Assembly (NCBI RefSeq): GCF_000819865.1
Contig: NZ_CDDF01000005.1
Span: 488,206-552,205, forward strand
Source: Aeromonas eucrenophila
Lineage (GTDB): Bacteria; Pseudomonadota; Gammaproteobacteria; Enterobacterales; Aeromonadaceae
Direction of reading: 5' to 3'
Length of the DNA: 64,000 nt
Part shown: piece after piece, positions 1 to 64,000 of the stretch
Position numbering within the stretch: position 1 is the stretch's first letter
How the letters are laid out: the number at the start of each line of letters is the position of its first letter
Made by a program: the position numbers and the translations under genes
The notes under the pieces: generated by a model
The model's input: the letters and a program-made list of their open reading frames with translations, nothing else
Database searches by the model: none
What the model was told of the DNA's origin: nothing

Positions 1-19
1 GGTGCATAGGACTCTTCAT
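1..19 (-). CDS. Start of a gene downstream of phoP, probably the sensor kinase (partial)
   Basis: On the minus strand an ATG lies 19 bases from the window edge, just after the stop of the response regulator, and opens a frame reading MKSPMH. A histidine kinase gene normally follows a PhoP-type regulator in this arrangement. Only six codons are visible and no clear ribosome binding site precedes the ATG, so this rests on context alone. Confidence 0.3.
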
Positions 20-38
20 GGTGGTCACTGCGGCAGGA

Positions 39-713
39 TCAGCTGCACGAGAGATTGAAGATATAACCCTGGCGACGAATGGTAGAGATGGGTGATACCA
101 ATCCTTCCGGGTCCAGTTTTTTGCGCAGCCGGCTCACCATGACTTCGATAGTATTCGGATCCCCTTCGCCATCGCCGTAGAGCTGGTCCAGTAGTTGCTG
201 TTTGGAGACCACTTGACGGGCATTGCGCATCAGGTACTCCAGGATGAGGTATTCGAAGCTGGTGAGCACAGTGACTTCGCCCGCGATGGTGAGCTCTTTG
301 CGGGACAGATCGAGCTCGTAGTCACCCGCTTTTACTTTGGGTGAAATAAAGCCGGCACTGCGACGCACCAGGGCATTGAGGCGAGCAAGCAGCTCGTCTT
401 TCTGGAAGGGTTTGACCAGGTAATCATCGGCACCGGCCTCCAGGCCTTCTACCTTGTCCTGCCAGTTGCCACGTGCGGTCAGCACTATGATGGGGAAGGG
501 GATCTGCTGCTCTCTCAGCTGGCTGATGAGCTGCAGGCCGTCCATGTCCGGCAGGCCGAGATCGATGATGGCCACGTCGATGGGATAGTCGCGAGCATAG
601 TGCAGTGCGACCAAAGCACTGTCCGTGCTGTGGACCTGATTCTGGGCCTCGGTCAACAGCGTGGTGAGATGATGATTGAGCAGCTTGTCGTCTTCGACCA
701 AAAGAATTTTCAT
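39..713 (-). CDS. phoP: PhoP-like two-component response regulator (OmpR family)
   Basis: A 224-residue transcription factor with an N-terminal receiver domain (about 1-115) and a C-terminal winged helix (about 130-220). The acidic pocket is the VEDD motif near residues 6-9, the phosphoacceptor is Asp51 in IIDLGLPDMDG, and the conserved lysine is Lys101 in LVKPF. The blocks HHL, LGLPD, WQDKVE, GADDY and the C-terminal RLRKKL and GQGY-like GYIF resemble enterobacterial PhoP closely. PhoP with PhoQ senses low Mg2+ and cationic peptides and controls Mg2+ uptake and lipid A modification. The ATG at MKILLVEDD is chosen because receiver domains begin there; an in-frame ATG 11 codons upstream adds an unconserved leader. 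It points away from the O-antigen cluster. Another OmpR-family name such as QseB is possible but less likely. Confidence 0.78.
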   Translation of the reverse strand: MKILLVEDDKLLNHHLTTLLTEAQNQVHSTDSALVALHYARDYPIDVAIIDLGLPDMDGLQLISQLREQQIPFPIIVLTARGNWQDKVEGLEAGADDYLVKPFQKDELLARLNALVRRSAGFISPKVKAGDYELDLSRKELTIAGEVTVLTSFEYLILEYLMRNARQVVSKQQLLDQLYGDGEGDPNTIEVMVSRLRKKLDPEGLVSPISTIRRQGYIFNLSCS

Positions 714-1288
714 AAGATGCATGATGATGAGGGTCCAGGCTGTCAATTAGAGGGTGTATGGGGAGGAGAGTCAATGTGGATCCTACACAGAGCCCCCTGT
801 ATCGAGACTGAATCGCATATTCCTTATTTCCTGAGGGTTTCCTTGAGCAAGTGTGTACGGCCAATGCGTGTCCATTTGACGGATGCTCTAGGGGCTAATC
901 TGGTGCCGTAGGCCTCTGCTCCGTCCTCTTCGGAGGGCGATTACGACTAATATGATCGCACCGAAAGGTTGAACACCTGTTTAGAGGCTCATGATGACAA
1001 GCCACCATGTGTTCAGAAAACATTCTGAACACATAAAATCCTTATCTATAACCATATAAAAGGGAAAGGTTTTCTTTATACTCAGCTAACTTTACCCAAA
1101 AATGGTTGAGGAGTACCTCATATGATGAGTCCTTTAAGGGGCTCGTTTGAGGTGGTTTTTTTTCCATGTTTTGACTGTTCATTCTCGGGGGAAGCGAGAT
1201 AGAATCGGGCGCGAATCGGGTATAGGGCTTTAAATGCCCAAGATGTGAACAATGCATGCTCTTGGAATGCCCAGATGTGCAACGTGAT
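714..1288. other. Intergenic region between phoP and the O-antigen cluster
   Basis: About 575 bases with no convincing gene. A minus-strand open frame of 89 codons (1042-1311) has no recognisable domain and runs into the promoter region of the next operon, so I do not call it. The part from about 960 onward is more AT-rich than the phoP side, as is common before O-antigen operons. Confidence 0.5.
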
Positions 1289-1317
1289 TTGACGTTATTG
1301 TTACGCATCAATCAATA
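1289..1317 (+). promoter_or_regulatory. Candidate sigma70 promoter for the O-antigen operon
   Basis: TTGACG and TCAATA are separated by 17 bases, about 50 bases upstream of the JUMPStart element. The -35 box is good and the -10 is weak. A start near 1324 would place JUMPStart in the transcribed leader, which its mechanism requires. Confidence 0.4.
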
Positions 1318-1368
1318 CAAGAAGCTGGAGGATATGATGACCAACAGCGCGCACAATCAGGTTAAAAG

Positions 1369-1406
1369 CAGCATATTGGGGGCTGTAACTCAGGGGCGGT
1401 AGCCTG
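1369..1406 (+). promoter_or_regulatory. JUMPStart element with ops site (RfaH recruitment)
   Basis: The stretch matches the JUMPStart consensus along its length: a CAG...TTGGG block, then GGGCTGTAACTCAGG, then GGCGGTAG at 1395-1402, the ops core. In enterobacteria, RfaH loads onto RNA polymerase paused at ops and prevents Rho termination in long surface polysaccharide operons. It lies about 75 bases before the rmlB start, the expected place. The base after the core is C rather than G. Confidence 0.88.
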
Positions 1407-1481
1407 CATTTTTGCCATGTTCGGGGTTATCTGATTATCTCCCTTATTCAATTATCTTCATTTGCTAGAGTACCTATCTAT

Positions 1482-2567
1482 ATGAAAATCCTTGTGACTG
1501 GTGGTGCGGGCTTTATCGGCTCTTCCGTTGTTCGCCATATCATCCGTGATACCCAAGACTCCGTCATCAATCTCGACAAGCTGACCTATGCGGGCAACTT
1601 GGAGTCCTTGGCAGAAGTATCGAGCAGCGAGCGCTATGCCTTCGAGCAGGTGGATATCTGCAATCGCGTCGAGCTAGACCGCGTGTTTGCAACGCATCAA
1701 CCGGATGCCGTGATGCATCTGGCAGCCGAGAGTCACGTCGATCGCTCCATTACTGGGCCCTCAGATTTCATCGAAACCAATATCGTCGGCACTTACGTGC
1801 TGCTCGAAGCGGCCCGGGCCTATTGGAACGGTCTAGATGACACGCGCAAGAGTGCTTTTCGTTTCCACCATATCTCCACCGACGAGGTATATGGCGACCT
1901 GCCTCACCCGGATGAGGTGAATGCGGGTGAGGCTCTGCCCCTCTTTACCGAGGCCACGCCGTACGCACCCAGCAGCCCTTACTCTGCTTCCAAGGCATCG
2001 AGTGATCACCTGGTGCGAGCCTGGCGCCGGACTTACGGTTTGCCGACAGTGGTCACCAACTGCTCCAACAACTACGGCCCCTATCACTTCCCCGAGAAGC
2101 TGATCCCGCTGGTGATCTTGAATGCCCTTGATGGCAAGCCCCTGCCCATTTACGGCAAGGGTGACCAGATCCGTGACTGGCTCTATGTGGAAGACCATGC
2201 CCGCGCACTCTACACAGTAGTGACCACTGGTATGGTCGGTGAGACCTATAACATCGGTGGCCACAATGAGAAGCAGAACCTGGAGGTGGTGCACACCATT
2301 TGCGATCTGCTCGATGAGCTGGTACCCAAGGCAAGCTCCTACCGCGATCAACTCACTTATGTGACCGATCGCCCCGGCCACGATCGCCGTTATGCCATCG
2401 ATGCCAGCAAAATGAGCCGCGAACTGAGCTGGCAGCCGCAAGAGACCTTCGAGTCAGGCATTCGCAAGACGGTGCTGTGGTATCTGGAAAACACGCAGTG
2501 GGTCAACAACGTCAAGAGTGGGGCCTATCAATCCTGGATTGCGCAGAATTACGGGGAGCGTGCCTGA
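1482..2567 (+). CDS. rmlB: dTDP-glucose 4,6-dehydratase
   Basis: First dedicated step from dTDP-glucose: NAD-dependent dehydration to dTDP-4-keto-6-deoxyglucose, the shared precursor of dTDP-L-rhamnose and of the 3-amino sugar made by the fdt genes downstream. The 361-residue length is typical. An extended SDR Rossmann motif GGAGFIG sits at residues 7-13, followed by STDEVYG and the catalytic YSASKAS near residue 167. The ATG is the first in the frame and matches the family N terminus MKILVTGG. It is the first gene after JUMPStart, and its TGA stop overlaps the ATG of rmlD by one base (TGATG), so translation is probably coupled. Confidence 0.96.
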
Positions 2568-3454
2568 TGCATATTTTGTTGTTTGGTAAGAATGGTCAGG
2601 TTGGCTGGGAGCTGCAGCGCGCATTGGCCCCGCTGGGCCGCATTACCGCAGTGGATTTCGATTCCACTGACTATTGCGGTGATTTCAGCAACCCTGCCGG
2701 GGTGGCCGAGACGGTCCGCCTGCTCAAGCCGGATGTGATTGTCAATGCCGCGGCCCACACCGCCGTTGACAAGGCCGAGAGTGAGCGCGAGTTTGCCGAG
2801 CTACTCAATGCCACCAGTGTGGCCGCGATTGCAAAAGAGGCCGAAACACTCGGTGCCTGGCTGGTACACTACTCCACCGATTATGTGTTCGATGGCAGTG
2901 GCGAGCGGCCTTGGGTTGAAACAGACCCGACGGCGCCGCTGAACGTCTATGGGGAGACCAAGCTGGCAGGCGAGCAGGCCGCTACGCTGTGTTCCCGCCA
3001 CCTTATCTTCCGGACCAGCTGGGTGTATGCCGCCCGTGGTGCCAACTTTGCCAAGACCATGCTGCGTTTTGGCAAGGAGCGCAGCGAGATGTCGGTCATC
3101 AATGACCAGTTTGGTGCGCCGACGGGGGCCGAGTTACTGGCCGACTGCACCGCTCACGCGATCCGTATTGCACAGGATAAACCGGAGGTAGCGGGCCTTT
3201 ATCACCTGATCGCCTCCGGTACCACCACCTGGTTTGACTATGCCAAGCTGGTCTTTGCCACAGCGAAAGACGCCGGTGTTGAATTGGCCGTGACTCAAGT
3301 CAATGCCGTATCGACCAGCGCGTTTCCGACCCCCGCCAGGCGCCCTCATAACTCACGGCTCGATACCAGCAAATTCCAGCGCACCTTCGAGCTGGTACTG
3401 CCGGACTGGACAGTGGGTGTGGAGCGCATGCTGACCGAGATCCTCGGCAAATAA
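2567..3454 (+). CDS. rmlD: dTDP-4-dehydrorhamnose reductase
   Basis: Last step of dTDP-L-rhamnose synthesis, an NAD(P)H reduction of the 4-keto group. The protein has 295 residues starting [16 protein letters not shown], with the dinucleotide-binding GKNGQVG loop, HYSTDYVFDG, and the YGETKLAGE motif holding the catalytic Tyr and Lys. The ATG overlapping the rmlB stop is chosen over an upstream start inside rmlB because family members begin with this beta strand. The GC-rich composition matches rmlB and rmlA. The B-D-A-C order is the common one in gammaproteobacterial O-antigen loci. Confidence 0.95.
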   Translation: MHILLFGKNGQVGWELQRALAPLGRITAVDFDSTDYCGDFSNPAGVAETVRLLKPDVIVNAAAHTAVDKAESEREFAELLNATSVAAIAKEAETLGAWLVHYSTDYVFDGSGERPWVETDPTAPLNVYGETKLAGEQAATLCSRHLIFRTSWVYAARGANFAKTMLRFGKERSEMSVINDQFGAPTGAELLADCTAHAIRIAQDKPEVAGLYHLIASGTTTWFDYAKLVFATAKDAGVELAVTQVNAVSTSAFPTPARRPHNSRLDTSKFQRTFELVLPDWTVGVERMLTEILGK

Positions 3455-3536
3455 TAAAATGACAAGCGGTGCGGGGATGTTATGCCTCTCGCCGACAGGG
3501 ATAAACGCAAAAGGAGTGGTGTTAAGTTCACTCTTT

Positions 3537-3564
3537 TTGATGACTTACATAATTCAAATATAAG
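3537..3564 (+). promoter_or_regulatory. Candidate internal promoter before rmlA
   Basis: The 122-base gap between rmlD and rmlA contains TTGATG and TATAAG separated by 16 bases, 12 bases before the rmlA ATG. It would give a very short leader. No other function is evident in the gap. Confidence 0.3.
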
Positions 3565-3576
3565 AAATCAAGTACG

Positions 3577-4455
3577 ATGACTAAACGTAAAGGTATTATT
3601 CTGGCCGGTGGGTCTGGCACCCGTCTCTATCCTGTGACCATGGCCGTCAGCAAGCAGTTACTGCCTATTTATGATAAGCCGATGATCTATTACCCGCTGA
3701 GCACCCTGATGCTGGCGGGGATCCGCGACATCCTCATCATCAGCACACCACAAGACACCCCCCGTTTCGAGCAACTGCTGGGAGATGGCAGCCAATGGGG
3801 ACTGAACCTGCAATACAAGGTACAGCCGAGCCCGGATGGATTGGCACAGGCCTTTATTCTGGGCGAAGAGTTTATTGGTAGTGATGACTGCGCGCTGGTG
3901 CTGGGTGACAACATCTTCTACGGCCACGACTTGCAGAAACAGCTGGAAGGAGCGGCGGCTAAATCCAGTGGTGCCACCGTGTTTGCCTATCACGTGCATG
4001 ATCCCGAGCGCTACGGTGTGGTGGAGTTTGATGGCAAAGGGACGGCGATTTCATTGGAAGAGAAACCACTGGAGCCCAAGAGCAACTATGCGGTAACGGG
4101 GCTCTACTTTTATGACAACAGTGTGGTCGAGATTGCCAAGAGTCTGAAGCCATCCCCGCGTGGGGAGCTGGAGATCACCGACGTCAACCGCATCTACCTT
4201 GAGCAAGGCAATCTGTCGGTGGCCATGATGGGTCGCGGATATGCTTGGCTGGATACCGGCACCCACGAGAGCCTGATTGAGGCGAGCAACTTCATTCAGA
4301 CCATCGAAACCCGCCAGGGGTTGAAAGTAGCTTGCCCGGAAGAAATCGCTTATCGTCAAAAATTTATTGATGTAGACCAAGTCCGCCAACTAGCCGCACC
4401 GTTAGCAAAAAATGCGTATGGCCAATATTTGTTAAAAATGGTTGCCAAAGCCTGA
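3577..4455 (+). CDS. rmlA: Glucose-1-phosphate thymidylyltransferase
   Basis: Makes dTDP-glucose from dTTP and glucose 1-phosphate, the entry point of the rhamnose pathway. It has 292 residues, the usual length. The nucleotidyltransferase signature GGSGTRLYP is at residues 11-19, followed by [17 protein letters not shown], the metal-binding [10 protein letters not shown] and the EEKP motif. The ATG follows AAGTACG with only a weak ribosome binding site. It is the last GC-rich gene before the AT-rich cassette. Confidence 0.96.
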
Positions 4456-4463
4456 CTTGATAA

Positions 4464-4487
4464 TGAGGGGGAGATTAGTACCCCTCA
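4464..4487 (+). terminator. Hairpin between rmlA and rmlC
   Basis: TGAGGGG and CCCCTCA form a seven-pair stem with a ten-base loop, followed by an A/T-rich but not T-rich tail. It could be a weak terminator or attenuator; JUMPStart antitermination would allow read-through. It marks the boundary between GC-rich and AT-rich DNA. Confidence 0.4.
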
Positions 4488-4517
4488 CATTAAATAAATT
4501 CGATTTGGATATGAGAA

Positions 4518-5060
4518 ATGAATGTAATTAAGACTTCGATACCCGATGTGCTCATTTTTGAACCAAAGATATTTGGTGATGAACGTGGATTTTTCTTTGA
4601 AAGCTTTAACCACCAGCAATTTGAAGCGGCGATTGGTCATCAAGTGACATTTGTGCAAGATAACCATTCCAAGTCATCTAAAGGCGTGTTACGCGGCCTG
4701 CATTATCAATTACCCCCCCATGCTCAAGGCAAGCTGGTACGTTGTATTGTGGGTGAAGTATTTGATGTAGTCGTTGATATCCGTAAGAAATCACCCAGCT
4801 TTGGTCAATGGGTGGGGGTTAACCTGTCAGCTGAGAACAAACGTCAATTGTGGATTCCAGAAGGATTTGCACACGGCTTTCTGACATTGAGTGAAAGTGC
4901 CGAGTTTTTGTATAAGACAACGGATTATTATAATGTAAGTAGTGAGCGCGCTATATCATTCTGTGATATGGAATTAAATATAGACTGGCCATGCGATAAA
5001 ATACTGTTATCTAATAAAGATAGATTGGCAATTAAGTTAAGTGAAGCAGATGTGTTTTAA
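4518..5060 (+). CDS. rmlC: dTDP-4-dehydrorhamnose 3,5-epimerase
   Basis: Epimerises C3 and C5 of dTDP-4-keto-6-deoxyglucose before reduction by RmlD. It has 180 residues with the cupin fold. The catalytic histidine is His62 in VLRGLHYQ, followed by GKLVRCI and FGQWVGVNLS and the conserved WIPEGFAHGF. Codon use is noticeably more AT-rich than in rmlB, rmlD and rmlA, so the composition boundary of the cassette falls between rmlA and this gene. The next gene starts nine bases after its stop. Confidence 0.95.
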   Translation: MNVIKTSIPDVLIFEPKIFGDERGFFFESFNHQQFEAAIGHQVTFVQDNHSKSSKGVLRGLHYQLPPHAQGKLVRCIVGEVFDVVVDIRKKSPSFGQWVGVNLSAENKRQLWIPEGFAHGFLTLSESAEFLYKTTDYYNVSSERAISFCDMELNIDWPCDKILLSNKDRLAIKLSEADVF

Positions 5061-5069
5061 GGAGTAATA

Positions 5070-5468
5070 ATGCTGATTAATCTGATGGATTTCAATACAT
5101 GTGGCGATGATAGAGGACATCTAGTCGCTATAGAAGGAAATCGTAATGTACCATTCGAAATAAAACGTGCTTACTATTTGTTCGATACTAAATTTGGCGT
5201 AGCTAGAGGATTTCACGCTCATAAAACATTGAAGCAAGTGGCTATATGTGTAACTGGATCATGTCGTTTTGTTATGGATGATGGAGAGAGTAAAGAAAGT
5301 ATTGTGCTGAACTCACCATCCAAAGGATTATTAATTGATACAATGCAGTGGCATGAAATGTATGATTTCACGGAGGACTGTGTTTTACTTGTACTAGCGA
5401 GTGATTTATATTGCGAAACCGACTATATCAGAGACTACAATTATTTTTTACAACTAGCAGGAAAATAA
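5070..5468 (+). CDS. fdtA: dTDP-4-oxo-6-deoxyglucose 3,4-oxoisomerase (FdtA/QdtA type)
   Basis: A small cupin of 132 residues of the WxcM C-terminal family. It moves the keto group of dTDP-4-keto-6-deoxyglucose from C4 to C3, so that the transaminase downstream can place an amino group at C3. The key motif ARGFHAHK holds the metal-free catalytic His49 and His51, and the LFDT and WHEMYDF segments are typical. FdtA and QdtA differ in the stereochemistry left at C4 (galacto or gluco) and I cannot separate them by eye, so the sugar may be Fuc3NAc or Qui3NAc. The gene sits between rmlC and fdtC and shares their AT-rich codon use. A GGAG precedes the ATG. Confidence 0.85.
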   Translation: MLINLMDFNTCGDDRGHLVAIEGNRNVPFEIKRAYYLFDTKFGVARGFHAHKTLKQVAICVTGSCRFVMDDGESKESIVLNSPSKGLLIDTMQWHEMYDFTEDCVLLVLASDLYCETDYIRDYNYFLQLAGK

Positions 5469-5471
5469 GTT

Positions 5472-5933
5472 ATGTTCATTCACCCTCAAAGTGATGTTCA
5501 GTCTATTAATATAGGTGAAGGAACTCGAGTATGGCAGTACAGTGTTATATTTGAAAATGCAGTTATAGGGCAGGATTGTAATATATGTGCACATACATTA
5601 ATAGAAAATGATGTTGTTATTGGTGATCGAGTTACTGTAAAGTCTGGAGTATATATATGGAATGGAATTACAATCGAAAATGATGTTTTTATTGGCCCCT
5701 GTGTTACGTTTACTAATGACAAAAACCCTCGTTCCAAAAATTATCCAGATGTTTTTCTAAAAATACTAATAAAGAATAATGCATCTGTTGGGGCAAATGC
5801 AACATTATTACCTGGTATAACGATCGGGAAATATGCCATGGTTGGTGCTGGAGCTGTTGTAACTAAAGATGTACCTGACTATGCAGTGGTTATTGGCAAT
5901 CCAGCAAAAATAACTCGTTATATAGAGATATAA
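5472..5933 (+). CDS. fdtC: dTDP-3-amino-3,6-dideoxyhexose N-acetyltransferase (hexapeptide repeat)
   Basis: The 153-residue protein is built of hexapeptide repeats ([42 protein letters not shown]), the left-handed beta-helix fold, ending in VVIGNPAKI. It probably acetylates the 3-amino group from acetyl-CoA, the last step to dTDP-Fuc3NAc or dTDP-Qui3NAc. Assignment rests on its place between the oxoisomerase and the transaminase, the usual fdtA-fdtC-fdtB set. It starts four bases after fdtA. Confidence 0.82.
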
Positions 5934-5935
5934 AA

Positions 5936-7036
5936 ATGATTAACTTTCTCGATCTAAAAGCTATTAATAATCAATACCAACAAGAACTTAAAGAGGCTTG
6001 CGCCAAAGTTATTGACTCCGGTTGGTATATTATGGGAAGTGAGCTTGAAACATTTGAAAATGAATTCGCTTCTTATTGTGGAACCAAATATGCCATCGGT
6101 GTTGCGAATGGGCTAGATGCTCTAGCTTTGGTGCTGAGAGCATGGAAAGAGCTCGGTAAACTTAAATCTGGCGACGAGATTATTGTTCCTGCTAATACTT
6201 ATATAGCCTCTATTCTTGCAATAACTGAAAATGATCTAACTCCTGTTTTAGTTGAACCAAATCCAAAGACATATAACCTGTGCCCAGATAATGTGCGCAA
6301 TGCTATTAGTAGTAAAACAAAAGCTATTTTGCCTGTACATTTATATGGTCTAATTTCTCCAATGCCTGAGCTTTTAAAAATAGCACGAGAATTTGATCTT
6401 CTTATTTTAGAGGATTGTGCGCAGGCGCATGGTGCATGTATTGATGGACGAAGGGCCGGCTGTTGGGGAGATGCTGCTGGATTTAGTTTTTATCCAGGAA
6501 AAAACTTAGGTGCATTAGGTGATGCTGGAGCGATAACTACAAATGATGATACGCTAGCTAAAGTACTAAAAGCACTTCGAAATTATGGATCTGAAATAAA
6601 ATATCATAATATTTATCAAGGTATTAATTCTAGGTTAGATGAAATTCAAGCTGCAATGCTTAGAGTAAAATTAAGATATTTGGATGAAGAGACATTAATA
6701 CGGAAAGAGATCGCCAAAAGATATATTAATGAGATAGTGAATCCATTAATTAAATTACCAACATGGGAGAAAGATGAGCATCACGTTTTTCATATTTTTG
6801 TAATTCAATGTAAGGAACGTGATAAATTACAAAGCTATCTAACAGAGTTACATATACAGACGATAATTCATTACCCTATACCACCGCATAAACAAAAAGC
6901 ATATATTCATTTAAATGAAAACAGTTTACCATTAACAGAGGAAATACATCAGCAAGTGATTAGCATTCCAATTAGTCCCGTCATGAATTATGAACAAGTT
7001 AGCTTTGTAATAGATAAATTGAATATGTATTCGTAG
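5936..7036 (+). CDS. fdtB: dTDP-3-keto-6-deoxyhexose transaminase (DegT/DnrJ/EryC1 family)
   Basis: A PLP-dependent sugar aminotransferase of 366 residues. Asp160 in [10 protein letters not shown] contacts the cofactor nitrogen and Lys189 in [12 protein letters not shown] is the Schiff-base lysine. It should transfer an amino group from glutamate to C3 of the keto sugar made by the oxoisomerase. It starts two bases after fdtC. Its stop is followed by nearly 500 bases without a clear gene, so the sugar-pathway block ends here. Confidence 0.9.
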
Positions 7037-7477
7037 GTTTATAAATATCTGTTCACTTACGGGAAAGCAATGTGGTAAGGATGTATTTATATTTGATAGT
7101 AATTTTATCATTTTGGTGATAAGAAAAGTTGGAGTAAACTTGTGATTTCTTAAAAGATATGGCTGTTTACGTTCTCGCAATGTACCAAACTAGATTTATA
7201 CTTATAAAGAAATCGAATCTTCTTATTTTAGCTAGCTTATTTAGCGCTATCTATCTCGCCGATGCCTCACCAACTAGCAAGTACTAGATTTGATGATAGC
7301 TGACAACGAGTTCAGAAACTAGCACAGCCACCAAATGATCAGCAGCAAATGTACTATTGTCTACGTTCAACTCAGTATGAATACCGAGTTATGAAAAAGG
7401 AACCTACTTTAACGATAAATTTTTTATTCCAATAATAAGTGTGTGTTTATATTATAAGTTTAGTTTGTGTGATTATA
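7037..7477. other. Long gap inside the O-antigen cluster
   Basis: No convincing gene. Short frames are broken by stops on both strands. The stretch from about 7240 to 7400 has somewhat more even base composition than the surrounding DNA, which could be the eroded remains of a gene or insertion element. I could not identify a family. It leads into the homopolymer tract before the next gene. Confidence 0.4.
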
Positions 7478-7496
7478 TTTTTTTTTGGGGGGGGGG
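7478..7496 (+). repeat. T9-G10 homopolymer tract at the acyltransferase start
   Basis: Nine T then ten G immediately precede AGGA and the ATG of the acyltransferase. The G run is also the only purine-rich ribosome binding sequence. An in-frame GTG at 7441 lies upstream with no stop between, so initiation there would read through the tract and slippage would shift the frame. If the ATG at 7501 is used, slippage would only change ribosome binding. Confidence 0.85.
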
Positions 7497-7500
7497 AGGA

Positions 7501-8085
7501 ATGCGCTTAGAAATAATTAATAATGTTCTCAGAAAAATAATTGGAAGGTCTTATCAAAAATATAGAATATATTTCTATTCTATGTTATCAGAACACAAAA
7601 CAAAATCAGTTGTAAATCAACCATTACTCATCTTGGGTAAAGGAATTATTGACATTCATCATAGTGTTATTTTAGGTGTTGAGAATTCTCCAGGTTTTTA
7701 TAGTAACTATAGTTATATAGAATCAAGACACACTGAGAGTAGTATAAGAATTGGTGAAGGTACAATTATAAATAATGATCTGAAAATAATTTCAGATTGT
7801 AAAAATATATTAATAGGAAAAAGCTGTCTAATAGGTAGTAACTTTCAAGTTTTAAATTCCAATTTTCATGATTTAAATCCTAACAATAGATTTAATACTG
7901 TTACGGTCCTGCAGGACAATGTTGAAATAGGTAATAATGTTTTTATTGGTAATAATGTCACAGTGCTCAAAGGTGTATCTATAGGTTGCAATTCGATTAT
8001 TGCAAATGGCAGTGTTGTGGTGAAATCAATTCCAGTAAATAGTGTTGCTGGGGGCAATCCTGCGAAGATAATTGGGTGTTTATGA
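7501..8085 (+). CDS. Left-handed beta-helix O-acyltransferase (probable O-antigen acetyltransferase)
   Basis: The 194-residue protein has an N-terminal basic and aromatic segment (1-45) and hexapeptide repeats from about 60 (IRIGEGTII, ILIGKSCLI, VEIGNNVFI, VSIGCNSII), ending in VAGGNPAKI, as in WbbJ/WcaF-type acetyltransferases. It probably adds an O-acetyl group to a sugar of the repeat unit; donor and acceptor are not visible. The ATG is chosen because it directly follows GGAGGA, although the spacing is unusually tight. Its TGA overlaps the ATG of wzx (ATGA). The homopolymer run upstream makes it a candidate for variable expression. Confidence 0.75.
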   Translation: MRLEIINNVLRKIIGRSYQKYRIYFYSMLSEHKTKSVVNQPLLILGKGIIDIHHSVILGVENSPGFYSNYSYIESRHTESSIRIGEGTIINNDLKIISDCKNILIGKSCLIGSNFQVLNSNFHDLNPNNRFNTVTVLQDNVEIGNNVFIGNNVTVLKGVSIGCNSIIANGSVVVKSIPVNSVAGGNPAKIIGCL

Positions 8086-9329
8086 AATTAATTAAAACCA
8101 CAATACTTTCTGCAATATCTACACTGATAAAAACAGGAACTGTATTTTTAATTACTAAGGTTATAGCTATTACAGGGGGGCCGATTGGTTTAGCTACAGT
8201 TGGCCAGCTTCAGAATTTCATTAATATTTTTACGTTAACAGCTGGTGGTTCTTTAAATACTGCTGTTGTTAAATACACGGCATCTTTAGATAATGATAAG
8301 GAGGCTCTATTTTGTTTTTGGAGAACAACCTTAACTATATCATTAATATTGAGCGTAAGTTTATCATCATTACTTTTTTGTTTTTCTAATAGAATATCTG
8401 AGATCATTCTTAACTCTAATGATTATGCATATATTTTTATTGTCTTTTCTATCAGTTTGCCATTTTTTGTTCTCAATTTATTTTTTCTCGCAGTCTTAAA
8501 TGGGCTGAAGAAAATAAACGAATTTATTTTATTGTCAATAATGGTCAGTGTTTTATCGCTATTTATTGTCTGTGCATTTAGTTTGCTATGGGGTTTTGAT
8601 GGAGCGTTATTATCATACGTAACCAATCAATCCCTCGTATTTTTTATTAGTTTTTTTTATATAAAGAAAAAGGGATATTTAGACGGATTTTTAAAAGAGT
8701 TTAAAATTGATAAGAAACATATCTATACTTTGTTATCTTTTTCTACAATTACCTTCACTGCAGTTTTATCATCTAATTTGTCAATGGTTTTTATAAGAGA
8801 ACATTTAAATGATAGTTTTACACCATCATCTGCAGGTTACTGGCAGGGCATCTGGCAATTATCTCAAGTAGTATTAAGTATGTTTGTTACGACATTTAGC
8901 ACATATTTATTACCTAAGCTCTCCGAGGCAAAGGGAAGGCGAGCGATTTTATCTGAAATAATATCAAGTATTAAAGTTATTGTCCCATGTGCGTTAATTT
9001 CTCTATTAATTATGTATATAAGTAGAGATTATATTATCTGTACCCTGTACAGTAAGGCATTTATGCCGATGTCTGATCTCTTCTTGTGGCAGCTGATTGG
9101 TACAGGAATAAAAGTTGTTGGATGGCTGTTTGGATATGTTTTGGTATCAAAAGCCATGGTGAAATATACTGTAATGACAGAGTTGATTTTTGCTTTTTCT
9201 CTTTGTCTTTTTATTGTTATTTTTACCAAAGAGTTCGGCCTGATTGGCACTACATACGCATTTGCTATCAACAGCTTTATTCATTTTTTATCGATGTTTT
9301 TTATTTTTTATAAAAAGGTGCTTAATTAA
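8082..9329 (+). CDS. wzx: O-antigen flippase
   Basis: A hydrophobic polytopic protein of 415 residues with about 12 membrane segments. The start MKLIKTTILSAISTLIKTG and the following GGPIGLATVGQLQNF and GGSLNTAVVKY resemble WzxE-type flippases of the MOP superfamily. It moves the undecaprenyl-pyrophosphate-linked repeat unit to the periplasmic face. The ATG overlapping the previous stop is preferred to a GTG two codons earlier. It shares the cassette's AT-rich codon use, and the next gene begins two bases after its stop. Confidence 0.88.
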   Translation: MKLIKTTILSAISTLIKTGTVFLITKVIAITGGPIGLATVGQLQNFINIFTLTAGGSLNTAVVKYTASLDNDKEALFCFWRTTLTISLILSVSLSSLLFCFSNRISEIILNSNDYAYIFIVFSISLPFFVLNLFFLAVLNGLKKINEFILLSIMVSVLSLFIVCAFSLLWGFDGALLSYVTNQSLVFFISFFYIKKKGYLDGFLKEFKIDKKHIYTLLSFSTITFTAVLSSNLSMVFIREHLNDSFTPSSAGYWQGIWQLSQVVLSMFVTTFSTYLLPKLSEAKGRRAILSEIISSIKVIVPCALISLLIMYISRDYIICTLYSKAFMPMSDLFLWQLIGTGIKVVGWLFGYVLVSKAMVKYTVMTELIFAFSLCLFIVIFTKEFGLIGTTYAFAINSFIHFLSMFFIFYKKVLN

Positions 9330-9331
9330 TC

Positions 9332-10165
9332 GTGTCGCAACAAAAGGTTTCCATTATCGTTCCTGTATATAATGGTGAACGATTTATATCAGATACAATA
9401 AATAGCTGCTTAAGGCAATCCTACAGAAATATAGAAGTGCTAATAGTAGATGATTGTTCGAGTGATAATAGCGTAAAGATCATTGAATCGTGTGTTCATA
9501 CATGTTTAAGGGATGATATTGATTTATTCTTTTTGAAGAATGAAACTAATATTGGTTTATCTAGAACAATTAATAAAGCAGTTAGGATTTGTTCTGGTGA
9601 TTATGTTCTGATATTAGGCCATGATGATATAATCCTACCCGAGCATGTATCAAATATGATGTTAGCTGATAAGCTTGATGGTGTCAGTTTAGCTTATTGT
9701 AATGCAGCCGTTATTGATGCCAATGGTAAACGGATAGGTCAGAAAATATATAGTGATAGAAAACTTGCATCAAAAAACTCTAAATTTTTAAAAAATATAT
9801 CTCTAAGTAATTTCGTGCCTAGCTGTGGTTTGTTATTTAAACGTAGATTTTTTTTAGAAGTAGGGGGGTGGGACGAGCGATTTAAGAATTACGGGGAATG
9901 GTTACTTTGGATTAAGTTAGCACATAAAGGAAAATTTTTATTTTCAAAAACAGATACCGCATTGTATAGAGTACATACGCAAAATATAAGTTTAACTTTT
10001 AGAGATAAAAAAATTAAATCTGAACTAAAAAATTATTTTAAACATTGCCAAACGATTGCCCTTAGCTATGACTTGTCTTTATTTGAGCGGCTATCAATAT
10101 ACTTATCGCGTACAATAATAGCACTTTACAAGTTAATAGTTAACAATTATGGGGTTTTCAAATGA
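9332..10165 (+). CDS. Family 2 glycosyltransferase
   Basis: The 277-residue protein opens with the GT-A hallmark VSIIVPVYNGERFI and VLIVDDCSSDNS, and has a nucleotide/metal motif LILGHDDI near residue 103 and GGWDERF plus a WLLWIKLA acceptor-side segment. It should transfer one sugar of the O-unit at the cytoplasmic face. It starts with GTG two bases after wzx and its TGA overlaps the next ATG. The specific sugar cannot be read from sequence. Confidence 0.88.
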   Translation: MSQQKVSIIVPVYNGERFISDTINSCLRQSYRNIEVLIVDDCSSDNSVKIIESCVHTCLRDDIDLFFLKNETNIGLSRTINKAVRICSGDYVLILGHDDIILPEHVSNMMLADKLDGVSLAYCNAAVIDANGKRIGQKIYSDRKLASKNSKFLKNISLSNFVPSCGLLFKRRFFLEVGGWDERFKNYGEWLLWIKLAHKGKFLFSKTDTALYRVHTQNISLTFRDKKIKSELKNYFKHCQTIALSYDLSLFERLSIYLSRTIIALYKLIVNNYGVFK

Positions 10166-11382
10166 GAGTGTTGATTGTATCAGCAAATAAAGAAGATAAT
10201 TTAGGTGATATATTAATTTATGAGTCTATCAAAGAGTATTTAAAACGCAACAATTGTCAGGTCGATTCCATCAACTATAGATTACAATACTATGATTTAA
10301 ATAGAAAAGATGTTTTTTCTACGAAAGATAATTTAAAGGATAAGGATAAGGATAAGGATAAGGATAAGGATAAGGATAAGGATAAGGATAAGGATAATGT
10401 TTTTTCATTTTTAATGAAAGTGAAAGAAATCTTCAAAAAGAATAGATCTTTTTATGTTTTCTTACAGATTATTTATTTTCTTTCGCGTGTGATTTTTTAT
10501 TTCAAGATCGCTAGGGAAAAATATAAATTAGCTGATGTAGTAGTTATCGGTGGTGGGCAGATTATAATGGATACAAAATATAGTATTTTGTTTTCATTAA
10601 ACCTTCTCTTTCATATATTCATGTCCAGGGTTTTTAGTAAAAAAATCCTATTTCTTGGGGTCGGCATTGCATCTAAATTCAATTTTAGTTTAACAGAAAT
10701 GGTGATTAAATACGGGTTTAAATGTGCCGATTCGATCATGGTGAGAGATGTCTATAGTTTCCATCGAGCGGTTAAAATACTTGGAGAAAGTAAAAAAATA
10801 TCATTTTCAATAGACTTGGCCGTACTGTTTCCTTGGGAGCCACATAATGATATGAATAATGTCGTTGGACTGTCGACTTTGCCATATTATGATGCTAGGT
10901 ATTTCCCTGTAAGTGATGAAATGAAATTTAAATTTTATAAAAATGCTATAAAAGAATGCTGTTATTACATTCAAAAAAACACTTCATATGGTGTAATTTT
11001 AATACCGACAACATCTATAGATGCTATTGTTGCTAAAGAAATAGATAGCTCTCTTGTAGATGAATCCCATAACATTACAGAGTTAATTAATAAAATCAAT
11101 AGCTGCTCTTATTTTATTGCAACAAGAATGCATTCATTCATTATATCCGTTGCGTTAGGGAAGCCAGCATTATGCTTTTATTGGGATGATAAGATAAAAG
11201 GGTTCGTATCATCATTCTGTGGTTTTGGTATTGATGAATATTTATTTTATGAAAAAGATTTCAGCCAGCCAGCCACAATGATGAATAGGTTGACCTCGCT
11301 CGATATCGCTAATTCGTACAACTTGAGCTATCACAGGACTAGATTAACAAAATGGATTGATAGTAATGTACTTGCTAATTAA
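10162..11382 (+). CDS. Polysaccharide pyruvyl transferase family protein
   Basis: The 406-residue protein shows the WcaK/CsaB/AmsJ-like pattern: an N-terminal SANKEDNLGDILIYESI, a glycine-rich VVIGGGQIIMD near the middle, and a C-terminal block CSYFIATRMHSFIISVALGKPALCFYWDDKIKGF. Members add pyruvate ketals to surface polysaccharides from phosphoenolpyruvate; some act as unrelated transferases. Residues around 59-78 are ten Lys-Asp pairs from a hexanucleotide repeat, an insertion in a loop after the first Rossmann unit. The start overlaps the GT2 stop by four bases. Confidence 0.78.
   Translation: MRVLIVSANKEDNLGDILIYESIKEYLKRNNCQVDSINYRLQYYDLNRKDVFSTKDNLKDKDKDKDKDKDKDKDKDKDNVFSFLMKVKEIFKKNRSFYVFLQIIYFLSRVIFYFKIAREKYKLADVVVIGGGQIIMDTKYSILFSLNLLFHIFMSRVFSKKILFLGVGIASKFNFSLTEMVIKYGFKCADSIMVRDVYSFHRAVKILGESKKISFSIDLAVLFPWEPHNDMNNVVGLSTLPYYDARYFPVSDEMKFKFYKNAIKECCYYIQKNTSYGVILIPTTSIDAIVAKEIDSSLVDESHNITELINKINSCSYFIATRMHSFIISVALGKPALCFYWDDKIKGFVSSFCGFGIDEYLFYEKDFSQPATMMNRLTSLDIANSYNLSYHRTRLTKWIDSNVLAN
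10336..10395 (+). repeat. (AAGGAT)10 hexanucleotide repeat
   Basis: Ten uninterrupted copies of AAGGAT encode a run of alternating Lys and Asp inside the pyruvyltransferase gene. Because the unit is six bases, copy-number change keeps the frame and would only lengthen or shorten this charged linker. Confidence 0.97.
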
Positions 11383-12886
11383 CCTGATGGTGATGGTGTT
11401 GTTATTTTCGGATGTGGTTGTTCATGGCTTGGTGACATTTAGCATCGGTCTATTACCGACACCCAACTCAATATCAAAGGCTGCTCTTATATCTTTTGTT
11501 TTTATTTATGTTGCTCTACATGCACATGATATAAAGAAAATATCTTTGTCACCAATAACACTCTTTCCTATATTATGTTTTAATCGAGAATTTTTGGAGT
11601 TAAAAACGTATACGTATACATTCTCTTTTTTTGACATGTATTTATTTTTTACATTATTTTATATTGGTGCTGTCAGTTTATTGGAAGACTTTTCTAGAAG
11701 AAAATTACGTAGGGGGATTGTTTACACTATTTTATTCTTGCTTGCAATAGGTGTATTGCAGGCTGTTTTTCACAATAAGCCAGAAAATACGAATGGTTTC
11801 CTTATAGTATATTTTTATCCCCTTATATATTTCATTATTCTATCTAGAATTAATTTGAATGTTGTTGATATCAGACATTCATTATTTACTATGCTTTTAG
11901 TGTCTGTGTTTATATTCGTATTGCAAAATATATATATAGGCCCATCAGTTGTATATCGTTCATCGGTTGAGCAGACATGGTTAACACAAAATATAAGCAT
12001 AGCAAATGGTGGGCTTCTTGAAATGGGGGCAATGGAAGTTTTTCTAATGCCGATAGCTTTCTATATAATATGGAATATTAATGAAATAAAGTGCTTTTAC
12101 AGTAAATACTATACAAGAATCCTTGTTGCGAGTGCAATGCTTGTTATTATGATGCCATTTATTTATCATAATCGAGCAAATTCTCTAGTCGTTCTATCAT
12201 TCATTGTGTTTTTAATTATCAAAAAAAATTCTATGAGAAGAGTTTTTTTATACTTTTCCTCTATAGTCCCTTTGCTTGTGTTTTATTTATATAGAATAGT
12301 TGTTTCTAGAAGTTTTGTCAGCGATGGCAAAGGGATTGATGTTCTCGGTTTTTCTATTAGTGGTATTGATAGCACTACATTTGATCATCTCAATTCAACA
12401 ATATTAGGGCTTGAGACTTTAACTAATAATTTATTTTTTGGCATTGGATTATTAACAGGCGCAAACTCTTTTTTAGCGGGGGATATTTATATTGGAAATA
12501 TGAGGAATTTTATTTTCCCTGTTATTGAAGTCGCCATTAGTATGGGGGGAGTCTTTTTTCTATCGTATATACTGTTAGTGGTTTTAATTTATCGTGCAAC
12601 TCAGGACTCTCTCATGAAATATCTGTTGTTGATACAGTTTATTCCCATTATAGGAGCAAACAAATTTTTTTCAGCATATGCAACAGGGCATTTCCCTGTT
12701 GATTCTGGTTTCTATGGACTTTCTGATTTTCCCCCGATAGCAATTACAAGTATTTCCTCTATCTATATATATTTGTTATGTACGATTAATGCCAATAATG
12801 CCAATAATGCCAATAATGCCAATAATGCCAATAATGCCAATAATGCCAATAATGCCAGTAATGCCAGTAATAAAAACAATCCCTAA
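11366..12886 (+). CDS. wzy: O-antigen polymerase (Wzy)
   Basis: A 506-residue polytopic membrane protein with about 10-12 hydrophobic segments, low sequence conservation and a large loop near residues 310-350, the pattern of Wzy polymerases. It is the only such protein in a cluster holding Wzx and Wzz, which supports the role. It would join repeat units at the periplasmic side. The ATG overlapping the previous gene's end is chosen; another ATG at 11387 just after the previous stop is equally possible. The C terminus ends in a tail of Ala-Asn-Asn repeats encoded by a nine-base repeat, not expected to be membrane-embedded. Confidence 0.78.
   Translation: MYLLINLMVMVLLFSDVVVHGLVTFSIGLLPTPNSISKAALISFVFIYVALHAHDIKKISLSPITLFPILCFNREFLELKTYTYTFSFFDMYLFFTLFYIGAVSLLEDFSRRKLRRGIVYTILFLLAIGVLQAVFHNKPENTNGFLIVYFYPLIYFIILSRINLNVVDIRHSLFTMLLVSVFIFVLQNIYIGPSVVYRSSVEQTWLTQNISIANGGLLEMGAMEVFLMPIAFYIIWNINEIKCFYSKYYTRILVASAMLVIMMPFIYHNRANSLVVLSFIVFLIIKKNSMRRVFLYFSSIVPLLVFYLYRIVVSRSFVSDGKGIDVLGFSISGIDSTTFDHLNSTILGLETLTNNLFFGIGLLTGANSFLAGDIYIGNMRNFIFPVIEVAISMGGVFFLSYILLVVLIYRATQDSLMKYLLLIQFIPIIGANKFFSAYATGHFPVDSGFYGLSDFPPIAITSISSIYIYLLCTINANNANNANNANNANNANNANNASNASNKNNP
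12791..12871 (+). repeat. Nine-base tandem repeat at the 3' end of wzy
   Basis: Seven copies of GCCAATAAT are followed by two variant copies, GCCAGTAAT. They encode ANN x7 then ASN x2 at the extreme C terminus of the polymerase. Changes in copy number stay in frame and alter the length of the hydrophilic tail. Confidence 0.97.
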
Positions 12887-12917
12887 TTATTTTTAATGAT
12901 TAATAATAGAGTTGATT

Positions 12918-14021
12918 ATGACAGCTAAGGCTAAAGTTCTATTTTTAACAAGAGGCTCTTCAAGTTTTATCTCTGGTGGTGATGTTGTTCAATTGAATAA
13001 AACCGCCTTGGAATTAGAAAACCTTGGGTATGATGTATTCGTAACCAATGATCTTTCTTATGTCGAAACTTTCCAACCAGATATTGTTCATTTTTCAGGA
13101 ATAAACCTGCAGTATAATATTTCAGAGGTTGTAAAAAAAATAAGAAAAGTAAAATCAGAAAGAAAAATTAAATTAGTAATGTCAACAATATATGTAAATT
13201 ATGAGCGTTATGAGCTTGACATTAGAAAGTCATTTTTTGTTAAGTTGATTATGCTTGTTTTTGGATATCGAAAATTAGAGTACTTTAAAGAGTTAGTCAG
13301 ATTGAGGAAGTTTAAATTTGGTAATATAATTAACTTTTTATTAAAGCCATCAAATTTCATATATGATGAGTATTTGACAGACATAGATTTATTTCTGCCT
13401 AATTCGTATGTGGAGGCTGAAAAGATAAAGTCTGATTTTAATATACCAGAAAGTAAAGTTTCGGTTGTTACAAATGGCTGTGATTTAACCAAGTATAATA
13501 CTTATGATCGTATTCCTTATAAAAATTTTGTGCTTTGCGTAGCTCGAATTGAAGAGCTTAAAAATCAAGTCGCCTTAGTTAAAGCATGCAAAATGGCAGA
13601 TCTAAATTTAATATTGGTTGGCTCTCTGAGTTATAGTCAAAAGAAATATTACAATGAACTTTTTAAGCATCTGGATGATAGAAGAATATATATAGGGCCT
13701 TTGTCTCAAGAGGAGCTGGTGCCTTACTATGAATCATGTAGTGTGCATGCTCTAGTCAGCCATTTTGAGACTTGTGGTCTATCTACAATGGAGGCCATCC
13801 ACTTTAAAAAAAGTGTTGTGGTATCCAATGTTGGATATGTAAGGGGTGTTTTTAATGACATTCCATTTTATTGTGATCCGAATGATATACCCTCTATTAG
13901 TAGCGCACTCAAAAGTGCCATTAATACAAAGACAGATAATGAATTATATGAAGATTTCATAAATAAAACCGTTTGGAGTATCGCTGCTCATCAAACTCAT
14001 GTGGCTTACCAGGGGTTATAG
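12918..14021 (+). CDS. Family 4 (GT-B) glycosyltransferase
   Basis: The 367-residue protein has an N-terminal SGGDVVQLNKTALELENLGY acceptor-side block and a C-terminal donor domain with CVARIEELKNQ and the EX7E motif in HFETCGLSTMEAIHFKK, marking a retaining GT4 transferase. It should add one sugar of the O-unit. ATG is preferred over a TTG two codons upstream. The spacing from wzy is 31 bases; the DNA is strongly AT-rich. Confidence 0.87.
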   Translation: MTAKAKVLFLTRGSSSFISGGDVVQLNKTALELENLGYDVFVTNDLSYVETFQPDIVHFSGINLQYNISEVVKKIRKVKSERKIKLVMSTIYVNYERYELDIRKSFFVKLIMLVFGYRKLEYFKELVRLRKFKFGNIINFLLKPSNFIYDEYLTDIDLFLPNSYVEAEKIKSDFNIPESKVSVVTNGCDLTKYNTYDRIPYKNFVLCVARIEELKNQVALVKACKMADLNLILVGSLSYSQKKYYNELFKHLDDRRIYIGPLSQEELVPYYESCSVHALVSHFETCGLSTMEAIHFKKSVVVSNVGYVRGVFNDIPFYCDPNDIPSISSALKSAINTKTDNELYEDFINKTVWSIAAHQTHVAYQGL

Positions 14022-14025
14022 TAAA

Positions 14026-15084
14026 TTGAAAATCAGCATAAATGTTATCGGAACAGTCGGTATACCAGCATGCTATGGTGGTTTTGAAACTTTGGTTCAA
14101 AATATGATCGACTCCCAATCAGAACACATCGAATATAATGTTTTTTGTTCCTCTCAATCTTATATAAAAAAGACTGCATATTATAAAAGAGCCAAATTAA
14201 TTTATTTGCCAATTAAGGCTAATGGTATATCCAGCATACCTTATGACATATTGAGCTTGCTTATCAGCCTGTGGACAAGACCGAATGTTACCTTGATACT
14301 GGGGGTATCTGGTGGTTTGTTTTTACCTATTTATCGGTTGTTTAGCACATCGCGTATTGTAACCAATATTGATGGGCTGGAATGGCGCCGTGACAAGTGG
14401 GGCCATTTTGCGAAGGCATTCCTTAAATTGTCTGAACGGTTTGCTGTGAAGTTTTCAGACGTGGTTGTCTCAGATAATCAAGCGATTGCCGACTATGTAC
14501 ATACTGAATATGGTGTGCAGAGTAAGGTGATTGCCTATGGGGGAGATCATGCTTTGCTGACAGATAAACTAATTCCTTCTGCAAAGGATGATTATTTTCT
14601 GGCACTATGCCGTATTGAACCAGAAAATAATGTGGCCATGATTTTAGGGGCATTTGCCAACAGCCAATATAAATTAAAATTTGTTGGTAATTGGGATACC
14701 AGCACTTATGGGCGGGAGCTTAAGAATCGATTTTCTAATTATGAAAATATTGATATTATTGATCCAGTTTATGATATATCAGATCTTTTTAATTTGAGGA
14801 GCCAATGTAAAGGATATGTTCATGGTCACTCGGCCGGTGGAACTAATCCCTCTCTTGTTGAGGCAATGCAATTTGGAATGCCTATATATGCATTTGATTG
14901 CACCTTTAGTCGTCACACCACTGATAATAGATCTTTTTACTTCTGTGATGGTGAATCGCTACGTCAGCTAATCGGTAAGCATAATGACAGGGCCGTTATT
15001 CAATCTGGCTTGGAAATGAAGAGTATTGCGGAGGAAAGCTATAAATGGGCTACTATCGTAGAGAAATATGAAGAAATTTATTGA
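14026..15084 (+). CDS. DUF1972/GT4 glycosyltransferase, probable rhamnosyltransferase
   Basis: The protein starts ISINVIGTVGIPACYGGFETLVQN, the signature of the DUF1972 N-terminal domain found in rhamnosyltransferases, and has a GT4 C-terminal domain with ALCRIEPENN and GTNPSLVEAMQFGMPI. A rhamnose role fits the rml genes but is an inference. I choose TTG at 14026, which follows AGGGG by ten bases and removes an unconserved leader; an ATG at 13999 inside the previous gene is the alternative. Length is 352 residues. The base composition begins to rise toward the flank in this gene. Confidence 0.82.
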   Translation: MKISINVIGTVGIPACYGGFETLVQNMIDSQSEHIEYNVFCSSQSYIKKTAYYKRAKLIYLPIKANGISSIPYDILSLLISLWTRPNVTLILGVSGGLFLPIYRLFSTSRIVTNIDGLEWRRDKWGHFAKAFLKLSERFAVKFSDVVVSDNQAIADYVHTEYGVQSKVIAYGGDHALLTDKLIPSAKDDYFLALCRIEPENNVAMILGAFANSQYKLKFVGNWDTSTYGRELKNRFSNYENIDIIDPVYDISDLFNLRSQCKGYVHGHSAGGTNPSLVEAMQFGMPIYAFDCTFSRHTTDNRSFYFCDGESLRQLIGKHNDRAVIQSGLEMKSIAEESYKWATIVEKYEEIY

Positions 15085-15206
15085 GCTAAAACCATAAATT
15101 ATACAGTTGAATAAGAATAATTCTCGCAACATATATTCCATTTTTGTATTTTATTGGAATATATATTTAACTGGTTGTCTGTACATAGAACCATTGGTAT
15201 CTTAAT

Positions 15207-16259
15207 ATGGAATATGTGGCGTTTTTTCTGATAGCTTTTTTGTTTTTATTTTTCCTACGTAAAGTGGCAAAAAAAATAAATCTTGTGGATCGTCCTAACG
15301 AGCGCAAGAAACACCAAGGCTTAATTCCTTTAGTTGGTGGTATATCGATCTACTTTACATTGATGTTTGCACTGTGGTTCAAGCCGGATTTGATTGCTAG
15401 CTCAGAAATCTATGTCCTATGTGCTTCTGTACTGGTTATAATGGGTGCTATAGACGATAAGTATGATGTCGACTATCGAATTCGCCTAGTAGTGCAAATT
15501 CTAATCTCTTGTGCAATGATTTTTGGTGCAGGACTTTCATTAAAGGGGTTAGGTCATCTGGCGTTTGGTCACGAGATCGCTCTGGGGCCCCTTGGCTATA
15601 TTGTAACTGTCTTCGCTGTTCTCGGTGCAATTAATGCGTTTAATATGGTCGATGGTATTGATGGGCTTTTGGGGGGGTTGACCATGGTTACTTTTGGTGC
15701 CCTTTCCTATATTCACTATGCCGATGGGCAGTTATTGCTAGCTCGATTTTGCCTATTGATGATGATCGTGGTTGTTCCTTACATATTTCTGAATTTAGGT
15801 TTCCCATTCGGGATTCGTAAAAAGGTTTTTATGGGGGATGCGGGTAGCATGCTGATTGGTTTCACCGTTATCTGGGCATTATTACAGGGAACTCAGGGGC
15901 CCAAGGCACAAATGAACCCGGTCACAGCACTTTGGCTGATCGCTATACCACTGATGGATATGACTAGTATCATGGTACGGCGTATTAGGAAGGGAGTTTC
16001 CCCCTTTAGACCTGACCGCGAGCATTTGCATCATATCTGTCTACGGGCGGGGCTATCATCACATCAGGCTTTGATTGTTATTTGTGGTGTCGCTATTTTT
16101 CTTGCTGGTGCGGGGATTGGTCTAGAATATGGTTCAGTACCCGAATGGATTAGTTTTTTGTTATTTTCTTCAGTGTTTTTTATTTATTATCAGTTGCTTA
16201 ATAACATCTGGCGAATTCTTGCTTGGATGAAGCCGAAGATTGCGAATCGCCCTGAGTGA
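15207..16259 (+). CDS. wecA: Undecaprenyl-phosphate GlcNAc-1-phosphate transferase
   Basis: Starts O-unit synthesis by moving GlcNAc-1-phosphate to undecaprenyl phosphate on the inner membrane. The 350-residue protein has about 11 membrane segments and the family motifs: DDKYD near residues 83-87, NAFNMVDGIDGL near 143-154, GDAGS near 211, and the cytoplasmic REHLHHI. Some Aeromonas homologues may use GalNAc, which sequence does not settle. It lies 122 bases after the last transferase and has intermediate GC content, so it may be a less mobile part of the locus. Confidence 0.92.
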   Translation: MEYVAFFLIAFLFLFFLRKVAKKINLVDRPNERKKHQGLIPLVGGISIYFTLMFALWFKPDLIASSEIYVLCASVLVIMGAIDDKYDVDYRIRLVVQILISCAMIFGAGLSLKGLGHLAFGHEIALGPLGYIVTVFAVLGAINAFNMVDGIDGLLGGLTMVTFGALSYIHYADGQLLLARFCLLMMIVVVPYIFLNLGFPFGIRKKVFMGDAGSMLIGFTVIWALLQGTQGPKAQMNPVTALWLIAIPLMDMTSIMVRRIRKGVSPFRPDREHLHHICLRAGLSSHQALIVICGVAIFLAGAGIGLEYGSVPEWISFLLFSSVFFIYYQLLNNIWRILAWMKPKIANRPE

Positions 16260-16499
16260 ATAAATTTTTATGCACGTTTATTTTCTGTTTTTATATGGTT
16301 TTATGTTTTGAATAGATATGGCGTTATTTAATTAACGTATAGGCTGCAATTATCTAGAGTGTACTAGGTACTCAATCAGGATGGCTCGGCACTTAAAATT
16401 GTTAATTATGTATTATTTAAGTAACCCATCTCATCTTGTCTGAAAAAAACCAAAAGCCTTTTATTATTGTTCTGAACTTATTAGGAAACCACCGCCGTT

Positions 16500-17570
16500 A
16501 TGACCAATAAAAAAATTCCTCCAAGCTCCGGTGCTCAGTTGCCGCAAGGCTGGCAAGCTGCGTCCGATGAAATTGACCTGCGTGAACTGATCCTGGTGCT
16601 CTGGCGCCAGAAAGGGTTGGTCTTCCTCATTACTGTACTCTTTGCCGTGCTCGGCGTTGTCTACGCGCTGACCACCCCACAGCAGTGGTCCGCCGGAGCT
16701 GTGATTGCCGAGCCTAAACCAGAAGATCTGATGCCGATGCAAAAGGTAGTTACACAGGCTGCAGCCATAGGCCTGACCGGGATTCCCAATGCGAAGAGCC
16801 TATATCAGGAGTTTGTGTCGGAATTTAATGCCTACGAAAATCGCAGAGTTTATCTGAAGGCTAGTCCTCTCTTTGCCGAGCAGGCAAAGGTGCTCGGATT
16901 GGATGAGAAGGCACATCGACGCTGGTTACGTGATTGGAGCAAGCTGATTGTCGCTCAACCCGTGGACAAGAAGGGCGAAGAGCCGGGGGTTGTGATCAAT
17001 TTTGCAGCGCCAACAGCCGAAGCTTCTCTGGCAATGCTGGAGGGCTATGTCGATTTCATTGTCAAGTTGCAACAAAAGCAGCTGATCCAGCGACTAGATG
17101 CACAACGTGATCTGCAATTGGAAGATATGAGCACCCGCTATGCCGTGATGCAAGAAGAGGCTAAACGAGCGCTGCAACAAGATATTTCGGAGACCGCGTT
17201 GGCCAACAGCATTGCCAAGGCGGCAGGTGTGAGCGCTCCGTTGGAAAGGAGTAGCAGCCAGGAGCGCTTCTCCATCTCTCTGGGGTCCAAGGGGCTGGAA
17301 GAGAAACTAGCTGTGCTTAAATCCCTCGAGCTGGCTCTCTATCAGCCTGGATTGCAGCAGTTGCAGGCGCAGATGGATCGTTTGAAGAATGTTTCTTTAG
17401 AAGGAGCGACATTCCGTCCCTTTTCCTATCTGGATGCGCCCGACGAGCCCCTGACTCGTGACAAGCCTAAGCGCCCCCTGATCGTGGTGTTGGCCACTTT
17501 GTTCGGTGGCATGTTGGGAGTGGGTATAGTGCTAGTTCGTCATGCGTTTCGAAGGTCGGAACAGGTATAG
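16500..17570 (+). CDS. wzz: O-antigen chain length determinant
   Basis: The 356-residue protein has the Wzz/FepE architecture: a short cytoplasmic N terminus, a membrane segment at about 40-60 (VFLITVLFAVLGVVYAL), a long periplasmic coiled-coil-rich domain, and a C-terminal membrane segment at about 323-345 with GGMLGVGIVLVRH. The Pro-rich region before the second segment (DEPLTRDKPKRP) is typical. It sets the modal O-chain length with Wzy. It is GC-rich like the chromosome and is followed by a strong terminator, which closes the O-antigen operon. Confidence 0.93.
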   Translation: MTNKKIPPSSGAQLPQGWQAASDEIDLRELILVLWRQKGLVFLITVLFAVLGVVYALTTPQQWSAGAVIAEPKPEDLMPMQKVVTQAAAIGLTGIPNAKSLYQEFVSEFNAYENRRVYLKASPLFAEQAKVLGLDEKAHRRWLRDWSKLIVAQPVDKKGEEPGVVINFAAPTAEASLAMLEGYVDFIVKLQQKQLIQRLDAQRDLQLEDMSTRYAVMQEEAKRALQQDISETALANSIAKAAGVSAPLERSSSQERFSISLGSKGLEEKLAVLKSLELALYQPGLQQLQAQMDRLKNVSLEGATFRPFSYLDAPDEPLTRDKPKRPLIVVLATLFGGMLGVGIVLVRHAFRRSEQV

Positions 17571-17585
17571 TGTCCAATCATGAGC

Positions 17586-17617
17586 AAAGGGGGCATTAGC
17601 CCCCTTTTATTTTTTTA
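17586..17617 (+). terminator. Rho-independent terminator after wzz
   Basis: AAAGGGGGC and GCCCCCTTT pair around a four-base ATTA loop, followed by a T-rich tail. It ends the O-antigen transcription unit. Confidence 0.92.
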
Positions 17618-17666
17618 AGGCAAAGCGTGATGGCAGGATTGGTATGGGCGTGAGGAGCCAAGGAAA

Positions 17667-19385
17667 ATGATTGCGACGGCAAGGATGTTTAGTGTGTTCA
17701 GCGGGCTGTACTGGCTGCTCGGCATGCATTTCTTCATGCACAACCCGGGCGGATCCGGGCTTTATCTGCCGTTCAATGCCTGGGGATGGATCTTCGTCAG
17801 CCTGGTGATGGGGCTCGGGCTCTGGCAGGTGACCTTGCGTCAGACGTTGGTGGTATCCCCTTTGCAGATAGGACTCTGGCTGGGAGGCATGTTGTTGTTG
17901 CTGCCCATGGCGTATCCGGGCTTCGAGCTCAAGGATTATGCCGTTCCCCGGCTGCTGGGGCTGTTTGCCGGTCTACTGTTTCTGAGTTGTCTCTACCAAT
18001 GGCAATGGGAGCGCCAGACGCGGGATAAACTGCTCTATCTCTTATTGGGGGCAGTGGCTATTGAAGCTGTTCTCGGCCTGGTGCAGTTCTATCTGCTAAC
18101 ACCGGGTAACTGGATAGGCTACGACACTCGGGCCAACCGCCCTTACGGCATCTTCCAGCAACCCAATGTGATGGCGAGCTTTATGGCGACCGGGCTGTCC
18201 TTGGCCATCTGGCTGGAGATACGTGCTGACGCCAATCCTTGGCTGAAGGGGCTGCGCTATGGCGTGATCCTCGCAACTTCGGTGCTATTGGTGGTGTTGC
18301 AGTCCCGAGTCGGTCAGATTGGCGGGCTGTTGGTCCTGCTCTTACTGGCGCCGCAACTATATCGCCAGCAGCAGCTAGTCCGGATGCTGGGACTGGTCGG
18401 ACTGGGTGTGACATTGGGTCTGGCATCCCAATACGGGATGAGCGGCTTTAAACGAGAGGCTGAAGAATATCTATCCGGTGGTGCTCGATCTGATATATGG
18501 CCTTTTACGTTACGTTTGATTTTTCAATATTGGCTTTTAGGGATTGGGTATGGAAGTTTTGAATCCACGTTCTTTCAGGCCTATACGGAGGCTCGGCAGT
18601 TTAATCCCAATATAGGAATGCCAATATACAACCTCGACCACCCTCACAACGAGTTTCTCTATTGGGCGGTGGAGGGGGGGCTTGCTCCCATGCTCGGCAT
18701 GCTGATCATGGCGGGGGCCTTGCTGTGGCGATTGAGCAAAGCCGGCTGGCATCGGGGATTGGCCCTGCTGGCATTGGTGACGCCCATCTTGCTGCACACC
18801 CAGACCGAGTATCCCTTCTATCATGCCATCGCCCTCTGGTGGGCCCTGTTGCTGCTCATCTATGTGCTGGATGCGGAAGTGGAGGAGGGGGCGCACGCCT
18901 TGGGCCATGCGAGCTGGCGGGAATATGTCTATCGCCCCTGGCTACTGCTGCGCTTCGCGGCCATCGCGATTCCCCTCATCGTCGTGCCCTTTATGCTGAC
19001 CGCCATTCACACCGCCTGGGTGGTGACCAAGTATGAGCGCGGCGGTTACAAGGAGCCGACCCTGCTGCTGGAGGTGGTCAATCCCATGGCTTGGTTGACC
19101 CGGGTGGAGTTCGACGTGAATGCGGTGCGCCTGATGGTGGGCCTGCAGGCCAATAACAAGGAGGAGCTCGAAGCCTACCTCGACTGGGGCAAAGAGTTCG
19201 TGCGCCACACTCCGCGCGCCAACATCTACGCCAATATGGTGATCGCCCTCAATGCGTTGGGGCGAGCGGAGGAGGCGGACCGTCTGCGCAGCCAGGCGCT
19301 GGCGCTCTATCCAGGTGAGCCCTTGCTTACCACCTCGGCGGCCAAGTCGGTGGCGGCGACCCTGGAGCGCAAGCCTTCCTCCTGA
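17667..19385 (+). CDS. PglL/Wzy_C-family ligase (O-oligosaccharyltransferase or O-antigen ligase)
   Basis: The 572-residue protein has about 11-12 membrane segments over residues 5-460 and a soluble C-terminal tail. The motif RPYGIFQQPNVMASFMATGL near residues 157-177 is the PglL_A signature of protein O-oligosaccharyltransferases; the large loop DHPHNEFLYWAVEGG near 317-331 is the Wzy_C catalytic loop with the conserved His. The C-terminal part (RVEFDVNAVRLMVGL...ANIYANMVIALNALGRAEEA) looks like the Wzy_C_2 region. It could transfer O-units to pilin or other periplasmic proteins, or to lipid A core. ATG after AAGGAAA is used. Codons for about residues 272-320 are more AT-rich than the rest. 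Confidence 0.82.
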   Translation: MIATARMFSVFSGLYWLLGMHFFMHNPGGSGLYLPFNAWGWIFVSLVMGLGLWQVTLRQTLVVSPLQIGLWLGGMLLLLPMAYPGFELKDYAVPRLLGLFAGLLFLSCLYQWQWERQTRDKLLYLLLGAVAIEAVLGLVQFYLLTPGNWIGYDTRANRPYGIFQQPNVMASFMATGLSLAIWLEIRADANPWLKGLRYGVILATSVLLVVLQSRVGQIGGLLVLLLLAPQLYRQQQLVRMLGLVGLGVTLGLASQYGMSGFKREAEEYLSGGARSDIWPFTLRLIFQYWLLGIGYGSFESTFFQAYTEARQFNPNIGMPIYNLDHPHNEFLYWAVEGGLAPMLGMLIMAGALLWRLSKAGWHRGLALLALVTPILLHTQTEYPFYHAIALWWALLLLIYVLDAEVEEGAHALGHASWREYVYRPWLLLRFAAIAIPLIVVPFMLTAIHTAWVVTKYERGGYKEPTLLLEVVNPMAWLTRVEFDVNAVRLMVGLQANNKEELEAYLDWGKEFVRHTPRANIYANMVIALNALGRAEEADRLRSQALALYPGEPLLTTSAAKSVAATLERKPSS

Positions 19386-19410
19386 TGGCATCACCGTTTT
19401 ACCTTGTTTC

Positions 19411-19440
19411 GTAACGGCCGCCATGCGGCCGTTATCATTT
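19411..19440 (+). terminator. Hairpin after the PglL-like gene
   Basis: TAACGGCCGC and GCGGCCGTTA form a strong stem with a short loop, followed by TCATTT. The T tract is weak, but the position just after the stop suggests termination. Confidence 0.65.
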
Positions 19441-19578
19441 CCATCTCAGGCAAGCTTGCAGTCAGCTTCGGCGGTGTAGTCTCGTTGGAAAATGGCGAGG
19501 ATTCTCAATTATCTACAAGCCATTCATCAGCCAGTCGCCCGGATCACAGGGCATTCATTCTTCATCGGAGTCGACATC

Positions 19579-20034
19579 GTGAAAAGAATCGCATTCATCG
19601 CCGCCAGCCTGCTTATCCTGACCATCTCACCCGCCATGGCCGGTACCAGTGCCAAGGTGGAATACGGCACAGTGCAGGAGAGCCGACTCGTCGGCACACC
19701 GAGCACTTCCTCCCATCAGCAGGGGAGCCGGCCACTACGCACCATAGGGGCTGCGGCCCTGGGGGCGGCCGCCGGTAGCCAGTTTGGCGGCGGCTCGGGT
19801 CAGACCATAGCGACAGTGACGGGGGCCATCGCCGGGGCCGAGGTATCGCGTCGTCGCCAGGGGGATCAGGGAGCTGCGCCTACCGGGCAATCGGTCGAGC
19901 TGCTGATCAAGACCGAAGCGGGGACGCTGCTCAATGTCGTGCAGGAGAGCGATCCCAAGCTCAGCTTCAACAAGGGGGACAGGGTGCGCATCCTGACCTC
20001 CGGGACCGATACCCAGGTCGACAAGACCCTCTAG
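19579..20034 (+). CDS. Exported glycine-zipper protein
   Basis: The 151-residue protein has a signal peptide (KRIAFIAASLLILTISPAMA, cut after AMA) and a glycine-zipper segment GAAALGAAAGSQFGGGSGQTIATVTGAIAGAEVSRR near residues 55-90, as in the 17-kDa antigen/SlyB/2TM family. The C-terminal part ends in a small beta domain with FNKGDRVRIL. There is no lipobox cysteine, so it is not a typical lipoprotein. GTG is taken as start because it begins the signal peptide and follows GGAG; an ATG 29 codons upstream gives an atypical leader. Function unknown, probably envelope-related. Confidence 0.72.
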   Translation: MKRIAFIAASLLILTISPAMAGTSAKVEYGTVQESRLVGTPSTSSHQQGSRPLRTIGAAALGAAAGSQFGGGSGQTIATVTGAIAGAEVSRRRQGDQGAAPTGQSVELLIKTEAGTLLNVVQESDPKLSFNKGDRVRILTSGTDTQVDKTL

Positions 20035-20291
20035 GCTGCCACCTCCGCCCACAGGTGAGACGCCGCGATGCCTGGCTAGTCGCACCCAAGATAGGCGGCG
20101 CCCCGGCTTTGCCGTCAGCCCGCCGTCATTGGCTGGCCTCGATTGGTTTGCGTTATGCCAGGGCGCCCTGGCCTGAACTGTGCGATGTTTCATCAAGGGT
20201 TTGATTGGCTCGCAAAAATGCGGTTCAGTGCTGGACGCCTGGAGTGCCTTGGCTAAGATAACCGCCTTAACGTTTGGCAAGGGAGGTTGAA

Positions 20292-20945
20292 ATGGAGTTA
20301 GTACTAGGCCCGCTGGAGGCTCGCGTGATCGGCTGTCTGATAGAGAAAGAGATCTGCACGCCGGATCAGTACCCTCTCTCTCTCAATGCGCTGGTCAACG
20401 CCTGCAACCAGAAGAGCAACCGCGAACCCGTGCTGGAGCTCTCCGAGCTGGACATCCGCGCTGTCATCGACGAGCTGATCCGTCGTCGGCTGGTGGTCAA
20501 TACCGCCGGCTTCAACGCGCGGGTGCCGCGCTACCAGCACCGCTTCTGCAACACCGAATTTGGCGAGCTGAAGTTCAGCGCCCAGGAGCTCGGCATCATC
20601 TGCGAGCTGCTGCTGCGCGGCCCGCAGACGCCGGGTGAGTTGCGCTCGCGCACCAACCGGCTGTGCAGCTTCGATGATGTGACCCAGGTGGACGCCGTGC
20701 TGGCCAGGCTCGCCGAGCAGGGCCCCTATGTGGTCAAGCTGCCGCGCGAGCCGGGCAAGCGTGAGTCCCGCTACGCCCACCTGTTCAGCGGTGAGATAGA
20801 CCTGCAGGCCCTGGCCGAGGCGGCTCCCGTCAGCCATCCTGTCTCTCCTGCCGCCGATCGCCTGAGCGCGCTGGAGGACGAGGTCGAGGCCCTCAAGGCG
20901 CAGCTGCAGGCGCTGGAAGCGCGACTGGCCGAGCTGGAAGGCTAG
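20292..20945 (+). CDS. yceH: YceH family protein (UPF0502, DUF480)
   Basis: The 217-residue protein begins MELVLGPLEARVIGCLIEKE and contains YPLSLNALVNACNQKSNR, the hallmark of YceH, in a tandem winged-helix fold. The last 30 residues are a coiled coil rich in Ala, Leu and Glu. The ATG preceded by GGGAGG at five bases is chosen over one six codons upstream. Members are conserved in proteobacteria with no firm function; a DNA-binding role is only suggested by the fold. Confidence 0.9.
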   Translation: MELVLGPLEARVIGCLIEKEICTPDQYPLSLNALVNACNQKSNREPVLELSELDIRAVIDELIRRRLVVNTAGFNARVPRYQHRFCNTEFGELKFSAQELGIICELLLRGPQTPGELRSRTNRLCSFDDVTQVDAVLARLAEQGPYVVKLPREPGKRESRYAHLFSGEIDLQALAEAAPVSHPVSPAADRLSALEDEVEALKAQLQALEARLAELEG

Positions 20946-20972
20946 CCTTTCCCACCATGGACCTTATGAAAC

Positions 20973-20995
20973 AAGGCGCTTCGGCGCCTTTATCT
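20973..20995 (+). terminator. Terminator after yceH
   Basis: AAGGCGC and GCGCCTT pair around a TTCG tetraloop, followed by TATCTT. Confidence 0.8.
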
Positions 20996-21193
20996 TGCCT
21001 TTTCCTCGCATGATCCCGGCATTTTCCCGCGTTTAATCCACTTCGCTCCTCTTCCTTCCCATCGTCGAACCGTCCTGTGGCCTAGGTCATAACATGAGCC
21101 TGCCCGCTTTTTTTGTACTAATTCGCGGTTAAGGGTCGAGCCGCCGCCGCTTTCCCGTTAAAATTCCGCCTTTGCACCTGCCCGTGAGTTCTG

Positions 21194-25048
<3,855 letters not shown>

Positions 25049-25082
25049 CAGCGGCAACCACTGTTCGTGCATTCGTCCAGGC

Positions 25083-25115
25083 AAGGGGATCGTCATCATG
25101 GCGATCCCCTTGTCA
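25083..25115 (+). terminator. Terminator after the SNF2 gene
   Basis: AAGGGGATCG and CGATCCCCTT form a ten-pair stem with a nine-base loop, followed by GTCATTT. It may work in both directions, toward tus as well. Confidence 0.75.
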
Positions 25116-25185
25116 TTTGAGAGGGTTGACCTCGTTGCCGGCAGGATGGCTAGCCACCAGGTGGCGTCAGCCCCGTGGCTGGAGA

Positions 25186-26079
25186 CTACCCCTGATAGCG
25201 ATAGAGGTGCAGCCGCTCTATGATGGCCTCGCCCCCTATCTTGCGATCCCGCCGCGCCTGGCGCAGCTTGGGCGGGTAGTGGCCGAGGTGGGTGACGCTG
25301 GGCGGCGTGTCCGAGCAGAGCAGTAGCGGCAGGCTTGCCTTTAGCTGCTGCTTGCGTGGCTCCCTGTCCTGCCACAGCAGGTTGATCATGGGGTGGGTCT
25401 TGACCGGCCGCCGGATCCGCAGCTCCACATCGGCCGGCAGGCGGCGAATGTCGTACACCTCCTGATCCACCATCTTGCTCCACTCCTCGTTGTCCGACAG
25501 CGCCGGAATATAGCGGCGGCTGCGCTCCAGCATCTCCAGCACCTGCTCCCGGCTGAGGCGGCTGATGCTCTGTTTGTCCGCCCAGGTGAAGCCGAGGGAA
25601 TGCAGCTCCCCTGTGAGCAGGGTCAGCTTGCGGTAGACCTGCAAGGTGATGACGCCGGGCAGCGCCTGGTGCACCAGCTCGAACTTCTCGTCCCGTCCTC
25701 CCGCCTCCTGCACCATGGCCTTGAAGGTGAGCTTGTGGCCGTTGATCTCGTCGATGAGCGGAGCGAGCTGGCCGGCACTGGCAGCGGGGAAGCGCAGCCA
25801 GCCAGGCAGCCTGTGGGTGGCCTTGGTGGAGCAGCCGGGGCGGGCGCTGTGATCCCGATAGGCGGCCAGGGTGGCGGCCAGCGCGGCTTCGCCGCCCAGA
25901 TAACCCACCTCGATCGCCTCGATGGGATCGTGTTCCTCTCCCAAGGGCACCGTGGGCAGGGGATAGACATGGGCCTCCAGCGGCTCGAGTTGACCGAGCA
26001 GCCCGGCGAGGCGGGCCAGCGCGTCTTCCAGGGTGGCCATCTGCTGGCGCAGGGCGGCGGTGGGGGTAAAGGTATCCAT
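25186..26079 (-). CDS. tus: DNA replication terminus site-binding protein Tus
   Basis: The 297-residue protein matches the Tus family in blocks along its length: EHDPIEAIEV, KATHRLPGWL, FELVHQALPGVITLQVYRKLTLL, FTWADKQSI, EEWSKMVDQEVYDI, ELRIRRPVKTHPM and the C-terminal IERLHLYRY. Tus binds Ter sites as a monomer and blocks replication forks moving one way. MDTFTPT is chosen as start because AGGA lies eight bases upstream; an ATG two codons earlier is possible. It is transcribed toward the SNF2 gene. A chromosomal tus outside the Enterobacterales is less common. Confidence 0.92.
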   Translation of the reverse strand: MDTFTPTAALRQQMATLEDALARLAGLLGQLEPLEAHVYPLPTVPLGEEHDPIEAIEVGYLGGEAALAATLAAYRDHSARPGCSTKATHRLPGWLRFPAASAGQLAPLIDEINGHKLTFKAMVQEAGGRDEKFELVHQALPGVITLQVYRKLTLLTGELHSLGFTWADKQSISRLSREQVLEMLERSRRYIPALSDNEEWSKMVDQEVYDIRRLPADVELRIRRPVKTHPMINLLWQDREPRKQQLKASLPLLLCSDTPPSVTHLGHYPPKLRQARRDRKIGGEAIIERLHLYRYQG

Positions 26080-26142
26080 CGGCATATCCTGTGGTCGACC
26101 CCGCTTTTACCCGTGTCAGGCGGAAAGCGGGGCTGGCTAAAC

Positions 26143-26162
26143 TACTGTATAAATAACCATAC
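26143..26162. promoter_or_regulatory. Candidate operator upstream of tus (LexA-like, or a degenerate Ter)
   Basis: TACTGTATAAATAACCATAC starts with a perfect LexA half site (TACTGTATA) but its other half is poor (CCAT instead of ACAG). Read on the minus strand it gives GGTATGGTTATTTA, which shares GTATG and some T positions with Ter. In E. coli, TerB overlaps the tus promoter, so the place suits either reading. Confidence 0.3.
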
Positions 26163-26600
26163 CAGCATGCCACAAGGGCGCCAAGTGCCGCTTTGATCGG
26201 TGCTCCGGATGAAGGGAAAATGTGATAGCCATTTGAGTGTTTCCGCTTTGTATCTTCCTGTTAAATAAGGATCGATGAAAGATCACATGATTAACAACTG
26301 GCTGTAAATTTCAGGTTGCCAGCGGGATCGCCGGATCCGGTGACTGCATACCTAATTTGAGAAAGTGCATAGTTAGAAGTGTGCCATGCAGCAGAAAATG
26401 CTGCGGGGGAAATATGCGGAATAACAGGAAGGCATTATCTTTTAAAATCAACAGCTTGATGTCTCCGTTATGCGGTTATTCGCCATTAGTTTTACTAATG
26501 TCTTGTATCAAAATTCGTCAATTGAGACGCCTCCTCTGCCTGACTAAGCTTTGCGCAACTGATTTGAACCTTGTGCAGAACCTTTGAGAGGAGCCATCCC
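26163..26600. other. Intergenic region between tus and the DUF1127 gene
   Basis: About 440 bases, more AT-rich than the surroundings. A frame of 76 codons (26357-26587) has no ribosome binding site or recognisable product. The region probably holds the promoters of the divergent tus and DUF1127 genes; I see no consensus -35/-10 pair. Confidence 0.4.
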
Positions 26601-26810
26601 ATGGCCAACATGACTTATACCGAAGCCGGTTACCAGCATTCCAGCCAATCGAACCTGATGGCTCGCGTGAAAACGACTGTCCTGACCTGGCTGGAACGCA
26701 GCCGCAGCCGTCGCCAGCTCTCCGAGCTGCCTTCCTACCTGCTCAAAGACATCGGCTTGAACGAATCCGACCGCTATCAAGAGACCACCAAGCCGTTCTG
26801 GCGTGGTTGA
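26601..26810 (+). CDS. DUF1127 small protein
   Basis: The 69-residue basic protein ends in WLERSRSRRQLSELPSYLLKDIGLNESDRYQETTKPFWRG, the DUF1127 (YjiS-like) signature of small Arg-rich proteins with an LKDIGL core. Some members bind RNA or regulate phosphate and carbon metabolism in alphaproteobacteria; the function here is unknown. ATG follows GAGAGGAG by eight bases, a strong ribosome binding site. It is a single-gene unit. Confidence 0.87.
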   Translation: MANMTYTEAGYQHSSQSNLMARVKTTVLTWLERSRSRRQLSELPSYLLKDIGLNESDRYQETTKPFWRG

Positions 26811-27106
26811 TCGACCGGGCATGGATGCCTCGTTTTTCTGCTGACTTGTGTTTTTCTACCGATAGTCTTCCCTATTGCCGCCGCTCACCGCCGGCCCTGT
26901 TTCTCCTCGCTTCACCCGTTTGAATGCCCCTTCTCGCTTGCGCTTCCTGCTTGCCATCCCTATCACGTAATTTGTCATCGCCTGTCGTCACATTTGTATC
27001 CTTACTGTTTGAATTTGTTTAAAAACTGATTTTAAGCCGAGGCGCCTTGCGTATAATCCGCATTGTCTGACATCGACATGTGTGAACCGACAAGAGGGTG
27101 AGACGG

Positions 27107-28132
27107 ATGATTCCCCAGCATGACTTTTTGGCCCTGACCCGCCGCCACGAGTGGCAGCTCGAGCCTTTCTCCTATGCGCTGCCAAACGGTGATGCGGTCC
27201 AGGTGTGGGACACGGGGGTACTCTGCCTGGAGCCTGCCAACGGCGCCGGTGATGAGCCTGGCGGACGCAAGGACATAGTGCTCTCCTGCGGCATTCACGG
27301 TAATGAGACGGCCCCCATCGAGATCTGCAACCAGTTGCTGACGCGCTTGCTCAGCGGCGAGTTGCAGAGCCGCCATCGGGTGCTGTTCCTGTTCGGCAAC
27401 CCGGCGGCCATGAACCTGGGGCTGCGGGAGGTGGAGGAGAACATGAACCGCCTCTTCTCCGGCGCCCACAGCAAGGGGGAGGGACTGTGCAACCGGGAGC
27501 GGATCCGCGCCATGCGCCTCGAGCAGTATGTGAGCCGCTTCTTCGCCGACCCCGCCCGGCCCCGTTATCACTATGATCTGCACACCGCCATTCGCGGCTC
27601 GCGCCACGAGAAATTTGCGGTCTACCCCTTCCCCCACGAGCGGCCCCACTGCAAGGAGCAGGTGCAGTTCCTCGGCGCCTGCGGGGTGCGCACCATACTG
27701 CTCTCCGCCGGACCGACCACCACCTTCAGCTACTACAGCTCCCATCGTCACGGCGCCCACGCCTTCACGGTGGAGCTCGGCAAGGTGCGTCCCTTCGGCG
27801 AGAACGACATGACCCGCTTCCTCGAGGCTCGCCAGGCGTTGCAGGAGTTGGTGACCCAGGACGAGATGGCGCTGGAGTCCTGGCGGGCGGATGACTTCAC
27901 CCTGTTCGCCATCGATCGGGTGATCAACAAGCGCTCGGAGCAGTTCCGCTTCCTGTTTGCCAGCGATGTGGACAATTTCACCGAGTTTCCCCAGGGGTTT
28001 GTGCTGGCGGAGGACGGGGATCAGCAGTACAGGGTCGAGAAACCGCGGGAGGCGGTGGTTTTCCCCAACGCCAACGTGGCCATCGGCCAGCGCACCATGC
28101 TGCTGGTGGTGCCGACCCGGCTGTGGGAGTGA
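27107..28132 (+). CDS. astE: Succinylglutamate desuccinylase
   Basis: Last step of the arginine succinyltransferase pathway: hydrolysis of N-succinylglutamate to succinate and glutamate. The 341-residue zinc hydrolase has the ligand motif SCGIHGNETAPIE near residues 60-72 and YDLHTAIRGS near 155, plus VELGKVRPFGEN at the end of the catalytic domain. ATG is chosen over an in-frame GTG three codons earlier because AGAGGG lies about eight bases before it. A TATAAT box at 27052-27057 may serve as -10 though its -35 is weak. The other ast genes are not in this window. Confidence 0.94.
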   Translation: MIPQHDFLALTRRHEWQLEPFSYALPNGDAVQVWDTGVLCLEPANGAGDEPGGRKDIVLSCGIHGNETAPIEICNQLLTRLLSGELQSRHRVLFLFGNPAAMNLGLREVEENMNRLFSGAHSKGEGLCNRERIRAMRLEQYVSRFFADPARPRYHYDLHTAIRGSRHEKFAVYPFPHERPHCKEQVQFLGACGVRTILLSAGPTTTFSYYSSHRHGAHAFTVELGKVRPFGENDMTRFLEARQALQELVTQDEMALESWRADDFTLFAIDRVINKRSEQFRFLFASDVDNFTEFPQGFVLAEDGDQQYRVEKPREAVVFPNANVAIGQRTMLLVVPTRLWE

Positions 28133-28221
28133 TCTGAGCCCGTCTCTGCCCGCCAAACCGGCGTCCCTGGCGGCCGAGAGGGCAGAACACAGATTGGGAA
28201 TGATCCCGTACCCACCATGAC

Positions 28222-28250
28222 AGGGAGCCCGAAAGGGCTCCCTTCTTCGT
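28222..28250 (+). terminator. Terminator after astE
   Basis: AGGGAGCCC and GGGCTCCCT pair around a GAAA tetraloop, followed by TCTTCGTT. Confidence 0.85.
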
Positions 28251-28403
28251 TCCTACTCGCCGAAAATCTCATCTTCTTTCTGAAATTAAAGAAGTTTCTA
28301 CTGGTCTAACCTGACGAAATCCCATTGCCATAAAGTTAACATGTTGTTTACATTTTGAGGGTCACCTCATGGTGGTGACGTTGACAACGGCAAGGAGCCA
28401 GTT

Positions 28404-29501
28404 ATGACCCATGTCGACATCCCTTTCCTTCGTTACCTCGATGAGGAGGGGCGCCCGGTCGCGACACTGCCGACCTGGCTGGACAAGGCGATCCTGCACA
28501 CCTTCTACCGCAACATGGTGATGGTGCGCAGCTATGACAAGAAAGCGATAGCGCTGCAGCGAACCGGCAAACTCGGCACCTTCCCCTCTCACCTGGGGGC
28601 GGAGGCGGTGGGGATTGGGGTCGGGCTCGCCATGCGGCCGGAGGATGTCTACGTACCCTATTACCGGGACATGCCGACCCTCTATGTGAGAGGCGTGCCC
28701 ATGGAGCAAAACCTGCAATATTGGGGCGGGGATGAGCGGGGTAGTGTTTTCTATAAGTCAGATGGTGAATTATCGGAAGATTTACCTATCTGCGTGCCCA
28801 TCGCCACTCAGATCACCCACGCCGCCGGCATCGCCGCGGCCTTCAAGCTGCGCAACCAACCCAGGGTCGCCGTGGTCACCATCGGTGATGGCGGCACCTC
28901 CAAGGGGGATTTCCTCGAGGGGCTCAACTGCGCCGGCGTCTGGCACCTGCCCATGGTGATGATCATCAACAACAACCAGTGGGCCATCTCGGTGCCGCGC
29001 AAGCTGCAGACCAGTGCCCCCACCTTGGCCCAGAAGGGCATAGGGGCCGGGGTGCGCAGCCTGCAGGTCGATGGCAACGACGTGGTGGCCGTCTATGAGG
29101 CGACCCGCGCGGCCATGGATCGGGCCCGCAGCGGCAAGGGGCCGACCCTGATCGAGGCTGTCAGCTACCGGCTCGGGGATCACACCACAGCCGACGATGC
29201 CACCCGCTATCGGGAATCCGCCGAGGTGGAAGCAGCCTGGGCCAAGGAGCCGGTCAAGCGGCTGCGCCAGTTCATGGCCGAACAGGGCTGGTGGGACGAG
29301 CAACAGGAGCAGGCCCTGCTGGCGGAAGCCGCCCGTGAGGTCGAGCGCGCCGTCGCCGCCTACGAGGGCACGGCACCCCAGGCACCGGAAACCCTGCTCG
29401 ATTACCAGTTCGCCGAGCTGCCGCGGGACTATCGCGCCCAGCGCCAGCGCATCATCGCCAAGGGCATGCAATTGCAGGGCGGGGAGACACATCATGAGTG
29501 A
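28404..29501 (+). CDS. 2-oxo acid dehydrogenase E1 component, alpha subunit (PdhA/BkdA1-like)
   Basis: The 365-residue thiamine diphosphate enzyme decarboxylates a 2-oxo acid and passes the acyl group to the lipoyl arm of E2. The TPP motif starts GDGGTSKGDF near residue 155 and ends in INNNQWAIS; SYRLGDHTTADDATRYR is the phosphorylation-loop region, which looks closer to PdhA than to branched-chain enzymes. Pyruvate or branched-chain oxo acids are both possible. AAGGAG lies six bases before the ATG. Codons for about residues 112-130 are unusually AT-rich. The stop overlaps a micro-ORF that precedes the beta subunit. Confidence 0.88.
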   Translation: MTHVDIPFLRYLDEEGRPVATLPTWLDKAILHTFYRNMVMVRSYDKKAIALQRTGKLGTFPSHLGAEAVGIGVGLAMRPEDVYVPYYRDMPTLYVRGVPMEQNLQYWGGDERGSVFYKSDGELSEDLPICVPIATQITHAAGIAAAFKLRNQPRVAVVTIGDGGTSKGDFLEGLNCAGVWHLPMVMIINNNQWAISVPRKLQTSAPTLAQKGIGAGVRSLQVDGNDVVAVYEATRAAMDRARSGKGPTLIEAVSYRLGDHTTADDATRYRESAEVEAAWAKEPVKRLRQFMAEQGWWDEQQEQALLAEAAREVERAVAAYEGTAPQAPETLLDYQFAELPRDYRAQRQRIIAKGMQLQGGETHHE

Positions 29502-29577
29502 AATCACACTGCTCGAAGCGGTCCGCCTGACATTGCATCACGAGATGGCTCTGGGCTTGGGGAGGCTGCATGAGTGA
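29494..29577 (+). repeat. Micro-ORF: partial duplicate of the start of the E1-beta gene
   Basis: A 27-codon frame begins MSEITLLEAVRLTLHHEM, nearly the same as the true E1-beta start MSEITLLEAINLALHHEM 76 bases later, then departs and stops. Its ATG overlaps the E1-alpha stop and its stop overlaps the E1-beta ATG, both as ATGAGTGA. The 76-base offset means the copies are in different frames. It looks like a degenerate tandem duplication that kept translational coupling. Confidence 0.85.
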
Positions 29578-30556
29578 AATAACGTTGCTCGAAGCCATCA
29601 ATCTGGCGCTGCATCACGAGATGGAGCGCGACCCGGACGTGGTGGTGCTCGGTGAGGACGTGGGAGTCAACGGCGGTGTGTTTCGCGCCACCGTGGGCTT
29701 GCGCGACAAGTTCGGTTTCAAGCGGGTGATAGACACCCCGCTCGCCGAGGGGCTGATCGCCGGGGTGGCGGTTGGCATGGCCACCCAGGGGCTCAAGCCC
29801 GTGGCCGAGTTCCAGTTCCAGGGCTTCATCTTCCCCGGTATGGAGCAGATCATCTGCCAGGCGGCACGCATGCGCAATCGCACCCGCGGCCGGCTCTCCT
29901 GCCCCCTGGTTTACCGCTCTCCCTATGGCGCCGGCATCCACTCGCCGGAGCACCACAGCGAGAGCGTGGAGGCGTTGTTCGCCCATATACCCGGTCTGCG
30001 GGTGGTGATCCCCTCCAGCCCCAAGCGGGCCTATGGTCTGTTGCTCTCCGCCATCCGCGACCCGGATCCCGTGATGTTCTTCGAGCCGGATCGCATCTAC
30101 CGCTCCATGAAATCAGATGTGGTGGATGACGGTGTCGGTTTGCCGCTGGATGTCTGCTTTACCCTGAGGCCCGGGCGGGATCTCACCATAGTCGCCTGGG
30201 GAGCCTGCATTCAGGAGGTGATGCGGGCATCGGCCCAACTGGCGGAGCGAGACATCCAGTGTGAGGTGCTGGACTTGGCCACCATCAAGCCGCTGGACAT
30301 GGAGAGCATCCTCGCTTCGGTGCGAAAGACCGGCCGGCTGCTGGTGGTGCACGAGGCCTGTGGCAGCTTCGGGGTCGGCGCCGAGATAGTGGCGCGGGTC
30401 ACCGAGGAGGCGCTGACCTCCCTCAAGGCGCCGCCCAGGCGCCTCACCGGGGTGGACGCCGCCGTGCCTTACTATCGCAATGAGGAGTATTACCTCATCA
30501 CCGAGCAGGATATCGCGGATGCAGCTCACCAGCTGATGGAGAAAAATTGGCTATGA
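29570..30556 (+). CDS. 2-oxo acid dehydrogenase E1 component, beta subunit
   Basis: The 328-residue partner of E1-alpha. Features include LGEDVGVNGGVFRAT, DTPLAEGLIAGVAVGMA, the conserved FQFQGFIFPGMEQI with the TPP-activating glutamate region, SPYGAGIHSPEHHSES and the transketolase C-terminal domain VAWGACIQEV. The ATG is the second of two near-identical starts; this copy alone continues into a full protein. It is followed 94 bases later by E2. Confidence 0.92.
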   Translation: MSEITLLEAINLALHHEMERDPDVVVLGEDVGVNGGVFRATVGLRDKFGFKRVIDTPLAEGLIAGVAVGMATQGLKPVAEFQFQGFIFPGMEQIICQAARMRNRTRGRLSCPLVYRSPYGAGIHSPEHHSESVEALFAHIPGLRVVIPSSPKRAYGLLLSAIRDPDPVMFFEPDRIYRSMKSDVVDDGVGLPLDVCFTLRPGRDLTIVAWGACIQEVMRASAQLAERDIQCEVLDLATIKPLDMESILASVRKTGRLLVVHEACGSFGVGAEIVARVTEEALTSLKAPPRRLTGVDAAVPYYRNEEYYLITEQDIADAAHQLMEKNWL

Positions 30557-30650
30557 CCTGGTTCACATATTGGCGGTTGAACGACCGCGCAAACGACGGG
30601 CATGGAATTTTTCAACGTGCGGTGATTTCCCAGCGGATGGAGAACGGGTC

Positions 30651-31751
30651 ATGAAATTTTTCAAATTACCGGATCTGGGCGAAGGACTGGCCGAGGCCGA
30701 GATAGTGGAATGGAAGGTCAGTGCCGGTGAGACGGTGCAGGTGGATCAGGTGCTGCTGTCGGTAGAAACAGCCAAGGCGCTGGTGGACGTGCCCTCGCCG
30801 GTGGCCGGGGTCATCGCCCGTCTGTGCGGCCAGGAGGGGGATATCCTTCACATCGGCGCCCCCCTGGTGGAATTTGAGGGCGGTGAGGACGATGGCACTG
30901 TGGTGGGCAAGGTGAGCGCTCATCAGCAGCATATCGAGGATCACTTCGTGGTGGGGGCCATGGCTCCCGGTGGCAGCCTGGTGCAGGCGATGCCCGCGGT
31001 GCGGCTGCTGGCACAAAAACTCGGCCTCGACATCGACAAGATCAAGGGCAGCGGTAGCGCCGGCATGGTCACCGAGCAGGACGTGCAGTCGGCGTTCGAG
31101 GCGATGCAGAGCAGCGGAAACGAGTTCCTCAAAGGCTCGCGCCGGGCCATGGCCAAGGCGATGGAGCTTTCCCACAAGACGGTAGTGCCGGTCAGCCTCA
31201 CCGACGAGGTGGACCTGCGTCACTGGCGCGCCGACGAAGACGTGACAGTGCGCCTCATCAAGGCCATCGGGGTGGCGTGCCGGGCCGAGCCGTCCATGAA
31301 CGCCTGGTTCGATGGGGATACGCTGTCAAGACGCTTGTTCAACGAGGTCAACGTGGCCATCGCGGTCGACTCCAAGCACGGCCTCTATGTGCCTGTGATG
31401 GAGAACGTGGCCGAGCGGGAGCGGGGGGATATCCGTCAGGGGCTGGATCGGATGATCGCCGACGTGAAGGCCCGCGCCGTGCCGCGGGAGATGCTGCAGG
31501 GGGCGACCATCACGCTGACCAACTTCGGCGCCATCGCGGGCCGTTACGCCAGCCCCATAGTGACGCCGCCGCAAGTGGCCATCATAGGGGCGGGCAAGTT
31601 GTTCGAGAAGGTGGTGTTCATCCACGGGGAGGCGCGGCCGGTTCGAGCCTTGCCATTGTCGATGACATTTGACCACAGGGCCTGCACCGGTGGGGAGGCG
31701 GCACGCTTCCTCAAAGCCCTGGTTCAGGCACTGGAATCGGCGGACGTATAA
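30651..31751 (+). CDS. Dihydrolipoamide acyltransferase (E2) of the 2-oxo acid dehydrogenase complex
   Basis: The 366-residue E2 core has one lipoyl domain (1-76) with the lipoylated lysine in SVETAKALVDVPSP, a peripheral-subunit-binding domain (about 117-152; AMPAVRLLAQKLGLD...GSGSAGMVTEQDV) and the catalytic domain to the end. The active-site block reads SMTFDHRACTGGEAARF: the catalytic His is kept but the usual following Asp-Gly (HRxxDG) is replaced by Thr-Gly. MKFFKLPDLGEG is the standard E2 start. No E3 gene follows, so the complex must borrow lipoamide dehydrogenase from elsewhere. A terminator closes the operon. Confidence 0.92.
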   Translation: MKFFKLPDLGEGLAEAEIVEWKVSAGETVQVDQVLLSVETAKALVDVPSPVAGVIARLCGQEGDILHIGAPLVEFEGGEDDGTVVGKVSAHQQHIEDHFVVGAMAPGGSLVQAMPAVRLLAQKLGLDIDKIKGSGSAGMVTEQDVQSAFEAMQSSGNEFLKGSRRAMAKAMELSHKTVVPVSLTDEVDLRHWRADEDVTVRLIKAIGVACRAEPSMNAWFDGDTLSRRLFNEVNVAIAVDSKHGLYVPVMENVAERERGDIRQGLDRMIADVKARAVPREMLQGATITLTNFGAIAGRYASPIVTPPQVAIIGAGKLFEKVVFIHGEARPVRALPLSMTFDHRACTGGEAARFLKALVQALESADV

Positions 31752-31757
31752 ACGCGT

Positions 31758-31790
31758 GTGCCCTGCGGTTGGCAGGGCACAAATTTGTTT
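31758..31790 (+). terminator. Terminator after the E2 gene
   Basis: GTGCCCTGC and GCAGGGCAC form a nine-pair stem with a short loop, followed by AAATTTGTTT. Confidence 0.85.
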
Positions 31791-31816
31791 GCGTAATCGA
31801 CAAAGGCACGTATAAT
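31788..31816 (+). promoter_or_regulatory. Promoter of the cold-shock gene
   Basis: A perfect -10, TATAAT, at 31811-31816 lies 17 bases after a weak TTTGCG. It gives a leader of about 130 bases before the ATG, as in cspA-type genes whose leader RNA responds to temperature. Confidence 0.6.
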
Positions 31817-31955
31817 CCTAGGCAGCTTGAAAGGGCGATGGTTATGCCACTGAAGACGATGTTTTACATTTTCTCCCGTTGTTCATAAGTAATCCCGTTT
31901 TTGAGCTTTATCCGCTGAAAAGCATAAGTAATTTTTTTGAATACAGGTTAAAGAT

Positions 31956-32165
31956 ATGTCTAACATGATCACCGGTACCGTTAAGTTTTTCAACGAAACC
32001 AAAGGTTTTGGCTTCATCCAGCAAGAAAACGGCCCGGACGTTTTCGTTCACTTCAGCGCTATCGGCGGTAACGGCTTCCGTACCCTGGCTGAAGGTCAGC
32101 GCGTACAGTTCTCCGTGACCCAAGGTCAGAAAGGCCCGCAGGCTGAGAACGTAACTGCTCTGTAA
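31956..32165 (+). CDS. Cold-shock protein of the CspA family
   Basis: The 69-residue single-domain OB-fold protein binds single-stranded RNA and DNA. RNP1 is KGFGFIQ and RNP2 is VFVHFSAI; the N terminus [14 protein letters not shown] is typical. It is probably an RNA chaperone. The long AT-rich leader and strong terminator fit a cold-inducible single-gene unit. Which Csp paralogue it is cannot be decided. Confidence 0.94.
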
Positions 32166-32182
32166 TTCTTACAGAATTTAAG

Positions 32183-32217
32183 AAAGCCGTGGTGCCTCTG
32201 GTACCACGGCTTTTTGT
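32183..32217 (+). terminator. Terminator after the cold-shock gene
   Basis: AAAGCCGTGGT and ACCACGGCTTT form a long stem ending in TTTTTG. Confidence 0.93.
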
Positions 32218-32262
32218 TTATGGCATATTCTTAAACCTCTCTCATCCATCACATCAATCCTC

Positions 32263-32568
32263 ATGATCCCATCACTGCTGTTGACCGCATCCTTGCTCGG
32301 CCTTGCCGACGTTCCCGCACCGGATCCCGTGGCGAGTCAGGCCGTGACCGTCTGCCAGCAGTTCGTACAGGTGCGTCTGGGGAAGATGGAAGTGCCCGAT
32401 GAGATCAAGGCTCAGCCGGTGGCCAAGCGGGCGGGGGAGTGGTTGATCGATGGCAAGATAAAAGGACCCGAAGGTCCTTTGTTGTTCGCCTGTCTGCTGC
32501 GACAAGGTAAACATTGGGAATTGCTCAACTTCTCGCTCTGGGCGCCGCAGGAAATCAACTCGGCTTGA
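32263..32568 (+). CDS. Small hypothetical protein, possibly exported
   Basis: The 101-residue protein starts with a short hydrophobic stretch, MIPSLLLTASLLGLADVPAP, that may be a signal peptide. Two cysteines (CQQFVQ and FACLLRQ) could form a disulfide if it is exported. I do not recognise the family. Its 3' end overlaps by 14 bases the end of the convergent gene on the other strand. Confidence 0.6.
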   Translation: MIPSLLLTASLLGLADVPAPDPVASQAVTVCQQFVQVRLGKMEVPDEIKAQPVAKRAGEWLIDGKIKGPEGPLLFACLLRQGKHWELLNFSLWAPQEINSA

Positions 32569-32803
32569 GCGCGACCAGCAGATGATGGAGATGTTCGAGC
32601 ATGGTCATGCCGAAGGGGGTCAGATAGCCACCATCGGCAGCACTGATGAGGCCTTGTTGATGCATCCGCTCTGCCGCCTGGCACAGCCCTTCAGACATGT
32701 CGCTGCGTAACTTGATCCCCTGACTCATGTTGGCCGGATCAAAGCATGCCAGTATTTTCAGCTCATTTACAAAATCGTCAGAAACCTGGTCGATCCCACT
32801 CAT
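32555..32803 (-). CDS. TIGR02647-type conserved small protein
   Basis: The 82-residue protein has the pattern of TIGR02647: FVNELKILACFDPANMSQGIKLRSD, then AAERMHQQGLISAADGGYLTPFGMTMLEH, which looks like a winged-helix half. It is known mainly from gammaproteobacteria with no defined function. It is convergent with the small gene on the plus strand. Confidence 0.78.
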   Translation of the reverse strand: MSGIDQVSDDFVNELKILACFDPANMSQGIKLRSDMSEGLCQAAERMHQQGLISAADGGYLTPFGMTMLEHLHHLLVALKPS

Positions 32804-33047
32804 GGATGCACTCCTTACGCTAAAGATGTATGCAAACTAGCATTCCCGGTTTTACTTTAGTGCGCGCTGGCTCAAACTATTGGGCTTTGTCCGGGCAGGC
32901 CGAGTGCGAACGCTGCTTTTTTGGCCTTCACCCCAGACAGGGCAAGCGTGACGGCGCAATCCGTGAGCCGGTAAACATGATAGAATAGGTTCTCTTTTGT
33001 CTTTTCGGCCAGGTACGATCCCGGTCTTCCAGCTCAAGGCGTCTCTT

Positions 33048-33605
33048 ATGATCACTGTGACTCTGGTCTCTCTGCTGCACTCCCTTGCTCCCCGTTTTCC
33101 TTTTTATGCTCCCTCTCTGCTGCTGCCCCTGCTCGATGCACATCAAGGGGATCTTTGGCTGCCTGGCATCAAGGGGGAAGACATGACGCGCCTGCGTCAG
33201 CATACCAAGGGGGGGAGTGCACAGATACTGGCGTCGCTCGCGGCGGGATGGTGTGATTTTGCGGCGGGCAACGAGGGCAAGACCCCCGAGCTGGACGCGC
33301 TGGAAAGTTACGATGACGAGATGATGGACAACCTGCTGATGTATTGGAGCAATCCGGCCAAGATCAACAGCCCGATCACCGATAACCTGTTCGAGCTGCG
33401 CCGTGAGGTGGTGGACGAGGCCCACGGCAGCAAGCTGGCGAGCGCCTGGCAGCAGCAGCAGCTGGCGCGTTTCGAGCAGATCATGCAAGGGGTGCAGGCC
33501 GGTCGGGATCAGCTCTGCTTCGTGGAGGTGGAGTCCGCCTACTGGCTGCGTCAGCGCCTGAGCGAGACAGAGAACGTTGCACTGGTGACGCCGACCCTGG
33601 GTTGA
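33048..33605 (+). CDS. Conserved hypothetical protein
   Basis: The 185-residue soluble protein starts MITVTLVSLLHSLAPRFPFYAP and is acidic in the middle (ELDALESYDDEMMDNLLMYW). I do not recognise it. ATG at 33048 follows AAGG by eight bases; an in-frame ATG 17 codons upstream is less well placed. Its neighbour 87 bases downstream encodes a DUF2750 protein, and both are cytosolic by appearance. Confidence 0.65.
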   Translation: MITVTLVSLLHSLAPRFPFYAPSLLLPLLDAHQGDLWLPGIKGEDMTRLRQHTKGGSAQILASLAAGWCDFAAGNEGKTPELDALESYDDEMMDNLLMYWSNPAKINSPITDNLFELRREVVDEAHGSKLASAWQQQQLARFEQIMQGVQAGRDQLCFVEVESAYWLRQRLSETENVALVTPTLG

Positions 33606-33692
33606 ACCCGCCAGACCATAACGTGCTCATGCTGGACAAGCCGCCGGCAAGATGTGAACATGTCGCCCTTTATTGAACGAGAGACTTGACCA

Positions 33693-34085
33693 ATGAGCTA
33701 TGAACTTAGCGACACCGAGCGCAATGCCGCGCTGCAACTGAACGCCGACTACCGCTTTGATCACTTCATCAGCAAGCTGGTCGAGCACGAAGAGCTGTTT
33801 GTCCTGACTGACGAGCACGGCGTCATGATGCTGACCACCGAAGACGAAGATTGCATCCCGGTGTGGCCGCATCCTGAGTATGCCAAGGCCTGGGCCGAGG
33901 GCGAGTGGGCCGACTGCAAGCCGCAATCCATCACCCTCAAGGTGTGGCTGGAGCGCTGGGTCGATGGCATGGAGCAAGACGAGCTCTGCGTTGCCGTGTT
34001 CCCGACCCCGGATCAGGAAGGCATAGTGCTGGAGCCGGCCGACGTCGCCGACGCCATCGCTCAGAAGCAGGCCAAGCGCGGCTAA
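33693..34085 (+). CDS. DUF2750 family protein
   Basis: The 130-residue acidic protein has the DUF2750 pattern: a first half ending LFVLTDEHGVMMLTTEDEDCIPVWPHPEYAKAWAEGEWADC and a second half IPLKVWLERWVDGM-like, here LKVWLERWVDGMEQDELCVAVFPTPDQEG. Function unknown; the fold is sometimes likened to SseB-type modules. An array of three terminators follows. Confidence 0.82.
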   Translation: MSYELSDTERNAALQLNADYRFDHFISKLVEHEELFVLTDEHGVMMLTTEDEDCIPVWPHPEYAKAWAEGEWADCKPQSITLKVWLERWVDGMEQDELCVAVFPTPDQEGIVLEPADVADAIAQKQAKRG

Positions 34086-34111
34086 TCCCTCGCATCGGTA
34101 TCTGCTGACAT

Positions 34112-34268
34112 AAAAAGACCCCGCCAAGTTGCGGGGTCTTTTGTTTGGACGGCGACTTGTCTCCGTGTACTCAAGACCCCGTCCGACATGGTGCAGGGTC
34201 TTTTGTTTTCAGGCTCTTCTCTTTTCGTACAAGAGACCCCGTCCAATATGGCACGGGGTCTTTCGTTT
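34112..34268. terminator. Array of three similar rho-independent terminators
   Basis: Three hairpins built on AGACCCCG...GGGGTCTTTT follow each other with repeat starts at 34116, 34174 and 34234, 58 and 60 bases apart. Each has a different loop and a T-rich tail ending in GTTT, and each begins with an A-rich or purine stretch, so they can act on both strands. They lie between the convergent DUF2750 and binding-protein genes. Confidence 0.9.
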
Positions 34269-34285
34269 GGTACTGAAAGCAAGGC

Positions 34286-36136
34286 CTAAGGCTGCTGGTA
34301 GCGGGTATCGATCAGGGTGACGGGGGGGAAACGCTGGCCACTCTTGATGGCCGCTTGCGTCTCCTGTTTCACCTGCTCGTCGATCCAGAACAGGCCGCCA
34401 AAGCTGTAGCCCGAGTTGGTGCCATCCAGCGGCCAATACAGCAGATCGCTCTTGGGGGTTGCCGGGATCTTGGGCAGCTTCACCCAGCGCCAGGCACCGG
34501 CCCGGGTATAGGGCACCTGATAGGCGGGCACGAAGCTGGCGAGCTCATAGAGCCGCTGCTGGATCTGGCGAGACAGCTCGGCCTTCTTGGCAAAGTCGAA
34601 CGCCTTGTCGAACTGCTCCACCAGGGCGGTGATGGCATCGTCATCTATGTTCATGATGTTGTTGGTCTGCGGCTTGTTGGCATTGACCTTGTGAAAATGC
34701 TCCCAATAGGCGGGATAGCGACCGGAGCTCCAGCCCATCCAGGCGCTCTGGTGCTTCTTCTCCAGCATGGATTTGAAGCCGGCTGAGGCATCCATCAGGT
34801 TCAGATCCAGATTGAGACCCGCCTTCTTCGCCTCCTCCCGCAGCAGGGTCAGCCGCTGGGCATGCTCCTGGGTGGTGTAGGTGATGCTGAGCGAGAGAGG
34901 TTGCCCCTTGTCATTTTGCAAGATGCCATCGGGCCCCGTCCTGGTGAAACCCGCCTTGGCGAAATACTCCCGCGCCAGCTTGGGATCGAAGGGCCGCGCC
35001 CTGAGATCGGTGTTGGTGAAGGCGCCCTGGCCGGAGCCATAGGTGTTGAGGCGTTGATAATCCCCGCGCAGCAGAGTGGCGATCATCTTGTCGATGGCGA
35101 GCGCATACTGGATGCCGAGCCGCACATTGAGATCCCTGAGCAGCGGATCGGCGGTGTTGAGGTAGAGCCCCATGGGGGATTGCGGCGTCTGGGTATAGAA
35201 CCAGATCTTGTCGATATAGCCCTTGTCGAACTCGGGGGTCTTGCTCTTGTCGTGCCACCAGTTGGGCATGACGAGGGGGAAGGTATCGAGATCGCCGCGC
35301 AGGAAGTGTTGCCAGGCGATGTTCTGATCCCGCAGCACCTTGATCTCAATCTGATCGGGATTGAAACGGTGCTGGAAGTAGCGCTCCCCATCCCCCCACC
35401 AGTCCTTGACCCTATTGAAGGTCACGGACTTGCCTTTCTTCAGCTCGCCAACCTCATAAGCGCCGGTGACCGGCAGTATCTTCCAGTTGTACTCCTTGAC
35501 CCAGTTGTCGGTGAGCTTGATGGCATGGCTCGGCTCCGGGCTGAAGGGCAAGGATTCCAGCAGATCTTCCCGGCTCTTCTCGGTGCCGCTGGTGATGGAG
35601 AGCGTGTGGTCATCGAACTTGGTCACCGCGCTTATCTGGGTGCTGTAGTAGTTGTTGTACCAGGGATCGTTTATCTCCTTGCTGCGCATCATCTTGAGGG
35701 TAAACAACCAGTCGTCGGCGGTGACGGGTTGACCGTCCGACCAGCGCGCCTTGGGGTTGATGCGAAAGTAGAGGGTCTTGTGGTCGGCCCCGAACGCCCA
35801 CTGGTTCGCCAGCATGGGCATGGGCTTGCCGGTGAGGGGGTGGGTAGCGAGCAGGGGCAGGGTGCCCTCCCGGATATAGCCCGCGAAGCCGCCGTTGGAG
35901 TCGGGCCCATATTTGCGCAGGGTGAGGGGGAAACTCGACATGAAGTCGTGAAAGGTGCCCCCACGCTGGGCGGCGGGATCGGCGTAGACGGGGTCATCAT
36001 CGTTGCTCTCCCACACAAGATCCGCCGGCAGGGCGGCGCTCCAGCCAAAGGCGCTGAAAAAGAGCGGGATCACCAGAGTCGTGAATCGTGCAACGCGCGG
36101 GAACAGTGAAATAGTCGGTGACGAAGGGTGCAGCAT
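34286..36136 (-). CDS. YejA-like extracellular solute-binding protein (family 5)
   Basis: The 616-residue periplasmic protein has a signal peptide of about 35 residues ending in GWSAALPA. It has the family-5 (oligopeptide/nickel) binding-protein fold with RWSDGQPVTADDWLFTLKMM and NWWHDKSKTPEF, typical of YejA, which binds peptides such as microcin C and antimicrobial peptides. The ATG has AGGAG nine bases upstream. The permease and ATPase genes yejBEF are not beside it, so it is an orphan here. Transcription runs toward the terminator array. Confidence 0.87.
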   Translation of the reverse strand: MLHPSSPTISLFPRVARFTTLVIPLFFSAFGWSAALPADLVWESNDDDPVYADPAAQRGGTFHDFMSSFPLTLRKYGPDSNGGFAGYIREGTLPLLATHPLTGKPMPMLANQWAFGADHKTLYFRINPKARWSDGQPVTADDWLFTLKMMRSKEINDPWYNNYYSTQISAVTKFDDHTLSITSGTEKSREDLLESLPFSPEPSHAIKLTDNWVKEYNWKILPVTGAYEVGELKKGKSVTFNRVKDWWGDGERYFQHRFNPDQIEIKVLRDQNIAWQHFLRGDLDTFPLVMPNWWHDKSKTPEFDKGYIDKIWFYTQTPQSPMGLYLNTADPLLRDLNVRLGIQYALAIDKMIATLLRGDYQRLNTYGSGQGAFTNTDLRARPFDPKLAREYFAKAGFTRTGPDGILQNDKGQPLSLSITYTTQEHAQRLTLLREEAKKAGLNLDLNLMDASAGFKSMLEKKHQSAWMGWSSGRYPAYWEHFHKVNANKPQTNNIMNIDDDAITALVEQFDKAFDFAKKAELSRQIQQRLYELASFVPAYQVPYTRAGAWRWVKLPKIPATPKSDLLYWPLDGTNSGYSFGGLFWIDEQVKQETQAAIKSGQRFPPVTLIDTRYQQP

Positions 36137-36237
36137 GTCCTTGCTCTCCTGATGATCGGCATCCTGCCGGGAACGATGTCAGGCCCGGGAGGGCCTGTCT
36201 CATGATGGGAACTTTCCCCGTTCAGGTCAATGTCTTG

Positions 36238-37131
36238 TCAATGCTCGGCCTGAGGCTTGAACAACTTCATGCGCCCCCCCAGCACATGCACCACGAAGCC
36301 GAGCAGCACCAGCCCGGAGCCAAGCCACTGCAGGGTGTTGGGATGCTCGTCGAGCAGGAGGGCAGCAGCCACCATGCCGACGCAGGGCACCAGCAGGGAG
36401 AGGGGGGCGACCTGGGCCACCGGATAGCGCATCAAGAGTCGACCCCAGAGGCCGTAACCGAGCCAGGTGGCAACCAGAGAGAGGTAGAGCACGCATAGGA
36501 GCCCCTGCCAGCTGAAGTGCTGCAGGCTGCTGGCGATGCGCTCCGGCCCCTCGAACAGCCAGGAGAGCGCGAGGAACGGCAGTATGGGCACCAGACCGCC
36601 CCAGGCGATGAGGCTCGGCAAGCTGGTCTGATAGCGCAGGCCAATCTGGCGGTTGATGACGTTGCCAAGGCCCCAGCAGGCGGCCGCGCACAGGGTCAGC
36701 ATGAAACCGAGCAGGGTGAGGTTGCCCTCACCAAAGGCGGCGATGAGATAGAGGCCGCCTCCCGCCAGCGGCAGCGCCACCCAGTGATGAGTCTGCCAGC
36801 GCTCCCCGAGCCAGATCATGGCGAACAGCAGGGTGAACAGCACCTGGGATTGCAGCACCAGAGAGGCCATGCCTGCCGGCATGCCGAACTTCATGGCGCT
36901 GAACAGGAAGGCGAACTGCCCGAGGCTGATGGCGCCGCCATAGGCCAGCAGCCAGCGCCAGGGCATGGCGGGCCTGGGTACCAGCAGGATGGCGGGGAAC
37001 ACCACCCCGATGAAGCGCAGGGCTCCCAGCAGCAGAGGCGGGATCCCGTCCAGTCCCCACTTGATCACCACGAAATTGAGTCCCCAGCACAGAATGACCA
37101 GGGCGGCCAGACACTTGTCCTTGGCTTGCAT
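36238..37131 (-). CDS. eamA: EamA-type amino acid exporter (O-acetylserine/cysteine)
   Basis: The 297-residue inner-membrane protein has ten hydrophobic segments and two EamA repeats. CWGLNFVVIKWGLDGIPPL at the N terminus and the C-terminal YPVAQVAPLSLLVPCVGM resemble E. coli EamA (YdeD), which exports cysteine and O-acetylserine. MQAKDK is taken as start because AAGGA lies seven bases upstream; an ATG 14 codons earlier lacks a good site. It is followed on the same strand by the YejA-like gene 100 bases later. Confidence 0.84.
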   Translation of the reverse strand: MQAKDKCLAALVILCWGLNFVVIKWGLDGIPPLLLGALRFIGVVFPAILLVPRPAMPWRWLLAYGGAISLGQFAFLFSAMKFGMPAGMASLVLQSQVLFTLLFAMIWLGERWQTHHWVALPLAGGGLYLIAAFGEGNLTLLGFMLTLCAAACWGLGNVINRQIGLRYQTSLPSLIAWGGLVPILPFLALSWLFEGPERIASSLQHFSWQGLLCVLYLSLVATWLGYGLWGRLLMRYPVAQVAPLSLLVPCVGMVAAALLLDEHPNTLQWLGSGLVLLGFVVHVLGGRMKLFKPQAEH

Positions 37132-37286
37132 GATGCGTCCTTGTTGATACGGCAGTTGTGATGCGAAAGGCACTGGCCAAAGGGCGCCGGCGAGTCGACA
37201 GAGACTCGAGCATAACTGCTAAGGGGTGATGGGCGTCAACCAGATAGCGGCGATGGGCGCGGCAATAGTGCGCCGCGCAGGGTTGG

Positions 37287-38033
37287 TCAGGCGGCGACGC
37301 AGTGCAGGGTCACGCCGCGGGCGGCGAGGGCGTCACGCATGGGGGCGGGCAGGGCATCGTCGGTGACCAGCACCTTGATCTGGCCCGGGGTGCCCAGCGG
37401 GCTGGGGTGGATGGCGCCAAATTTGCTGCTGTCGGTGATGACGATGTTGGTCACCCCCTTGGCCAGCACGCTGTTGACCACGTCGGCCCGCATCATGTCC
37501 CGGCCGGTGAAGCCGACGTCGGGGTGAAAACCGTCGACCCCGATGAAGGCCTTGGAGAAGTGCACCTGCTCGATGCACAGGCGGGTGAGGGGGCCCACCA
37601 CGCTCTCGCTCTGCTGTTGATAGAGACCGCCGAGCAGCACGACCTGGGCCTGGGTGTCTTTGAGCAGATGGGCGATGAAGCTGCTGATGGTGATGATGGT
37701 GATGCGTTTGTGCAGGGCCAGGTGGCGGGCCAGTAGGGCGTTGGCGCTGCCCCCTTCGATAAACACCGTCTCGCCATCCTCCACCAGCTGGGCGGCCCGC
37801 TCGGCGAGCCGCTCCTTGAGCGGATAGTTGATGTTCATGCGGGCATCGGGATCGTCGCTCTCCAGGGCCATGGCGAAGCCGTGCACCCGCTTGAGCAGCC
37901 CCTGTTTCTCCAGCGCGGTGAGATCGCCCCGTACCGTGACCTCGGAGACCCCGGTCAGTGCGGCCAGCTCGCTCACGCTCATCTTGTGGGCTTGGTGGAC
38001 CAGGGTGAGGATCTGTTGACGGCGTTGATTCAT
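37287..38033 (-). CDS. yciT: DeoR-family regulator, YciT type
   Basis: The 248-residue repressor has an N-terminal winged helix (MNQRRQQILTLVHQAHKMSVSELA...SEVTVRGDLTALEKQGLL) and a DeoR C-terminal sugar-phosphate sensor domain. HGFAMALESDD, FIEGGSANALLARHLAL, SFIAHLLKDTQ, VGPLTRLCIEQVHFSKAFIGVDGF, FTGRDMMRADVVNSVL and DSSKFGAIHP match E. coli YciT closely. DeoR members usually sense a phosphorylated sugar. It lies downstream of ybiW on the same strand with 168 bases between, so it may control the glycyl radical module; that is an inference. ATG at the helix start is used. Confidence 0.85.
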   Translation of the reverse strand: MNQRRQQILTLVHQAHKMSVSELAALTGVSEVTVRGDLTALEKQGLLKRVHGFAMALESDDPDARMNINYPLKERLAERAAQLVEDGETVFIEGGSANALLARHLALHKRITIITISSFIAHLLKDTQAQVVLLGGLYQQQSESVVGPLTRLCIEQVHFSKAFIGVDGFHPDVGFTGRDMMRADVVNSVLAKGVTNIVITDSSKFGAIHPSPLGTPGQIKVLVTDDALPAPMRDALAARGVTLHCVAA

Positions 38034-38155
38034 GAGATGGTTCGCTTCGAAAAGGGTGGAAAACAACATGGCGGCCAGTGCCGCCATCGGGATCCAGAGT
38101 CAGAGGCCGGCTTGGTACAGGGGATGATACCACTTTGCATAGCCGGCGATAAGAT

Positions 38156-38186
38156 GTTGAAAACGCTCGGGGAGAGCGTCTTCAAC
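38156..38186. repeat. Inverted repeat between ybiW and yciT
   Basis: GTTGAAAACGCTC and GAGCGTCTTCAAC pair in 12 of 13 positions around a five-base loop. On the ybiW strand no T run follows, so it may be a weak terminator or an operator for the regulator next to it. Confidence 0.6.
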
Positions 38187-38201
38187 AGCCTTCATCCGCC
38201 G

Positions 38202-40634
38202 TCAGAGGCTGTGCTCGGTGCGGGCGATGATGTCGTCCTGGGCATCCGGGGAGAGCGCGGTGAAGAAGGCGGAGTAACCCGCTACCCGTACCACCAGATC
38301 CCGGTACTTGTCCGGCTGCTCCTTGGCCGCCAGCAGGGTCTCTCGCGAGACGATGTTGTACTGCACGTGCCAGCCCTTGTGCACCTCGAAGAAGGTGCGC
38401 AGCAGGCTTATCAGCTTGGCCTTGTCCCGCGGGTTGTCGAGGCTCGCCGGGCTCAGCTTCTGGTTGAGCAGCACGCCGCCGAGGATAGCCTCGGTGGGCA
38501 ACTTGCCCAGCGAATTGAACACCGCCGTCGGCCCCAGACGATCGGATCCCGAGGCCGGGCTCGCCCCCTCTGCCAGCGGCGTCTTGGCGCGGCGGCCATC
38601 CGGGGTGGCCATGGTCGCCGCGCCGAAGGGCACGTTGGCGGAGATGGAGGAGGTGCCGGCGTAGTAGGTGCCGCCGATGGGGCCACGGCCGAAGCGGGTG
38701 TTGTGCAGCCCCTTGAGCTCATCTATGTAGCTCTGGTAGGCGCGTACCAGCAGCAGATCAACCTCGTCCAGATCGTTGCCGTATTTCGGCGCCGCGTTGG
38801 TGAGCCGTTGGCGCAGCAGTTCGCCAGGCAGCCCCGCGAAGTCCTGCTCCAGGGCCTCGGCCAACACGGCCTGATCGACCACTCCCTGCTCGAATACCAG
38901 CTGCTTGATGGCCGCCAGGCTGTTGCCGAGGTTCGCTATCCCCACCTGCAGGCCGGAGACCCAGTCATAGACGGCGCCCCCCTGCTTGACGGTCTTGCCG
39001 CGCTCGATGCAGTCATCCACGAGCGTGCTGCAGAGGATGTCGTGGGCCTGTTCCTCCAGTACCGTGTCCACCACGCAGTCGATCTCGATGGACTTGCGGG
39101 TGAAGTAGCGCACCTGCTCGTCCCAGCACGCCATCACCTCGTCGAAGCTGCCGAAGTTCCCCTCCCGCAGTGCCTGGAACTGGGACAGGAACACCTTGCC
39201 CGTGGTGGCGTCGCGGCCGCCGTCCAGGGCCGCCAGCAGGATGCGGGCGAAGTTGATGAAGCTCATGCCGGTGCAGCGGTAGCCCCACTTGCCGGGCACC
39301 GCGGTCTCGATGCAGCCGATGGCGGCGTAGTGGTGGGCGTCCTCCACGCTCACCCCGAGCTTGATGAACTCGGGGATGACGATCTCGTCGTTGTTGAAGG
39401 CGGGCATGCCGAAGCCGCAGCGGATCACCTGGATGCAGGCGTCGAGGAAGTCCTCGCTCATGCCCGCATGGTAGCGCACCGAGAGGTTCGGCTGGGTCGA
39501 GCGCAGCTGGCCGCAGGATTCCAGGATGGCGTAGGAGAGGCCGTTGACGGCGTCATGGGCCTGGCCGTTTCGCCAGTTCTGGCCGCCGATGGTGACGTTC
39601 TGATACAGCGGGCTACCGGCGGAGGCCTTGGAGTGGGTGCCGGAGCGGATCTTGTTCACCTCCAGCAGTTTCAGCCAGCAGGATTGCAGCAGCTCGAGGG
39701 CGCGGGCGCGGGGCAAGGATTCTGACAGCTCCACCTCCCGGCGATACCAGGGATAGAGGTACTGATCCATGCGACCAAACGACACCGAGTGGCCGTTGGA
39801 CTCGATCTGCAGGATGAGCTGGATGAAATAGCACAGTTGCAGCGCCTGCCAGAAGGTTTCCGGCGGCTGGTGGGCGATGCGGGCGCAGTTGGCGGCGATC
39901 TGCCGTAGTTCTTCGCGGCGCTCGGTGCGAGATTCGCTTCCCGCCATGTCGCGAGCCAGGGCGCCGTAGCGCTCGATATGTTCGCTCACCGCCTCCAATG
40001 TAATGGCCACGCCCTGCAGGAACTGCTCCTTCTGCAGATCTGCCCAGTCGGCGAGATCGAGCCGGCCACGACGCTCGCTCACGCGGGTCTGAAGGCCGGC
40101 CAGCCCCTTGCCGAGCAGCTCCTCGAAGTTGACCGCGAGGTGGGCATCCCCCGAGGTCATGTTGCCCTCGGCCTTGATGATGCCGCTCTCCAGCAGCGCC
40201 TTCTGTTCGTCGGTGAACATGCCAAAGCAGCGATCCTGCACCGTCTGGCCGCGCCAGAAGGGCGTCAGGGCGTGAATGGCCTGCTTGTCCGCCTCGCTCA
40301 CCGCAAAGCCGGCGCCGGGCCGCTCGGCCAGCTCGTCGATCTCTTTCTCAATCCAGCCCACGGTGTACTCGGGGAACAGCGGTGCGGAGCGCACCTGGCT
40401 CGCCTGGTTGCCGACGATGAGCTCGTCGTGCTTGATCCAGATGGTGCGTTCCTTGAGGTGATGGGCCAGGGCCAGGGCACGGCGCACCGGCAGCGGGCGG
40501 GCGAGGTGGGTCTGATAGGCCTCGGTATAGTGGCGGGCGCGCTCGGTGCAGACCGGCGGCTGGACTATGTGGATCAGGCTCTCCTTGTGGGCGCGGATCC
40601 GGGGGCTCAGGGTATTCAGGTCGAGCTGGGTCAT
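38202..40634 (-). CDS. ybiW: Glycyl radical enzyme YbiW (sugar-phosphate lyase)
   Basis: The 810 residues equal the length of E. coli YbiW and the sequence agrees almost throughout, for example CTERARHYTE, GRMDQYLYPW, LEVNKIRSG, HYAAIGCIETAV and RVAGYSAFFTALSPDAQDD. Gly786 in RVAGYS is the radical site and Cys in GCIE the thiyl site; GCxE rather than the CC pair of pyruvate formate-lyase marks an eliminase-type enzyme. YbiW was reported, as I recall it, to open 1,5-anhydroglucitol 6-phosphate to 1-deoxyfructose 6-phosphate. It works only without oxygen. It starts five bases after its activase gene, so they form an operon. Confidence 0.93.
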   Translation of the reverse strand: MTQLDLNTLSPRIRAHKESLIHIVQPPVCTERARHYTEAYQTHLARPLPVRRALALAHHLKERTIWIKHDELIVGNQASQVRSAPLFPEYTVGWIEKEIDELAERPGAGFAVSEADKQAIHALTPFWRGQTVQDRCFGMFTDEQKALLESGIIKAEGNMTSGDAHLAVNFEELLGKGLAGLQTRVSERRGRLDLADWADLQKEQFLQGVAITLEAVSEHIERYGALARDMAGSESRTERREELRQIAANCARIAHQPPETFWQALQLCYFIQLILQIESNGHSVSFGRMDQYLYPWYRREVELSESLPRARALELLQSCWLKLLEVNKIRSGTHSKASAGSPLYQNVTIGGQNWRNGQAHDAVNGLSYAILESCGQLRSTQPNLSVRYHAGMSEDFLDACIQVIRCGFGMPAFNNDEIVIPEFIKLGVSVEDAHHYAAIGCIETAVPGKWGYRCTGMSFINFARILLAALDGGRDATTGKVFLSQFQALREGNFGSFDEVMACWDEQVRYFTRKSIEIDCVVDTVLEEQAHDILCSTLVDDCIERGKTVKQGGAVYDWVSGLQVGIANLGNSLAAIKQLVFEQGVVDQAVLAEALEQDFAGLPGELLRQRLTNAAPKYGNDLDEVDLLLVRAYQSYIDELKGLHNTRFGRGPIGGTYYAGTSSISANVPFGAATMATPDGRRAKTPLAEGASPASGSDRLGPTAVFNSLGKLPTEAILGGVLLNQKLSPASLDNPRDKAKLISLLRTFFEVHKGWHVQYNIVSRETLLAAKEQPDKYRDLVVRVAGYSAFFTALSPDAQDDIIARTEHSL

Positions 40635-40638
40635 GATC

Positions 40639-41538
40639 TTATCCTCTGGTGATCGGGGTCAATCCGTGGCGTTGGGCGCAGTCATGGGCAAAGGCCAATA
40701 ACTCGGGGGCGTCGAGGGGCTGGTCCGGCGCCTCGTAGGGCAAGTCCAGCAGGGCGTACTTGCCCATGCCGAGGGTGTGGTAGGGCAGGAAGTGGATCTC
40801 CTCGACCCCGTCCAGGTCGGCCGCGGCCTCGACGATGGCCTTGATGGAATCCCGATCCGCGTTGAAGCCCGGGATGAGCGGCACCCGGATCTGAATGGGA
40901 ATGCCGCACCAGGCCAGGCGCTTGAGATTCGCCAGCACCTTGTCCGCCTTGCCGCGGGTCCACTCGAAGAAGCGGGCCTTGTCCACGTGCTTGAGATCCG
41001 CCAGCACCAGATCGAGGTGGGGCAGGCTCGGCTCTATCTGGTGCCAGGGCACGTGCAGGCAGCTCTCCACCGCGGTGTGCAGGCCCTCGGCCTTGCAGCG
41101 GGCCAGCAGCGTCGCCGCCAGTTCCGGCTGCATAAAGGGCTCGCCGCCGGAGAGGGTCACCCCGCCGCCACTGCGTTCGAAGAAGGGGCGATCCCGCAGG
41201 ATCAGGCCCATGAGTTCATCGACGGACTGCTCCTGACCGCACAGGGTCAGCGCCTCGCTCGGGCAGAGGTGGCGCAGCCCCTCCAGCTGGGGGCTGGTGA
41301 GACGACGGCGCTCGATCCGAAGGCGGTCTGCTTCCTTATGCAGGGCGGAGGGGCAGGCCTGCTGGCAGAGATCGCACCCCGCGAGGCAGCGCCTGGCATC
41401 GAACAGCAGCTCAGGCCTGGGGGACTGGCTCTCCGGGTTCTGACACCAGCGACAGGCCAGCGAGCAACCCTTGAAGAACACCAGGGTGCGGATACCGGGG
41501 CCATCGTGAGTCGAGTAACGTTGCAGGTCGAAAATCAT
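40639..41538 (-). CDS. ybiY: Glycyl radical enzyme activase YbiY (radical SAM)
   Basis: The 299-residue radical SAM enzyme cleaves S-adenosylmethionine to place the glycyl radical on YbiW. CSLACRWC holds Cys25, Cys29 and Cys32 for the [4Fe-4S] cluster. A ferredoxin-like insert follows with Cys51, Cys55, Cys58, Cys62 and Cys92 ([16 protein letters not shown]). [13 protein letters not shown] is the SAM-binding GGE motif. The start [18 protein letters not shown] is standard for the family. It heads the minus-strand operon. Confidence 0.92.
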
Positions 41539-41668
41539 GCGGCCTCTTCAGCGTGGTAAAGGTGCGGATCCGAGGGTGGGCACACAGCGCATTGGGTTGT
41601 GCTGGTCGCGCAGATGTCACCCTAAATCATTTGATCGACATCTTATTTGCTTTCGTTCGTAAGTTGAT

Positions 41669-41711
41669 TTGATTTTGATCAAGAGTTTGGGGGATAGGTT
41701 GTCGTTAGAAT
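41669..41711 (+). promoter_or_regulatory. FNR box and -10 for the aldolase gene
   Basis: TTGATTTTGATCAA (41669-41682) is a perfect FNR palindrome, TTGAT-N4-ATCAA. Its centre lies about 41-42 bases before the start expected from the -10 TAGAAT at 41706-41711, the classic activating position. The site is in the divergent region between ybiY and the aldolase, so it may also affect ybiYW. It suggests induction without oxygen. Confidence 0.8.
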
Positions 41712-41745
41712 GGCGACAGCTTGAACATCTCATTAGGAGTCAGAC

Positions 41746-42396
41746 ATGGAGCTTTATCTCGATACCGCCGATGTGGCCGCGGTGCGCCGCTGGTCCAGAG
41801 TTCTGCCGCTGGCGGGAGTCACCACCAATCCGAGCATTGCCGCCGCCGGGGGCCAGCCCCTGGCCAGCCTGCTGCCTGCCTTGCGGGAGGTACTGGGGCC
41901 AAAGGCGCGGCTGTTTGCCCAGGTGATGGCAAAGACGGAGGCGGGGATGGTGCGAGAGGCGTTGGCCTTGCGCGAGCTGGACCCGGATCTGGTGATCAAG
42001 ATACCCGTGTGCGGGGAGGGGCTGGCGGCCATCAAGACGCTGACGACGGAGGGGGTGCCGACGCTGGGAACGGCAGTCTATACGCCTCTGCAAGGTTGGT
42101 TGGCCGCCCTGGCGGGGGCCGAATATGTGGCGCCCTATGTCAACCGGCTCGATGCTCAGGGCGGTGACGGCATCAAGGCCGTGCAGGAGTTACAGCAACT
42201 GCTGGCGCTGCATGTGCCGGGCAGCAAGGTGTTGGCGGCCTCTTTTAGAACCCCGCGTCAGGCGCTGGATTGCCTGCTGGCGGGCTGCCAGTCCATCACC
42301 CTGCCGCTCGATGTGGCCGAGCAGCTGCTCAATGTGCCGGCGGTGGATGCGGCGCTTGCCAGGTTCGACCAGGATTGGCAGCGGGCCTTCGGCTAG
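41746..42396 (+). CDS. fsa: Fructose-6-phosphate aldolase (FSA/TalC-type transaldolase family)
   Basis: The 216-residue class I aldolase has the Schiff-base lysine Lys85 in LVIKIPV, and [36 protein letters not shown] motifs. FSA enzymes cleave fructose 6-phosphate or, more fittingly, 1-deoxyfructose 6-phosphate into glyceraldehyde 3-phosphate and hydroxyacetone. That is the next step after YbiW. TAGGAG sits six bases before the ATG. It is divergent from ybiYW with a 207-base shared control region. It may also be called fsaA or talC. Confidence 0.9.
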
Positions 42397-42464
42397 GGTC
42401 GGGGCAGGGGGCACTACACTCTGGGGAGGCCCGGCATCCCGGGCCCTCTGGCAGGAGGTTCCCC

Positions 42465-42653
42465 ATGAGCGATCACAGTCTGTTGCCCCAGGGCGAGGAT
42501 CTGCGCCGCGCGGTGCGCTGGCTCGGTGAGCATCAGCAGCACGACTTGCGGGCCATCGAGGAGGCCAGCCAGCGTTTTTGCCTGTCCCCCCTGGATGAGG
42601 AGTTCCTCATCCGCTACTGCCGCGAGCAGCGGCCCGAGTTTCGCGATCGCTAG
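42465..42653 (+). CDS. Small conserved-looking protein of unknown function
   Basis: A 62-residue charged protein, MSDHSLLPQGEDLRRAVRWL..., with a helical look (RRAVRWLGEHQQHDLRAIEEASQRFCLSPLDEEFLIRYCREQ). GCAGGAGG lies six bases before the ATG, a strong translation signal. It follows the aldolase by 68 bases, past a GC-rich hairpin, and its TAG overlaps by four bases the stop of the convergent phosphodiesterase. I do not recognise the family. Confidence 0.62.
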   Translation: MSDHSLLPQGEDLRRAVRWLGEHQQHDLRAIEEASQRFCLSPLDEEFLIRYCREQRPEFRDR

Positions 42654-43846
42654 ACGAAGTTCGCGAGGTTGATGTCAAACTCCTTGGGATCCACTGTGCA
42701 TTCGATGGATTCCTGCACCCCGCTCCTGGCGAGATCCAGCCACTGTACCTCGAGGTAGTGACGCTGGCCGGTGTGATAGATCACCTTCACCACCGGCTTG
42801 AGCGGCTCCTGGGGATTGCGCTGCATGACGATGGCAAGGCGCTGGTTGGACAGTTGCACCAGGGTGCCGACCGGATAGACCCCCATGCACTTGATGAAGC
42901 GGGTGACCAGCTCCCGATCGAAGTGGTGATCGGCCCCCTTGAGCAGGATCCGGAACGCCTGGGTCGGCTGCATGCCCTGCTTGTAGACCCTGTCAGCCGT
43001 CACGGCATCGTAGACATCGACGATGCCGCTCATGCGGGTGTAGAGGGAGAGCTGGGGCCCCTTCAGCCGGCGGGGGTAGCCGCTGCCATCGAGCCGCTCG
43101 TGGTGATTGGCCGCCACCTCCAGCATGATGGGGGTGATGCCGGCCGTCGCCAGCAGAATGTCGTGGCTGTGCACCACGTGCAGGCGCATCACGCCAAACT
43201 CCTCGTCGGTCAGTTTGCCCGGTTTGTTGAGCACCTCGTCCGGGGTCATGATCTTGCCCACGTCGTGCAGCAGCCCCCCCAGGGTCAGCTCCTTGAGCAC
43301 GCCGCGCTCCAGCCCCAGATAGCGGCCGAAGTTGGCCAAGAGGATGGCCACGTTCATGGAGTGCTCCATCAGGTAGGCATCCTTGGCCCGGATCCGGGCG
43401 AGGCAAAGCATGGCATCGCCGTGGCTGAACATGGTGTCCACCATCTCCTCGGCGACCGCAGCGAGCGGCGTGATGTCGATGGGTTCCCCCGCCTTGAGCT
43501 GGCGGATGAACTTGCCCTGCAGCTCGCGCGCCTCCTGATACAGCCGGCGGATCTTGAGCTCGCGCCCCTCGCCGTTGGCACTGCCACCGGGACGGGGCGT
43601 GCTGGCAGAGGGGTCGTCAGGCTGGGGGGAGGTGGCCGGCTCGCGCCCGGCCAGCTTGCTGCGGGAGAGATCCACCTGCACGGCGCTGACCCCGCGCAGG
43701 ATCAGAGCCTCGATCTGCTTGGGGTTGGTGACCAGTCCTGTCTGGGCAATTTCCATGGCGCCGGTCTGGCGGGTGATGGCAACCACATACATGCCAGATT
43801 GCAGTTGGTTGACGGGGATGACGGGATGAGGCGTGCTCGACTTCAT
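42650..43846 (-). CDS. HD-GYP cyclic-di-GMP phosphodiesterase with DUF3391 domain
   Basis: The 398-residue cytoplasmic enzyme hydrolyses cyclic di-GMP, lowering biofilm formation and promoting motility. The N-terminal DUF3391 region (about 1-130) contains VNQLQSGMYVVAI. The HD-GYP domain (about 150-340) has HSMNVAIL, LLHDVGKI (HD near 193) and HHERLDGSGYP (GYP near 257). The ATG MKSSTPHPVIPV has AGGA seven bases upstream; longer frames run into the intergenic region. Convergent with the small gene downstream. Confidence 0.92.
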   Translation of the reverse strand: MKSSTPHPVIPVNQLQSGMYVVAITRQTGAMEIAQTGLVTNPKQIEALILRGVSAVQVDLSRSKLAGREPATSPQPDDPSASTPRPGGSANGEGRELKIRRLYQEARELQGKFIRQLKAGEPIDITPLAAVAEEMVDTMFSHGDAMLCLARIRAKDAYLMEHSMNVAILLANFGRYLGLERGVLKELTLGGLLHDVGKIMTPDEVLNKPGKLTDEEFGVMRLHVVHSHDILLATAGITPIMLEVAANHHERLDGSGYPRRLKGPQLSLYTRMSGIVDVYDAVTADRVYKQGMQPTQAFRILLKGADHHFDRELVTRFIKCMGVYPVGTLVQLSNQRLAIVMQRNPQEPLKPVVKVIYHTGQRHYLEVQWLDLARSGVQESIECTVDPKEFDINLANFV

Positions 43847-44152
43847 ACGGCTTCCTGACATTATTATGCGTAACGGGCGCGTGATCGAGCAATCTACCAC
43901 GACACTATTGAGTCTGTGCCTGTTTGTGTGGTTTTTGTCATCGAAACCAGCTTGTATCGCTATGTAACACCAAGATTGAGGCATTGGGGGGCGGCTTTCA
44001 AGCACCGTCTTCGGACCGACCTCACCTGGGCCGGTGCAGGCGCTTGTCGTGCATCTGATCATCCCGTGACCCCGATCCTTGCTTAGTGCTGGCGTTGTCT
44101 GGCCCGGCCGATATAATGACGCCCCTTTATTGATGGACTCCGAGGTTTGTGC
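43847..44152. other. Intergenic region between the phosphodiesterase and rsuA
   Basis: About 306 bases holding the divergent promoters. A TATAAT at 44112-44117 would suit as the -10 of rsuA, but no good -35 sits 16-18 bases before it. No gene or RNA is evident. Confidence 0.4.
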
Positions 44153-44845
44153 ATGCGGCTCGATAAGTTTCTTTGCGATTGCTCCGATTTGACCCGTTCC
44201 CAGGCGGGCAAGCTGATCCGTCAGGGTGAGGTGATGGTGGACGGGATCCTGGTCAAGCAGCCCGCCTTTCACATCAACGAGCAGAGCCAGATCGAGTTCG
44301 ATGGTGTCATGCTCTCGCTGGATCAACGCAACCGCTACTTCATGCTGCACAAACCGGAAGGCTACGTCTGCTCTAACGAGGATCCGGATCACGCCACCGT
44401 CTTCCAGCTGCTGGATGAGCCCGCCATGGGCAAGCTGCACGTGGTGGGTCGGCTCGATCTCGACACCACCGGGTTGGTGCTGATCACCGATGACGGCCAG
44501 TGGTCCCATCGCATCACCTCGCCACGCCACGAGTGCGCCAAGACCTATCACGTCTGGCTGGCCGATCCCGTGAGCGAGGATGCCATCTCCCTGTTTGCCG
44601 ACGGTGTCTTCCTGCGCAACGAGGAAGACAAGACCCGCCCTGCGCAGCTGGAACTGCTGGGGGAGTGCGAGGCACTGCTGACCATTCACGAGGGCAAGTA
44701 TCATCAGGTGAAGCGGATGTTCGCCGCCATCGGCAACAAGGTGGTGGGGCTGCATCGGGAGCAGATCGGAGAGCTGGTGCTGGATGAGGAACTGGCGCCG
44801 GGTGAATATCGTGAGCTGACCGACGCCGAGATTGCCCTGTTCTGA
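44153..44845 (+). CDS. rsuA: 16S rRNA pseudouridine(516) synthase
   Basis: The 230-residue enzyme isomerises U516 of 16S rRNA. It has an N-terminal S4 RNA-binding domain (MRLDKFLCDCSDLTRSQAGKLIRQGEVMVDG) and a pseudouridine synthase domain with the catalytic aspartate in GRLDLDTTGLVLITDDGQWSHRITSPRHECAKTY. Matching blocks to E. coli RsuA continue in YHQVKRMFAAIGNKVV and APGEYREL. The ATG follows CGAGG. Confidence 0.95.
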   Translation: MRLDKFLCDCSDLTRSQAGKLIRQGEVMVDGILVKQPAFHINEQSQIEFDGVMLSLDQRNRYFMLHKPEGYVCSNEDPDHATVFQLLDEPAMGKLHVVGRLDLDTTGLVLITDDGQWSHRITSPRHECAKTYHVWLADPVSEDAISLFADGVFLRNEEDKTRPAQLELLGECEALLTIHEGKYHQVKRMFAAIGNKVVGLHREQIGELVLDEELAPGEYRELTDAEIALF

Positions 44846-44918
44846 TCGCCCTATGGGGCAACGAAAGTCCGGTTTCGCAGGGATGTGACCGCGCCTATGT
44901 CCCTGGGTTGAGGCGAAT

Positions 44919-44952
44919 CGAACCTGCAGGATCCCGTGAACGTGCAGGTTCG
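44919..44952. repeat. Inverted repeat downstream of rsuA
   Basis: CGAACCTGCA and TGCAGGTTCG form a perfect ten-pair stem with a 14-base loop. No T tract follows, so termination is uncertain. Confidence 0.55.
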
Positions 44953-44985
44953 CATGGTTAAGCGGCTTAGGCCGAGAGCATCAAC

Positions 44986-45005
44986 ACCCGGCGTCAACGC
45001 CGGGT
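44986..45005. terminator. Possible terminator of the minus-strand transporter gene
   Basis: ACCCGGCGT and ACGCCGGGT pair with a two-base centre just beyond the transporter's stop. Only GTTGATG follows on that strand, so it is a weak candidate. Confidence 0.45.
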
Positions 45006-45009
45006 CGCC

Positions 45010-45921
45010 TTATCCCGCCCCCAGCACCAGGGCCGTGCCCAGGGTCGCCAGCAGGGCGCCAGCCCAGGCGGGCAGGGCGGGGCGCACTCCCGAATGCCAC
45101 CACAGCAGGGGCAGCAGTATGACCGGGGTAGTGGAGGAGAGGATCGCCACCATGCCCACATCCCCCTGACGCAATGCCACCAGAATGAGCGTCATCCCGA
45201 GGGCCATCGCCAGGAAGCCGTTGATCCCTATCATGCCGAGCACCCGCCGATTGATGGGATTCTGTGGCATGGCCAGCGGCACCCGCAGCAGCCGCAACAC
45301 AGAGTGCGCCAACAGGGCGCTGCCCATGCGAATGCCGGAGGCGCTCACCGCGTCCACCTCGCCACTCATCATCACCGGCTTGGCGATGATGGCCCCCAGG
45401 CTCTGACACAGGGCCGCGGTCAGCCCCAGCCCTATGCCGATGGCCAGATGGCCGCGTACCTGCTCCCACTCGTTGTGCTGCTGAGACTGCTGCGAGTTGC
45501 CGCGTCGCCCGAACAGGATGGCGAGCATGACCCCGGCCAGCACCAGCAAAGCCCCCACCAGCCGCCAGCCATCGAGCCGCTCGCCAAACAGCCAGAGGCC
45601 GAGCAGGGCGGAGAAGAGGGCGTGGCAGGAGAACAGTAAACCGCTGCGACGGGGTCCCAGCCGGTTCATGCAGGCGAAGAGGGCGGTGTCGCCGACGAAG
45701 ATGCCGATGAGCCCGGACAGGGCCAGCAGGGGCAGGGCGCTCTCGGTGAGGGTCTGCCAGCCACCGGTGACCAGGCTGGCACTGCCCAGCATCAGGCTGA
45801 CCAGGAACATCCGCCAGCGGCTGTAGGCGAAGGCCCCCAGATGGCGGGCCGGTTTGACGGAAATCAGGGCGGCAATCGCCCATAAACTGGCCGCTGCCAG
45901 CGCCAGCCACTCGTACCCCAT
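45010..45921 (-). CDS. DMT-superfamily (EamA) transporter
   Basis: The 303-residue protein starts MGYEWLALAAASLWAIAALISVKPARHLGAF and has about ten membrane segments in two EamA halves (GIFVGDTALFACMNRLGPRRSGLLFSCHALFSALL; DVGMVAILSSTTPVILLPLLW). The hydrophilic loop in the middle (RRGNSQQSQQHNEWEQVRG) separates the halves. Substrate not evident; a small-metabolite exporter is likely. The ATG has TAGGAG about six bases upstream. Confidence 0.8.
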   Translation of the reverse strand: MGYEWLALAAASLWAIAALISVKPARHLGAFAYSRWRMFLVSLMLGSASLVTGGWQTLTESALPLLALSGLIGIFVGDTALFACMNRLGPRRSGLLFSCHALFSALLGLWLFGERLDGWRLVGALLVLAGVMLAILFGRRGNSQQSQQHNEWEQVRGHLAIGIGLGLTAALCQSLGAIIAKPVMMSGEVDAVSASGIRMGSALLAHSVLRLLRVPLAMPQNPINRRVLGMIGINGFLAMALGMTLILVALRQGDVGMVAILSSTTPVILLPLLWWHSGVRPALPAWAGALLATLGTALVLGAG

Positions 45922-46088
45922 AAAAACTCCTAAAAAAAACTCCCGAAGGACTCCATCTATCGGGCAAGCCCGATACAATACGGGCCGTCTTCGGGGATAA
46001 CAAGCGCGGCATCATGCATTCTCACCCGGGCGCGCCGCCGGCCTTCCCCCTTATTTGCAGTCAAAAAGAATTGAATGAGGTTTATGTC

Positions 46089-47741
46089 ATGGTTCACCGT
46101 CCGGCAGTTCACTGCTCCCTCCACCGGCCAGTCCGTCGCTGGCTCCCTTCCGTGCTGCTGGGTCTGATGCTGGCGCCGCCCTTGCAGGCCACCACTGTGG
46201 TGCAACAGCCTACGCTGTCGGACAGGCAGACCCTGGTCAAGGGCAACGGCGCCGAGCCGGAATCCCTGGATCCGGCCCAGATCCGCACCGGTTTTCCGGG
46301 AGAGGTGGTGCTGGTGGATCTGTTCGAGGGGCTGGTGAGCGAGGATGGGCAGGGCAAGATAGTACCGGCTCAGGCCCAGCGCTGGGAGACCAGCGAGGAT
46401 GGGCTGGTGTGGCGCTTCTTCCTGCGCCCGCAGCTCAAGTGGTCAAACGGCGAGCCGCTGGTGGCACAGGATTTTGTCTACGCCTGGCGGCGTCTGCTGG
46501 ATCCGGCCCAGGCCTCGCCGTCCGCCGGCCTGCTGTTGGCCACCGGCATCAACAATGCCCAGTCTATCTATGCCGGCGCCCTCGATCTCGGGGCGCTGGG
46601 GGTCGAGGCCGAGAGCGATCAGATCCTCAAGGTGACCCTGGAGCGGCCCGTGCCCTACTTCCTGCAACTCATCAGCCAGCGCCCCTTCGTGCCGGTCAAT
46701 GCCAAGGCGGTGGCCCAGTTTGGCAAGCAGTGGACCCAACCCGGCAAGCTGGTCAGTAATGGCGCTTACAAGCTGGTGAACTGGGTGCCGAACGAGCGTA
46801 TCGAGGCGGAGCGCAACGCCCAGTACTGGGACGATGCCCACTCCCGCATCCAGCGAGTGACCTATCTGCCGCTCGCCTCCCAGCATGCGGAGCGGCTGCG
46901 CTACGAGGCGGGGGAGATCCAGCTCACCAACAAGGTGGCGCTGGAGTATTACCAGAAAACCATGCAGGAGACCCCCGAGCGGATCTGGGGCTTGCCGCTG
47001 CTCGGCACCTATCTCTATACCTTCAACCTGCGCCGGCCCGAACTGCAGGATGTGCGGGTGCGTCAGGCGCTTTCCATGGCCATCGATCGCCACCTGCTGA
47101 CCGAGAAGGTCAGTGGCCAGGGAGAGCCGCCGGCCTGGTCCCTGTTGCCCGCCATGCCGGGTTATGAGGAGCTCGACACCGGGTTGTCCTTGCTGGATCA
47201 ACCGACTCGGCTGGCCAAGGCGAGCGCCTTGCTGAACGAGGCCGGCTACAACAGCGCCCATCCCCTCAAGCTGACGCTGACCTACAACACCTCGGAGAAC
47301 CACAAGAAGCTGGCGCTGGCGGTGGCGGCCATGTGGAAGCCGCTGGGAGTGATGGTGGAGCTCAACAACATGGAATGGAACGCCTACCAGGTGGCGAAAG
47401 ACAGCGGAGATTTCATGCTGGCCCGCTCGTTTTTGTTTGGTGATTATGTTGAGCCTTCCTCCATGCTCAACAGTTTCCGCTGCCAGGATCCCCAGAACGA
47501 GAGCGGCTACTGCAATCCGGCCTTCGATGGGCTGTTGCAGCAAGCGGCGGATACCCTGAACGACACCACCCGGACCGGGCTCTACCACCAGGCCGAGCAG
47601 TTGCTGATGGACGAGGTACCGGCCATTCCGGTTTATCACTACAACCAGATGCGGCTGGTGGATCCCACCCTGCGCGGCCTGCCCAGCCGCAACCTGAAGG
47701 GCGCGATCGCCACCAAGGATCTCTATTTCAGTCAGCCATGA
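46089..47741 (+). CDS. Oligopeptide-binding protein (OppA/MppA family)
   Basis: The 550-residue periplasmic binding protein has a signal peptide (about 1-35, ending near PPLQATT) and the family-5 pattern GNGAEPESLDPAQIRT, WSNGEPLVAQDFVYAWRRLLDPA, NGAYKLVNWVPNERI, DVRVRQALSMAIDR and PAIPVYHYNQMRLVDP. It delivers peptides to an ABC importer; MppA-type members bind murein tripeptide. No permease genes are next to it. The ATG at MVHRPAVH begins the signal peptide; longer frames add a Pro-rich leader. The next gene begins ten bases after its stop. Confidence 0.88.
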   Translation: MVHRPAVHCSLHRPVRRWLPSVLLGLMLAPPLQATTVVQQPTLSDRQTLVKGNGAEPESLDPAQIRTGFPGEVVLVDLFEGLVSEDGQGKIVPAQAQRWETSEDGLVWRFFLRPQLKWSNGEPLVAQDFVYAWRRLLDPAQASPSAGLLLATGINNAQSIYAGALDLGALGVEAESDQILKVTLERPVPYFLQLISQRPFVPVNAKAVAQFGKQWTQPGKLVSNGAYKLVNWVPNERIEAERNAQYWDDAHSRIQRVTYLPLASQHAERLRYEAGEIQLTNKVALEYYQKTMQETPERIWGLPLLGTYLYTFNLRRPELQDVRVRQALSMAIDRHLLTEKVSGQGEPPAWSLLPAMPGYEELDTGLSLLDQPTRLAKASALLNEAGYNSAHPLKLTLTYNTSENHKKLALAVAAMWKPLGVMVELNNMEWNAYQVAKDSGDFMLARSFLFGDYVEPSSMLNSFRCQDPQNESGYCNPAFDGLLQQAADTLNDTTRTGLYHQAEQLLMDEVPAIPVYHYNQMRLVDPTLRGLPSRNLKGAIATKDLYFSQP

Positions 47742-47751
47742 GGAAAGCGGG

Positions 47752-48294
47752 ATGAAGATAGCCATTATCTCCGATGTGCACGGCAGCCTGGATGCCCTGG
47801 AGCGGGTGTTGGCGCGGCTCGCCCCCTGGCAGCCGGATCACTACCTGCTGCTCGGCGACTTGCTCAATCACGGTCCGCGCAACCCGGTCCCCGCGGGCTA
47901 TGCGCCCGTGGCGGTGGCCGAGCGGCTCAACCAGCTGGCCCCCCGCATCATGGCGGTGCGGGGCAACTGCGATTCGGAAGTGGATCAGATGCTGCTCGAT
48001 TTCCCCATCACGGCGCCCTACAACCAGTTGCTGGTGGACGGGCGGCGCTGGTTCGCCAGTCACGGCCACCTCTATCGTCCCGAGGAGGTGCCGCTGCCGG
48101 CCGGCAGCCTGTTTATCAGCGGCCATACCCATCTCCCCCTGCTGCAACGGGAAGGGGATCTGGTGCTGGTGAACCCGGGATCCATCTGTTTTCCACGGGG
48201 TGACTGGGCGGCCAGTTATGGCTGTTACGAAGAGGGGATGCTGCGCATCCATGGCTGCAACGATGGCGCCGAGCTGATGCGGCTGGTGCTGTAA
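47752..48294 (+). CDS. yfcE: YfcE-type metallophosphodiesterase
   Basis: The 180-residue calcineurin-like enzyme has the metal motifs SDVHGS near residue 7, GDLLNHGPRN near 35, GNCDS near 73 and SGHTHLP near 123. E. coli YfcE hydrolyses phosphodiesters in vitro with Mn2+; its physiological substrate is unclear. GAGGAAAGCGGG precedes the ATG, and the gene forms a unit with the binding protein upstream. Convergent with flgN. Confidence 0.92.
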   Translation: MKIAIISDVHGSLDALERVLARLAPWQPDHYLLLGDLLNHGPRNPVPAGYAPVAVAERLNQLAPRIMAVRGNCDSEVDQMLLDFPITAPYNQLLVDGRRWFASHGHLYRPEEVPLPAGSLFISGHTHLPLLQREGDLVLVNPGSICFPRGDWAASYGCYEEGMLRIHGCNDGAELMRLVL

Positions 48295-48324
48295 AACGCT
48301 AACGAATGGAAAGAGAGGGAAGGA

Positions 48325-48741
48325 TCAGGCCTTGATACCCAGGGAGCGGGTGCCGGAGCGGGTGTTGCCCTTGGCGTCGTAGGTCAGGGAGTTTCTGTCG
48401 CGCAGCTTGCTCAGGAAACTGGCAAGGCGACGGTTGGAGATGATGCTGAGCTCGAGCAGTCGACCATTGAGGTTATTTTGCTCCTGGCAGGCGTCCAGCT
48501 TGGCTTGCAATGCCTGCATCTGTGCCGGGAAGGCCGCGAGTCGTTGCTGCAGATCGGGCAGCTCGGCCAGACTCTTGTCCAGGGTCTCGATGGCCAGCAG
48601 CAGCAGCTGCTTGCGATCGGTCAGCGCCGGCAAGGCCAGGGCCTGGTGTTGTTTGAGCAGGTCAAACTCCTCTGCCAGCAAGCCTTGCATCTGGGAGAGG
48701 TATTCGTCTTGAGCGTGCAGCAGCGAAGGCAGATCCATCAT
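48325..48741 (-). CDS. flgN: Flagellar export chaperone FlgN
   Basis: The 138-residue helical protein is the chaperone of the hook-associated proteins FlgK and FlgL. It shows the FlgN pattern of long helices with L and Q (LLHAQDEYLSQMQGLLAEEFDLLKQHQ, LTDRKQLLLLAIETLDKSLAELP) and a polar tail with RNSLTYDAKGNT. Its ATG overlaps the flgM stop by four bases, so the pair is co-translated. Confidence 0.9.
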   Translation of the reverse strand: MMDLPSLLHAQDEYLSQMQGLLAEEFDLLKQHQALALPALTDRKQLLLLAIETLDKSLAELPDLQQRLAAFPAQMQALQAKLDACQEQNNLNGRLLELSIISNRRLASFLSKLRDRNSLTYDAKGNTRSGTRSLGIKA

Positions 48742-49058
48742 CCGAGCCGTTTATCCAGATCGGCTTCAAAACTGAACATCTTCTTGGCCACGGCGGCGCT
48801 GTCGACCTTGTATTCTCCACTGGCCACGGCCTTCTTCAGGCTTTCGACGCGGCTTTCATTACCGGTGGAGGCGGTGTTGAGGGTCTTCTGCATCTGTTGC
48901 AATTGCTGCGCCTCGCTGGTCAAGGAGACAGAGTCAGTCTTGACGGTTGCCGCGCGGTTGCCTTCGGCCGAGGTCGTAGACTTGCTGGCCACACCCTGAC
49001 TGGTTGCGTTATTTTGCAACCTGCTGTTTGCCAAGTTGTTGATATTGTTGATAGCCAT
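48738..49058 (-). CDS. flgM: Anti-sigma28 factor FlgM
   Basis: The 106-residue protein holds FliA inactive until the hook is complete and FlgM is exported. It has the disordered N terminus (MAINNINNLANSRLQ) and the C-terminal sigma-binding part with LQQMQKTLNTAS...RVESLKKAVASGEYKVDSAAVAKKMFSFE. A sigma28-type promoter lies just upstream. Confidence 0.93.
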   Translation of the reverse strand: MAINNINNLANSRLQNNATSQGVASKSTTSAEGNRAATVKTDSVSLTSEAQQLQQMQKTLNTASTGNESRVESLKKAVASGEYKVDSAAVAKKMFSFEADLDKRLG

Positions 49059-49097
49059 ACGCTTTACCTTCGTCTGCTTTGCTGTTCGCTTATCTGT

Positions 49098-49124
49098 TTA
49101 TCGGTGACGGTGGTCAGAACTTTA
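49098..49124 (-). promoter_or_regulatory. Sigma28 (FliA) promoter of flgMN
   Basis: On the minus strand TAAAGTTC, 11 bases, ACCGATAA, matching TAAAGTTT-N11-GCCGATAA in all but two positions. It places transcription start about 30 bases before flgM, so FliA feeds its own inhibitor. Confidence 0.85.
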
Positions 49125-49153
49125 GAAAAAAAATCGAAGCATTAACAAAATAA

Positions 49154-49837
49154 TCAGAATGTGACCACCACGGAACCAACGGCACTGACGGTGCCCTGTA
49201 CCTGCCTGCCCGAGCGAATGTTGACTAGCCTGATCATGTCTCCGAAGCTGCCATCTTGCAAGGCTCGGGCCATGGTTTTGATCTGCATGCTGCTATTTTC
49301 GGCGAGGAGGGTCACCTCATCTCCCTTGCACACCACGCAGACCTGGGTGAGCCGAACGGGTTGGCCCGGTTTCAGCTCACGCTTGCTGCGTGCGCCGATG
49401 AGGGGGGCCGGATCGCTCAGATAGTCGCCCCGGATCTGGGTCTGATCCTGATAGGCCAGGGTCAGCATGGATTCACTGAGGATGTCGCCCTTGGCCACCG
49501 GGGCGGCCACCGTGACATAGGGTTTCTGGATGCTGACTCGCACCGGCAGGTAGAGATCCCAGGGCTGCGCCGATTCGCACTTGAGATAGACGGTGGTGTT
49601 GCGGCGGATCTCCATCTTGGCAGGGAAGGAGATGGTCAGCGCCTCCTCGCAGCGGTTCAGGGGGAGGCGTTCATCGATGGCGGCGGCCTTGACCTCGGCC
49701 TGGGCATCGAGGGGGATGTCCAGCTGGCCGAGAACGAACTCCTGCGCCTGTTCCTGCAGGTATTGGGTGACCTCGGACGCCATGGCGTGAGAGAGGCCGC
49801 AAAACGGCAGTAAGATCAGGAAAAGTCTACTAATCAT
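49154..49837 (-). CDS. flgA: Flagellar P-ring assembly chaperone FlgA
   Basis: The 227-residue periplasmic chaperone of FlgI has a signal peptide (MISRLFLILLPFCGLSHAMA) and an SAF domain at the C terminus (VTVAAPVAKGDILSESML...GARSKRELKPGQPVRL). VCKGDEVTLLAENSSMQIKTMARALQDGSFGDMIRLVN is the typical ending. The start chosen begins the signal peptide. It lies 95 bases before flgM on the same strand and has its own sigma54 promoter. Confidence 0.94.
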   Translation of the reverse strand: MISRLFLILLPFCGLSHAMASEVTQYLQEQAQEFVLGQLDIPLDAQAEVKAAAIDERLPLNRCEEALTISFPAKMEIRRNTTVYLKCESAQPWDLYLPVRVSIQKPYVTVAAPVAKGDILSESMLTLAYQDQTQIRGDYLSDPAPLIGARSKRELKPGQPVRLTQVCVVCKGDEVTLLAENSSMQIKTMARALQDGSFGDMIRLVNIRSGRQVQGTVSAVGSVVVTF

Positions 49838-49955
49838 TTTTGCTTGCCGGTCGATAAGTTGATCACGTATACCACCGTAGTTAACTATGCTTGCTGCTGA
49901 ATTTGGTTGCCGAGACATTGATCGTCTGACGCAAGCCAACCCGCATGCAGCGACA

Positions 49956-49975
49956 TATGCACGATCAGTGCCAAG
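49956..49975 (-). promoter_or_regulatory. Sigma54 promoter of flgA
   Basis: On the minus strand TTGGCACTGATCGTGCA: GG and GC are separated by ten bases, matching TGGCAC-N5-TTGC except for one base. It lies in the divergent flgA-cheV region, about 120 bases before flgA. Confidence 0.78.
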
Positions 49976-49993
49976 CGTTTTTAGGGAGTGTTT

Positions 49994-50905
49994 ATGGCGA
50001 GTATTCTGGACTCGGTCAACCAACGGACCCAGCTGGTGGGACAAAACCGGCTGGAGTTGCTGTTGTTTCGTCTCAATGGACGTCAAAGATTTGGCATCAA
50101 CGTGTTCAAGGTGCGTGAGGTGCTGCAATGCCCCCCCTTGACCGTGATGCCGAAACTCAACTCCTGCATTCGCGGTGTGGCTCATATCCGTGGCCAGACC
50201 ATCTCGGTGATCGATCTCAGCATGGCGATGGGCAATCGCCCGATCCAGGATATCTCCAAGTGCTTCATCATCATCTCCGAGTACAACAGATCCATTCAGG
50301 GGTTCCTGGTGCAGTCGGTCGAGCGCATCATCAACATGAACTGGGAGTCCATACTGCCGCCGCCCAAGGGGGCCGGTCGCATCAACTACATGACGGCGGT
50401 CACCGAGGTGGACGGTGAGCTGGTGGAAATCCTGGACGTGGAGCGGATCTTGAACGAGATCTCGCCGGTCTCCACCGAGGTGAGTGCCGAGCTGGTGGAA
50501 GCCAGCGTGGAGCGTAATCCCCATGGACGTCCGGTGCTGGTCGCCGATGACTCCTCGGTGGCGCGCAAGCAGGTGCAGCGGGCACTGGAGGCGATCGGAG
50601 TGCAGTGTGTACTGGCCAAGGATGGGCGCGAGGCGCTCAACATGCTGCTGGAGATGGCCAAGCTGGGTCCCATCAAGGATCAGATTGCGCTGGTCATCTC
50701 CGACATCGAGATGCCGGAGATGGACGGTTACACCTTCACGGCGGAGATCCGCAACAATCCCGCACTCAAGGAGTTGCATGTTATCCTGCATACCTCCCTC
50801 AGCGGGGTGTTCAATCAGGCCATGGTACAAAAGGTTGGCGCGAACAATTTCATTGCCAAATTCCAGCCCGATGAATTGGCCAAGGCCGTACAAGGCGCTC
50901 TCTAA
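49994..50905 (+). CDS. cheV: Chemotaxis coupling protein CheV
   Basis: The 303-residue protein has an N-terminal CheW-like domain (about 15-160; LLLFRLNGRQRFGINVFKVREVLQ, GVAHIRGQTISVIDLSMA) and a C-terminal receiver domain with the phosphoacceptor Asp near 237 in VISDIEMPEMDGY. It couples receptors to CheA and can be phosphorylated. The ATG follows TTAGGGAG by five bases; a GTG two codons earlier is possible. In Vibrio and Aeromonas it sits in this same place next to cheR. Confidence 0.94.
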   Translation: MASILDSVNQRTQLVGQNRLELLLFRLNGRQRFGINVFKVREVLQCPPLTVMPKLNSCIRGVAHIRGQTISVIDLSMAMGNRPIQDISKCFIIISEYNRSIQGFLVQSVERIINMNWESILPPPKGAGRINYMTAVTEVDGELVEILDVERILNEISPVSTEVSAELVEASVERNPHGRPVLVADDSSVARKQVQRALEAIGVQCVLAKDGREALNMLLEMAKLGPIKDQIALVISDIEMPEMDGYTFTAEIRNNPALKELHVILHTSLSGVFNQAMVQKVGANNFIAKFQPDELAKAVQGAL

Positions 50906-50923
50906 TAAAGAAGAAAAAACTGC

Positions 50924-51748
50924 ATGAAGACACTGTCGGACGACTTATACAAACAATTCAGCAATTTTCTGGCGCTGCAGAGCGGCATAGTGCTGGGTGA
51001 CAACAAACAGTATCTGGTCAAGAGCCGTCTGTCGCCCTTGATGACTCAGTTTGGTATCGAGAGTCTGTCTGAACTGGTGACCCGGGCGATGAACGTGCGC
51101 GAACGGGATCTGAAGATGGCCGTGATTGACGCCATGACCACCAACGAGACTCTGTGGTTTCGCGATACCTATCCGTTCCAGTTGCTGAGCGACAAGATTT
51201 TCCCGGAGCTCGGCAAGAGCGGCCGTCCCATCAAGATCTGGTCCGCCGCCTCTTCCTCGGGGCAGGAGCCTTACTCCATCGCCATGACGGCGCTGGAGCA
51301 GCAGGTCAAGCGGCCGGGTACCTTGCCGGGCGGGGTGCAGATAGTGGGGACCGACATCTCCAGCACCATGCTCAACCAGTGCAAGGAGGGGGTCTATGAC
51401 AGCCTGGCGCTGGCACGCGGCTTGTCCCCCGAGCGCAAGCGGTTGTTCTTCGAGGCTCATGGTGACAACAAGATGCGGGTGGTGGAGCGTGTCAGAAAAT
51501 TGACCAGCTTCCGGCCCCTGAACCTGCTGGAGAGCTACAGCCTGCTCGGCAAGTTCGACATCATCTTCTGCCGCAACGTGCTCATCTACTTTGCGCCCGA
51601 AGTGAAGTCCAAGATCCTCAACCAGTTCGCCAGCAGCCTCAATCCCGGCGGCTATCTGATGCTGGGGGCCTCGGAGTCCCTTGCCGGTCTCACCGACAAG
51701 TTCGAGATGATCCGCTGCAACCCCGGCATCGTCTACAAGATCAAATAA
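50924..51748 (+). CDS. cheR: Chemotaxis protein methyltransferase CheR
   Basis: The 274-residue SAM-dependent enzyme methylates glutamates of chemoreceptors. The N-terminal helical domain ends with TTNETLWFRDTYPF; the SAM site is WSAASSSGQEPYSIAM, followed by GTDISSTML and FDIIFCRNVLIYF. It starts 19 bases after cheV, with which it forms a unit. The gene immediately precedes flgB and its sigma54 promoter. Confidence 0.95.
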   Translation: MKTLSDDLYKQFSNFLALQSGIVLGDNKQYLVKSRLSPLMTQFGIESLSELVTRAMNVRERDLKMAVIDAMTTNETLWFRDTYPFQLLSDKIFPELGKSGRPIKIWSAASSSGQEPYSIAMTALEQQVKRPGTLPGGVQIVGTDISSTMLNQCKEGVYDSLALARGLSPERKRLFFEAHGDNKMRVVERVRKLTSFRPLNLLESYSLLGKFDIIFCRNVLIYFAPEVKSKILNQFASSLNPGGYLMLGASESLAGLTDKFEMIRCNPGIVYKIK

Positions 51749-51766
51749 CCCCTTCCAATCCCCCTT

Positions 51767-51782
51767 TGGCACACCTCTTGCT
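51767..51782 (+). promoter_or_regulatory. Sigma54 promoter of flgBCDE
   Basis: TGGCACACCTCTTGCT matches TGGCACG-N4-TTGCW with GG and GC ten bases apart. Transcription would start near 51793, 17 bases before flgB. Confidence 0.92.
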
Positions 51783-51809
51783 AAACATTCGTGAAGCAGG
51801 AGGTGCGCT

Positions 51810-52208
51810 ATGGCAATTTCATTCGACAAGGCATTCGGTATTCACCAATACACGCTGAGCGTTCGCGCCAAGCGTGCGGAGGTGCTATCGAGCAACATCG
51901 CCAACGCGGATACCCCGGGCTTCAAGGCCAGGGACATCAACTTCTCCCAGGCGCTGCAGGATGCCCAGGGCCAGCAAGGCTTTGGCCTCGCCACCACCAG
52001 CGAGAAGCACTTCGCCTTGCAGATGGATGCCCCGGGCACGACCCAGTACCGCAACCCCCTGCAACCGGATACCGGTGACGGCAATACCGTGGATGTGCAA
52101 CAGGAGCGCAGCGAGTTCCTGCGCAACAGCCTCGAGTATCAGGCCTCCCTCGAATTCATGAACGGCAAGATAAGCGGCCTGCTCAAGGCACTGAAAGGAG
52201 ATCAATGA
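51810..52208 (+). CDS. flgB: Flagellar proximal rod protein FlgB
   Basis: The 132-residue rod protein has the flagellar rod signature [21 protein letters not shown] at residues 25-45. It is exported without a signal peptide. AGGAGG precedes the ATG. Its stop overlaps the flgC start. Confidence 0.95.
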
Positions 52209-52627
52209 TGAGTTTGTTCAAGGTCTTTGACATTGCAGGCTCAGCCATGAGTGCGCAGTCGGTTCGCCTCAACACGGTCGCCAGCAACATGGCCAACGCC
52301 GACAGCGTCAGCTCCAGCGTGGAAAAAACTTACCATGCCCGGCGGCCAGTCTTTGCCGCCCAGCTGGATCAGGCCATGTCCGACAAGCAGGCCTCGGTCG
52401 GGGTCGACGTGAAGGGCATAGTGGAGAGCGATGCGCCCCTGCTCAAGGAATACAACCCGAACCACCCCATGGCGGACAAGGATGGCTTCATCTTCAAACC
52501 CAACGTCAACATGGTGGAGGAGATGGCCGACATGATTGCCGCCTCCCGCAGTTACCAGACCAACGTCCAGGTCGCCGACGCGGCCAAGAAGATGCTGCAG
52601 CAGACGCTCGGCCTCGGCAAATCCTGA
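52208..52627 (+). CDS. flgC: Flagellar proximal rod protein FlgC
   Basis: The 139-residue rod protein has [33 protein letters not shown] and the C-terminal NMVEEMADMIAASRSYQTNVQ. The second of two tandem ATG codons is chosen as it lies seven bases from GGAG. Translation is coupled to flgB. It is followed by a gap holding a partial copy of the flgD start. Confidence 0.94.
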   Translation: MSLFKVFDIAGSAMSAQSVRLNTVASNMANADSVSSSVEKTYHARRPVFAAQLDQAMSDKQASVGVDVKGIVESDAPLLKEYNPNHPMADKDGFIFKPNVNMVEEMADMIAASRSYQTNVQVADAAKKMLQQTLGLGKS

Positions 52628-52641
52628 TAGAGGTGAACCAG

Positions 52642-52731
52642 ATGACAGAGACCTGTGACAGCCTGCCTGGCCGCAGCCATTGGCTCGGCCTGTGCGGCGC
52701 GCGGCAAACCCGAACAGAGGGGGGAGCATAA
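52642..52731 (+). repeat. Micro-ORF: partial copy of the flgD start
   Basis: A 29-codon frame starts MTETCDSLPG, close to the FlgD start MADTYDSLLG; at nucleotide level about 24 of the first 29 bases agree. It then diverges and stops with TAA directly before the flgD GTG, in the same frame. It looks like a decayed duplication of the gene's first codons. Confidence 0.75.
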
Positions 52732-53457
52732 GTGGCAGATACCTATGACAGCCTGCTCGGTGTCAACCGGACGTCGACGAACCAGACCAGTACGGCCAAC
52801 ACCACGACCCAGAAGAAGGAGCTCGATCAGGCCTCCTTCCTCAAGCTGCTGACCATGCAGCTCTCCTATCAGGATCCGTTCAAGCCGGTGGACAACGCCC
52901 AGATGTTGTCCCAGATGACATCCATGTCGACTTCGGAGGGGATCAGCAGCCTCTCCACCCAGATGGGCAGCCTCAACAGCCTGATGACCTCCAGCCAGGC
53001 GCTGCAGGCGTCGGCGCTGGTGGGCCAGAATGTGCTCATCCCCTCCAACACCGGCTATCTGGAGAAGGGCGGGTCCGTCTCCGGCATGATCGCCACCGGC
53101 GACGGCGCCAGCAACCTCAAGGTGACGGTGAAGGACGAGAGCGGTCAGGTCGTCAAGGAGTTTGCCATCGAGGGCGAGAAAAAGGGCAACGTGGCCTTCG
53201 AGTGGGACGGCAAGGACAAGGACGGCAACCTGGCCAAGAGCGGCAAATACCAGATCGAGATCCACGGCACAGTGAATGGCAAATCGGAGGCTATCCCGGC
53301 ACTGGCCTATGCCCAGGTCGAGAGCGTCACCCTCGGCACCAGCACCAACCCCAGCACCCTCAAACTCAAGGGCCTGGGTGGCATCTATCTGACCGACGTA
53401 TTGGAAATTGGCGGCACGGGTGGCAAGTCGACTCCGACCCCGACCCCGACCACATAA
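52732..53457 (+). CDS. flgD: Flagellar hook cap protein FlgD
   Basis: The 241-residue scaffold protein of hook assembly has LDQASFLKLLTMQLSYQDPFKPVDNAQMLSQM near residues 25-60 and FlgD Ig-like and tudor-like domains (FAIEGEKKGNVAFEWDGKDKDG). It ends in a Thr-Pro repeat tail (TPTPTPTT). The start is GTG with GGGGGAG five bases before it. Confidence 0.95.
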   Translation: MADTYDSLLGVNRTSTNQTSTANTTTQKKELDQASFLKLLTMQLSYQDPFKPVDNAQMLSQMTSMSTSEGISSLSTQMGSLNSLMTSSQALQASALVGQNVLIPSNTGYLEKGGSVSGMIATGDGASNLKVTVKDESGQVVKEFAIEGEKKGNVAFEWDGKDKDGNLAKSGKYQIEIHGTVNGKSEAIPALAYAQVESVTLGTSTNPSTLKLKGLGGIYLTDVLEIGGTGGKSTPTPTPTT

Positions 53458-53480
53458 CGCAGTGATCTAAGGAGAAAGAC

Positions 53481-54839
53481 ATGTCATTCAACAATGCCCT
53501 CAGCGGCATCAATGCGGCTCAAAAAGACCTGAACGTCACCGCGAACAACATTGCCAACGTCAATACCACCGGCTTCAAGGAGTCTCGCGCCGAATTCGCG
53601 GACGTCTACGCCAACTCCATCTTCGTCAATGCCAAGACCCAGGTCGGCAACGGGGTGGCGACCGGCGCCGTGGCCCAGCAGTTCCATCAGGGGGCGCTGC
53701 AATTTACCAATAACGCGCTGGATCTCGCCATTCAGGGCAACGGCTTCTTCGTTACCTCCGATAGCATGAATAGCCTGGACCGCACCTATACCCGTTCAGG
53801 GGCCTTCAAGCTCAACGAAAACAGCTACATGGTCAGCAACTCCGGCGGCTACCTGCAGGGATACGAGACCAACGCCGACGGCACCCCCAAGGCGGTCAGC
53901 ATCAACGCGACCAAGCCCATCCAGATCCCGGATCGGGCCGGCGAGCCCGTCATGACGTCCCGGATAGATGCCGGCTTCAACCTGCCCTCCACGGCGTCTC
54001 CGCTGGCGGCGGGCAACGGTGCCGCAGATGCCTCCAAGTTCGATCCCAAGGATTCGACCACTTACTCCTCCTCCACCTCTGTGGTGGTCTACGACTCCCT
54101 GGGGGAGCCGCACACCATCACCCAGTACTTCGTCAAGGAAGCCGATCCGGCGGATGTGACCAAGCCGGTCGTGCCGACCGCCTGGCGTATGTACCTTTAT
54201 CAGGGCGACAAGCCCATCGACATCGCGGGTGGTACCGCCACCACCATGGCGACCGGCGTCAGCCAGGCCCCCCTGAGTGCCAAGGTGACCTTCGATGCCT
54301 CCGGCAAGATGGTGACCCCGACCACACCGGCGGTCATCAAGACGGAAGCACTGGGAACTCCGGGCGCCGGCATCATCACCAATGGCGCCGACGGCACCCA
54401 GGCGATCGAGCTCAAGTTCGGCACCGTGACCCAGTATTCCTCACCGTTCGAGGTCAACAAGTTGACTCAGGATGGCTCCACCGTCGGTCGCTTGACCAAG
54501 GTCGAGATCGGGGCGGACGGTATCGTCTCCGCGACTTACAGCAATGCGACCACGGTCAAGGTAGCCATGGTGGCCATGGCCAAGTTCGCCAACTCCCAGG
54601 GGCTGACCCAGGTGGGGGACACCTCCTGGCGCCAATCCATGCTCTCCGGCGATGCGCTGCCGGGTACTCCAAACTCGGGCACCTTCGGCTCCATCAAGTC
54701 CTCGGCGCTGGAGCAGTCCAACGTGGACCTGACCACTGAGCTGGTGGATCTCATCACCGCCCAGCGCAACTTCCAGGCGAACTCCCGCTCGCTGGAAGTG
54801 AACACCTCGCTGCAGCAGAGCATCTTGCAGATCCGCTAA
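53481..54839 (+). CDS. flgE: Flagellar hook protein FlgE
   Basis: The 452-residue hook subunit begins MSFNNALSGINAAQKDLNVTANNIANVNTTGFK and has the FlgE variable middle and the C-terminal QSNVDLTTELVDLITAQRNFQANSRSLEVNTS. TAAGGAGAAAG precedes the ATG. A strong terminator just after marks the end of the flgBCDE unit. Confidence 0.96.
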   Translation: MSFNNALSGINAAQKDLNVTANNIANVNTTGFKESRAEFADVYANSIFVNAKTQVGNGVATGAVAQQFHQGALQFTNNALDLAIQGNGFFVTSDSMNSLDRTYTRSGAFKLNENSYMVSNSGGYLQGYETNADGTPKAVSINATKPIQIPDRAGEPVMTSRIDAGFNLPSTASPLAAGNGAADASKFDPKDSTTYSSSTSVVVYDSLGEPHTITQYFVKEADPADVTKPVVPTAWRMYLYQGDKPIDIAGGTATTMATGVSQAPLSAKVTFDASGKMVTPTTPAVIKTEALGTPGAGIITNGADGTQAIELKFGTVTQYSSPFEVNKLTQDGSTVGRLTKVEIGADGIVSATYSNATTVKVAMVAMAKFANSQGLTQVGDTSWRQSMLSGDALPGTPNSGTFGSIKSSALEQSNVDLTTELVDLITAQRNFQANSRSLEVNTSLQQSILQIR

Positions 54840-54857
54840 CCGGTTTTTTATCTACAG

Positions 54858-54880
54858 AGGGCGCTTCGGCGCCCTTTTTT
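54858..54880 (+). terminator. Terminator after flgE
   Basis: AGGGCGC and GCGCCCT pair around TTCG, followed by a run of T. Confidence 0.93.
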
Positions 54881-54931
54881 GCGCCTGTTCCGGGCGTTTT
54901 TCCGCCTCTGCCGTGCCCTCTTTATTTGTCT

Positions 54932-54947
54932 TGGCATTCAACTTGCA
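54932..54947 (+). promoter_or_regulatory. Sigma54 promoter of flgFGHIJKL
   Basis: TTGGCATTCAACTTGCA has GG and GC ten bases apart and matches the -24/-12 consensus well. It lies about 40 bases before the flgF start. Confidence 0.88.
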
Positions 54948-54985
54948 GTCGTTCCCCCAGAGTCATCTGTTTGACGGAGGATCCC

Positions 54986-55732
54986 ATGGATCACCTGCTT
55001 TATATCGCCATGTCCGGGGCCAAGGAGAACATGAACAGCCTGGCTGTGCGTGGCAACAACCTGGCCAACGCCAACACCATCGGCTTCAAGTCTGACTTCG
55101 AGCAGGCGCGCAGCATGCAGGCGTTTGGCGAAGGGCTGCCCACGCGGGTGTTCGCCATGACCGAGAGTCCGGGCCAGAACCTGCAACACGGCATGCTGAT
55201 GACCACGGGGCGGGATCTTGACGTCGCCATCGACGGCCCGGGCTGGATTGCGGTGCAGGACCCCAATGGGAAAGAAGCCTATACCCGCATGGGCAACTTG
55301 CAGCTCAATGCGGCCGGCAACCTGCAGACCTCGACCGGGCTCAACGTGGTAGACGACGGCGGTCAGCCAATAGTGCTGCCGCTGCCCATGGAGAAGATCG
55401 AGATCAACCGGGATGGCACCATCAGCGGCCGTCCCGAAGGGGCAGCCGCCAACCTGCCGGAAGATTTCCAGCGCATCAAGCTGGTCAATCCGGCCAGCGA
55501 CACGGTGGCGAAGGGGCAGGATGGCCTGTTCCGTCGCAAGGATGGCCAGAATGAAGCCGCCTCCGCCGAGGTCGGCCTGCTGGCGGGCTCGCTGGAAGGC
55601 AGCAACGTCAACGTGGTCGACGAGATGACCAACCTTATTCGCTTGCAACGTCAGTTTGAAACTCAGGTCAAGATCATGAAGACCGCCGAGGAAAATGACG
55701 AGGCCCAAACCCAGCTGCTGCGTATCAGCTAA
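54986..55732 (+). CDS. flgF: Flagellar rod protein FlgF
   Basis: The 248-residue proximal rod protein starts MDHLLYIAMSGAKENMNSLAVRGNNLANANTIGFK and ends with NVNVVDEMTNLIRLQRQFETQVKIMKTAEENDEAQTQLLRIS. GACGGAGG lies about seven bases before the ATG; longer frames start in the leader. It is 14 bases before flgG. Confidence 0.95.
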   Translation: MDHLLYIAMSGAKENMNSLAVRGNNLANANTIGFKSDFEQARSMQAFGEGLPTRVFAMTESPGQNLQHGMLMTTGRDLDVAIDGPGWIAVQDPNGKEAYTRMGNLQLNAAGNLQTSTGLNVVDDGGQPIVLPLPMEKIEINRDGTISGRPEGAAANLPEDFQRIKLVNPASDTVAKGQDGLFRRKDGQNEAASAEVGLLAGSLEGSNVNVVDEMTNLIRLQRQFETQVKIMKTAEENDEAQTQLLRIS

Positions 55733-55746
55733 TCAAGGAGCACACC

Positions 55747-56535
55747 ATGAATCCTGCACTCTGGATCAGCAAGACCGGCCTCGATGCCCAGCAGACCAAC
55801 ATCTCTGTCACCTCGAACAACCTCGCCAACGCCAGCACCGTTGGCTACAAGAAGGCTCGCGCCATCTTCGAGGACTTGCTCTATCAGAACATCAACCAGC
55901 CAGGTGGCCGCTCCTCGGCGGATACCGAACTGCCGTCCGGTCTGATGCTGGGGGCGGGGGCCAAGGTGGTCGCCACCCAGAAGAACCACAGCCAGGGCAA
56001 CGTGCAGACCACGGACAACTCCCTGGACCTGATGATCAGCGGTCGCGGCTACTTCGAGATCCAGCTGCCGGATGGCAGCGCCGCCTATACCCGCAATGGC
56101 CAGTTCACCCTCAACGATGAGGGCACCATAGTGACCCCGGGCAACGGCTACCCGCTGCAACCGGAGATCCAGATCCCCGAAAATGCCCAGAGCGTGACCG
56201 TAGGGGAAGATGGCCAGGTCTCGGTGCAGCTCAAGGGGGACGGCCAGTCTCAGGTGGTGGGCCAGATCAATACCACCGACTTCGTCAACCCCACCGGCCT
56301 GCAACCCATGGGGGAGAACTTGTTCCTCGAGACCCAGTCGAGCGGTGCGCCCATCCAGGGCACGGCCGGTGCGGACGGACTCGGGGTCGTCAAGCAGGGC
56401 ATGCTGGAGACCTCCAACGTCAACGTGACCGAGGAGCTGGTGAACCTCATTCAGGCCCAGCGGGTCTATGAGATGAACTCCAAGGTCATCTCGGCGGTGG
56501 ACTCCATGATGTCCTTCCTGACCCAGCGGACCTAA
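55747..56535 (+). CDS. flgG: Flagellar distal rod protein FlgG
   Basis: The 262-residue distal rod protein begins MNPALWISKTGLDAQQTNISVTSNNLANASTVGYK and ends with NVTEELVNLIQAQRVYEMNSKVISAVDSMMSFLTQRT. CAAGGAG precedes the ATG. A partial copy of its last codons follows before flgH. Confidence 0.96.
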   Translation: MNPALWISKTGLDAQQTNISVTSNNLANASTVGYKKARAIFEDLLYQNINQPGGRSSADTELPSGLMLGAGAKVVATQKNHSQGNVQTTDNSLDLMISGRGYFEIQLPDGSAAYTRNGQFTLNDEGTIVTPGNGYPLQPEIQIPENAQSVTVGEDGQVSVQLKGDGQSQVVGQINTTDFVNPTGLQPMGENLFLETQSSGAPIQGTAGADGLGVVKQGMLETSNVNVTEELVNLIQAQRVYEMNSKVISAVDSMMSFLTQRT

Positions 56536-56546
56536 GTGAAGGCGAC

Positions 56547-56618
56547 ATGATAAAGAGACTGTTTTGGCAACGCTTGGCGGTGGAGGTCCTAGTGCCCTTC
56601 CTGACCCAACGCACCTAA
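56547..56618 (+). repeat. Micro-ORF: partial copy of the flgG 3' end
   Basis: A 23-codon frame ends VPFLTQRT, repeating the FlgG end MSFLTQRT 83 bases earlier in a different frame. The shared part covers about 24 bases with a few changes. It looks like a decayed duplication of the gene's tail in the flgG-flgH gap. Confidence 0.72.
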
Positions 56619-56640
56619 TCAGGAACATAAGCGGAGACGC

Positions 56641-57315
56641 ATGATGAAAGCCATCTGGATGCTGGGCCTGCTGACGCTGACAGGCTGCGCCAGCACACCC
56701 AATACCGCCAAACCCGACGATCCCGACTTCGCCCCCGTTTATGGCGAGTCTGAGCCGGTCTCTGTCCGGCCAACCGGCGCCATCTTCCAGCCCGAGCAGG
56801 TCAATGGCATCTATTCGGACATCAAGGCCCACAGGGTGGGTGACATCATCACCATCCAGCTGGCCGAATCGACCTCGGCGTCGAAGAAGGCCAACACCCA
56901 GAGCGGCAAGGACAACAAACTGGAGCTGGAGCCCGTCACCCTGGGCGGGGTGCCGGTGACGGCGAGCCCCTATGATCTGTCGGCCTCCATCGGCCAGACC
57001 AGCGCGTTCAAGGGCCAGGCCAAGGCGGATCAGAGCAACAGCCTGCAAGGCAACATCTCGGTCAGCGTGGTCAAGGTCTTGCCGAACGGCAATCTGCTGG
57101 TGCGCGGCGAGAAGTGGATCATGCTCAACAACGGCAACGAATACATCCGCATCACCGGCCTGGTGCGACCCGAGGATGTGACCTCGGAGAACAGCGTGTC
57201 GTCCCAGCGGGTCGCCAATGCGCGTATCCATTACGGCGGCACCGGCGATCTGGCCAACACCCAGGAACAGGGTTGGCTGACCAGCTTCTTCAACGGTCCT
57301 TGGTGGCCCATTTAG
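56641..57315 (+). CDS. flgH: Flagellar L-ring protein FlgH
   Basis: The 224-residue outer-membrane lipoprotein has a signal peptide with lipobox LTGC (Cys16). The body has [39 protein letters not shown], the FlgH signature, and ends [23 protein letters not shown]. Two ATG codons stand together; the first is used, with GGAG before it. Confidence 0.95.
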
Positions 57316-57349
57316 GATTCACTGGACCCAGGTCCAGTCAGGAGATCTC

Positions 57350-58447
57350 ATGAATCGACTCCGTCTGCTCGCCCTGCTGTGCTGCTGCTTGCCGCTCGGG
57401 CTGGCGCACGCCTCCCGCATCAAGGATCTCAGCTCGGTGGAAGGGGTACGTAGCAACCAGCTGATCGGTTACGGTCTGGTGGTGGGTCTGCCCGGCACGG
57501 GCGAAAAGAACAACGCCTTCACCGAGCAGACCTTCAGGACCATGCTCAACAACTTCGGCATCAAGGTGCCGGACAACATCAAGCCCAAGATCAAGGACGT
57601 GGCGCCGGTCGCCATTCACGCCGATCTGCCGCCCTTCTCCAAGCCGGGCCAGACTATAGACGTTACCGTCTCCGCCATCGGCGAGGCCAAGAGCCTGCGC
57701 GGTGGCACCCTGCTGCAGACCTTCCTCAAGGGGCTGGATGGCCGCGTCTATGCGGTGGCTCAGGGCAGCCTGGTGGTCGGCGGCCTGGGTGCCGAGGGGG
57801 CCGATGGCTCCAAGGTGGTGGTCAATACCCCGACCGTGGGGCGCATCGCCAATGGCGCCACCGTGGAGCGCGAGGTACCGAACGCCTTCTCCCAGGGGGA
57901 CACCATCACATTCAACCTGAACCGGCCTGACTTTACCACCGCCAGGCGAGTGGCCGACGTGGTCAACGATCTGGTGGGACCCAACACAGCCCAGGCGATG
58001 GATGCAACCTCCATCAAGGTGTTCGCGCCGCGGGACCCCAACCAGCGCGTCTCCTACCTGGCCACCATCGAGAACCTGGAGGTGGATCCGGCCACCGAGT
58101 CCGCCAAGATCATCGTGAACTCGCGCACCGGCACCATCGTCATCGGCAGTCAGGTCAAGTTGCGACCGGCTGCCATCAGCCATGGCGGGTTGACGGTGAC
58201 CATCGCCGAGAATCAGCAGGTTTCCCAGCCCAATCCGCTGGCGGGTGGGCAGACGGCGGTCACCAACAACTCCACCATCAACGTGCAGCAGGAGCCGGGC
58301 CGGATGTTCAAGCTCGATACCGGTGCGACCCTGGACGATCTGGTGCGGGCGGTGAATCAGGTCGGGATAGCGCCCGGCGATCTGATGGCGATCCTGGAGG
58401 CGCTGCAGCAGGCAGGGGCCATCCAGGGGCAGCTGGTCATTCTGTAA
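57350..58447 (+). CDS. flgI: Flagellar P-ring protein FlgI
   Basis: The 365-residue periplasmic ring protein has a signal peptide ([21 protein letters not shown]) and the conserved [34 protein letters not shown]. It assembles with help from FlgA. CAGGAGATC precedes the ATG. The usual C-terminal [31 protein letters not shown] is complete. Confidence 0.96.
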
Positions 58448-58546
58448 ATGACGGGGCATGACATCGGGTTGGCACCCTTCGAGGGCTCGGGTTTATTGAA
58501 CAAGGTGTTGGGCGGCAAGGGTTTGCCACGGGCGGCAACGAGGTAG
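58448..58546 (+). CDS. Possible 32-residue frame between flgI and flgJ
   Basis: Directly after the flgI stop an ATG opens a frame reading MTGHDIGLAPFEGSGLLNKVLGGKGL... that ends in TAG three bases before the flgJ ATG and in the same frame. It has no ribosome binding site of its own but could be translated by termination-reinitiation. No homology recognised; it may be meaningless. Confidence 0.3.
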   Translation: MTGHDIGLAPFEGSGLLNKVLGGKGLPRAATR

Positions 58547-58549
58547 GTT

Positions 58550-59668
58550 ATGGCAGAGTTCGACTCCCAGAGCGGGATCAATCTTGGCATGGTGCAGGAT
58601 GTCCAGAACCTGGACAAGCTGCGCCGGATGAGCATGAGCAAGGAGGGGAAGGCCGATGCGCTGATGGCGGCGGCTCGCCAGTTCGAGTCCATCTTCACCC
58701 AGACCCTGTTCAAGGGGATGCGCCAGGCCAACGCGGTGCTGACCGAAGACAACCCCATGAACAGCAGCTACACCCAGTTCTACGAGGGGATGCTGGACGA
58801 GCAGCGGGTCGCCGACATGTCCAGCAAGGGTGGCCTCGGCATTGCCGAGATGGTGGCCAAACAGTTCTCCCCCGAGAAGAGCTTCACCCACAATGACGGG
58901 CGGGTGCTCAAGCTGCCCCAGCGCACCGAACGTGTCTATAAACCCTATCAGCCGCCGACCTCGGCCCCCAATGATTTGATCGCAGCCTCAAAAGTTGGCA
59001 AAGATTTTGCTGAGAAAGGGATGAATAGCGAGCTGAATGGGGCTGAACCCCGGTTTGCCTCACCCAGGCGCCCCCACCGTACGGTGCCCCCCATGGGGGA
59101 CAGTCAGCCCCTGACCCGTCAAGGGGTCGAGGGGGCGGGCGGCAGCGCCAAGGTGTTCGATAGCCCGGAAGAATTTGTGCATCGGCTGATGCCGCTGGCC
59201 AAGAAGGCGGCGGACAAGCTGGGACTGAGCCCGGCGGTGCTGGTGGCACAGGCGGCGCTGGAGAGTGGTTGGGGCAAGCGGGTGATCAAGGACGGGGAGG
59301 GGCAGATGACCCACAACCTGTTCGGCATCAAGGCCGATCCGCGCTGGGATGGCCCCAAGGCGGTGGTCAGCACCCTGGAATATGAGCAAGGGGTGGCGTC
59401 TCGCCAGAAGGCGGCGTTTCGCTCCTACGAGTCGTTTGAAGAGAGCTTCAACGACTACGTGGATTTCCTCACCTCGGGCACCCGCTACAAGGGGGCACTG
59501 GCCAAGGCGGATAGTCCGGAGCGCTATTTCGAGGCGCTGCAGCAGGCCGGTTATGCCACGGATCCCCAGTACGCCAGGAAACTGAAACAAGTGTTGCACA
59601 GTGATGCCATTGCCGGCTACTCCTCGCCTGGCAACACTGCGACCAGGAACACAGAGATGGAGCTGTAA
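58550..59668 (+). CDS. flgJ: Flagellar rod-cap and muramidase protein FlgJ
   Basis: The 372-residue bifunctional protein has an N-terminal rod-cap domain (about 1-110; DALMAAARQFESIFTQTLFKGMRQAN) and a C-terminal glucosaminidase domain (about 205-355; AAQAALESGWGKR-like LVAQAALESGWGKRVIKDGEGQMTHNLFGIKADPRWDG) which opens the peptidoglycan for the rod. The linker (about 140-200) is Pro-rich and has a more AT-rich start. GAGGTAGGTT precedes the ATG. Confidence 0.94.
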   Translation: MAEFDSQSGINLGMVQDVQNLDKLRRMSMSKEGKADALMAAARQFESIFTQTLFKGMRQANAVLTEDNPMNSSYTQFYEGMLDEQRVADMSSKGGLGIAEMVAKQFSPEKSFTHNDGRVLKLPQRTERVYKPYQPPTSAPNDLIAASKVGKDFAEKGMNSELNGAEPRFASPRRPHRTVPPMGDSQPLTRQGVEGAGGSAKVFDSPEEFVHRLMPLAKKAADKLGLSPAVLVAQAALESGWGKRVIKDGEGQMTHNLFGIKADPRWDGPKAVVSTLEYEQGVASRQKAAFRSYESFEESFNDYVDFLTSGTRYKGALAKADSPERYFEALQQAGYATDPQYARKLKQVLHSDAIAGYSSPGNTATRNTEMEL

Positions 59669-59671
59669 GTT

Positions 59672-61669
59672 ATGGCAAGCGATCTGCTTGGAATTGGAAC
59701 CTCGGGTGTGATGGCCCAGCAGCGCCTGCTGCAGACCACCAGTAACAACATCGTCAACGTCAATAGCCAGGGCTATGTACGTGAGCGCACCCTGATCTAC
59801 ACCAATTCCGTCGGATTGGGGACGGGGGACATGGTCACCCAGCGGGTCATCAACAACTATGCCCAGGGAGAGATGCGCCGCGATACTTCCGCCTACAATG
59901 CCTCTAACACGCGCTACAATCAGCTGTTCCAGCTGGATAGCCTGCTCGGTGACACCAGCAACAGCGTGGGCACCACTATTACCTCCTATTTCAAGGCGTT
60001 CCATACCGCCAACGAGTCGCCGGCCGAGATCGGCGGGCGCAAGACCACGCTTAGCGAGCTCAACGGCATGGTGGACAGGTACCACACCCTCTCCTCCCAG
60101 CTCGACAAGCAGTCCGACACCATCAACGCCACCATCAGCGACGAGACCGACAGGGTCAACAGCTTGCTCAATAGCATCAATGATCTGAACCAGGCCATCA
60201 TCCGCACTCAGGGGACGCCGGAAGAGAGCCTGATGCTGTTCGATCAGCGCGACGAGGCCGTGCGCCAGCTCTCCGAGAAGATGGAGATCCGCACCGTGAC
60301 CCAGCCCAACGGCAGCATGCTGGTGAACATGAGCACGGGCCACTCCCTGGTATTGGACGGCGGAGTGGCCCAGTTCAAGGTGGTGGCGGGGGATCCCGAC
60401 TCCCGCGAGCCGACCCTGGAGCTCACTCTTGGTACCAATAAGGCCAGCGTCAACGACAAGGACATAGGTGGCGCCATCGGCGGGTTGTTCAACGCGCGCC
60501 GGGATCTGGAGCCCTCCAAGCGGGAGCTGGGGCAGCTGGCCGTTGCCATGGCCGATGCCATGAACCAGCAGAACCGGCTGGGGATGGATCTGGACAACGA
60601 GCTGGGGGGGGATCTCTTCTCCCTAAAGGGCAGCCAGGGCCTTCCCTATGGCAGCAACACCGGCAATGGCACCGCCAGCGTGAACTTCGTACCCGGCAAG
60701 GGCACAGAGGTGACCACCTTCGATTACGAGGTCAAGTTCAACAGCGCCACCGGCTATGAGGTGTTCTCCATCGATGGCGCTGGCAAGCGTACCTCCCTCA
60801 TGACAGGCACCACCCCACCGGCCAAGTTCGAGGTGGCGGGGCATGGCATCGAGATCGATCTCTCCGGTACCCCGGCAGCGGGTGACAAGATACTGCTGCA
60901 ACCGACCAAGCACGCAGCCGCCGGACTGGAAGCCGCCATCACCCGCCCGGAAGATATTGCACTGGCTTCACCTATAAAAGCAGATAAAAATTCTCAAAAT
61001 ATAGGCTCTGGTGAGATAAAAATGACCGGTGTCTATAACACTGGCACAGGGTCGGGTTTTGGGGCCAACAGCCTGAATCCAAACGCGCCTCAGGTGGTCA
61101 AGATAGACAACGGCGGCAACTACGAGGTCTATGACAAGAACAACAACCTCATCGGGGTCGCACCGGCATCCAGCAAGGGCCAGAACCTGATGGCCGCCCT
61201 CGAGAGCCCGCTGGGGGGGCCCAAGGTCTATGCCGATCCCAAGGCGGCGCCGGGCTACGACTTCAGCATCACCGGCAAGGTGGAGGCCAAGGACAGCTTC
61301 ACCCTGAGCTACAACAAGGACGGCTTCGCCGACAACGCCAACGGCCTGGCCCTGGCGGAGCTGCAAAACAAGACGCTGGTGCGCAAGAACAACAATGCCG
61401 CTACCAGCAACGACAAGATGACCTTCAACGATGCCTACAGCGCGCTGGTGACCGGGGTGGGCAACAAGACCAGCCAGGCCAAGACCCTGCTGCAGGCCAA
61501 CGAGGCCAAACTGACCCAGAGTACCGGTATTTACGAGAGCGTCTCCGGCGTCAACCTGGAGGAGGAGGCGGCCAACCTCATCCGCTTCCAGCAATCCTAT
61601 GCCGCCTCGGCCCAGATAGTCAGCACTGCCAAGACCATCTTCGATACCCTGTTGTCTTCCGTGAGGTAA
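59672..61669 (+). CDS. flgK: Hook-associated protein FlgK (HAP1)
   Basis: The 665-residue junction protein starts MASDLLGIGTSGVMAQQRLLQTTSNNIVNVNSQGYVRERT and ends with ESVSGVNLEEEAANLIRFQQSYAASAQIVSTAKTIFDTLLSSVR. It is exported with FlgN. It is at the long end of the family. A short AT-rich patch with different codon use lies near residues 431-452. It starts three bases after flgJ. Confidence 0.95.
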   Translation: MASDLLGIGTSGVMAQQRLLQTTSNNIVNVNSQGYVRERTLIYTNSVGLGTGDMVTQRVINNYAQGEMRRDTSAYNASNTRYNQLFQLDSLLGDTSNSVGTTITSYFKAFHTANESPAEIGGRKTTLSELNGMVDRYHTLSSQLDKQSDTINATISDETDRVNSLLNSINDLNQAIIRTQGTPEESLMLFDQRDEAVRQLSEKMEIRTVTQPNGSMLVNMSTGHSLVLDGGVAQFKVVAGDPDSREPTLELTLGTNKASVNDKDIGGAIGGLFNARRDLEPSKRELGQLAVAMADAMNQQNRLGMDLDNELGGDLFSLKGSQGLPYGSNTGNGTASVNFVPGKGTEVTTFDYEVKFNSATGYEVFSIDGAGKRTSLMTGTTPPAKFEVAGHGIEIDLSGTPAAGDKILLQPTKHAAAGLEAAITRPEDIALASPIKADKNSQNIGSGEIKMTGVYNTGTGSGFGANSLNPNAPQVVKIDNGGNYEVYDKNNNLIGVAPASSKGQNLMAALESPLGGPKVYADPKAAPGYDFSITGKVEAKDSFTLSYNKDGFADNANGLALAELQNKTLVRKNNNAATSNDKMTFNDAYSALVTGVGNKTSQAKTLLQANEAKLTQSTGIYESVSGVNLEEEAANLIRFQQSYAASAQIVSTAKTIFDTLLSSVR

Positions 61670-61672
61670 CGC

Positions 61673-62881
61673 ATGCGCATCACCACCAACATGATCTATG
61701 ACCGCAACCTCGCCACCATGAGCAAGGTCAGCGAGCGCCAGAACACGGCCTACAACCAGCTGATGTCCGGGGACAAGTTCACCCGGGCGGGGGAAGATCC
61801 CTCCGGCATGAGCCAGAAGATGGCGCTGACCAAGGAGATCGACTTGTTCAAGCAGTACAGCGTCAACGGCAGCCTGCTGGAGAACAGCCTGGGCCACGAA
61901 GACACAGTCCTGACCTCCATCAACACCGCCATGCTCAGTGCCAAGACCCTGATCCAGAAGGCGAACAGCTCTGCCATGGGGTCCGAGGAGCGCAGCGCCA
62001 TCGCGAGCGAATTGGAGGGGCTGCAAAAGCAGATGTTCGATCTGATGAACAGCAAGAACTCCCAGGGGGAGTTCATCTTCGGCGGCAACCAGAGCAAGAC
62101 TCAGCCCTTCGTCAAGGATGCCAGCGGTAACTACGTGTTCCAGGGGGACACGGGCCAGCGCAGCATCCAGGTCTCTCCCACGGTGCAGATCCCGGCCAAT
62201 GACTCCGGCTTCGATCTGTTCGAGATGGTGGGGACCCGGCGCACCGCCAGCGCCGCCAGTGCCAACATCAAGGTAGGGGTGGGGGATCAGGCGAACTTCG
62301 AGAGCTTCTATCGCAACAACTACGACTCGTCCCTGGCCAGCAACTCGTTCACCGTGAGCACCCTGGCGGGCCCACCGGATACCTACGAGATCAAGGACAG
62401 TGGTGGCACAGTAGTGCAGAGCGGGGGTTACAGCGCGGGCAACAAGATAGGCTTCAACGGGCTGGAGCTGACCCTGGACCTGCCCGCAGGCGGTGCGGAT
62501 CAGACCTTCGCACTCGATGCACCTAAGAACGACAACGTGCTCAACGGCATGTCCGACTTCATCACGGCCTTGCGTGACCCCACCATCTCGGCGGACAACT
62601 TCCAGCTGGCAGTGGCCAATGCCACCACCCACATGGACAACGCCAGAACCAAGGTGGACAGGGGGCAGGGGGACGTGGGCAGCCGGCTCAACAGCCTGGA
62701 GCAGGTGATGAGCTCGAACGATGGCCTCAGTACCCTGAACCAGCAGGCGCGGGCCAAGGTCTCGGAGGCCGACATGTACGAGGTGATAGCGACCCTCTCC
62801 AAGGAGGATGCGGCCATGAGCGCTACCCAGCTCGCCTTCAGCAAGATAAGCAAGCTGACCCTGTTCGACTATATCCGCTGA
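61673..62881 (+). CDS. flgL: Hook-associated protein FlgL (HAP3)
   Basis: The 402-residue junction protein has MRITTNMIYDRNLATMSKVSERQNTAYNQLMSGDKFTRAGEDPSGMSQKM and the flagellin-like C terminus DVGSRLNSLEQVMSSNDGLSTLNQQARAKVSEADMYEVIATLSKEDAAM. It binds FlgK and the first flagellin. It starts three bases after flgK and is the last gene of the unit. Confidence 0.95.
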   Translation: MRITTNMIYDRNLATMSKVSERQNTAYNQLMSGDKFTRAGEDPSGMSQKMALTKEIDLFKQYSVNGSLLENSLGHEDTVLTSINTAMLSAKTLIQKANSSAMGSEERSAIASELEGLQKQMFDLMNSKNSQGEFIFGGNQSKTQPFVKDASGNYVFQGDTGQRSIQVSPTVQIPANDSGFDLFEMVGTRRTASAASANIKVGVGDQANFESFYRNNYDSSLASNSFTVSTLAGPPDTYEIKDSGGTVVQSGGYSAGNKIGFNGLELTLDLPAGGADQTFALDAPKNDNVLNGMSDFITALRDPTISADNFQLAVANATTHMDNARTKVDRGQGDVGSRLNSLEQVMSSNDGLSTLNQQARAKVSEADMYEVIATLSKEDAAMSATQLAFSKISKLTLFDYIR

Positions 62882-62897
62882 TCACTCTCCGTTGACC

Positions 62898-62927
62898 GCG
62901 GCGCTCCCCTGCGGGGGCGCCGCTTTC
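62898..62927 (+). terminator. Terminator after flgL
   Basis: GCGGCGC and GCGCCGC with inner CCCC/GGGG pairs form a strong stem, followed by TTTCACTTCT. It ends the flagellar unit. Confidence 0.82.
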
Positions 62928-63088
62928 ACTTCTGCCTCTTCTCCATCGCTTTCCCATCTGCTCTGCCCCAACTTCCCGCAATTTGTAACAACCCGTTGCC
63001 GGCGGGCCTATTGGCTTGACTCGGGCCAGCCCCTGGTCGATGATGCCGCCCGCACAGCCCAAGGCTGTGGCTATTTTTTCGCAGCATC

Positions 63089-63242
63089 TCGTTAGGCGAG
63101 GCTCCTGCATAAACACAGGCCACTGATCTCACGACGTCCAGAGACGCCCAAGATCAGGACAGTTTTCATCGGATTAAGGTGTAAACCCAAGTGGCTTCCG
63201 GCATGCCGGATACGTTATGTAGTGCTAAAGCTGGTACGTGGG
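63089..63242 (+). promoter_or_regulatory. M-box (ykoK) Mg2+ riboswitch
   Basis: The leader holds the M-box conserved blocks in order: TTAGGCGAGGCTCCTGCAT, ACACAGGCCACTG, ACGTCCAGAGACGCC, AGGACAG, GGATTAAGGTGTAA and GTGCTAAAGCTGGTACG. This RNA senses Mg2+ and shuts off Mg2+ transport genes when the ion is plentiful. A hairpin (ACGCCGGACGGCGT) near 63250 may be part of the expression platform; its T tail is weak. The mgtE start follows about 130 bases later. Confidence 0.93.
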
Positions 63243-63372
63243 GATGAAACACGCCGGACGGCGTCATTTCCTGCCTGTTACTCGTCAATCAAATTGCTGT
63301 TTTCTTGCAAACGGCAGCCGGTATGACCGGTTGCTCTCGGGTTCGACCCGGGATCACATGAGGATATCTGTG

Positions 63373-64000
63373 ATGAAGAAAACACACCACCTGCTCAACC
63401 GTCATCAACTGCTCGACCTGGCTGCCCTGCAGGGCTGGCTCGCCCGCAACCTGGATCCGGTACAACGCGCCGACCAGCTGCTGACCCTGCGTCCGGAAGA
63501 GCTCAACTGTATCTTCGATACCCTGCCTACCCCCGAAGGCGCCGAGCTGCTCGTTTCCCTGCCGGCGGACTGTGCCGGCCGATTGCTGCTGCGGCTGCAT
63601 GCCAGCATCGTCAGCCTGCTGCAAGGGGCCATTCCCAGACGCGAACTGCTCGCCATCTTGCGCAAGCTCGATGACGACGATCGCCACCAACTGCTCGCCC
63701 GTTTCCCCGAGCCGGTACAGACCAGCCTCCATTCGCTGCTGGACTGGCCGAGTGAATCGGTCGGTGCCAACATGCGTCACGAATACTTGGCTATCGACGG
63801 GCAGGAGACGGTGGGCCGCGCCAAGCAGCTGATCCACGACGCCTGGGACAAGGCCCAGCTGTTTCAGGACCTGTATGTGGTCGACGGCGAGCATCGTCTG
63901 CTTGGCAGCGTCTCCCTCAAATCCTTGCTGATAGCGGATCCCCTGCTGCCGGTGAGCGAGCTGATGGAGCGGGAGGCGGTGCGCATCGATGCCCGGGCGG
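63373..64000 (+). CDS. mgtE: Magnesium transporter MgtE, N-terminal part (runs off the window)
   Basis: The first 209 residues show the MgtE N domain (about 1-125: helical repeats with RADQLLTLRPEELNCIFDTLPTPEGAELLVSL, RELLAILRKLDDDDRHQLLARF) followed by the first CBS domain (MRHEYLAIDGQETVGRAKQLIHD, DLYVVDGEHRLLGSVSLKSLL). The membrane channel part lies beyond the window. MgtE is a Mg2+-gated channel of the inner membrane. The ATG lies behind GAGGATATCTGTG, and the riboswitch upstream confirms Mg2+ control. Confidence 0.92.
   Translation, partial: MKKTHHLLNRHQLLDLAALQGWLARNLDPVQRADQLLTLRPEELNCIFDTLPTPEGAELLVSLPADCAGRLLLRLHASIVSLLQGAIPRRELLAILRKLDDDDRHQLLARFPEPVQTSLHSLLDWPSESVGANMRHEYLAIDGQETVGRAKQLIHDAWDKAQLFQDLYVVDGEHRLLGSVSLKSLLIADPLLPVSELMEREAVRIDARA

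Follow-up and report, generated by a model that had tools for sequence, protein, structure and literature searches.

The closest described system is that of Escherichia coli, in which YbiW converts 1,5-anhydroglucitol 6-phosphate (AG6P), made by PTS phosphorylation, into 1-deoxyfructose 6-phosphate under anaerobic conditions (PMC12441222, citing Ma et al. 2024, JACS 146:26187). According to the cited parts of the same source, 1,5-anhydroglucitol is a blood sugar analogue used by gut bacteria via the YbiW pathway, its phosphate harms neutrophils in two human diseases, and PflD reaches the same product as YbiW from the mannitol epimer of its substrate, 1,5-anhydromannitol 6-phosphate. As for the regulator, the passages of PMC8464067 used here report that E. 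coli YciT bound upstream of ybiUVWY and fsaA in ChIP-exo, with a total of 49 sites including ybiO, cusF and ompX; that a yciT mutant showed altered expression of ybiV, ybiY and fsaA and grew more poorly in salt; and, in Table 2, that ybiO, ybiV and ybiY are YciT target genes. Furthermore, a preprint describes the enrichment of YciT on the ybiYW promoter from an aerobic lysate and the activity of this promoter in anaerobic E. coli cells (PMC12132413). An earlier note on the DNA studied here had proposed the AG6P pathway and a link between YciT and the module. Both proposals proved sound, although neither is new, as both had been reported for E. coli, where the main lines of the module are already described. 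What the present locus contributes is a genus whose regulator gene belongs to the cluster, to which the analysis adds a likely operator next to an FNR box, the joint inheritance of yciT and ybiW, whose linkage is likely ancestral, and clusters bearing a PTS. YciT is thereby given an operator that can be tested, together with a gene neighbourhood and a pattern of co-inheritance, and a candidate transporter is offered for the uptake step of the 1,5-anhydroglucitol pathway.

The window, i.e. the whole stretch of 64,000 nucleotides from Aeromonas eucrenophila that was analysed, encodes the four proteins named in the earlier note (YbiY, YbiW, FSA and a YciT-type regulator), all of them recovered as open reading frames with the corresponding family models and domains. 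On the reverse strand appeared the gene of the YciT-type regulator of the DeoR family (37287–38033, assigned by similarity to E. coli YciT and by its family domains), ybiW (38202–40634), encoding a glycyl radical enzyme that matched the solved E. coli YbiW, and ybiY (40639–41538), encoding a radical SAM activase above the cut-off of TIGR02494 and with Radical_SAM and Fer4_12 domains. On the forward strand, fsa (41746–42396) encodes a fructose-6-phosphate aldolase above the cut-offs of TIGR00875 and NF009296. This type of enzyme would split 1-deoxyfructose 6-phosphate into glyceraldehyde 3-phosphate and hydroxyacetone, and Q59, K85, A129 and Y131 were conserved with respect to E. coli FsaA, of which we take Gln59, Lys85 and Tyr131 to be functional residues. 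The window's YbiW matched the E. coli structures 8id7 and 8yjn with 1450–1471 bits over residues 1–810, and its motifs GCIET (at 440) and RVAGY (at 783) occupied the same positions in E. coli HS; judging from these matches, it is a probable AG6P lyase. An action on some other substrate, e.g. the 1,5-anhydromannitol 6-phosphate of PflD or a diol, was also considered, since glycyl radical enzymes form a diverse family and PflD yields the same product from the epimer (PMC12441222). However, the scores fell to 549 bits for B12-independent glycerol dehydratase and 471 bits for PflD, against 1450 for YbiW, and fsa and yciT were retained beside ybiW, leaving such a substrate very unlikely. One additional protein of the PFL-like family is encoded in the window's genome.

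For comparison, 80 loci (1.08 Mb in all) were kept out of 181 YbiW relatives, the nearest being 11 Aeromonas loci with YbiW 90–94% identical to that of the window. As in the window, the E. coli locus has ybiW-ybiY divergent from fsa, with YbiW 78% identical, and its ybiY-fsa gap contains a palindrome and an FNR-like box, TTGATGTGCGTCAA being found in E. coli HS where the window has a perfect FNR box. In contrast, E. coli HS has ybiV-ybiU behind ybiW, the place taken by yciT in the window, and in E. coli strain CUWW06 yciT lies near osmB, unlinked to ybiW. The window resembles the E. coli YciT regulon in its regulator (57% identity over 247 positions) and in the targets ybiY and fsaA reported for E. 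coli (PMC8464067), and differs from it in that the regulator gene is linked to its target. Likewise, PflD shares enzyme class and product with YbiW (PMC12441222), yet reached only the 471 bits mentioned above. The 11 Aeromonas loci showed neither ybiU nor ybiV. More generally, among the 18 loci where yciT is close to ybiW or fsa, ybiU and ybiV were not found in the examined stretch, opposite to the E. coli-type loci with ybiV-ybiU behind ybiW, so that yciT and ybiV-ybiU appear as two alternative neighbourhoods.

The regulator contains the DeoRC and HTH_DeoR domains and starts at the ATG at 38033, where the homology to E. coli YciT begins, the mechanical open reading frame beginning at 38087. 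It scored 358.8 bits with the NCBIfam YciT model NF040887 (next family, 152), which is under the curated cut-off of 450, hence the name 'YciT-type'; it probably works like YciT. Between this gene and ybiW, two hairpins were predicted on the reverse strand. One of them, at 38068–38087, is terminator-like and was the only one returned by a terminator scan (0.2 in shuffles). The other, at 38155–38187 behind ybiW, escaped that scan because it has no T run, and contains the inverted repeat 38156–38186 that the earlier note had put forward as the YciT operator. The repeat does exist, being long and nearly perfect, but it forms a strong RNA hairpin at the 3′ end of ybiW (fold z of −5.06). Its sequence was absent from most related gaps; in the 17 loci with yciT behind ybiW, folding of the gap mostly gave a hairpin of different sequence (a comparison of plain folds). 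Moreover, the repeat is unlike the palindrome at the E. coli YciT targets, of which the ybiW-yciT gap of the window had no copy, and its role as operator is therefore extremely improbable.

The ybiY-fsa gap (41539–41745) contains a perfect FNR box, TTGATTTTGATCAA (41669–41682), conserved in relatives and the sole perfect match within the 64 kb, for which 0.11 were expected. At class II promoters, the pattern TTGAT-N4-ATCAA lies about 41.5 bp before the start, and this spacing was found between the box and TAGAAT (41706–41711, forward strand, 5/6), the predicted −10 of fsa, the start itself being a prediction; the activating distance claimed in the earlier note was thereby confirmed. On the other side, the predicted −10 of ybiY, TAAGAT (41640–41645, reverse strand, 4/6), stands at the distance from the FNR box that is seen in relatives, so that the predicted divergent starts are each about 42 bp from the box. 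A scan of the gap for a sigma-70 promoter with both hexamers returned none, which fits a promoter lacking the −35 element, though it is no evidence for one. These features were then compared across 65 gaps: 63 came from the 80 loci, 17 of which were dropped for showing no fsa match beside ybiY, and the remaining two were those of the window and E. coli HS. An FNR-like box, defined as TTGA-N6-TCAA, occurred in 62 of the 65 gaps and was perfect in 20, compared with an average of 0.26 in shuffled gaps, the shuffles ignoring ancestry. Among these 62, a hexamer with at least five of the six letters of TATAAT stood at class II spacing in 51 on the ybiY side and in 24 on the fsa side (6.4 and 2.7 in shuffles, respectively, again with ancestry ignored). 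With −10-like hexamers on both sides of the box, one FNR dimer would serve two promoters. The gap was 207 bp long in the window and 190 bp in L013, as opposed to 127–129 bp in each of the 10 remaining Aeromonas loci; in the former two, the additional sequence lies between the predicted ybiY start and the ATG. As to the 17 loci with no fsa match beside ybiY (17 of 81 in this tally, e.g. L033, L056 and L061), in L055 this was only due to the end of the contig; a different aldolase may serve in such loci.

The palindrome CTTTCGTTCGTAAG (41650–41663), with one mismatch to CTTTC-N4-GAAAG, separates the FNR box from the ybiY −10 and lies close to the latter. In the window alone it would not stand out (one match vs. 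1.68 expected at one mismatch). Across the sample, the strict palindrome was found in 57 of the 65 gaps, compared with 0.007 in shuffles that ignore ancestry. A total of 115 strict copies appeared in the 80 loci, 72 of them in the 250 bp upstream of ybiY and the other 43 at 8–23 bp from ybiU, on its upstream side, where they are present in 43 of the 47 loci showing a ybiU start. E. coli HS has an exact palindrome before ybiY-fsa, copies with one mismatch before ybiU and ybiV, and an exact palindrome 90 bp before ybiO, with two more one-mismatch matches in that stretch and a further one within ldtB in the ybi stretch. A composite palindrome-FNR pattern occurred in 12 of the 295 genomes of the order, and its reversed control in none of the 295. 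Within the genus, the exact form CTTTCRTTCGAAAG appeared as one copy in each of 17 out of 37 genomes (reversed control in none), 16 at ybiY-fsa and one before a LamB/PTS operon (G312), and ACTTTCGAAWGAAAGT was found in nine of 40 Enterobacteriaceae-type genomes, in seven of them at ybiY, in G018 ahead of the ybiU-yciT pair and in the ninth elsewhere. From this conservation and from its position before ybiY, ybiV, ybiU and ybiO of E. coli, of which ybiY, ybiV and ybiO are the targets listed in Table 2 of PMC8464067, the palindrome beside the FNR box is the likely YciT operator. The palindrome itself is not claimed to be unpublished, since a figure of PMC8464067 shows a YciT motif. In the window genome, 18 matches were found at up to two mismatches vs. 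35 for the reversed control, i.e. no enrichment that would point to a genome-wide YciT regulon. Besides, the 3′ end of fsa in L157–L164 and L139 (families f12, f21 and f22) coincides with a strict palindrome or is closely followed by one, perhaps a second operator for looping; L139 has it also in the gap and before yciT. In G326 (L136), the palindrome site is distant from every module gene found by the queries.

Altogether, it is very probable that the locus is an AG6P module of anaerobic radical glycolysis joined to the gene of its regulator, under the control of FNR and YciT. In the mechanism that we infer (including activity in the window species, FNR and YciT binding, the direction of repression, the effector and the FSA step), YbiY would install the radical on YbiW, YbiW would convert AG6P into 1-deoxyfructose 6-phosphate, and FSA would split the latter into glyceraldehyde 3-phosphate and hydroxyacetone. 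Under anaerobic conditions, FNR on the single box at 41669–41682 would activate both divergent promoters, and YciT on the palindrome at 41650–41663 would block ybiYW, and perhaps fsa, until released by a phosphorylated sugar of the pathway. Counting against this explanation, three of the 65 gaps had no FNR-like box and eight had no strict palindrome; two matches with at most one mismatch in the E. coli stretches were inside genes foreign to the module; and no palindrome was found before yciT, i.e. at the regulator's own promoter, in either the window or the E. coli locus.

The distribution of the regulator was analysed in 295 genomes of the order, taking YbiW at 70% identity or higher and YciT at E ≤ 1e−40. 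YciT was present in all 30 genomes with YbiW vs. 21 of the 265 without it, a difference for which the Fisher test ignores ancestry, and by genus (tallied from the genome tables) in 15 of 15 vs. 5 of 84. In 22 of the 30 genomes, ybiW and yciT lay within 2 kb, in families f1, f12, f19, f21, f22 and f27. Regarding the unlinked genomes, yciT adjoined a piece of ybiW at a contig end in G276, and the other seven all belonged to f19, six with the genes distant from each other or split between contigs and the seventh, G258, with yciT moved together with fsa and the palindrome between these two divergent genes, apart from ybiYW. In the window's genus, ybiW was found in 21 of 37 genomes, all of which had yciT within about 500 bp. 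Given the linkage in six families and in all ybiW genomes of this genus, it is probably the older state, as read from this distribution rather than from a tree. Two more genomes of the genus carried yciT alone; in one of them, G210 (L137), just end pieces of ybiW and fsa remained beside it. In G312 (L169), which does have ybiW, the ybiW match was split near residue 30. Both G210 and G312 are cases of module decay within the genus.

On the other hand, YciT appeared without YbiW in 21 of the 51 YciT-bearing genomes, and a strict palindrome was found near yciT in four of the 13 such genomes examined, which points to other duties or other sites. In f19 and f22, yciT adjoined ybiU in all five genomes having yciT but no ybiW, with the strict palindrome in only one of them, and in f2, where 11 genomes have yciT without ybiW, a palindrome with a different middle stood before yciT in the three examined. 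It could then be argued that YciT mainly controls something else (YbiU/YbiV, or osmotic and envelope functions), the AG6P genes being one target among many and the enzymes remaining as described above, in line with the 49 ChIP-exo sites and the salt defect in E. coli (PMC8464067). Such a role is rather unlikely, since YciT accompanies YbiW in all 30 genomes that have the latter, with the two genes within 2 kb in 22, and since the strict palindrome in the 80 loci was confined to ybiY and ybiU. The earlier note had stated that a YciT regulon elsewhere would refute the regulator link: duties beyond the module are indeed suggested by the genomes lacking YbiW and by the E. coli sites, but the link itself stands.

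The copies before ybiU also suggested a reading with two regimes, in which the YciT regulon would handle anhydroglucitol with and without oxygen, through YbiU aerobically and the FNR-driven YbiW anaerobically. YbiU would then oxidise, as a guess, 1,5-anhydroglucitol or its 6-phosphate at C1 in air, giving glucose or glucose 6-phosphate. This reading, which we regard as unlikely, draws on the palindrome that precedes ybiU at 43 of 47 loci, none of these 43 copies having an FNR-like box within 120 bp, on the adjacency of yciT and ybiU in five of five genomes (strict palindrome in one), and on YbiU itself, a DUF1479/Gig2-like protein in which an HTD and a later WWHCD-IH stretch were invariant in the six aligned sequences. 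These stretches resemble what we take to be the metal ligands of iron/2-oxoglutarate oxygenases.

Finally, the genes that could supply the phosphate were searched for, as the earlier note had advised. Queries for a PTS, a kinase and GldA gave no match in the window, and a candidate PTS was found in family f27, where 11 of 44 genomes have YbiW. In 10 of these 11, a strict palindrome precedes ybiY, and at the place of the FNR box all 11 have a CRP-like TGTGA-N6-TCACA, which is the CRP consensus (exact in six and with 9 of 10 letters in five), with no FNR-like box in the 250 bp upstream of ybiY in any of them (L154–L156 and L173–L180), as if sugar supply had taken over from oxygen as the controlling signal. 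In G102 and G356, two of the 11 genomes, yciT and fsa flank the genes for a lactose/cellobiose-type PTS (IIA-IIB-IIC), which diverge from ybiYW; in two of the 11 cases the contig is too short to tell. The IIA gene of G102 is preceded by a palindrome at about 118 bp, and G356 showed no strict palindrome there. The cluster of G356 also holds a ROK kinase, a beta-glucoside-type IIC and gldA, and G347 has an fsa-gldA pair; GldA could reduce hydroxyacetone. From gene content, the f27 clusters would thus hold candidates for every step from uptake onward, the lactose/cellobiose-type PTS being the candidate for the missing transporter.

In the window genome, the one single-mismatch match to the palindrome (G000:C5:751951-751964; L105) has a LamB-like porin gene on one side and, on the other, a PTS operon encoding a cellobiose-type IIC, DUF7916, GntR and a GH4-like protein. 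This operon was found in two of the 37 genomes of the genus, both carrying ybiW and yciT, and the second, G312, has the exact palindrome; as one region is nearly a copy of the other, the palindrome there is only a hint. The IIC of this operon was 29% identical to that of f27, which is no sign of orthology, and it was not accepted as its orthologue. As a separate observation, L177 (G348) contains tandem copies of an open reading frame of 286–291 amino acids (11302–15781), three of which are preceded by a duplicate of the last 33–34 codons of ybiW.
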